From contig QMVZ01000002.1 of NCBI GenBank assembly GCA_003661365.1, positions 1-36,060 of the forward strand: a stretch of 36,060 nucleotides of DNA, read 5' to 3'. Position 1 is the stretch's first letter; the number at the start of each line of letters is the position of its first letter. The position numbers were made by a program, and so were the translations under genes. This DNA is from Thermoproteota archaeon (GTDB lineage Archaea; Korarchaeota; Korarchaeia; Korarchaeales; Korarchaeaceae). Below, in pieces: positions 1 through 36,060 of this stretch. The notes under the pieces were generated by a model. The model was not told where the DNA came from, ran no database searches, and saw nothing but the letters and a program-made list of their open reading frames with translations.

Positions 1-411
1 CCAAGGAAACCTGTCTCCGTGGAACCGGGGCTTAGAACCATAGGGCAACCCGACGAAAATTCCCCTGTAATGGTTACCACAAACTTTGCCCTAACATATT
101 ACACCGTCTTATCCGACATAGAAGCAGCCAAGATAGATTGTTACCTTTTGGTCGTTGACACGGAAGGAATATCGGTTCAAAGCGCCGTAGCTGGTAGAAA
201 ATTAACTGCAGAAACAGTTGCAGATGCCTTGAAAGAGTTTGAAGTGGAGAAATTGGTAAAGCATAGGAAATTGATCATACCAGGACTTGCATCAAGGCTA
301 TCAGGAGAAATAGAGGAACTTAGCGGATGGGAGGTCCTAGTTGGTCCTATTGATTCCTCAGGAATTCCCAAATTCTTGGATGAGAAATGGAAGAAAGCAG
401 AAACGTCTTGA
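1..411 (+). CDS. cdhE: Acetyl-CoA decarbonylase/synthase (CODH/ACS) corrinoid iron-sulfur protein large subunit, C-terminal part (5' truncated by window edge)
   Basis: Frame 1 is open from base 1 (PRKPVSVEPGLRTIG...). The stretch NSPVMVTTNFALTYYTVLSDIE...YLLVVDTEGISVQSAVAGRKLTAE resembles the CdhE/AcsC C-terminal corrinoid-binding region. Confidence 0.88.
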   Translation, partial: PRKPVSVEPGLRTIGQPDENSPVMVTTNFALTYYTVLSDIEAAKIDCYLLVVDTEGISVQSAVAGRKLTAETVADALKEFEVEKLVKHRKLIIPGLASRLSGEIEELSGWEVLVGPIDSSGIPKFLDEKWKKAETS

Positions 412-632
412 ATCCTATATATCCTTATAACTACAAGAATTGCGATGAGATTACAAATATAACTAATGTTATTTGTTTCAAAATATACTCAATCCTCTCT
501 CTTTTTAGAGGATAGAGAGAAGATCAAATTGTTCTTTAAGGAAATATAGAAACTAGCTATGAGCGCTTAGCTAAGTTTAAATTCAAGTAAACTTCATCGC
601 TTCTGTACAATAACCCATAACTCACCATTTAG

Positions 633-2519
633 GTGAACCTAATGACTAGAGAATTCACTATAGTCTTTCAGCCATACGGGAGAAGGGTATCTGCTAGCAA
701 AGATACCAATTTACTGGAAGCAGCTAGATCGGCGGGAATAACTCTTAGAAGTGTATGTGGTGGCAAAGGTGGTTGTGGAAAGTGCAAGATTATTGTGCAG
801 AAAGGTAGTGTTCAATTTAATTACGATCCAAAGGAGAAATTACTGACTGATGAAGAGCTAAAGGAAGGATATGTCCTAGCCTGCTTGACATTTCCGATGT
901 CAGATTGCGAGGTCTTTATTCCTCCAGAAACAAGGCTAGAGGGTCAAAAAATTCAGATGGAAGCAAAAGTCCCGAAAGTCATTCCAGAACCAGCCGTCAA
1001 AAAGGTCTTTGTGAAACCAACTCAACTAGCGGACAAAGCCGGGAATCAGCTAGAGAAATTATTGTATTTCGTAGGGGTTGAAAGCTTTCCTGAACATGTG
1101 CAAGAGAAGCTTAAGGCTATGCCCGAATGTTGCCCAGAAGGAGCTACGCTAATTATTAGAAGATATGGAGGTGAGGTAGAGGTACTAGGATTAGAGGAGG
1201 GCAATACAACAAATAGACTCTTTGGACTCGCTGTTGATATAGGAACTACGAAGATAGTCGCTTACCTAGTTGACCTCACTACCGGGGAGATCCTTGGATA
1301 TGAATCAGGCTATAATAAGCAGCTGATGTATGGTGAAGACGTTGTATCAAGAATAGGATACACTATGGAGAAGGAAGAGGGCACTAAAAAGATTCAGAAA
1401 GCAGCTGTTGATACGATAAATGAGCTCATCTCTAAATTAACTTCGAAATATCAAGTTAGAAAAGAGGAGATAGTCGATGTCTGTGTCGCAGGAAATACTG
1501 TCATGACATACCTTTTCGCAGGGAAAGATGCATCTCCTCTCTTAGATCCAGGAGCTAAGGTACCAGGACATCCTTTGTTTCTGGAAGCTAAGGACGTTGA
1601 ACTTGAAGTTCATGAAGCTGCAAGGGTGTACTGTCTTCCTTGTGTGAGCAGATTCTTTGGAGGAGATGCTATAGGAGATATCCTTGCGTCTGGAATGCAC
1701 AAATCTCCTAAGATTTCATTACTTGTAGATATCGGTACAAATGTAGAAGCTGTTCTAGGCTGCGAATCATGGTTCGTCACCACTACCGCTGCTGCAGGCC
1801 CTGCCTTTGAGGGTTGGGGGATTAGGTTTGGAACAAGAGCAATCGAAGGGGCAATAGACCACGTTAAAATAGATCCTGTAACGCTGAAAGCTGAATACCG
1901 TGTAATAGGAAATGTAAAGCCCAAAGGCATATGTGGCTCTGGATTAATTGATTTACTCTCTGAGATGTTCCGTAATGGAATAGTTGACAGTCTTGGGAAG
2001 ATAAATACTGAGCTAAAAACGCCATATATAAGGCAAGGAATTGATGGCTACGAATATGTAGTTGTTCCAGCCGAAAAGACAGCAATAGGCAAGGACATTG
2101 TGATTACTGAGAAGGACATAGCAAATTTAATCGACTCCAAGGCAGCAGCGTGTTCTGCCATCGGAGTCTTATTAAAGAAGATGAGATTGAGCGTTTATGA
2201 CATAGAGCAAGTGTTTATCTGTGGAGCTTTTGGAAACTATCTGGACCTAAATAGCGCAATTGCCATAGGGTTAATACCAGAGCTCCCTAATGCTAGGATA
2301 ACTTATTTAGGAAACGGATCAGTAGCTGGGGCTTATCTTACCCTTGTTTCGGTGAAATACAGGTATGAGGCAGAGGAAATAGCTAGGCTTACAACGTACT
2401 TCGATCTTCTTAAAGACCCAGACTTCATGGACGAGTATACTGCTGCCTACTTTCTTCCCGGGAAAAAAGATTTGTTCCCAACATGGTGGGAAGCCAGCAG
2501 AAAAATTAAGAGAAGTTAA
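633..2519 (+). CDS. N-terminal 2Fe-2S ferredoxin plus ASKHA-fold ATPase (RACo/RamA-like, DUF4445), reductive activator of corrinoid protein; likely start ATG 642
   Basis: CGGKGGCGKC...C plant-type ferredoxin motif; ASKHA motifs LAVDIGTTKIVAYLVDL, LLVDIGTNVEAVLG and ICGAFGNYLDLNSAIAIGLIP; adjacent to cdhE. Confidence 0.88.
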   Translation: MNLMTREFTIVFQPYGRRVSASKDTNLLEAARSAGITLRSVCGGKGGCGKCKIIVQKGSVQFNYDPKEKLLTDEELKEGYVLACLTFPMSDCEVFIPPETRLEGQKIQMEAKVPKVIPEPAVKKVFVKPTQLADKAGNQLEKLLYFVGVESFPEHVQEKLKAMPECCPEGATLIIRRYGGEVEVLGLEEGNTTNRLFGLAVDIGTTKIVAYLVDLTTGEILGYESGYNKQLMYGEDVVSRIGYTMEKEEGTKKIQKAAVDTINELISKLTSKYQVRKEEIVDVCVAGNTVMTYLFAGKDASPLLDPGAKVPGHPLFLEAKDVELEVHEAARVYCLPCVSRFFGGDAIGDILASGMHKSPKISLLVDIGTNVEAVLGCESWFVTTTAAAGPAFEGWGIRFGTRAIEGAIDHVKIDPVTLKAEYRVIGNVKPKGICGSGLIDLLSEMFRNGIVDSLGKINTELKTPYIRQGIDGYEYVVVPAEKTAIGKDIVITEKDIANLIDSKAAACSAIGVLLKKMRLSVYDIEQVFICGAFGNYLDLNSAIAIGLIPELPNARITYLGNGSVAGAYLTLVSVKYRYEAEEIARLTTYFDLLKDPDFMDEYTAAYFLPGKKDLFPTWWEASRKIKRS

Positions 2520-2631
2520 TTTACAATGCCAAAATGGGACTACGACCATTTAGTAGAGTTTATAGCTCTCTTCAAGAACCAAAGTAGTGGATGATATTAA
2601 AACATCTCAAGAGAAATCTAGGGGCATTGAA

Positions 2632-3402
2632 ATGAGCTTGGTTATTTCTATTTCAGGCAAGGGAGGAACGGGTAAGACTACTTTGGCAGGCTTGCTACTT
2701 AGAACTTTGTTAGACAATGGGAAAAATGACTCCATTCTTATGGTGGACGCAGATCCAGCCTCAAACCTGCAAGAGGTCTTAGGAGTTGAAGTTGATAAAA
2801 ACGTTGGAGTCGTGGCAGATGAACTCAAAAAAAAGATAGAAAAAGGAGAACTTCCGCTGGGAGTCTCTAAGGCGGACCTATTGGAGGCATGGGTTTATGA
2901 AACCCTTGTAGAGCTTCCAGATTTTGACCTCTTAGTTATGGGCAGGAGCGAGGGGGAGGGGTGTTATTGCTACGTGAACAGCGTTCTCACAAGGATACTT
3001 GATGCCATCACGAAGAATTATGACATAACCATAATGGATATGGAAGCTGGACTTGAGCACCTAAGCAGGAGAACTGACCGAGATGTGGACATAATGTTGA
3101 TTGTTACAGATCCCTCATCGATGGGCTTTAAAACAGCAGAAAGAATAAAGGAACTTGCTCATGAGGTTCACATAAATGTAGGAAAGATATATCTTGTGGG
3201 AAATAGATTTCCAGAAGAACTTATTGGCTTGCTTGAAGAGAAAGCTAAGAATATGGGTGTGGAATTCGCTGGATCCATTCCTTCCGATCCAAATGTCACT
3301 AGGTTCAACATAGAAGGCAGGTCTCTCCTTGAGCTCCCAAGCGATTCACCAGCCCTGAAGGCAGCTGAAAAAATCGCTAAGAGGATAGGCTTGTTGAATT
3401 AA
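2632..3402 (+). CDS. cooC: CooC-like CO dehydrogenase maturation ATPase (MinD/ParA family); ORF track start 2587, likely start 2632
   Basis: Deviant Walker A SGKGGTGKTTLAG at the N-terminus, VDADPASNLQEVLG, GEGCYCYVNSVLTRILD, DMEAGLEHLSRRT; all typical of CooC/AcsF. Confidence 0.88.
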   Translation: MSLVISISGKGGTGKTTLAGLLLRTLLDNGKNDSILMVDADPASNLQEVLGVEVDKNVGVVADELKKKIEKGELPLGVSKADLLEAWVYETLVELPDFDLLVMGRSEGEGCYCYVNSVLTRILDAITKNYDITIMDMEAGLEHLSRRTDRDVDIMLIVTDPSSMGFKTAERIKELAHEVHINVGKIYLVGNRFPEELIGLLEEKAKNMGVEFAGSIPSDPNVTRFNIEGRSLLELPSDSPALKAAEKIAKRIGLLN

Positions 3403-3537
3403 AGCTTCTTTGTTCTTATAACAATGGCTACTCGAAGCTAGGTGGTCCTCTTCCTTCAGGAGATTATACAAAAAGCTATTGGATTCCCTTCAATTAGAGG
3501 AACTCTTAAATTGTTAACGATCTGAGCCTTTGCCCTG

Positions 3538-4518
3538 ATGGAACTCAAATCAGTGGGTAAGATCATAGAGTCCGGTCTGTGCGCCTTTTGTGGTGCATGT
3601 ATAACTGTGTGTCCTAAGGAAGCAGTTACCATAGATAGCGACGAGCCTACATTCGACTCAGAGAAGTGCATTGAGTGTAAGCTTTGTACTCTTGTATGTC
3701 CTGTAATTAATAGGGGAGTTGAAGAAATCCCAACTTTAGCTTCATACACTGGAAGAACTCTCCTTGAAGAAGTAGCCAAAGTCGCTCAGGACGGCGGAGT
3801 TGTTACTACCTTGCTCATTCAAGCCCTAAACGAGGGTATGATTGAGGCCGCAATCGTATGCCATCTCAGCGATAAAGAGCCTTTGAGACCTGAACCCTTA
3901 GTAGCTTTAACGAAACAGGATTTAATTGCATCAGCCGGATCGAAGTACGTTTCATGCCCTAGTCTCTCATCTTTAAGGGAGATAGTTGACAAGTATAAGT
4001 CGGTAGCGGTTGTAGGAGTTCCTTGTCAAGTGAAAGCCATTCAATTCATGAGGAAAAGGGCACCAAGATACGCAAAACACATTAAATTGGTTATTGGACT
4101 GTTCTGCACAGAGAGTTACCCATATACAAAGTTCTGTGACATGCTAAGGAGCAAAATGGATGTGGATCCTTCTTCTGTCGTTAGATCTGAAATAAAGCAT
4201 GGGAAGTTCTCCGTTAAGCTCAGCAGCGGGGAAATTCACAGCATCCGAATTAAAGAAACGAAGGAGTATGCAAGGAAGTCATGTTTATACTGCGGTGACT
4301 TCGCTGCTGAATCCGCAGACTTGTCAGTAGGAAGCATAGGGTCTGAAGAGGGCTGGTCGACGATCATAGTCAGGAGCCAGGAGGCTAAAGACCTTGTGGA
4401 AAAGGCAATAGCGTCTGGGCTTTTAGAGGTAAAGGAGTTAAGCGAAGATTCTAAATCGTTTGTACTCAAGTTTGTTTCTATGAAGAAAAAGAGGTTGGCG
4501 AAGGAACTTCCGTTATGA
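3538..4518 (+). CDS. FrhB/FpoF-like F420 oxidoreductase with two N-terminal 4Fe-4S motifs
   Basis: CAFCGACITVCPKEA and CIECKLCTLVCPV followed by FrhB-family core (GGVVTTLLIQALNEGMIEAAIV, VGVPCQVKAIQFMRK, GLFCTESYPY). Confidence 0.85.
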   Translation: MELKSVGKIIESGLCAFCGACITVCPKEAVTIDSDEPTFDSEKCIECKLCTLVCPVINRGVEEIPTLASYTGRTLLEEVAKVAQDGGVVTTLLIQALNEGMIEAAIVCHLSDKEPLRPEPLVALTKQDLIASAGSKYVSCPSLSSLREIVDKYKSVAVVGVPCQVKAIQFMRKRAPRYAKHIKLVIGLFCTESYPYTKFCDMLRSKMDVDPSSVVRSEIKHGKFSVKLSSGEIHSIRIKETKEYARKSCLYCGDFAAESADLSVGSIGSEEGWSTIIVRSQEAKDLVEKAIASGLLEVKELSEDSKSFVLKFVSMKKKRLAKELPL

Positions 4519-4643
4519 TATTCGTGAATTATCCAAGGTAAAGCATCCAATAGCAACAACTGATTGAGCTTGGATGTTTGTTGCGACTCATTGCAAGCTG
4601 TAAAGCTCTATCTCAAACGTTTTAGAGGCTCCTTTAGGAGAGG

Positions 4644-5642
4644 TTACTCTTTGAACCTAGGTATTATCTCCTTGCTTATTGTATCAATAGCCTTGTGGAC
4701 CTTTGGGCCTATTGGTGAGCCCATGACGAACTGGGTTACTCCAAGTTCAAACATCTTCTCTATCTTCTCTGAGCACTCCTCAGGAGTCCCACATATCGAG
4801 AAGGCTTCCATCATCTCATCCGTTACGCTGGAGAATGCTTCATCCCATTTACCCTCATTAAGGGCTTTCTTAAGCTTCGTGGCTTTCTCTAAAGATATTC
4901 CGTGTTTCTCCAGTATGGCTGGGGGACATCCTGCCACAATAAAGGCAACTACTGGTAGAGCAGCCTTTCTGGCTTTCCTTCTGTCCCTGTGAGTGGAGAA
5001 TGATGTGTAAACAACCACATCAAAATTGCTGAGGTCCCTACCCACCTTCTCTGCCCCTTTCTTTAGATGGATTATGGCTTCCTTAACGTCATCAGGGTGC
5101 GAAGCGTTGATTAGAACGCCATCTCCTATCTTGGCTGCTAATTTAAGCATCATTGGACCTTGAGCACCAACGTATATCGGTATTTTGCCGCTTGGCTTGA
5201 AAGCTAGCTTAGCCTTTTGAATCTTGAAGATCTTCCCGTCGTAATTCTTGACTTTTTCCCCTGAGAGAAGAGTTCTTGCAATCTCTACGCATTCTCTTAC
5301 CGCTCTTACTGGCAGACTTGTCTCAACACCAAGGAAACCAAGAGTAGTTTTGTCTCCAGCCCCTATCCCAAGTATCACTCTATTCGGAGCCATTTCGCTT
5401 AGAGATGCTATGTTTTGAGCTGTCACAACAGGATTGACTAAGTATGGATTTGTCACACCTACTCCCATTGTTATCTTCTCTGTGTAAAGTGATATGGCTG
5501 CCATCGTTGTGTATGGATTCCTGTTCATGAAGTGATCGGTTATCCAAGTATTATCAAATCCGCCCTTCTCAGCCTGAGCTACATAAAAAACAGTCCTCCA
5601 GAAGGGTTCCTGCGGGATAAACTCAACACCAAACTTGACCAT
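4644..5642 (-). CDS. mer: F420-dependent 5,10-methylenetetrahydromethanopterin reductase; ORF track extends to 5684, likely ATG at 5642
   Basis: MVKFGVEFIPQEPFWRTVFYVAQAEKGGFDNTWITDHFMNRNPYTTMAAISLYTEKITMGVGVTNPYLVNP; luciferase-like F420 family, Mer type. Confidence 0.92.
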   Translation of the reverse strand: MVKFGVEFIPQEPFWRTVFYVAQAEKGGFDNTWITDHFMNRNPYTTMAAISLYTEKITMGVGVTNPYLVNPVVTAQNIASLSEMAPNRVILGIGAGDKTTLGFLGVETSLPVRAVRECVEIARTLLSGEKVKNYDGKIFKIQKAKLAFKPSGKIPIYVGAQGPMMLKLAAKIGDGVLINASHPDDVKEAIIHLKKGAEKVGRDLSNFDVVVYTSFSTHRDRRKARKAALPVVAFIVAGCPPAILEKHGISLEKATKLKKALNEGKWDEAFSSVTDEMMEAFSICGTPEECSEKIEKMFELGVTQFVMGSPIGPKVHKAIDTISKEIIPRFKE

Positions 5643-5655
5643 AGCTACCACCTCT

Positions 5656-5961
5656 TCATCCTTTGATGCGTTCTGCAAGCTCATTTAGACCGTTCTTGGC
5701 TAAGATTTCTGCCGTTTTGCTCGGGTCCAATGTCTTGCATATTTCGATTAAGGTTCCCAGACCTTCATCGGACTCCAAGAGATCATATTTCCAGTACAAC
5801 AACATGAGTTTCACGTTCTCAATCGGAGCTCCTGCACATGCTTTAGGCTTTAATGTGAGAAGATAGCCGAGCAAGTCCCATTTTAGTGAAGATCTCTGTT
5901 CTGATCCCAGATTTACCAAAAACCGTTTTAGTTCCGGATCTAAAGACTTAAGCTTTTCCAT
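5656..5961 (-). CDS. Small uncharacterised helical protein (101 aa) immediately upstream of mer
   Basis: Intact ORF on the mer strand, stop 13 nt before the preferred mer start, AGGG-type SD and TATA-like CTTAAATTA upstream. No family recognised. Confidence 0.65.
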   Translation of the reverse strand: MEKLKSLDPELKRFLVNLGSEQRSSLKWDLLGYLLTLKPKACAGAPIENVKLMLLYWKYDLLESDEGLGTLIEICKTLDPSKTAEILAKNGLNELAERIKG

Positions 5962-6117
5962 TTCCCTCTATCTTCGCCCGTATTGAATAATTTAAGATTT
6001 TTTATGTATTCAGAGCTTTATAAGCAAGAGAAGGCTGGAGACAGGCTCTAAAAGCTTTCTTATTCTGAGTCCCTCTCATTGACAAGGTTTATCAATTCGC
6101 ACAACAATTAGGAGGAG

Positions 6118-6459
6118 ATGTGTGAATTTACCGTGATTCTAAGTGAAGATGGTCGAGAAGACAAGGTTGCTGAGGATATTGTTAGGACCACGTATCAAAA
6201 CGGAGAACTAGTGCTCATGGACATATTAGGAGATCGAATCTCAGTTGGAGGGGCTCTAATCACGGAAGTAAACGTGGATTCGGAGGTCTTAAGGATACTA
6301 AGGGATGAGATCTTAAGGAGTTTCATTAAGTTCTTGGAGACATATGAGAAATGTAAAGAGAGCGGAGTTTACGACGATGAGCTAAAAAAGGCTTGGGAAG
6401 TCGTCAAATCTACTGGAGATTCTCTTATAAAAGAACTTGCTTTAGGTAAGAATAAATAA
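6118..6459 (+). CDS. CooT-family nickel-binding protein (113 aa)
   Basis: N-terminal MCEFTVILSEDG...DIVRTTYQNGELVLMDILGDRISVGGALITEV matches the CooT pattern with conserved Cys2; GGAGG SD directly upstream. Confidence 0.78.
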   Translation: MCEFTVILSEDGREDKVAEDIVRTTYQNGELVLMDILGDRISVGGALITEVNVDSEVLRILRDEILRSFIKFLETYEKCKESGVYDDELKKAWEVVKSTGDSLIKELALGKNK

Positions 6460-6565
6460 ACTATTAAGGAGGCTGAGACAACCTCTATGGATTCATGTTA
6501 CTGTGGGTCGTAAGTTCTTTTATCATAATCTATTCATACATTTCAGGAGATAATGGCGAGCACGT

Positions 6566-7438
6566 ATGAAATCACGAAAATTCAAAGCAAAGGCCATTAA
6601 AACAAGCTATTGGAGACCAAACACAAATTACATAGAGGATGTGATAAATAGCGTCGAGACAAAGTTAAAAGATGGAGACATCCTCGTAGTATCTGAGAAG
6701 GCCATTTCTGTAGCTCTAAGAAACATAGTTGATGAAAGCAAGGTGAAACCGGGAATTTTAGCGTATTTTCTGGCTTTGGTTTGGATGAGGATCGTTTGGG
6801 GATACTTCTTAGGTCCCATTCTAAGGATGAAGAGGGAAAACATCGAAAGATTCAGGAACTACCCTATTCCAGAGGGGGCTAAACACAAGCAGGTCTGCAT
6901 CAACGAAGTTGGCTTGTTCTCTGCATTGAGACATGGCTCAGAAGGAGGTATAGATGGATCTAACGTAGCCTACTCCTTTGTTGCTTTACCTCTAATGCAG
7001 GCAAAGCAGATAGCTGAAGACATAAGGACTGAGATCCTGAAGAGAACGGGTAAAAGGGTAGCTGTCATGATAGTTGACAGCGATAAAACGTATTCCTTCG
7101 GATCGTACCACATGGCACCAAGAAGAAGCTTCGTTGAAGGAATTAGAGATCTGGGCCCAATAGCTTATTTCCTAGGGAGGATTTTTCACCTAAAGCGCAG
7201 ATCAACTCCTATAGCTGTATGCGGTCTACAAGCTAATATTGAAGAGATCTTGGATATGGCTGAAATGGCAGATAAGGTGCGAGGTCATGGGGCTGGGCCC
7301 ACTGTGTGGGACATGGCTAATAGGTTTGATACATCTCTCACTGGAGTAAGTTGGGAGATGTTGGAGAAGGTAGAACATCGTCCTCTGGTCATATTAACAA
7401 AAAGGAAAAATGTTAGTGAAAGGGGAAAAAAGCAATAG
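6566..7438 (+). CDS. Coenzyme F420-0:L-glutamate ligase-like protein (CofE superfamily, divergent paralog)
   Basis: LKDGDILVVSEKAIS, INEVGLFSALRHGSEGGIDGSNV, VMIVDSDKTYSFG, MADKVRGHGAGPTVWDMAN; CofE-like with a long insertion. Confidence 0.75.
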   Translation: MKSRKFKAKAIKTSYWRPNTNYIEDVINSVETKLKDGDILVVSEKAISVALRNIVDESKVKPGILAYFLALVWMRIVWGYFLGPILRMKRENIERFRNYPIPEGAKHKQVCINEVGLFSALRHGSEGGIDGSNVAYSFVALPLMQAKQIAEDIRTEILKRTGKRVAVMIVDSDKTYSFGSYHMAPRRSFVEGIRDLGPIAYFLGRIFHLKRRSTPIAVCGLQANIEEILDMAEMADKVRGHGAGPTVWDMANRFDTSLTGVSWEMLEKVEHRPLVILTKRKNVSERGKKQ

Positions 7439-7469
7439 CAAACTTCATGTCCGAAGGTGTTAAGAGAAA

Positions 7470-8636
7470 ATGAGAAAATATGGTCTCATCTTGCTAGCCC
7501 TCGGCTTGGCAGGTTGGATAATAAGCTACATTCACAGGATGATGGTTCCACCACTTCTTCCCATGATAATGGATGAGTTGAGGGTAAGTAACACCCAAGC
7601 AGGTCTGTTAATGTCTGGTTTCATGATAAGTTATGCAATAGCTCAGATACCAGCTGGCTATCTTAGTGATAAATACGGGGCACGTAAAGTGGTCTCTTTA
7701 GGGATTGGGGCTTTTTCTCTTGCCACGCTACTGATCGGATTCTCAAGAAGTTTTGAGCAGTTCCTCATACTTAGGATATTGTTTGGCCTGTTCGCTGGAA
7801 CATACTTCCCTCCTATCACCGCAGCAATCTCAGGCGCCTTTCCAACTGAGAAGAGAGGAAAGGCAATAGGAGTCTTCATGTCTGGCACTTCAATTGGAAC
7901 AGCCCTAGCGCCCATCATCTCTGTTCCCATCGCCCTACTGGCGGGATGGAGATATGCTTTCATTGTGCTGGCATTGCCTGGATTTCTTATAGCCGCTGCT
8001 TTTTTCCTAACCTTACAGGATAAAACGCACGAAATTAGAGAATACAAGAAGGGAGGAGGATTTATCTCCCTGAAGTTTCTCGTAGCCTGCGTAGTACCCT
8101 TCTTGGGATTGGCAACTTCTATGGGCTTCACTACATTCCTCCCTCTTTTCTTGGTAAACGAAAGAGGTCTTTCTATCGAAATAGCTGCCGTCTTCTCCAG
8201 TTTAATTCCTGCAATTGGTTTTTTGGGGAATATATTTGGAGGATTTGTGGCCGATAAATTCGATAAAGGGCTCTTGGTGTCTGCAATAACCCTTACTTCA
8301 GCCATTTTGATGTCATCCACTTATTTCTCCTCAAACAGAACAATACTACCAGTCCTACTCTTGTTTGGTTTCGTTAACTCCCTGATACCAGCCCCCATGA
8401 TATCCCTAACATCACAAATCATTCCTGAAAGGAGAAGAGCTTCAGCCCTAGCCTTTCAGAATGCCAGTACTTTCATAGGAGCTTCTTTCGGAACCGGATT
8501 TGGAGGATATCTCTTGGATAAAGCAGGGTATATGGCGCTATTCACTTTTCTAACTCTCAACTTAATGATAGGAGGTATTCTAGCACTAATGCTAAAAGAA
8601 AAAAGCGTAGGTGGGGAACAGATCCCACCTTCTTAA
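7470..8636 (+). CDS. Major facilitator superfamily transporter
   Basis: About 12 predicted TM segments; MFS motif GYLSDKYGARKV between TM2 and TM3; second half GGFVADKFDKG. Confidence 0.9.
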   Translation: MRKYGLILLALGLAGWIISYIHRMMVPPLLPMIMDELRVSNTQAGLLMSGFMISYAIAQIPAGYLSDKYGARKVVSLGIGAFSLATLLIGFSRSFEQFLILRILFGLFAGTYFPPITAAISGAFPTEKRGKAIGVFMSGTSIGTALAPIISVPIALLAGWRYAFIVLALPGFLIAAAFFLTLQDKTHEIREYKKGGGFISLKFLVACVVPFLGLATSMGFTTFLPLFLVNERGLSIEIAAVFSSLIPAIGFLGNIFGGFVADKFDKGLLVSAITLTSAILMSSTYFSSNRTILPVLLLFGFVNSLIPAPMISLTSQIIPERRRASALAFQNASTFIGASFGTGFGGYLLDKAGYMALFTFLTLNLMIGGILALMLKEKSVGGEQIPPS

Positions 8637-8642
8637 GTTAAA

Positions 8643-9479
8643 CTATCCAGGCTTTGATGGCTTTTCTATCAGAGCTCTCTTGGTTAATATTGTACCATCG
8701 TCGTAATGCGGCTTCCTAAGGACTTTGTCAGCGTTTTTCTCTATCTCCCTAGCCTCTGAAGCTAGTTTTGCTGCTTGAGCCATCATCTCGTGGGCTGCAG
8801 AGCATAAGAGGGTGTACTTCTCCCAATCTTTCTCCTTGAAGCACGCGGTTACCGTGACATCAGCCACGTTCTTAGCTATCTCAAAGGAAGCCAAGGCCTT
8901 TGATGCCGCATATGGGTTGGAGAACCCTGCAGCCTTTATTGCCTTCTTTCCTTTCACGATAATTTGGGGTAGTTCTGGCTTCTTTCCTTCTTTAAAGGCT
9001 TCTATAACTTTGTCTATGCTCTCAAACAGTATGTTGTACACGCCGGTTATACTAAGCACCTTGATCAGATCTGCATTGAACAAGGCCATTTCTATGGGAT
9101 CCAGGAATTCCCTCCTAGCCCCAAGCATGGCATCTGCTTCTACTATTATGTAACCAATGCCCTTTTCTTCTAGATCGGGGACTATTTTCTTTGCTGGAAG
9201 ATCTGAGACAACGATGACAGGCACTGATTGAGCTAGTATCTCCCTGGCTTTTGTTGGTCCAGGCAAAGCCGCGTTCGGACTGGTTATAACTACAAAATCC
9301 GGGTTGAACTCCAAGATCTTCTTGCTAACCTCCTCCGCATCCTCTGGTCCCATCTTTGCGCCCGATCCTATGACTCTTACAACTATGTCTTCTCTCTCTG
9401 CCCTCTCATCTAGCAGTAAATCGATAAGAGGGGCGCAACCTATGTTACCCAGCTTGACAAAACCTACTTTCACGACCAA
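8643..9479 (-). CDS. mtd: F420-dependent methylenetetrahydromethanopterin dehydrogenase (TTG start 9479, or GTG 9473)
   Basis: VKVGFVKLGNIGCAPLIDLLLDERAEREDIVVRVIGSGAKMGPED...VVITSPNAALPGPTKAREIL is characteristic of Mtd. Confidence 0.95.
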   Translation of the reverse strand: MVVKVGFVKLGNIGCAPLIDLLLDERAEREDIVVRVIGSGAKMGPEDAEEVSKKILEFNPDFVVITSPNAALPGPTKAREILAQSVPVIVVSDLPAKKIVPDLEEKGIGYIIVEADAMLGARREFLDPIEMALFNADLIKVLSITGVYNILFESIDKVIEAFKEGKKPELPQIIVKGKKAIKAAGFSNPYAASKALASFEIAKNVADVTVTACFKEKDWEKYTLLCSAAHEMMAQAAKLASEAREIEKNADKVLRKPHYDDGTILTKRALIEKPSKPG

Positions 9480-9810
9480 TGGGCATCCCTTGGTTGCAAG
9501 ATGCGGTAAAAGATTAATACATTTCTAACAAAGCCTCGGATGAATTTGGATGGTAATTTTCAATCATCTTTTTACAAAGATCTAGTATAAAAGTAAGGCA
9601 ATGAAGATCTTATATGAACCAACACAAAAAATGAAATCTAGGCAGGTTCTTTGCGTCACACTTTAAATGGTCAATTCAATAAGGTATGGCTCTCCATTTT
9701 CCTTTAGAATTGTGACATAGCGACGTAATGGTTAAATGAAAGTAGAGCACACTAAGTCTCTCGAAGTAAACAATTGTAAAAAATTTATCCAATAAGATGG
9801 GGGAGATTTC

Positions 9811-10710
9811 GTGAGAACGCTTAGGGAACTTAAGGTCGGTCGTTATCCGCCAGCCATTTTGGTTAAGCCCGAGACTAGTCTTTTAGATGTCATGTTAGAG
9901 ATGAATAAGAAGAAAGTAAGGCACGCAATCGTTGCAGATCAAGAGGGAAGGCTTGAAGGAGTAGTCTCTGCTAAGTATCTGATAGACTTCATGGGAGGAG
10001 GAGCTAGGTTCAATAAGGTTGTTGAGGAGTACAACTCCGACTTATATGCTGCATTAGAGAATGAAACGGCTTATTCGATAATGTTTCCTTATCCATGGTG
10101 TTCATTGGACGATTCCCTAGTTGAGGTAGTGGATCTGATGATGGAAAGGGACATAGGTGCTCTTCCAGTGGTAGATGAAAATAGAAGAGTCGTAGGAGTG
10201 ATATCTGAAAAGCACCTAATGGCCCTCTTCTCTGACGTTGAAACCCACGTAAAAGTGGGAGAGATCATGACGCCTTGCTTGATAACGCTTCCTCCTCAGG
10301 CTTCTGTTCTGGAAGGTCAGAAGGTGATGACATCCAACGACATAAGGAGGTTAGTTCTAAAGACCACAACGGGGCTCAAAGGAATTCTAACCATAATGGA
10401 CCTGATCTCCTTCTTCTCCAGCGAGAAGACGCTAAGAATGCTTAAGGAGAAAAGGTTGAAAGAGGTTCATGCTACTCCTCTACAGGCCTTAAATCCCAAA
10501 GAGATAGTAACCGTAGATCCACTTGAGGACATAGGGAAGGCAATTTCATTGATGAGAAAGCATGGGGTCGGTCATCTAATTGTCGGAAAGGGTCAAGGCA
10601 TAATAACTGAGAGAGACTTCTTGCTGAAGCTCCCAAAGGTTATTGGAGTGGACGTGTTTGTAGATGACGTAAGGAAGCTTATTTCAGCGGGAAGAATTTT
10701 CTTCTATTGA
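9811..10710 (+). CDS. Protein with about four tandem CBS domains
   Basis: Repeated CBS-like units: ILVKPETSLLDVMLEMNKKKVRHAIVAD, SLDDSLVEVVDLMMERDIGALPVVDENRRVVGVISEKHL, EIMTPCLITLPPQASVLEG, IVTVDPLEDIGKAISLMRKHGVGHLIV. Confidence 0.85.
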   Translation: MRTLRELKVGRYPPAILVKPETSLLDVMLEMNKKKVRHAIVADQEGRLEGVVSAKYLIDFMGGGARFNKVVEEYNSDLYAALENETAYSIMFPYPWCSLDDSLVEVVDLMMERDIGALPVVDENRRVVGVISEKHLMALFSDVETHVKVGEIMTPCLITLPPQASVLEGQKVMTSNDIRRLVLKTTTGLKGILTIMDLISFFSSEKTLRMLKEKRLKEVHATPLQALNPKEIVTVDPLEDIGKAISLMRKHGVGHLIVGKGQGIITERDFLLKLPKVIGVDVFVDDVRKLISAGRIFFY

Positions 10711-10903
10711 GACGACCAATTTGTATGATTCGATGGTAATTAGTAGTAATCTAAGAGAATACATTATCGATAAGGTTACATTATAGCATTGTTTATATTC
10801 AAAAGCTGGAGTTATCCCATACATCGACGAAGTTTCCTTCTATGAACAGCTTTTATTCCCTAATAATCCTAAACAACTAAAAAGAAGGGGGAATAGCTAT
10901 CAA

Positions 10904-12067
10904 ATGAAAGAAGTAGCTGTAATTGGGGTTGGTCAAACTAAGTTTGGAAAAAGGAGAGATGCAAGTCTCTCTGAACTGGCGGTAGATGCTCTAAAAGATG
11001 CTCTTGAGGATTCAGAGGCTGAGAAAAGGGAAATTAAATTTCTCTCCGTTGGAAACTTCGGCTTGAGTTCTGAGGATATCACCCCCGCTGCACTAGTGGC
11101 TGAACAAGCTGGGTTGCAAGGAACGACCACCATGAGATGCGAGGCAGCCTGCGCAAGTGGAAGTGCAGCTTTCTATGCAGCTTGGCTGGCAGTTTCATCA
11201 GGAATATTCGATATAGCGGTAGCTTTGGGCGTAGAGAAGATGACAGAGGTGGAAACTCCTACCATGATAGAGATCTTAGGGAGAGCAGGTTCCTACTTCT
11301 GGGAATTCCATGAGTTTGGGGTTACCTTCCCTGCTTACTACGCTCTCTATGCCACAGCGCATATGAACAAGTTTGGAACTAGAGAAGAAGACTTGGCGCT
11401 TGTCGCTGTCAAGAACCACAAGTACGGCGCTAGAAATCCCCTTGCTCAGTTCCAAAATGAGATAACAGTGGAGGATGTCCTTTCCTCCAGAATGATTGCA
11501 TGGCCCCTCAAGCTTTATGATTGTTGTCCAATAAGCGATGGTGCTGCGGCAGTGGTCTTAGCATCAAAGGAGAAGGTAAAGGAGCTGGGTGTGGATACCC
11601 CTGTTTGGATTAAGGGAATAGGGGTCTCTTCAGACACCTCAACAATGGGAAATAGGGCTAATTTCATCGGACTTAGATCTAGCATAGAAGCAGCTCAACT
11701 GGCATACAAGATGGCAAAGGTAGAGGCCAAAGAGATAGAGGTGGCAGAAGTCCACGACTGTTTTACCATAGCAGAAATCCTCGCTTATGAGGATTTGGGC
11801 TTTTGCAAAAAGGGCGAAGGAGCGAAATTGATAAGGGAAGGAGAAACCGAGATTGGTGGTAGGATTCCTGTGAACGTCGATGGAGGATTAAAGGCAAAAG
11901 GGCATCCTTTGGGAGCCACTGGCGTTTCAATGATAGTTGAACTCACAAAGCAATTGAGGGAAGAAGTGGAACCTAGTAGGCAGGTTCCCTTGAAGAAATA
12001 CTTAGCCTTGGCCCACAACGTAGGGGGAACAGGGCAGTATTGTTATGTGACTGTGTTAGGAAGGTGA
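10904..12067 (+). CDS. Thiolase (SCP-x-like / archaeal acetyl-CoA C-acetyltransferase family)
   Basis: CASGSAAFYAAWLAV nucleophile region, HDCFTIAEI, GGLKAKGHPLGATGVSM, AHNVGGTGQYCYVTVLG. Confidence 0.92.
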   Translation: MKEVAVIGVGQTKFGKRRDASLSELAVDALKDALEDSEAEKREIKFLSVGNFGLSSEDITPAALVAEQAGLQGTTTMRCEAACASGSAAFYAAWLAVSSGIFDIAVALGVEKMTEVETPTMIEILGRAGSYFWEFHEFGVTFPAYYALYATAHMNKFGTREEDLALVAVKNHKYGARNPLAQFQNEITVEDVLSSRMIAWPLKLYDCCPISDGAAAVVLASKEKVKELGVDTPVWIKGIGVSSDTSTMGNRANFIGLRSSIEAAQLAYKMAKVEAKEIEVAEVHDCFTIAEILAYEDLGFCKKGEGAKLIREGETEIGGRIPVNVDGGLKAKGHPLGATGVSMIVELTKQLREEVEPSRQVPLKKYLALAHNVGGTGQYCYVTVLGR

Positions 12068-12502
12068 ATGGGAGTGAGCGAGCCTTTTATAACGTCAAAG
12101 ACCCTAAGCTTGGTGTACAGGATCCCTATATCGAGAATTGAGAAGTTTTGGGAGAGTCTAAAAGAAGGGAGAGTCTTGGCCACAAGATGTAAGAATTGCC
12201 AAACGTTAAGGTTTCCCCCCTCAGCTACCTGCCCTTCCTGCTTCAGTCCAGACGTAGAGTGGGTTGAGTTAAGTGGGGAAGGCGTAGTCGAAACTTACAC
12301 CAAGATAATGGCAGCTCCGGCCAGCTTTTCAGGAGAGGCTCCATACACCGTAGTTGTTGCGAGAATGAAAGAAGGTGTCAAAGTCTTAGCCTGGTACGAA
12401 GGAGAGAATATCTCAATTGGCATGAAAGTTAGGCTTTTAGCAAAGGAAGAACATGGTTCTTTGACTTACAGGTTTGTGCCTTGGGATGAGCAGGGTGATT
12501 GA
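12068..12502 (+). CDS. Zn-ribbon/OB-fold DUF35-family protein paired with thiolase
   Basis: ATRCKNCQTLRFPPSATCPSC zinc ribbon followed by OB-fold sequence; ATG abuts the thiolase stop (TGAATG). Confidence 0.9.
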   Translation: MGVSEPFITSKTLSLVYRIPISRIEKFWESLKEGRVLATRCKNCQTLRFPPSATCPSCFSPDVEWVELSGEGVVETYTKIMAAPASFSGEAPYTVVVARMKEGVKVLAWYEGENISIGMKVRLLAKEEHGSLTYRFVPWDEQGD

Positions 12503-13687
12503 ATGAGCAAGAAAGTAGAAACTGTAGCTGTTGTAGGAGCCGGGATTATGGGTCATGGTATTGCTCAGCTTTGTGCAATGGCTGGCCTAAAGGTATACAT
12601 CGTCGACATAAGCGATGAAATACTTGATAAAGCCATGGAAAGGATAAGATGGAGCCTTAGTAAACTTGCAGAGAAAGGTAAAATAGAGAAAGAAGAAGCA
12701 GAGGCCTCTCTTTCTAGAATAAAGCCAACAACAAGTTATGAGGATCTAATCGATGTAGATCTAGCGATAGAGGCAGTTCCAGAGAAGATGAAGCTCAAAA
12801 AATTGGTATTTCAGAAACTTGATGAGGTAACTCCAAAGGAGGCTATCCTGACCTCAAATACATCCAGCCTTAGCATAACCGAGATTTCAAAAATTACTAG
12901 AAGGCCTGATAAAGTCGCTGGAATGCACTTTTTCAACCCCCCTCAGATTATGGCTTTGGTTGAAGTGATCAAAGGGGATTATACAAGCGAAGAAACGATT
13001 AGAAGAGTAATGGAGCTTGCAAAAGCTTTAGGAAAGACGCCTGTGCTGGTAAAGAAGGATTCCAGAGGTTTCATCGTGAACAGGATACTTGGTGCATTGT
13101 TTAACAAGGTGTTTTGGGATGTTCACCTAGGAAGAGCAAAGAAAGAGGAGATTGATGCTGCAGCCAAATATAGTGCTAGACTCCCAATGGGTCTGTTTGA
13201 GCTAGCCGATTACATAGGGTTAGATGTACTGGCAGAGATAATGAGAATCCTATCTGATGCTTACGGAGACAGGCTCAAGTACTGCCCTATCATAGATGAG
13301 CTGATTGCCCAAGGCAATTTAGGAAGGAAAACAGGCAGAGGTTTCTATGATTGGAGTGCAGGAAGACCAAACATACCGAAAGAACTGGCAAAAGAGTATG
13401 ATACATCAGAATTTCTTGTAGTTGCAGTCAACGAGGCCGCTTGGATAGTTATGGATGAAGTGGCTGAAACGAAGGACGTGGATACAGCGATGAAACTGGG
13501 GGCTGGATGGCCTAAAGGACCCTTAGAACTGGCAGACGAGTTAGGGATCGAGGAAGTTGTTAGTAAGCTTGAATTACTGTTCTCGGAGAGAGGAGAGGAG
13601 ATCTACAAGCCATGCCCTGTTTTAAAGGATTATGTTAAGAGAGGTTGGTTGGGTAGAGAAGCGGGGAGAGGATTCTATGTATACTAA
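12503..13687 (+). CDS. 3-hydroxyacyl-CoA dehydrogenase
   Basis: Rossmann motif VAVVGAGIMGHGIAQLCAMAG; LTSNTSSLSITEIS; GMHFFNPPQIMALVEVI; two C-terminal 3HCDH repeats (GRKTGRGFYDW, GREAGRGFYVY). Confidence 0.94.
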   Translation: MSKKVETVAVVGAGIMGHGIAQLCAMAGLKVYIVDISDEILDKAMERIRWSLSKLAEKGKIEKEEAEASLSRIKPTTSYEDLIDVDLAIEAVPEKMKLKKLVFQKLDEVTPKEAILTSNTSSLSITEISKITRRPDKVAGMHFFNPPQIMALVEVIKGDYTSEETIRRVMELAKALGKTPVLVKKDSRGFIVNRILGALFNKVFWDVHLGRAKKEEIDAAAKYSARLPMGLFELADYIGLDVLAEIMRILSDAYGDRLKYCPIIDELIAQGNLGRKTGRGFYDWSAGRPNIPKELAKEYDTSEFLVVAVNEAAWIVMDEVAETKDVDTAMKLGAGWPKGPLELADELGIEEVVSKLELLFSERGEEIYKPCPVLKDYVKRGWLGREAGRGFYVY

Positions 13688-14465
13688 TTATGAGACGTTA
13701 AGGGTGGAGAAGAAGAAGGGGATTCTCTGGGTTTATCTTAACAGGCCGGATAAGCTGAACGTCTTCAACATGAAGATGTTAAAGGAACTCTCAGACGTCA
13801 TGGACAAGGTTGAAGAAGATCAGGAAGTAAAATGTGTTGTAATAACCGGTGAGGGAGAAAAGGCCTTTTGCTCTGGTGCTGACTTAGGATTGTTATCTAA
13901 GCTAGATTCTCAAGGGGCTTTGGAGCTATCCGAGATCGGGCAGAGATTGATGAAGAAAATTGAAAGCCTTCGTGTTCCTGTAATAGCAGCTATAAACGGC
14001 TATGCTCTTGGTGGTGGATTCGAACTTGCTTTAGCGTGTGACTTCAGGATAGCGGCCGAAAACACTCAACTAGGAAACCCTGAGGTTAAGCTAGGAATTA
14101 TTCCTGGGTGGGGAGCAACTCAAAGGCTGGCCAGGATTATAGGTTTGTCCAGAGCAATGGAATTCTTGATGTTTGGAGATAGGATCTCTGCTTCAGAAGC
14201 CTTAGACATGGGACTTGTCCACAAAGTTGTTCCTCAGGAGAAGCTTAGAGAAGAGGTCATGTCTCTAGCAGAAAGAATCGTTGAAGGACCTACGATCGCT
14301 CAAGGTCTTATAAAACGAGTTTTGATCTTCGGTTCTCAAGTCCCCCTCGATGTAGGATTAGAACTGGAGAAGCACGCTTTTAGCACTGTTTTTTCAACTG
14401 AGGACGCAAAAGAGGGACTACGGGCTTTCCTTTCAAAGAGGAAACCTGAGTTCAAGGGTAAATGA
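13677..14465 (+). CDS. Enoyl-CoA hydratase/crotonase (ORF track starts 13632; likely ATG 13677 overlapping upstream gene)
   Basis: CVVITGEGEKAFCSGADL, AAINGYALGGGFELALACDFRIAAENTQLGNPEVKLGIIPGWGATQRLARIIG: crotonase oxyanion-hole and catalytic motifs. Confidence 0.94.
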   Translation: MYTNYETLRVEKKKGILWVYLNRPDKLNVFNMKMLKELSDVMDKVEEDQEVKCVVITGEGEKAFCSGADLGLLSKLDSQGALELSEIGQRLMKKIESLRVPVIAAINGYALGGGFELALACDFRIAAENTQLGNPEVKLGIIPGWGATQRLARIIGLSRAMEFLMFGDRISASEALDMGLVHKVVPQEKLREEVMSLAERIVEGPTIAQGLIKRVLIFGSQVPLDVGLELEKHAFSTVFSTEDAKEGLRAFLSKRKPEFKGK

Positions 14466-14467
14466 AT

Positions 14468-15364
14468 CTATATCTTGGATAGGATTTGCTCCACAGGACT
14501 GCTATTCAGATGGATTCCCAACCTCTCAGGCTCTATGCCAAATGCCAGACCCAGTAGTTGTGGGTAGTAAATTATTGGAATCCTCTTATCGACGCCTACC
14601 TGTCTGCTTATAGCTCCCTGCCTTTTATCGAACACGACATGACAAGCAGGGCACACCGTTACCAAGCCATCCACTTCTCTTGCTGCCAAAGTCTTTAGTT
14701 TAGTCCCGGCAAAGCTCATGGTTCCCTCTGGTTTCATTAGAAGGAGCCCTGCTCCGCAACAGTCTAGCTTTTCTGGATAGTCGATAGCCTCAGCGCCGCT
14801 TGCCTCAATAAGTTCATCCAGCTTCCTTGGGTCCTCTGGATCATCTGCTCTGAGCACCTTGCTTGGCCTGAGTAAGTGACATCCAGGATGAGATGCTAAC
14901 TTCAGACCTTTAAGTTCCTTTTTTACGTGCTCTCTCAGTCTTTCAACGCCCAAGTCGTCATGCAGAACCTGGACAAGATGCTTCACTTCACACCTGCCTG
15001 TATACTCAAGCCCTTCGAGAGACAACGCTTCGTTAACCCACTTCTTTAGGGCTTCGTTGTTCTCTAGGAAATGTTTTGCTTCGAGTAGGGATTCGAAGCA
15101 CCCGCTACAGAGACAAAGAACATCTAATCCCGTTCTTTCCGCAAGGGAAAGGTTTCTGGCTGCAAGGTATAGCCATAATCTTGTGTTTAAGCTGCGGATT
15201 GGACTACCACAACAGCTCTCTCCTTCTAGATCTACTAATTCAACGCCAAGCTCCCTCATGATTTCTCTAGTGGACATCTCATATGCATACTCCTCATTCG
15301 CTATCATACACCCCAGATAGAGAGCATATCTCAGACCATCGCTTCCCAATCGAAACCCCCCCAT
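14468..15364 (-). CDS. hdrB: HdrB-like heterodisulfide reductase subunit (two CCG domains)
   Basis: YLGCMIANEEY...GESCCGSP...CLCSGCFES and HPGCHLLRPS...DCCGAG...VCPACH; follows an HdrC gene with 1-nt TAATG overlap. Confidence 0.9.
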   Translation of the reverse strand: MGGFRLGSDGLRYALYLGCMIANEEYAYEMSTREIMRELGVELVDLEGESCCGSPIRSLNTRLWLYLAARNLSLAERTGLDVLCLCSGCFESLLEAKHFLENNEALKKWVNEALSLEGLEYTGRCEVKHLVQVLHDDLGVERLREHVKKELKGLKLASHPGCHLLRPSKVLRADDPEDPRKLDELIEASGAEAIDYPEKLDCCGAGLLLMKPEGTMSFAGTKLKTLAAREVDGLVTVCPACHVVFDKRQGAISRQVGVDKRIPIIYYPQLLGLAFGIEPERLGIHLNSSPVEQILSKI

Positions 15365-15897
15365 TATTCTTCGAAAGCAGCCATTAGAGCCTCCCTGAAA
15401 GCATCCATATCCTTAGGTCCCTTCAGAACTTTCAGGCCAAGCTCTTCCCGCGTGTAAGTTTTCCTTAGCCTTCTTGAGAAAGCCTTCATAGGGGGATGAA
15501 TGTATCCGATTTCCATAATCGAGTTGAGGACTGAGTTTAGGTCTTCGGGAACGCCAACCCCTCGGTCCGTGGCGATGTTCCTTAGAGCTATTATGAGATC
15601 CGAAGGCGCTACTTCTTGAGGACACCTTTCCTTACATTTAAGACAGAGAGCACATCTCCAGATCACATCAGAATTGATAATCTCCTCTGCTAGTCCTTCC
15701 CTGACGGCGCACACTATGTTGTGGGGATACATCTCTAAGAACTCTGCTGCTGGGCAACCACTGGTGCACTTCGTACATTCAAAGCAACTCTTTGGGTTTT
15801 GTTCTCCGATTTTCTTAGCTATCTCCTTTAGAATACTCCAGTCTGCTCTTTTTAGAGTCATCAAATCCAATAGGCTGCTAGACATACTGGTTCCCAT
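15364..15897 (-). CDS. hdrC: HdrC-like ferredoxin subunit (two 4Fe-4S); ORF track start 15918 TTG, likely ATG 15897 after AGGAGG
   Basis: CFECTKCTSGCPAAEF and CALCLKCKERCPQEVAPSDLI; SD GGAGGAG just upstream of ATG 15897. Confidence 0.88.
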   Translation of the reverse strand: MGTSMSSSLLDLMTLKRADWSILKEIAKKIGEQNPKSCFECTKCTSGCPAAEFLEMYPHNIVCAVREGLAEEIINSDVIWRCALCLKCKERCPQEVAPSDLIIALRNIATDRGVGVPEDLNSVLNSIMEIGYIHPPMKAFSRRLRKTYTREELGLKVLKGPKDMDAFREALMAAFEE

Positions 15898-15925
15898 CTG
15901 TCTCCTCCTGCCCCTCAAAAGGTCA

Positions 15926-15937
15926 ATGATTAATCAT
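15926..15937. promoter_or_regulatory. 12-bp palindrome ATGATTAATCAT in the divergent hdrCB/hdrA promoter region
   Basis: Exact self-complementary 12-mer within the 84-nt divergent gap, about 30 nt upstream of the preferred hdrC ATG. Confidence 0.4.
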
Positions 15938-16002
15938 AAAAAGATCCAGTGTCAGTGATGAGCAACCAAGCAGTAATGCACAATGAGTAGGGGCCGATAG
16001 GT

Positions 16003-17313
16003 ATGGTTATAGGACCAGTAGTAGTTGTTGGAGGGGGAGTAGCTGGCATTGAGTCCTCCCTATGCCTTTCAAAACAAGGTGTGAGAGTTTACCTGCTTGA
16101 GAGAAACTTCAGTTTGGGAGGAAATGTTTCTCTTTTAAGTAAAGTGTTTCCGACGCTTGATCCAACATCAAACATACTAGATAGGATGTTCAAGGAGCTA
16201 AGAAACTCTGAGAACATTCAGATAATGACAAATATTGAAATTAAAGCTATAGAGAAGACGGAGGAGGGTTTTGAGCTTCAGATCATTAAGAAGCCTAGAC
16301 ACGTAGACGTAAACAAGTGCATCTCATGCGGGAAGTGTTCTGAGGTATGCCCAGTCGAGTACGATAGGGAATATGAACTCGGTATAGGAAAGAGGAAGGC
16401 TATAGACTCTCCTTCTGTGAAGCCCTTCCCGGAGGGATTTGCAATCGATGAAAGAATGTGTCTTCACTTCAAGGGAGAGGAATGTTATGCTTGCGTCGAG
16501 TCCTGTCCAAATGATGCAATAAACTTAGATGAAAGATCAGAAGAGACAAGGATCCAAGCTAAGGCCTTGATTTTAGCCACTGGCATGGAGTTATTTGACG
16601 TTTCAAGGGTAAAGGAACTAGGTTATGGTCGATATAAGGACGTAATTACGAGTTTGGAGTTAGAAAGGATGTTGGATCCAGAAGGACCAACTAAAGGAGA
16701 GGTAGTAAGACCATCTAATATGAAGAGACCCAGATCAGTTGCCTTTGTCTTATGTGCTGGTTCAAGAGACAGGAGGTTTCTGAAGCACTGCTGCAGGATA
16801 GGATGCATGACCGCACTTAAGCAAGCATACGAGATCAGACAGCTATATGGAGAAGAGGTAGAGGTGTACGTCTGCTACAACGACATCCGAGCCACTGGAA
16901 GAATGCACGAGGAATTTTATCAGACCGCTAGAGATAGTGGTATCATTATGCTTCACGGAATTCCTTCCGAGATAAGAGAGAAGGATGGAAGGTTAACCCT
17001 GAGGATCTTTGACGTGGGAACATGGAAGTTAGAAGAGCTAAACGTTGACCTTGTTATCTTGATTCCGGGAGTAACTAGTGCAAGTAATGCCAAGGAAGTT
17101 GGAAACCAGCTAGGTGTTCAAATGGATGAAGATACTTTCTTTAAGACTTTAGATCCTCTACGTTCAGTTAATGAGACGCAAATCGAAGGAGTATTCCTGT
17201 CAGGATGCTCTGCTGGCCCAATGGATATTATGAGTAGCATTTCTCATGCTAGAGCCGCTGCTTTGAGCGCTCTGATTTATCTGAAGGAAAAAGAAAGAGC
17301 CCTTAAATCCTAG
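16003..17313 (+). CDS. hdrA: HdrA-like FAD/Fe-S subunit
   Basis: VVVVGGGVAGIESSLCLSKQGVRVYLLERN FAD motif; CISCGKCSEVCPVEYDREYE; second Cys group CYACVESCPNDAI; VAFVLCAGSRDRR...CCRIGCMTALKQA. Confidence 0.92.
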   Translation: MVIGPVVVVGGGVAGIESSLCLSKQGVRVYLLERNFSLGGNVSLLSKVFPTLDPTSNILDRMFKELRNSENIQIMTNIEIKAIEKTEEGFELQIIKKPRHVDVNKCISCGKCSEVCPVEYDREYELGIGKRKAIDSPSVKPFPEGFAIDERMCLHFKGEECYACVESCPNDAINLDERSEETRIQAKALILATGMELFDVSRVKELGYGRYKDVITSLELERMLDPEGPTKGEVVRPSNMKRPRSVAFVLCAGSRDRRFLKHCCRIGCMTALKQAYEIRQLYGEEVEVYVCYNDIRATGRMHEEFYQTARDSGIIMLHGIPSEIREKDGRLTLRIFDVGTWKLEELNVDLVILIPGVTSASNAKEVGNQLGVQMDEDTFFKTLDPLRSVNETQIEGVFLSGCSAGPMDIMSSISHARAAALSALIYLKEKERALKS

Positions 17314-17494
17314 TTATGAGAAATTTTGGATAAATTTAGCTTTCTAGCTTATTAATTTATCAGATTGAGCTCTAACTTGGAAGAATAGAGCACAGAAACC
17401 TAGAAGTTACACCACGTAGTGAGATTACAATTTGAAACTATCATTTTTTATTCTTTCTAAAAGGAGCAGGAAGAAGAGGGAAGGTGATTACAAT

Positions 17495-18691
17495 TTGAAA
17501 ACAAAGAAAATTCTGATCTTAGGGGCAGGTGCTGCTGGAACCATAGTAGCCAACAAGTTAGCTAGAGATTTGAGAAGAGAAATTGCTAGAGACGAGGTCG
17601 AAATTACAATACTTGACAAGAGCGATATGAACATTAATCAGGCAGGATTTACCTTTGTTCCATTTGGATTTTACACCCCAGACGACATAAGAAGGCCTAG
17701 GAGAAAACTCATCAGCCCGAGAGTTAAAGCAATATTCGGAGAAGATGGAGAAGTAGCCCGGGTTGACCTAGAAAACAGGGAAGTAACAGTTAAGAGCGGG
17801 AAAAAATATTTCTATGATTACCTGTTAATCGCTACTGGTTGCACGCAGGACGTAGAGAGTGTTCCGGGGCTTTCTAAGGATTTCAACACGTTTTATACCT
17901 CATTAGAAGATACATTAAGGCTTAAAGAGTCATTACAAACGTTGTCAAAGGGAAAAATAGTCGTATTGACGATAAAAATGCCCATCCCATGCCCAGGAGC
18001 TCCAGCCAAATTCACAGTCTTGCTGGATGATTACCTGAGGTATGTCAAGCGTGCTCGAGAGAACTTTGATATCACATTTCTGTGGCCCATACCTACTGTA
18101 GGACCGCCTCCCTATAACTCAAACATAACCAAGGCTTTTGAGGAGAGGAAAATAAACGACGTAAGGGAGTTTAAGTTCTCGGAAATAGATGCGGAGAAAA
18201 AGGAAGTGGTGTCCGCTGACGGAGAGAGAATAAAATATGATTTCTTAGTCACCATACCCCCTCACAAGGGCATAAAGGCCTTATATGACTCCGGAATAAC
18301 CGACGAGAACGGATGGGTTCCAGCGGACAAATACACCCTGCAATACAAAAAATCTGAAACCGAGAAACACGATGAGGTCTACGTTGCAGGAGACGCGGGA
18401 CCTCTAGAGATCCTTAAAACGGGTGTAACAGCCCACTATCAAGCGTTTACAGTTGCTCAAAACTTAATATATGACGTTCTGGGAACGGGTGATAAAGTAC
18501 ACTACCTAGGAAACGTGGGTTGCCCATACGTAGGGTCCACACTAACTCCTGATTCAAGGGGCAAAGCATTCCTTGCAGTGTGGTCATACGGACTTAAACC
18601 CAGACCATTCGTGCCTACGGAGGCGGGATGGTACTTCTATCGCATGTACTACTACATATACTGGGATCTAACCGTAAAAGCAATTATTTGA
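17495..18691 (+). CDS. FAD-dependent pyridine nucleotide-disulfide oxidoreductase, sulfide:quinone oxidoreductase-like (ORF track start 17432; preferred TTG 17495)
   Basis: KKILILGAGAAGTIVANKLA Rossmann; YDYLLIATGCTQD; IPCPGAPAKFT and GNVGCPYVGS cysteine contexts; VYVAGDAGPL. SD-like GGTGAT before TTG 17495. Confidence 0.82.
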   Translation: MKTKKILILGAGAAGTIVANKLARDLRREIARDEVEITILDKSDMNINQAGFTFVPFGFYTPDDIRRPRRKLISPRVKAIFGEDGEVARVDLENREVTVKSGKKYFYDYLLIATGCTQDVESVPGLSKDFNTFYTSLEDTLRLKESLQTLSKGKIVVLTIKMPIPCPGAPAKFTVLLDDYLRYVKRARENFDITFLWPIPTVGPPPYNSNITKAFEERKINDVREFKFSEIDAEKKEVVSADGERIKYDFLVTIPPHKGIKALYDSGITDENGWVPADKYTLQYKKSETEKHDEVYVAGDAGPLEILKTGVTAHYQAFTVAQNLIYDVLGTGDKVHYLGNVGCPYVGSTLTPDSRGKAFLAVWSYGLKPRPFVPTEAGWYFYRMYYYIYWDLTVKAII

Positions 18692-18692
18692 G

Positions 18693-19070
18693 GTGAGATT
18701 TATGGAAAAATCGGGAAAGGAATCTGTTTCATTGAGTTTACATCTCGAAGAGCCCGATTTAGAGGCTCTAATAGAGATCTTAAGCATTTATAGGATAATT
18801 CGAGACATGCTGAACGACCAGCTGATAAAGGACGTATCTTACATTGCATCAAGCCTGCTTAAGCTTGTGAACGTCGTTTCAAGCACGGACCTCATCGAAA
18901 TACTGGAAAGGGGTCTTCAAGACCCTGAGTTGGACAAAGCCCTGCTAAATCCGCCTAAAATAGGTTTAACAGGACTTCTAAGCGCTTTAAGGGACGAAGA
19001 TTTTCAGAAAGGAATGGGTATAGTAGTTGCACTTCTTAAGGCAATAGGAAAAGCTTCAATCACTCAGTAA
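18693..19070 (+). CDS. DUF1641-family protein
   Basis: LEALIEILSIYRIIRDMLNDQLI...VSSTDLIEILERGLQDPELDKALLNPPKIGLTGLLSALRDEDFQKGMGIVVALLKAIG; follows the SQR-like gene directly. Confidence 0.75.
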   Translation: MRFMEKSGKESVSLSLHLEEPDLEALIEILSIYRIIRDMLNDQLIKDVSYIASSLLKLVNVVSSTDLIEILERGLQDPELDKALLNPPKIGLTGLLSALRDEDFQKGMGIVVALLKAIGKASITQ

Positions 19071-19095
19071 TGAGCTCAAGTATACACTTACCCAC

Positions 19096-19135
19096 TACAC
19101 TCTTTTTTATTTCTCTTTTATTTTTTCTTTTTCAG
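19096..19135 (+). terminator. T-rich archaeal-type terminator after the SQR-like/DUF1641 unit
   Basis: Serial oligo-T tracts CTCTTTTTTATTTCTCTTTTATTTTTTCTTTTTC just after the stop codon. Confidence 0.6.
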
Positions 19136-19326
19136 AGAGCAGGGTTATAGATTCTTCATAGCCGCATTTCACACACAAGATTAATGCAACATCAGTTTAA
19201 GTTACATAGAAAACAGTTTGAATTCCATCATCATTGTCCTCAGGCTCACTAAGGTCGGTTTCACCTTCATCTCTCCTTCAATAGTGGAAAAATCACTTCT
19301 GGCTACATTCTGAATCATTATATAAT

Positions 19327-19342
19327 AATTTGTTTACAAATT
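19327..19342. promoter_or_regulatory. Inverted repeat AATTTGT-TT-ACAAATT between TATA (about 19319-19326) and the ATG of the Lrp-family gene
   Basis: Perfect 7-bp arms with 2-nt spacer, 6 nt upstream of ATG 19349; fits an autoregulatory operator. Confidence 0.55.
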
Positions 19343-19348
19343 GTAGCA

Positions 19349-19933
19349 ATGGATCGGATTGATCTAAGCATAATAGAAGAACTGAGAAAGGACGGCAGAC
19401 TCAGCCTATCTGATCTGGGAAGAAAGATAGGTATGAGCCATGTAGCGATCCGTAGAAGGCTTAAGAGACTTATAGAAAGCAAGATTATGAGAGTTTCTAC
19501 TGAATTGAACGTCAAGACATTTGAATTCAAGTTAGCGATGGTAATGATGGAAGTTGAAACCTACGAAAAGTTGACTGAACTTGTCAGCACTTACATAAAG
19601 TGTCCTAGAACACTAATGATCCTCCATTGCCTAGGGGGTTTCAACTTACTTGCAATGATGTGGGCGGAAAATGATGATACTCTTAGAAGCGTCCTCGATT
19701 CTTGCTCTATAAGGACTAGAGAAGGTGTTAGAAGATCAGAGGTATGCGTAGGTGAGCTGTTACATCCCGAGTACCTTTCAATACCAATAGTTTCCTCTTC
19801 TGATCTGGAAATTTCTCCGTGTGGCCTAGATTGCAGCGGATGTAGGAGGTATCAGGAGGACAAGTGCCTAGGCTGCCCGACAACACGTAGATATAGGGGA
19901 ATTGAAAATCTTATATCTACCGATCCCGTTTGA
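19349..19933 (+). CDS. Lrp/AsnC-family transcription regulator with C-terminal Cys-rich motif
   Basis: IDLSIIEELRKDGRLSLSDLGRKIGMSHVAIRRRLKRLIESKIM wHTH; C-terminus CGLDCSGCRRYQEDKCLGCP. Confidence 0.87.
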   Translation: MDRIDLSIIEELRKDGRLSLSDLGRKIGMSHVAIRRRLKRLIESKIMRVSTELNVKTFEFKLAMVMMEVETYEKLTELVSTYIKCPRTLMILHCLGGFNLLAMMWAENDDTLRSVLDSCSIRTREGVRRSEVCVGELLHPEYLSIPIVSSSDLEISPCGLDCSGCRRYQEDKCLGCPTTRRYRGIENLISTDPV

Positions 19934-20053
19934 AGATTTGAGAGCCATTCTATGCATATACAAGCCATCTTTGGGAAGAAAGATCATCGGCTTTCAACTT
20001 CCTCCGCATTAGCTCATCGAAACCCGTCCACATAATTACTTATAACTAAACAA

Positions 20054-20866
20054 GTGAAGGTCGAAATTGTGTTGAGAGTAATTGCCTGTGCTAAGTATGC
20101 TGTTGATGTAAGTGAGCTTAGGTTTGATCCGTCAACAGGAGAGCCTATACTGGCCGGAGCAAAGATGAAGCTCAGCGATGTCGATAAAAGAGCGATAGAG
20201 GAAGCCATTAGACTAAAGGAAAAGCACGGCGGACATGTGACTGTCTTGACAGTTGGTCCAGAGAGCGCGAAGATGGGACTCAGAGAAGCCCTTGCAATGG
20301 GCGCAGACGAAGCCTATTTGCTCGTCGATCCCTTGTTCGAGGGCGTAGATACGCTTGTAACATCCCTCGTTCTAAAGAAAGCCATCGAAAAACTGGAAGG
20401 ATTTGACCTGATAATTTGCGGAGAAGCTACGAGCGATGGTTACTCCTCACTAGTAGGCCCCAGATTAGCTGGATTGCTAGGAATTCCCCAGGTAGCTTAC
20501 GTAAAAAGGATTGTAGAGGTAAAAGACGGTTCAATAGTAGTCGAGAGAGATCTAGAGGATGGATATGAGGTTGTGGAGGTCAAATTGCCAGCTTTACTCA
20601 CAGTAACGAGGGAAATAAATGAGCCAAGAATTCCACCTCTGCCAGCGATAATGAGGGCTTCTAAGAAGCCCATGAAAATGCTGAGTGCCTCTGAACTTGG
20701 CATACCCAGCGAATTACTCGGTCAAGATGGCTCAGCAGTACAAATCTTAGAGGCTAAAGCTCCTGAGATAAAGAGGAAGGGAGTCATATTTGAGGAAATG
20801 CCAGCAGACGAAGCAGCGAGAAAACTTGTAGAAGCTTTGATTAGGGAGGGAGTTCTAGGTGGCTGA
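20054..20866 (+). CDS. etfB: Electron transfer flavoprotein beta subunit (GTG 20054 or GTG 20069)
   Basis: RVIACAKYAVDVSELRFDPSTGEPIL...GGHVTVLTVGPESAKMGLREALAMGADEAYLLVD...CGEATSDGYSSLVGPRLAGLLGIPQVAYV. Confidence 0.92.
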   Translation: MKVEIVLRVIACAKYAVDVSELRFDPSTGEPILAGAKMKLSDVDKRAIEEAIRLKEKHGGHVTVLTVGPESAKMGLREALAMGADEAYLLVDPLFEGVDTLVTSLVLKKAIEKLEGFDLIICGEATSDGYSSLVGPRLAGLLGIPQVAYVKRIVEVKDGSIVVERDLEDGYEVVEVKLPALLTVTREINEPRIPPLPAIMRASKKPMKMLSASELGIPSELLGQDGSAVQILEAKAPEIKRKGVIFEEMPADEAARKLVEALIREGVLGG

Positions 20867-21827
20867 AAACGAGGTTTGGGTCTACTCAGAAAATAAGAAC
20901 GTTTGTCTTGAGCTTTTAACGGCTGGAAAAGAATTATCAGAGAAGCTGAATGTTCCTTTAGCCTCACTTGTCTTGGGACACGGAGTAAAGGATGTGGCTG
21001 AAGAGCTGTCTGAACACGGACCAAATAAGATCTATCTCATAGATCATGCTTCCCTAGAAAGATTCGATTCTATGTCTTATGCTGCAGCCATTGAAACCAT
21101 TGTTAAACAGGAAAAACCCAAGATATTGCTCATCGGGGCAACTAAAAGAGGAAAAGAGTTGGCTGGAAGGCTGGCAGCCAGGCTCAATGCTGGTTGTATG
21201 TCGGAATGCACAGAAGTTGACATAGGCGATGATGGGAGCGTCATAGCGAAACGTGCAGCTTATGCTGGAATGGCAGTAGCTACTGAGAAATGTAAGAGCA
21301 CCCCAGCAATAGTTTTGCTGAAGCCAGGGAGGTATGAAAAGGCCCCGTCTGGAGGCAAAGGGGAAATTGTTGAACTCAGCTTGGAGATACCTGAGCCAAG
21401 CCTAAAACTCATCGAATTCAAGCCAAAGGAAATCAAAGCTGTTAGAGTAGAGGAAGCAGAGGTCGTAGTGCTTGGAGGAAGAGGTATAAAGAAGAGAGAA
21501 GACTTTCAGATGCTGGAGCAACTGGCTGAAATGCTTGGAGGGTGTGTGGGATGCACAAGACCAATTGCAGCTGATCTGGGATGGTACACAGAATGGGTTG
21601 GCCTTTCAGGAGTAGCAATAAAGCCAAAGCTCTACATAGGGGTTGGAGTTTCCGGAGCAATACAACACGTCGCAGGCATAAAAGACTCCAAGGTCATAGT
21701 AGCGATAAACAAAGATCCAGAGGCCCCGATCTTCAAGTCTGCAGATTACGGCATTGTAGGAGACCTCTATGAAGTTATTCCAGAACTGATAAAGGCATTA
21801 AAAGAAGTCTCTAAGAAAGAGGGATGA
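20859..21827 (+). CDS. etfA: Electron transfer flavoprotein alpha subunit
   Basis: C-terminal FAD domain: [72 protein letters not shown]...[31 protein letters not shown]. Confidence 0.94.
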
Positions 21828-22090
21828 GTTAACTCTAGATATGCCTCTTCCCTCTTCTCTTTTTCTTTGGACGTAAAAGTGCTGCGGGTAGGCTCGAGTA
21901 TATTTTTCTAGCGCAGGAAAGATGTCTCTTCCAAAGCGATGTCTCTAAAGTCTGAAATTGAGGCATATAAGATTACGGGAAGAATTGAAAGAGTAAAGGG
22001 GATAGAAGAAGTCTCAAGAAAAAAGAAGAAGGGGTAAGAAAAATCGGCTTGAATGCTTCACATCTCTGCTTTTCCTATCCATTTGTAAAT

Positions 22091-23323
22091 CTATCCTGGC
22101 CTGACGTATTCTGCCCCTATTACATCGCGAGCTATGATGTATCTCATGATGTTCTGAGCTCCTTCTGCTCCTATCACGTAGGAGAAGGTTCCTAACCAAC
22201 CTCTGAAGATTGGGCACTCCCTTGTGTAGCCGTATGCTCCATGCCACTTCATGACCTCTTCGTATATGTCTGCAGCAACCTCTGGTCCCATCATCTTTGC
22301 CATAGCAACAGGAACGTTAAGGTCTCTGGGGCTATAGGCTGGGTTCTTGTGAATGTATATTTGGTCAGCGAGCCAAGCAGCCTTATAAACTATTAGCCTT
22401 GCGGCTTCTAGCCTTGCATAAAGTTCTGCAAACTTGAAGTTAACTCCTTGGAAGCTAGATATGTACCTTCCGAATAGTTTCCTCACTCTAAACCATTCTT
22501 TGGCCTGATCAAGGGCCCACCTAGCAGAACCTATGGCTGCTGCTGCTACGAGTATCCTTGCTACGTTAAAGCCCTCCATATTTATGTAAAAGCCCTTGTT
22601 CTCATCTCCAATCCTGTATTTGTCGTCTACCTCAACATCGTTGAGCATGAATCCTCCGCAGGAGATTCCTGCCCTCCCTATATCCTCATAATAGGTTGGC
22701 TCAAAGCCCTTAACTATCTCTCCATCCTTCTTGGCCAAGAACGCAAATGTAGTAAGGGATCTATGCCCAGCTTCCTTTGGACCAGTCCTCGCGATTAGGA
22801 AGAACCCTCCTCCCCAGGGAAGTTCTAAGGTCTCCTTTACCCCGCTTATATAGGCTTTTTCTCCATTAAAAATCCATTTTCCATTTTCTTTTCTAGCAGT
22901 AACCCTTGTACCAGCGATATCTGAGCCCCCTTGGGGTTCAGTTGTTGCAATTCCAAAGAAAGCTTCACCAGCAGCTACCTTTGGTAAAATCTCTGATTTG
23001 GCTTCTTCACTTCCATAAAGGTCAAGTAACATGGGCCATCCATTTACAAGAAGGGTGTAAACTGGAATAGCTATTGAAGGATCGTAATAAGCCATTTCAT
23101 CAACAGCTATGGCAGCCATAGTGAGCGTTCCGCCCATCCCTCCATATTCTTCCCTTACTGGGATGCAAAAGAGTCCTTGCTGTCCCATCGTTTTAATCAG
23201 ATCTACTGGTGTTCCTTTTCTAGCTTCGTCAATTTCTATCCATCTTGGGGCTATATACTTCTCGCAGAATTCCTTAACACTGCTCCTAAACAATTCCTCT
23301 TCTTCTGAGAAACTGAAGTCCAT
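22091..23323 (-). CDS. Acyl-CoA dehydrogenase (ORF track to 23368; likely ATG 23323, MDFSFSEEEELFRSSV)
   Basis: GIATTEPQGGSDIAGTRVTARKENGKWIFNGEKAYISG, FGRYISSFQGVNFKFAELYARLEAARLI, WHGAYGYTRECPIFRGWLGTFSYVIGAEGAQNIMRYIIARDVIG. Confidence 0.94.
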   Translation of the reverse strand: MDFSFSEEEELFRSSVKEFCEKYIAPRWIEIDEARKGTPVDLIKTMGQQGLFCIPVREEYGGMGGTLTMAAIAVDEMAYYDPSIAIPVYTLLVNGWPMLLDLYGSEEAKSEILPKVAAGEAFFGIATTEPQGGSDIAGTRVTARKENGKWIFNGEKAYISGVKETLELPWGGGFFLIARTGPKEAGHRSLTTFAFLAKKDGEIVKGFEPTYYEDIGRAGISCGGFMLNDVEVDDKYRIGDENKGFYINMEGFNVARILVAAAAIGSARWALDQAKEWFRVRKLFGRYISSFQGVNFKFAELYARLEAARLIVYKAAWLADQIYIHKNPAYSPRDLNVPVAMAKMMGPEVAADIYEEVMKWHGAYGYTRECPIFRGWLGTFSYVIGAEGAQNIMRYIIARDVIGAEYVRPG

Positions 23324-23442
23324 GGTGACCCCGTGCTCTTTGTCGGGATTAATTAAATTTTTTTCCAAGTTAATAAGAGAGCACTTTGATCGGAATTTCC
23401 GGATGTAGCCTTTTTGAATTCAAAATTACATTATAATTGATA

Positions 23443-23475
23443 AAAAACCTCTTTTTCGTGAGAAAAGAGGTTTTT
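23443..23475 (-). terminator. Hairpin terminator candidate between methyltransferase 3' end and acyl-CoA dehydrogenase 5' end
   Basis: Perfect 13-bp inverted repeat AAAAACCTCTTTT-(7 nt)-AAAAGAGGTTTTT with flanking T run. Confidence 0.7.
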
Positions 23476-23530
23476 AAGGGAGTTTAATCACATAATGCTT
23501 CATATATGACGTTTTATGCTTTTGCTAAGG

Positions 23531-24121
23531 TCATCTATTCTGAGCTAGAATTCTGTAATGGAGGAGATTATGTCCTACCCAAGGAGCATTAAACTCCTCT
23601 ACTTCTATGATCTCAAAGAAGGGGGTTATTAACCAATCTAGTTCCTCTCTGGGAATTCCATACTCCTTACTCTTCTCAGACAAAGTTTCTATAAACAAGT
23701 ATCCTTTTGGTTTCAGCACTCTTGATAGCTCTGCTATGTATCTCCTCCTTGCCTTAACGAAGTTAATTGTGTTTATGTCTATGGCTGCATCGAAGAATTC
23801 GTTCCTGAACTCCATTTGAGATACGTCACCAACTTCAAACCAGATCTTTTCTAGTAATCCTTCCCTTTCAGCCCACTCTCTAGCCTTATCTATAGCAACA
23901 GCCGAGATGTCGAGACCATAGACCCTAAACCCTTGTTTCGCTAGATAAATACTGTTTCTTCCCTCTCCACAACCAGAGTCCAGTACAATGGCTTCTGACA
24001 TCTCTTTGCTCTTTAAGAACTCTGCGAAGCGAACCACACCCGGTGAAGGAGCATGTCCCCACATAAGTTTACCCTTTTCCGCATAGAAATCCAGATACAT
24101 TCTGTCGAATAGCGAGTCCAA
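23531..24121 (-). CDS. Class I SAM-dependent methyltransferase
   Basis: AIVLDSGCGEGRNSIYLAKQGFRVYGLDISAVAIDKARE (motif I), FFDAAIDINTINFV, LSRVLKPKGYLFIETLS. Confidence 0.9.
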   Translation of the reverse strand: MDSLFDRMYLDFYAEKGKLMWGHAPSPGVVRFAEFLKSKEMSEAIVLDSGCGEGRNSIYLAKQGFRVYGLDISAVAIDKAREWAEREGLLEKIWFEVGDVSQMEFRNEFFDAAIDINTINFVKARRRYIAELSRVLKPKGYLFIETLSEKSKEYGIPREELDWLITPFFEIIEVEEFNAPWVGHNLLHYRILAQNR

Positions 24122-24287
24122 TGCCTCTCAGCGGAAATGTGTTTTGCATTAATAAAACTATTCCACCGTGATATCTCTTCCAAGGAATCGTTAAGACAAT
24201 CCTGAGATTATCTTTTCTGTTTGAGTTCGTTTGATAAATGGCGAAATTTGTTGGTTTACCATTCACTTAATGAATTCTATAACCCAT

Positions 24288-26900
24288 TTATTTGAAAGAC
24301 TGTGCAAATTGCTCATATTTAGCGATTAGATCTTTGCTTATAGATGGATTTACTTTAGAAAGCGCTTTTTTTAAGTGCTCCATGGTAACTAAGCCTTCTC
24401 CAATTTTTCCTATTTTTTCTCTAATGGCCATGAGTTTAGCTTCTCTACAAACAGCAGCTATGTCTGCACCACTATATCCCTCTGAAAGCTGGGCTAATTC
24501 GTCTAAATCTAGTTCTGCTGTTGGAATGCCCCTTAAATGTACCCAGAAAATCTCTTTTCTTGCCTTTTCATTTGGAGGAGGGATGTATATAAGGTAATCA
24601 AATCTTGCAGGTCTTAAAAGTGCTGGATCCACTTCCCAGGGCCTGTTAGAGGCTGCAAGAACCACAACCCCTTTGAACTCCTTAATGCCATCCATGTTAG
24701 AAAGGAGTTCTCCTACAATACCTGGAAAGCCCTTTCCTCTGGCGGGAGCAATCTCATCGAGCTCATCAAGAAATATTATTGAGGGAACATTTTCTTTCGC
24801 CCTATAGAATGCTTCCTTGATCTTGCTTAAGGCTTTAGTTATGCCTTTACTCAGTACATCAGATCCTGTTAGATAAATGAAAGATACATCGAGTTCTTCA
24901 GCTGCTGCTTTAGACAACATCGTTTTTCCGCAGCCTGGTGGTCCAAATAGAAGGATCCCTTTTACGGGTTCCAGTCTATACTTTTCCATCAAATTAGGAT
25001 GCTTCAGAGGGAGTTCTATGCTCTCTAAGAGTTTAGCTTTGGCTTCTTCAAGATCACCTATATCACTCCATGTGATCCTCTTTTCTTCCTTTTCCCTCCT
25101 TATCCTGCTTCTCTCATAATCTAGTTTGAACCTCTGGAAAGAATCTAGCATTTGCATGGATATGCTGGGCTTCATCGATCCTATCACTTTAAGAAAGTCT
25201 TCTTGAGATATCTTCCTCTTCTTGCCGGTTTTAATGGTCTCGAAGGCGACCATTCTGCTTACCTCTGAGCAAAGAGCTGATAAATCGGCTCCACTGAACC
25301 TTTCCGTGGCTTTTGCAAGGGATTCAAAGTTTACATCTTCAGCTAGAGGGAGATTAGTACATTTGGCCTTTAATATCTCGACTCTTGCCCTGAAATCGGG
25401 TGGAGGAACGTATATCAGTTTATCAAATCTTCCAGGTCTTAGAAGTGCTGGATCCAGAAGATCTGGCATGTTAGTTGCACCCACAACTACTATCCCTCCT
25501 TCAGATCTCATCCCGTCCATCTCGCTTAGCATCAGACTTAAGAGCCTAGGAGTCACATCATCAGACGAGTAGAGATCCCTTCTCTTCCCGATGGAGTCTA
25601 ACTCATCTAAGAAAATTATACAAGGTTTCATGGCTCTGGCTCTTTCAAAAATAGCTAGCAGATTTCTCTCGCTTTCTCCATACCACTTGCTCAATATTTC
25701 TCCTAGTTTCACGTGAATAAAGGATAATCCAGTATTTTCAGCAAGCGTTCTCATTAGAAGAGTCTTTCCACATCCTGGTGGTCCAAATAGAAGGATCCCT
25801 TTGGCCATTTCAACCCCATATTCTCTTGCTAAATCGGATCTAATCAAAGGCCATATTATGGCTTCTGTTAGCTCTTGTTTTACTTCTCCATAATCTGCTA
25901 CCCCTTTAAAGAGCTTTTCTGGATCCATTTCTTTAAGCGTTATCTTTTTTGCTTCTAGTATTTCTCTAATCCCTGCCGGACGTTTTTTGAGTGAAATTTC
26001 TGCTTTTTCAACAGCCTCTTTTCTCTTTAACAAAACTAGAGAGTACCTTATGCTCGTTAAGCCTATCGAAATTGGAAGTGTAATCAAAAAGAGGTTCAAG
26101 TAGCTTTTATCAAGAAAAACTAAGGATAATAGAGCTAGGCTGCCTCCAAGAGAACTTAGAAATGGGCGAGAAATCCCTTCTCTTTTTTCAGATAGATATC
26201 CAGAAATATAGCCCATGAGAGACCAGATAAGAATTATCAAATAGGGTTTCAAATCCTCGAGAAATATACGCGAAAGAGCTAAGTTGATCTGCCCAGATGT
26301 TTTAGGATCAATGCCGTTCTTTAGACCAAGTGCGATAGCATCTAAGAGAATTTTAGGTGTAAATGTTCTTATTGGTGGTTTAGAAGCTTCTAGAACTGGT
26401 AAATCTGCCATAATTGAGGGAAACAGACTTCTCATTGGATTTCCTAGCAATGCAGCTAATCCCAGACACATCAAGGAGGCCACAAGCCCCTGATTCCTCC
26501 CAGAATTCTTCCCAAATTCATATCCTCCAAAGATAACAAGCACAGGAGCCAAGAAGAAGAAAGGTGTTAGGCTGAAATAAACCGCGTCTAGAAGGATCAG
26601 AGCCTCCAATTTATAAGAAGCCACTCCTGCTAGTGCCAATCCCACAGCTAGAAGGTAGAAAAAGCCCAGTCCTCCGAATTGGTAGAAGACTGAAAACGAG
26701 GAAAGTAGCGCGGCTATTCCAAGAGCAAGGACTCCTCTTTTCAGCGACAACACTATCAAGATGGCAAATGCAGCCATCACTACGCTCTTTGGATAGAATG
26801 GAACTTCCGAAATGAAGCCATAAATGAGAGGAGCCGCAGCCAAGGCAAAAGGAAGATCAACATAGGCCAAAACCGAAGAATATGATGATCGTCCATTCAT
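24288..26900 (-). CDS. Polytopic membrane protein fused to two tandem CDC48/VCP-type AAA+ ATPase domains (870 aa)
   Basis: About 300 N-terminal residues with multiple hydrophobic segments; then two AAA domains each with KGILLFGPPGCGKT and IIFLDELD. Confidence 0.88.
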   Translation of the reverse strand: MNGRSSYSSVLAYVDLPFALAAAPLIYGFISEVPFYPKSVVMAAFAILIVLSLKRGVLALGIAALLSSFSVFYQFGGLGFFYLLAVGLALAGVASYKLEALILLDAVYFSLTPFFFLAPVLVIFGGYEFGKNSGRNQGLVASLMCLGLAALLGNPMRSLFPSIMADLPVLEASKPPIRTFTPKILLDAIALGLKNGIDPKTSGQINLALSRIFLEDLKPYLIILIWSLMGYISGYLSEKREGISRPFLSSLGGSLALLSLVFLDKSYLNLFLITLPISIGLTSIRYSLVLLKRKEAVEKAEISLKKRPAGIREILEAKKITLKEMDPEKLFKGVADYGEVKQELTEAIIWPLIRSDLAREYGVEMAKGILLFGPPGCGKTLLMRTLAENTGLSFIHVKLGEILSKWYGESERNLLAIFERARAMKPCIIFLDELDSIGKRRDLYSSDDVTPRLLSLMLSEMDGMRSEGGIVVVGATNMPDLLDPALLRPGRFDKLIYVPPPDFRARVEILKAKCTNLPLAEDVNFESLAKATERFSGADLSALCSEVSRMVAFETIKTGKKRKISQEDFLKVIGSMKPSISMQMLDSFQRFKLDYERSRIRREKEEKRITWSDIGDLEEAKAKLLESIELPLKHPNLMEKYRLEPVKGILLFGPPGCGKTMLSKAAAEELDVSFIYLTGSDVLSKGITKALSKIKEAFYRAKENVPSIIFLDELDEIAPARGKGFPGIVGELLSNMDGIKEFKGVVVLAASNRPWEVDPALLRPARFDYLIYIPPPNEKARKEIFWVHLRGIPTAELDLDELAQLSEGYSGADIAAVCREAKLMAIREKIGKIGEGLVTMEHLKKALSKVNPSISKDLIAKYEQFAQSFK

Positions 26901-27142
26901 CCTAGGCAGCTCCTTCTTAAGTTTGAGGGAAAATCTTATCGTATTATTATTGCCATCTTGAGCTATAACCTCTTCCTTGGAATGGACCGCTTAATCTGAA
27001 ACCATGTCTTATGACTTTTTCACAATATAAAATTGTCCTTGGAAAGGATCAAGCGTTCAGAGATTTTGAAGCATATTTACTTAGATTAACAGAAAACAAA
27101 GTTAAACTGAGTTAGGGATGCTGCGATCCCTGAGATAAGTCA

Positions 27143-29194
27143 TCAATAGAGCGGAAGTAGCCCTGTTTGGATAGCAACGACTTCTGTTATATCTAAAACC
27201 TTCAGCTTGTTCCCTTTAAGTGATTGAGCACCCTCTCTCAAGCTAAGTTCACAGAAAGGACAGGCCGTGATAATGAATTCAGCTCCTGTTTCTGCTGCTT
27301 GTTTAGCTCTTTCAATTGAAACCTTGCCGCTAAGGTCTGAGTTCGACAGTTTTAGTAGACCGCCCCCTCCACAGCAGAAACTGTCTTCTTCTATTTTCTC
27401 CATTTCAACTAAGTCGGATCCAACGAGCTTCAAAACAATCCTTGGCTCTAAGTAAATGCCATCGTGTCTACCTATATCACAAGGATCGTGATATGTTGCC
27501 CTAATTCTTGGTGCAACAAGGTTTAGCCTGCGCTGGGAGCATAGCGAGTAAAGTAGCTCCGTAGAATGAATCACCTCAAAGCCGAGTTTTATTCCCAGCA
27601 GCTTGGTGTAGAAATGCTTGAACACCCTATAACACCCAGCGCACGTAAACACCACTTTTTTGGCTCCTTTAGCTCTTATCGCTTCAATGTTGTGTATTGC
27701 CATCTCTTTCAATCCCAAAATGTCTCCAGCTAACAGGAGAGGGTATCCACAACACCACTCCTCCTCTCCGAGGATCGTAAAGTCTTCACCCACTGCTTTT
27801 AGTATGTGAACCATAGCGTCTGGCACTCCAGAGAGGGCCCTAAAGAAAGAAGCATTGCAACCAATGAAGTACACGGTTTCAGCTTTGCCTTTCAGGATGT
27901 CATCTACCGTCACTTCAAAATACATAGGGGCAGCCTCTGGCCCAAGTTTATCTATCGCCTTTTTGTTCCTAGAAAGCCTAAACCTAACCCACCATAATCT
28001 CTCCTTGTTGTCTCTTCCAAGAGGATTGTGTACATTTCTAATGGTTCTAGAAAACTCTACTAGAGATTCTGGCATCCATGCAGCTTTTGCCATTAGCATT
28101 CTGAGCATCAAATAAATAGAGTCTGTTTTTATGGCTAAAGGACAGTTCTTGCTACAATAACCGCAAAGTGCGCATTCCCAAATCATTTTCTCTAGAGATT
28201 GTCTTTCTATAATCGGGCTAAATATCCTGAAAATAGAAGATGTTTGGTTATATGCTCTATATATGCCTCTAAGCCTAGTACCTGGTATGTGAGCCTTCTC
28301 TCCTGACAAACTGTAAGTGGGGCAATTTGAAGTACAATTACTGCACGTAACACAGGTTTCAAGGGAAAGTATGAACTTTCCTGGGAGAGTAGAGAAATCA
28401 ATTCCTCTTTCAGAAATTTTTTCCTTTGTCTCGGCTTTTTCAGCATATTCTATAAGGTTTGGAATAAACTCCTCTGCCATTTCCTCAATAGAACAGGATG
28501 CTACGTTCGGTATTGCGGATATAATGTGAATCAGCTTGCTAAAGGGTAAATACATTAGGAGAAGCTGAGCCGCCATAATGTGTATTAAGAAAGACGGTAT
28601 GTTGGGAGTTTTCTCAATTCTTAAGATGATACCTGGCAAGAATCTTATTGTCATTGATTTAAGAGAATCTGGAGGCAGTAACCTCATAGCAGTACCAGAG
28701 GCCACAGTTAGCAGAACCAAAGCAGTTGCTATGTAATCTTCTGGTTCTGAATGCAGTCTGAGCGTTTTATTGATCACTCTATAAACCATTAGCCCTGCTA
28801 GAAGAATTGTGGATGCTATTCCGATATACAGGGGAAATGTCTCAACCAAAAAGCTAGTGATGTTTATGCTAATTCTCTCAAGACTTTCTTTAGACCAGAC
28901 TCCAAATCCCCTTAGATGTCCAAACAAAATCATGAAAATAGCAGCATGAAAGCCAAGACTTTGGAACCAGAAGGCCTTTCTTTGTTTATAAATCTTAGAA
29001 AACAACAATAAATCTGAAATAGTTTTTTTCACAAAATAGGGGAACCATTTGAATGGAGAGCTGCTTGTTCTTATCCAGTTTCCAGCTCTAACCCATCTTT
29101 TTACCTTTAGAATAATTCCCCCTACAAAGAAGCTTAGTGTAACATATGGCAATACCTGTGCGACTAGCCAGAAGATGGTCTCCTTAGGAGTCAC
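27143..29194 (-). CDS. Membrane NarI-type cytochrome b plus 4Fe-4S plus CCG-domain fusion (HdrDE/DsrMK-like; candidate ETF:quinone oxidoreductase, EMO/FadF-like)
   Basis: N-terminal TM region with His residues; CVTCSNCTSNCPTY and CALCGYCSKNCPLA; CCG motifs WCCGYPLLLAGD...CAGCYRV and FCCGGGGLL...CPFCE. Confidence 0.87.
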   Translation of the reverse strand: MTPKETIFWLVAQVLPYVTLSFFVGGIILKVKRWVRAGNWIRTSSSPFKWFPYFVKKTISDLLLFSKIYKQRKAFWFQSLGFHAAIFMILFGHLRGFGVWSKESLERISINITSFLVETFPLYIGIASTILLAGLMVYRVINKTLRLHSEPEDYIATALVLLTVASGTAMRLLPPDSLKSMTIRFLPGIILRIEKTPNIPSFLIHIMAAQLLLMYLPFSKLIHIISAIPNVASCSIEEMAEEFIPNLIEYAEKAETKEKISERGIDFSTLPGKFILSLETCVTCSNCTSNCPTYSLSGEKAHIPGTRLRGIYRAYNQTSSIFRIFSPIIERQSLEKMIWECALCGYCSKNCPLAIKTDSIYLMLRMLMAKAAWMPESLVEFSRTIRNVHNPLGRDNKERLWWVRFRLSRNKKAIDKLGPEAAPMYFEVTVDDILKGKAETVYFIGCNASFFRALSGVPDAMVHILKAVGEDFTILGEEEWCCGYPLLLAGDILGLKEMAIHNIEAIRAKGAKKVVFTCAGCYRVFKHFYTKLLGIKLGFEVIHSTELLYSLCSQRRLNLVAPRIRATYHDPCDIGRHDGIYLEPRIVLKLVGSDLVEMEKIEEDSFCCGGGGLLKLSNSDLSGKVSIERAKQAAETGAEFIITACPFCELSLREGAQSLKGNKLKVLDITEVVAIQTGLLPLY

Positions 29195-29379
29195 CGCCTT
29201 TGATTGAAACGAATTTATTAAAAATTAAACAACATTTCACGAAGTCTCTCTTTGCTAATGTATATGCTTGAAACCCTGTAGTTAGTAAACCCGGTTTTAT
29301 TTCCAACAAAGGTAAGTTTTTGGAGACATATTTATGAAAGATTTTATTCTTTCTTCTGGTTCACCGATTGGTGATGTGA

Positions 29380-29796
29380 GTGGCAAGCGTCGAGGATTTC
29401 AAAGTGCCAGAGGGTTTGTATTACTCAAAGGGGAACATGTACGTTAAAGTAGAAGACGACATAGTAGTAGTCGGTTTGACGGATTATGGGCAGCATCTTG
29501 CTAAGAAAATCGTTTTCGTTGAGCTACCCCTTGTCGGCGATGAAGTATCTCAAGATGAGCCAATAGGTACTATTGAGAGTGGTAAATGGTCTGGGCCGAT
29601 TGAGTCCCCCATCTCAGGGGAAGTTATAGAGGTAAATGATAGATTAGAGGATGAGCCAAGCCTTCTCAACGAAGATCCTTATGGAGAAGGGTGGATAGCT
29701 AAGATAAGGCCATCGAATTTGGAAGAAGAGTTGAAGAACTTGATGAATAAGGATCAGTACATTGAGTTCATCAGAGAAGATCTAAAGAAAAGATAA
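29380..29796 (+). CDS. GcvH-like lipoyl carrier protein
   Basis: MYVKVEDDIVVVGLTDYGQHLAKKIVFVELPLVGDEV...IESGKWSGPIESPISGEVIEVNDRLEDEPSLLNEDPYGEGW; putative lipoyl Lys69. Confidence 0.88.
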   Translation: MASVEDFKVPEGLYYSKGNMYVKVEDDIVVVGLTDYGQHLAKKIVFVELPLVGDEVSQDEPIGTIESGKWSGPIESPISGEVIEVNDRLEDEPSLLNEDPYGEGWIAKIRPSNLEEELKNLMNKDQYIEFIREDLKKR

Positions 29797-29990
29797 TCTG
29801 CAATCTCACTCATGATTTCTGCCAACAATCTAATCCACCCCTTTCACTTCTTGTTTTTTGAAGCTCTTACTTTGATTTTTGGCCTTTTTTGATTTCTTAT
29901 TGCTATGGAATAGTTGTTTCCCACAACATTTCTTTGTGTTCTTTGGTTATGTTTTTATCCACCGGATTCTTAGGAGAGTAAGGTGGTTAA

Positions 29991-30431
29991 GTGTCTGTAA
30001 AGGAGGGTAGCAAACTACTTGTCAGACAGATATCTGCTATAGTGATAACCTTCGTACTATTGTGGTTGTTCATGAGGGTTTACATAATAGACAGCATCGT
30101 AATCCCATTAGTTGGCATAACTGTCTCAGACGTGATTGTGGTTCTGCTAGCCCTCATTATGGCTGGACTCATCAAGGGCTTGGGAAGACCTCTTTCAATG
30201 ATATATGAAGAAAGCCTTCCAGAGAGGGCACAAGTAGTATCAGATATTACAGATCACATACTAAACCTAGTTGACTTGTCTGTACTTTACATTTATCTCA
30301 GAAACATGCTTGTAAGAATCCTAGAAATCTATATAGGCCAAGCAGCTAATCCTGAGATAATTTATGATGTGATATTCCTTATAGTTGGACTTCTAATGGT
30401 TTACAGCATAATAAAAATCCTTACAAGGTAA
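29991..30431 (+). CDS. Small integral membrane protein, about 4 TM segments
   Basis: 146-aa ORF with SAIVITFVLLWLFMRVYII, VIVVLLALIMAGLI, VLYIYLRNMLVRIL, VIFLIVGLLMVYSII hydrophobic segments; no family recognised. Confidence 0.7.
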   Translation: MSVKEGSKLLVRQISAIVITFVLLWLFMRVYIIDSIVIPLVGITVSDVIVVLLALIMAGLIKGLGRPLSMIYEESLPERAQVVSDITDHILNLVDLSVLYIYLRNMLVRILEIYIGQAANPEIIYDVIFLIVGLLMVYSIIKILTR

Positions 30432-30464
30432 TTTGTAGTGCCTCTCCTCACAAAAACTTAATAG

Positions 30465-31589
30465 ATGTTACTTTTGGTTTCTTTGATGCCGGAAAAGTGG
30501 AGGTTGTTGGATCTAGGAGCTTTGAACGGATACGCCATCCAATCAGTATATGAATCAGTGGCTAAATCCGTAGGGGAGGGAAAATCACCTAATACGCTCA
30601 TTCTCTGTTATCCTTCAGATCCTTACGTATGTATAGGCGTCCATCAGATCGTTTTCAAAGAGGTAGACGTGGAATATTGCACAACTCATGGAATACCAAT
30701 AGTAAGGAGAAGGCAGGGAGGGGGAGCAGTCTATCTAGACGATGGCCAACAGTTCTATCATCTAATCATGAAAAGCAAAGGAATGATGGATGTAGAAGGA
30801 TTCTACAGGAAATACCTCCAGCCTACCGTTTATGTATATAGGAGATACGGGCTTAACGCCGAATACAGACCCATAAATGACGTGGTGGTAAACGGTAAAA
30901 AGGCATCAGGAAATGCTGCAGAAACTATTGGCGGGGCGGACATATTAATTGGGAACGTTATAATGGACATAGATCCAAGGAAGCTAGTTAGCGTACTCAG
31001 AGTTCCGGATGAGAAGTTCAGAGACAAGTTAGCATCCTCTATGGAGCTGTGGCTTACTTCATTGAAAAAAGAACTTGGGTACGTACCTCCTAGAGAGGAA
31101 GTTAAGGAATACCTCATAGAAGGTTATGAGAAGACCCTAAAGATAGAATTAGAGCCTGGAAGTCTTACTGAAGATGAAAAGGAGGAATGGGCAAAGCTGA
31201 TTGAGGAATTCAGATCTGATAGATGGACGTATAAGAAGGAGTTCGAACATGAAAGGCTTTTAGAAATCATAACCGGAAAGTGCACTAAGGTTTCTGAGGA
31301 TGTGCAGGTTTGCGAAGCAACTTACAAGGCAGAAAAACTCCTTAGGATCATAATAGAGGTTTCGAAGGGCAAAATAACTGATGTGGTTATCTCTGGAGAC
31401 TTCTTCATGGAACCTTACACTGCATTGAGGCTTCTAGAGGAAGAGCTCGTCGGAGCTAAACTCGAAAGAGATGAGCTCTCAAAAAAGGTAAAATCCTTCT
31501 TCGAGAAGGCTGGAGTAAGGTTGGTGGGAGCTAAACCAGAGGACTTGGTTGAAGCACTAATGAAAGCTAGCGAGAGACCTCACCTATAA
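30465..31589 (+). CDS. Lipoate-protein ligase A family with C-terminal accessory domain (LplA-LplB-like fusion); possible start at ATG 30487
   Basis: RRRQGGGAVYLDDGQQFYHLI, NDVVVNGKKASGNAAE, IGNVIMDID; C-terminal FEHERLLEIITGKCTKV...LLRIIIEVSKGKITDVVISGDFF. Confidence 0.85.
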   Translation: MLLLVSLMPEKWRLLDLGALNGYAIQSVYESVAKSVGEGKSPNTLILCYPSDPYVCIGVHQIVFKEVDVEYCTTHGIPIVRRRQGGGAVYLDDGQQFYHLIMKSKGMMDVEGFYRKYLQPTVYVYRRYGLNAEYRPINDVVVNGKKASGNAAETIGGADILIGNVIMDIDPRKLVSVLRVPDEKFRDKLASSMELWLTSLKKELGYVPPREEVKEYLIEGYEKTLKIELEPGSLTEDEKEEWAKLIEEFRSDRWTYKKEFEHERLLEIITGKCTKVSEDVQVCEATYKAEKLLRIIIEVSKGKITDVVISGDFFMEPYTALRLLEEELVGAKLERDELSKKVKSFFEKAGVRLVGAKPEDLVEALMKASERPHL

Positions 31590-31924
31590 GATCCGTGCTT
31601 AGATCTGTTGTATGTTGATAGAAATGCTGCAGCAAATCTGTTAGCGTGTTTTTCGGTTCCTCTGTGCTTACCAAGCATGATCCTGATGTGATGGTAAAAC
31701 TCATGTAAAATTATGTAGGGGTTGGTGTAGAAATCCCCGTCAGCCAGATAGATAGTCTTATCTTTAGCTGAGTATACAGCAAGTGCCTTAGAGTGACCTT
31801 TGACGTGCTTTACCTTTATCTTTGGTTTGTCCACTTCAAATTCAGTTGCGAGCGTGCTCAGGGCTTTTTCTGTCTTTCCTTCTAAAATCAGCCTTACGAT
31901 CTCAGCCCTGAACTTTTCGTCCAT
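31580..31924 (-). CDS. Minimal zincin-like protein (ImmA/IrrE M78- or SprT-like, 114 aa)
   Basis: IILHEFYHHIRIMLGKHRGTEKHANRFAAAFLSTY: HExxH plus downstream E..ANRFA reminiscent of M78; convergent 10-nt overlap with ligase gene. Confidence 0.7.
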   Translation of the reverse strand: MDEKFRAEIVRLILEGKTEKALSTLATEFEVDKPKIKVKHVKGHSKALAVYSAKDKTIYLADGDFYTNPYIILHEFYHHIRIMLGKHRGTEKHANRFAAAFLSTYNRSKHGSYR

Positions 31925-32055
31925 TTTGAATTCTCCAGCCGATTTATTGAACCCCTTCAGCTCAATTCATATAATAAAAATACCTTGGAGTGAAAGATTT
32001 GAGCTTCTATCATATATTGAATTGCCTTTCATAGTTTGAGCTGTTCAAAGTACCT

Positions 32056-32615
32056 TTAATCGTTAGTTTTAGGTAGAAATATCTTGTTAATGAATCTGAT
32101 AAGTTCGGGCCCAACAATTGAAAAAAGAGCGGCGTTAGAAAGTTCATGAACTAAGGCAAAGGGAATTCCAGCTAGAAGAGCTATTGTTAGGGGGATCTTA
32201 AACGTCAGCGCAAAGACAGCGTTGGTGAGGAAATCATAAGTGAGGGTGCAGAGCAAACCTAGCAGGGCTAACTCAGCTCTACCTGCTTGGGAGGATTTTC
32301 TCCTTAAAATCCCCCCAAGATCCCATAAATTGTTTCGGCTAATGCGGTTGCTATCAAGATCGTGGGAACCCAGCCATAAGGGTTGAGAAAACCATATACA
32401 ATCCAGCTGAGAGCGCCAACTATTGCACCGTCCAATGGTCCAGCTATGAGACCAGCAACAAAGACCAGCAAGTCCATGAATTTGACATTTGGTATCCAAA
32501 CAAGAGCATAATTAGACGAAACGGAGAGTGCCACTAGGATAGCGATCAATGACACCCTTATAGAAGGGGTTAGGGTTTTGGAAGCGGACTTTGTGAAGTA
32601 TCCTCGTAGTACCAA
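32056..32615 (-). CDS. ECF-type transporter substrate-binding (S) component-like membrane protein, split into two frames at a G6 run (programmed frameshift, pseudogene or sequence error)
   Basis: ORF 32304..32615 ends ...AETIYGILGGF*; the other frame continues LGGILRRKSSQAGRAELALLGLLCTLTYDFLTNAVFALTFKIPLTIALLAGIPFALVHELSNAALFSIV. One extra G joins them. Confidence 0.7.
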
Positions 32616-33028
32616 AGCAATACCTCCTTATCGCTTACTACGTACTTATCTGCAGCTACTGGCCCCTCTTGCCAACCACCCCAGTCAGTCCATATCCACC
32701 ACATCCAGTAGAAGGGATGCTCGTTCTTCACCCCATTTATTGATTCCACAAGAACTCCCATCCCAGGATATGCGGTGTAGTTAACATCTGCTACGAGCGC
32801 AGTTACATCAAATAAGGTTGAGCCTGCTGGAACTTGTGTCCCATTGTACCATTTTATGGTACCGTTCCAGAACTTTATTCCCAAGTTTACTTCGATTTTC
32901 TCTTTGGATAGTGCTTTTTTAACCTCTTTTAATTGATAAAAGGAATATACTGCTAACATACTTGAAGAAATAGCCCATATTACCAACAAAATGCTAAGCA
33001 GAGATATCCTGTTTATTGGATGGATCAT
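32570..33028 (-). CDS. DUF4430-domain protein with N-terminal membrane anchor/signal
   Basis: ISLLSILLVIWAISSSMLAVYSF anchor; GSTLFDVTALVADVNYTAYPGMGVLVESINGVKNEHPFYWMWWIWTDWGGWQEGPVAADKYVVSDKEVLLWYYED. Confidence 0.8.
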   Translation of the reverse strand: MIHPINRISLLSILLVIWAISSSMLAVYSFYQLKEVKKALSKEKIEVNLGIKFWNGTIKWYNGTQVPAGSTLFDVTALVADVNYTAYPGMGVLVESINGVKNEHPFYWMWWIWTDWGGWQEGPVAADKYVVSDKEVLLWYYEDTSQSPLPKP

Positions 33029-33037
33029 CCATCCAAT
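33015..33037. promoter_or_regulatory. 23-nt perfect palindrome ATTGGATGGAT-C-ATCCATCCAAT, putative operator
   Basis: 11-bp perfect arms; spans the DUF4430 start codon and abuts TATA-like CTTTAAAG (33041-33048) serving the divergent DUF4443 gene. Confidence 0.75.
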
Positions 33038-33077
33038 ATGCTTTAAAGTTTTCCTCGATCACAAAGACTTGTAGAGA

Positions 33078-33725
33078 ATGGAAGAATTTTCTAAAGTACT
33101 CAAACAACTCAATGATTTTCTAGATTCTATCAAACCCGGGGTAGGTCCTTCTCCCAAGTTTACAGCATCTCACGCCATCATGTGTCTGTACATAATAGCA
33201 GAGAAACAACCTATTGGAAGAAAGAAACTATCAGCAGAACTTGGGATTGGTGAAGGAAGCGCGAGAAGCTTGTTAGCTCGGCTAAAACGTCTAGGATTAT
33301 TGGATATCTCCAAAAAAGGTCTTATGCTCAATAAACAGGGAGAAGAATTCCTCAAGAGGCTCAGCCTTTTGATAAGTCCTCCGAAACGCGTTTCAGCTGA
33401 AAAAATAGCCATTAGCCGAATATCGACAGCCATCTTAGTTCGAGGTGTTGCTGAGAAAGTAGGCAATGGTATGAGAGTTAGAGATGCGGCAGTAAGTCAG
33501 GGAGCATCTGGTGCAACCACCCTAATCTTCATGGGAGGAAAGCTTCAGATACCTGGTGTGAGTCAAGACGCCGAGACCGACTTTCCAGAGGAAGTTGGAA
33601 GCCTAGTTGAAGAACTCAAGCCTAGAGAGGGCGATGCCATCATACTAGGAACCGCAGAGAGGTGGAGAGACGCTGAGCTTGGAGCTATAGCCGGCGCTCT
33701 CTCCTTGCTAGGAGTTGGCTGGTAG
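33078..33725 (+). CDS. DUF4443-family protein with N-terminal winged HTH
   Basis: GRKKLSAELGIGEGSARSLLARLKRLGLLDISKKGLMLNKQGEEFL wHTH; C-terminal DAIILGTAERWRDAELGAIAGALSLLG. Confidence 0.78.
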   Translation: MEEFSKVLKQLNDFLDSIKPGVGPSPKFTASHAIMCLYIIAEKQPIGRKKLSAELGIGEGSARSLLARLKRLGLLDISKKGLMLNKQGEEFLKRLSLLISPPKRVSAEKIAISRISTAILVRGVAEKVGNGMRVRDAAVSQGASGATTLIFMGGKLQIPGVSQDAETDFPEEVGSLVEELKPREGDAIILGTAERWRDAELGAIAGALSLLGVGW

Positions 33726-34851
33726 GCGAGAGGATGACCTCTTGAAGAAGTGGTTTGAAGAGCTTGTAATAAACCCAAATCCTGTTATCAGTTCCCTCTG
33801 TTACTCGATTTTAAGGATAGAGCCTTACTCTACCTGCCCTCATGCCTGTACATACTGCTTTAGGAGGTGGGCAGCTGAGACTAGGAAGAACTTGATCAAT
33901 ACCGGGCAGATCAAGGCTTTTCGTAGAATAGCTGACTTCATAGCAGCTAGAGGGATTAAGACAATACCTTTTAGGATCTCAACGCTGTGCGATCCCTTTT
34001 CTGAACCAGAGAGGCGTTTTAAAATGACCCTTAAGCTTCTTAGAGTTGCAAGGAACAAGAGAATCCGCATAATCCTGTCAACGAAGTCAAACTTGGTAGT
34101 AGAAGATCCTTGGATATATGAGATAGAGCAGCTCTCCCAAATGGGCCTGGTAGCAGTACAATTTACCTTGATAACTCTTGAGGAATCTCTTTCCAAAAAA
34201 TTGGAGCCAATGGCACCTTTACCCTCAGAGAGGTTAGATGCTATGGAAAGACTTCACAAAAAAGGAGTTCCCATAATTTTGAGGCTTCAACCCATAATAC
34301 CTGGCTTGAACGATTCTTCAAATTCATTACTAGAGGTTATTATGGAAGCAAAGGCCTCTGGAGCTGAAAGAGTCATAATTGAGTGTCTAAGAGTCAAAAT
34401 AGGTGATTCTTTCTCCAGAGAAATAGGGTTAGATGAAAACTGCTTGGTTCCCTATTACGGATCCAAGCACTTGTTAGGCGTTGATTTCCCACATATGAAA
34501 AGGATATCAGAATCAGTTCGTACTATAGTTGATGCCTGCGGAATGTCATTTTCCGGATATAAGGAAACTCTATTTCCCCTTTACACGGCTGAGAACTGCT
34601 GCGGAATTGATCTACTAAAGAACGCTTGTATTAGAATAACTCTTAGAGAGATCTTCGGGAAGGCAAAGGGAATAGAAGATTTAGAGGGCCTGCTGGCTGA
34701 GCTAAGTAGAGATGAGAGGTTCATCGAATCCCATCTGGATGATTTGCCTAGGCCGATAGCCAGAAAGATAAGAGCTCATCAGAAGGTTCTGAAAAGGACT
34801 ATTGGCTCAGAAACAACGCGAAGTCATTTCTTTCCAATATTACAAAGTTAA
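33715..34851 (+). CDS. Radical SAM protein, SPL-like (TTG start overlapping upstream gene by 11 nt)
   Basis: YSTCPHACTYCFRRWA (CxxxCxxC); RISTLCDPFSEPERRFKMTLKLLRVARNKRIRIILSTKS; C-terminal Cys cluster NCCGIDLLKNACI. Confidence 0.87.
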   Translation: MAGRREDDLLKKWFEELVINPNPVISSLCYSILRIEPYSTCPHACTYCFRRWAAETRKNLINTGQIKAFRRIADFIAARGIKTIPFRISTLCDPFSEPERRFKMTLKLLRVARNKRIRIILSTKSNLVVEDPWIYEIEQLSQMGLVAVQFTLITLEESLSKKLEPMAPLPSERLDAMERLHKKGVPIILRLQPIIPGLNDSSNSLLEVIMEAKASGAERVIIECLRVKIGDSFSREIGLDENCLVPYYGSKHLLGVDFPHMKRISESVRTIVDACGMSFSGYKETLFPLYTAENCCGIDLLKNACIRITLREIFGKAKGIEDLEGLLAELSRDERFIESHLDDLPRPIARKIRAHQKVLKRTIGSETTRSHFFPILQS

Positions 34852-34908
34852 AAGCGGTTAATTTCGTCTGAGAATAATTTTTACGGTAAAAATCTAGCCT
34901 GTCGAGAC

Positions 34909-35784
34909 TTAAAATGTAATAACCATACCTGACTTAGTTCTGTGAACAACGTCTCCAAAAGCAGATTTGAATTGTTTTATTGCTTTTTCTCCAGTACAAT
35001 GACCTATGTAGAACTCTTTAACCCCTAGTTTAGCCAGCTCCTCTATTGTTCTTGCAACCCTCTTCTCGCTAACGACCATTAAATGAAGTCCTCCTATTAG
35101 TGCCCTAACCTTTGGAACTCCTGTCACAGACATTGCGTGCTTAACTGTGTTCACAACTCCCCTATGAGAGCATCCGTTTACTACAATCAATTCCTCTCTC
35201 AAATTAATTATCAGAGATAACTCCTCTTCCATTTCATCTTGAACCATTTGTGGAAGAATCCTATATTTGGGGGGAGGAGCTTCAAATTCTGTCACCAAGG
35301 GGATTTTCCCTGATAGAAATATTCCTGGTGCAATCTCTATAGGTATCCAGATAGGAGTTAGCATTCCTTTTAGTTCTACGATTTTCCTTTTGAGAAACGG
35401 CATCCATGTGGTGTGTCTTAGGTATGGATCTACAGCTATGCTCTGTTCGAAGAACTTTTGCCCGTGTAGTATGGGAATCCAGTTATCCCTAGCCCTTAAG
35501 ACCTCTAAGAGACCTCCAGTGTGATCCCAATGCTTGTGAGAGAGGACAATATACGAGACCTTAGATAAATCTAAATTCATCTTTTTCGCATTAGATAGAA
35601 CCTTCTCCCCGGTAATCGACGTGTCAAATAAGATACTTAGGTCCTTTTTTGGGTAATGGGCTCTAACTAGTAGAGAGAGACCCTTTTCCTTTTGTAATTC
35701 TTTAGATTCAGCCTCATCATCCACAAGTATGAATATATCAACCCCCTGTAGCTTAGGTTGTGAGGACACATTAATCGGACTCAT
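34909..35784 (-). CDS. MBL-fold metallo-hydrolase (RFA-P/dihydropteroate synthase-like archaeal family)
   Basis: ILFDTSITGEKVLSNAKKMNLDLSKVSYIVLSHKHWDHTGGL (HxHxDH-like) and FYIGHCTGEKAIKQF. Confidence 0.87.
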   Translation of the reverse strand: MSPINVSSQPKLQGVDIFILVDDEAESKELQKEKGLSLLVRAHYPKKDLSILFDTSITGEKVLSNAKKMNLDLSKVSYIVLSHKHWDHTGGLLEVLRARDNWIPILHGQKFFEQSIAVDPYLRHTTWMPFLKRKIVELKGMLTPIWIPIEIAPGIFLSGKIPLVTEFEAPPPKYRILPQMVQDEMEEELSLIINLREELIVVNGCSHRGVVNTVKHAMSVTGVPKVRALIGGLHLMVVSEKRVARTIEELAKLGVKEFYIGHCTGEKAIKQFKSAFGDVVHRTKSGMVITF

Positions 35785-35856
35785 AGGTAAAATTTTAACC
35801 CATCGCTTCGGTCACTGTCAATTGTGAGACTAAGAGGCAAAGGAAGTGTCTGTATG

Positions 35857-36060
35857 ATGCCAGAGAAAGGAGAAAAATTTCTTATAGTTGCCTCAGGATC
35901 CACCAATCCTGTTAAGAGGGAAGCTACAGAAAGGGCTTTCAGAAGGGCTTTCGGGAAAGTTAAGGTAATTTCTGTTGAAGTAAGCTCAGGGGTACCTCCT
36001 CAGCCAGTTGGAGAGCAAGCCATGATAGGTGCTTTTAACAGGGCTTCAAGGGCATTAGAG
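35857..36060 (+). CDS. DUF84/YjjX-like inosine/xanthosine triphosphatase, N-terminal part (3' truncated by window edge)
   Basis: Open frame to window end: MPEKGEKFLIVASGSTNPVKREATERAFRRAFGKVKVISVEVSSGVPPQPVGEQAMIGAFNRASRALE. Confidence 0.8.
   Translation, partial: MPEKGEKFLIVASGSTNPVKREATERAFRRAFGKVKVISVEVSSGVPPQPVGEQAMIGAFNRASRALE

Follow-up and report, generated by a model that had tools for sequence, protein, structure and literature searches.

Many archaea depend on vitamin B12, and bacteria sense this cofactor mostly by means of riboswitches, which to our knowledge archaea seem to lack. In bacterial cobalamin riboswitch regulons, B12-independent enzymes come under B12 control where a B12-dependent isozyme co-occurs. 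A signal of a hypothetical B12 regulator, the CBL-box, is said to have been found in some archaea by Rodionov et al. in 2003 (J Biol Chem), reportedly in a small set of archaea and with the regulator left unidentified. The site described here is probably the same or an overlapping signal; in the literature searched, no mention of either DUF4443 or the CBL-box was found, and nothing useful on CblR. The site is a palindrome in the 36,060-nucleotide stretch of DNA analysed here (the window), and comparative sequence analysis makes it quite likely that this palindrome serves as the operator for a cobalamin regulon of archaea, with DUF4443 as the most likely regulator and repression responding to corrinoids. 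Like the bacterial riboswitch regulons, the proposed regulon comprises B12 uptake and synthesis genes and includes B12-independent ribonucleotide reductase only together with the B12-dependent enzyme. Unlike those regulons, in which the sensor is an mRNA aptamer, it would employ a DNA operator and a candidate protein repressor, and an Rfam scan of positions 31500-34000 gave no match, and thus no leader aptamer for cobalamin. The protein PH0730 from Pyrococcus horikoshii (PDB 2P8T) belongs to the same family as DUF4443 (E=6.8e-14; TM 0.70/0.80) and was deposited as a hypothetical protein without an assigned function, ligand or operator. The candidate regulator, the division of the site into two boxes and the related single box, the placement next to the TATA box, the spread across archaeal phyla, and the archaeal NrdJ/NrdD test appear to be new.

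The initial annotation had reported a 23-nt perfect palindrome with 11-bp arms, an adjacent self-complementary TATA-like element, and a setting between a plus-strand DUF4443 gene and minus-strand DUF4430 and ECF genes, all of which are recovered here, the genes by profile search (Table 1). The inner 23 nt, ATTGGATGGATCATCCATCCAAT or ATTGGATGGAT-C-ATCCATCCAAT, occupy 33015-33037, and the symmetry continues for one further base on each side, while the TATA-like box probably serves both divergent promoters in the window. The accompanying chance estimate of less than 0.01 was somewhat optimistic for a site that is nevertheless real: when the window is shuffled with its dinucleotides preserved, palindromes whose arms reach 11 bp or more and whose spacer is 0-1 turn up 0.05 times per shuffle, a figure that rises to 0.25 if spacers of 0-12 are admitted. 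In the window alone the palindrome is only moderately surprising, and it is conservation elsewhere that decides.

Table 1. Features of the DUF4430/DUF4443 locus in window coordinates.
Feature	Position	Strand	Basis
Perfect palindrome TATTGGATGGAT-C-ATCCATCCAATA	33014..33038	.	12-bp arms, 1-nt centre; palindrome scan
19-bp operator core TGGATGGATNATCCATCCA	33017..33035	.	Conserved with 0-1 mismatch in 16 family genomes; 107 exact stretches
First GGAT-N5-ATCC box, proposed site of one dimer	33018..33030	.	Inferred from overlap with the single box TTGGAT-N5-ATCCAA
Second, overlapping GGAT-N5-ATCC box, 4 bp offset	33022..33034	.	As for the first box
Self-complementary TATA-like box CTTTAAAG	33041..33048	.	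Putative promoter element; A/T peaks of related sites
DUF4443 winged-HTH protein, candidate cobalamin-responsive repressor	33078..33725	+	PF14544 E=8.9e-25; PH0730-like_N, CggR_N
DUF4430 membrane-anchored protein	32570..33028	-	PF14478; commonest family beside the site in other genomes
ECF transporter S-component, frameshifted near 32310	32056..32615	-	PF12822 (first half); tblastn

The DUF4430 protein is probably the corrinoid-binding partner of the transporter. Intact relatives of the ECF S-component align to the window's gene by tblastn in two frames and across both halves, and the frame break adjoins a run of six G; the split may be an assembly error or a real mutation. The window's genome has one operator site only, and NrdJ was not detected in it. 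Elsewhere in the window, a gene for a RACo-type reductive activator of corrinoid proteins (633-2516, plus strand) is adjacent to one for a CooC/ParA-like ATPase (2587-3399, plus strand), a pairing from which the host organism can be predicted to use, probably, corrinoid-dependent methyl transfer. A second perfect inverted repeat, at 23443-23475 (AAAAACCTCTTTT / AAAAGAGGTTTTT, 13-bp arms, 7-base loop), lies between two minus-strand genes and resembles a transcription terminator.

Conservation upstream of DUF4443 and DUF4430 in relatives had been named in the initial annotation as a test of the operator, and it is found. Within the 24 sampled genomes of the window's family, in which DUF4443 and DUF4430 are usually divergent neighbours, 16 have TGGATGGATNATCCATCCA between the two genes, differing at one position at most, and the intergenic region of G008 holds a form with three mismatches. 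The two genes were not seen side by side in G001 or G017; there is no site at the DUF4443 gene of G001, and the DUF4430 promoter of G017 carries the variant box AGGTTGGATTATTTATCCAACCT. Two- and three-mismatch matches within genes of the family (e.g. G016, G013, G015, and G000:C1:19830) were judged to be chance. A scan of 84,980 species genomes (257 Gb) returned 107 stretches with the exact core, against about 4 expected in random sequence (3.7; 257e9/4^18). Eighty of these stretches were loaded, and 68 are archaeal as judged by title or context, from Bathyarchaeia, Nitrososphaeria and Aigarchaeota relatives, Methanomethylicia, Methanomassiliicoccales, Korarchaeia, and others; the remaining 12 are bacterial; most of these fall inside genes or lack a B12 context, and they were discounted as chance matches. 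With up to one mismatch, the core is present in 73/349 genomes in the phylum of G031 compared with 1/349 for the reversed control, and in 21/29 genomes of the window's phylum compared with 0 for that control. The initial annotation had proposed the operator of a dedicated local regulator; the operator function is well supported by this comparison, and the regulon reaches into other archaeal phyla, a point that the annotation had missed. A short-peptide-pattern search of genome contigs with the window's DUF4443 found nothing, because the protein is too diverged.

The genes at these sites centre on cobalamin. After removal of duplicates, 155 distinct archaeal sites with 0-1 mismatch were collected, and 131 of them adjoin a B12-class gene within the first two positions on either side, DUF4443 itself being counted. 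The largest groups of neighbours are DUF4430, ECF-S, a BtuF-like binding protein with BtuC and an ABC ATPase, DUF4443, and NrdD. Library searches with representatives confirmed Peripla_BP_2, FecCD (best NCBIfam match BtuC), CbiQ and NRDD, further CobD, MtaB, McrB, CobN, cobaltochelatase, CobB and CobT, and also RACo, a B12-binding corrinoid protein and MtmB. In genomes of the window's family, further copies of the site accompany the anaerobic ribonucleotide reductase genes NrdD-NrdG, genes for corrinoid methyltransferase and RACo, and a gene whose membrane-protein product may be an S-component. The role of uptake-gene regulator proposed earlier is supported in that uptake genes are among the targets, but it overlooked a cobalamin-centred regulon that also holds synthesis and isozyme genes. 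A PP-loop protein resembling DUF71 on sequence (cluster 38) adjoins some sites, and the DUF71 family has been linked to B12 salvage (PMC3541065).

Several individual neighbourhoods may be recorded here. In Methanomassiliicoccales (L114, L124, L147) an exact 19-bp site lies ∼115 bases upstream of mcrB, a placement that suggests possible B12 control of methyl-coenzyme M reductase. At operator copies in L128, L171, and L254, DUF4430-type proteins are fused to PKD repeats or encoded beside prenyltransferase-like toroid proteins, an arrangement reminiscent of transcobalamin architecture. Three relatives of Nitrososphaeria (L113, L117, L152) encode a membrane protein of ∼243 residues, possibly an unrecognised S-component, whose gene diverges from an ABC ATPase and CbiQ-type gene across a common operator.

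The pattern of ribonucleotide reductases in the window's family bears directly on the nature of the regulon. A perfect site lies at NrdD in all six family genomes that have the B12-dependent NrdJ and an assessable NrdD (G003, G007, G008, G010, G011, G021), and no NrdD site was found in the three that have NrdD but in which NrdJ was undetected (G000, G001, G005); the latter genomes are 71-87% complete, hence the absence of NrdJ from them is not certain. The association has a Fisher P=0.012, a value that overstates the evidence since the nine genomes are related. As far as so small a sample goes, the B12-independent isozyme appears to be placed under the site only where the B12-dependent one is present.

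For 114 target genes aligned in a common orientation, the A+T content peaks immediately ahead of the palindrome, at 0.72-0.85 over 15 bases, and elsewhere stays near background, a compositional signal indicating that a TATA box abuts the site at target genes. The distance from TATA box to transcription start in archaea is usually ∼25 bp, and transcription would therefore start near the downstream edge of the palindrome. A protein bound there would probably cover the core promoter, and the location of the site directly after the TATA box is probably that of a repressor site. For divergent DUF4443 genes the A/T peak falls at +25 to +34 relative to the site, which is therefore just upstream of the TATA/BRE region of these genes. 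Many called target genes begin at an ATG within the palindrome (MD[NY]PS...), and these calls are probably over-extended, because in 37/41 cases an alternative start is available no more than 14 codons away. The window's DUF4430 gene has no ATG other than the one inside the palindrome, so that the earlier description of a palindrome over the DUF4430 start codon holds for the sole in-frame ATG, whereas the promoter geometry puts the start of transcription at the far edge of the palindrome.

The core TGGATGGATNATCCATCCA contains the motif GGAT-N5-ATCC twice, at core positions 2-14 and 6-18. In the DtxR geometry two dimers bind on different faces of the operator, and by analogy the 19-bp core can be parsed into two dimer sites that overlap. 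The likeness to DtxR/IdeR metal repressors is confined to this division of a 19-bp palindrome into two overlapping boxes: the operator sequence differs, the Fe_dep_repress match of 18.2 bits is below its cut-off of 26, and no metal-binding domain was found in DUF4443. Single boxes of matching design occur in other lineages. Genomes without the 19-bp core, which are probably Nitrosopumilaceae, have DUF4443 promoters with boxes such as ATTGGATGGTTTATCCAAT and TTGGATGAATCATCCAA. When the single box TTGGAT-N5-ATCCAA was searched for in the same 349 genomes as the 19-bp core, 11 of the 47 listed sites with known DUF4443 coordinates lay within 3 kb of DUF4443 compared with 0.18 expected, several of them in near-identical relatives. 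Intergenic copies of the single box lie at BtuF, CobN, CobD, cobaltochelatase, and ECF-S genes, and intragenic copies look like chance. An intact GGAT-N5-ATCC box is retained in all 62 one-mismatch sites, which is true by construction and was not used as evidence.

DUF4443 is the only regulator whose gene recurs next to the site, divergently in the window's family and in the order ECF-DUF4430-DUF4443 in Bathyarchaeia relatives; beyond the window's family the majority of sites have no adjoining DUF4443 gene. It was found in 44/50 site-bearing archaeal genomes and, in one phylum, in 69/73 site-bearing genomes compared with 207/276 others (Fisher P=6e-5, uncorrected for kinship and therefore overstating the evidence from related genomes); some of the 4/73 site-bearing genomes without a DUF4443 match are incomplete. 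This co-occurrence is genuine, yet by itself it carries little weight given how widespread DUF4443 is, and the presence of DUF4443 without the 19-bp site in those 207 genomes implies that the family must also use other operators or roles. Together, linkage, co-occurrence, and the boxes at its own promoters support well the initial proposal of DUF4443 as the candidate uptake-gene regulator. The recognition helix GEG..RTL is near-invariant over 111 sequences and consequently fails to discriminate site-bearing from site-less genomes. The C-terminal domain scores 87 bits for PF14544 against a gathering cut-off of 27, and the N-terminus exceeds the cut-offs for the PH0730-like_N and CggR_N winged helix. 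An AlphaFold2 model (pLDDT 91.8) was compared by Foldseek with known structures: the HTH fits CggR on operator DNA (7OYK) with 0.9 Å over 66 residues and 38% identity, and the C-terminal half has a weak match, with TM below 0.4, to insert domains of aspartyl-tRNA synthetase. DUF4443 thus shares its N-terminal DNA-binding domain with the CggR/SorC repressors of Bacillus, but it differs from them in lacking the SorC sugar-phosphate effector domain (no Pfam match; only the HTH aligns) and in its operator. No known B12-binding motif was found in DUF4443. Multiple DUF4443 proteins (two or three) are encoded in the methanogen genomes G066, G074, G080, and G090, with one copy in an extended open frame of ∼330-360 residues.

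In the mechanism proposed here, in which we infer the corrinoid ligand from the content of the regulon, DUF4443 bound to a corrinoid would occupy the site when B12 is plentiful, with one dimer per GGAT-N5-ATCC box, and would block the core promoter from the TATA box to about the start of transcription. It would thereby shut off the genes for B12 uptake (DUF4430/ECF, BtuFCD) and for late steps of synthesis, together with B12-independent enzymes that can substitute, for instance the anaerobic ribonucleotide reductase; when B12 is scarce, DUF4443 would release them. The DUF4443 gene would also stand at an operator of its own. With less assurance, we lean towards the broader reading that DUF4443 is the archaeal B12 regulator, a widespread repressor whose C-terminal corrinoid sensor would be unlike the B12-binding fold or a riboswitch, and whose two-dimer operator would govern B12 supply and use across a large part of the Archaea.

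A functionless chance symmetry has a negligible probability. The 0.25 comparable palindromes expected in the window at any spacer of 0-12 might be adduced in its favour, but the footprint refutes it, since sequence, place, and gene class are conserved across archaeal phyla. An RNA hairpin acting in the 5' leader by translational control is very unlikely: the palindrome does overlap or just precede the called starts of many genes, yet the TATA box abuts it, which puts the greater part upstream of where transcription is expected to begin, its symmetric core is strictly conserved and not compensated, it serves divergent genes in both orientations, and Rfam gives no match at 31500-34000.

Two further alternatives, each improbable but deserving more weight than the hairpin, accept the operator and differ as to protein or signal. 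The B12-regulon operator might be bound by another protein, DUF4443 being a mere co-regulated neighbour; this would account for the many genomes that have DUF4443 without sites, for the sites not adjacent to it outside the window's family, and for another winged-HTH protein (cluster 72, in L186 and L443) beside sites at cobaltochelatase and CbiM-like genes. That protein is at few sites only, compared with the presence of DUF4443 in most site-bearing genomes, and boxes of matching design stand at DUF4443 promoters even in lineages with a different operator variant. Alternatively, the signal might be cobalt, another tetrapyrrole, or a methyl-transfer cue, as the CbiQ, CbiM-like, and cobaltochelatase genes among the targets and the McrB target in Methanomassiliicoccales would allow. 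Against this, the window's family has uptake genes and NrdD as its targets and shows the NrdJ/NrdD pattern, an organism that imports finished corrinoid would gain little from sensing cobalt, and the CobD, CobT, and CobB targets are corrinoid steps. Corrinoid-responsive repression by DUF4443 is thus the preferred reading.

Now that a candidate repressor is named, the structure of a relative is solved (2P8T), and both a short operator and a set of predicted targets are defined, archaeal B12 sensing becomes directly testable. If the reading is true, a function would be assigned to a DUF family that roughly four fifths of the genomes sampled in one large archaeal phylum encode (276/349), and the site would offer a means of locating B12 genes in archaea that have not been cultured. 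The different winged-HTH protein of the two Bathyarchaeia sequences L186 (2500-3315, plus strand) and L443, encoded beside operator copies at cobaltochelatase and CbiM-like genes, is possibly a second B12 or cobalt regulator.
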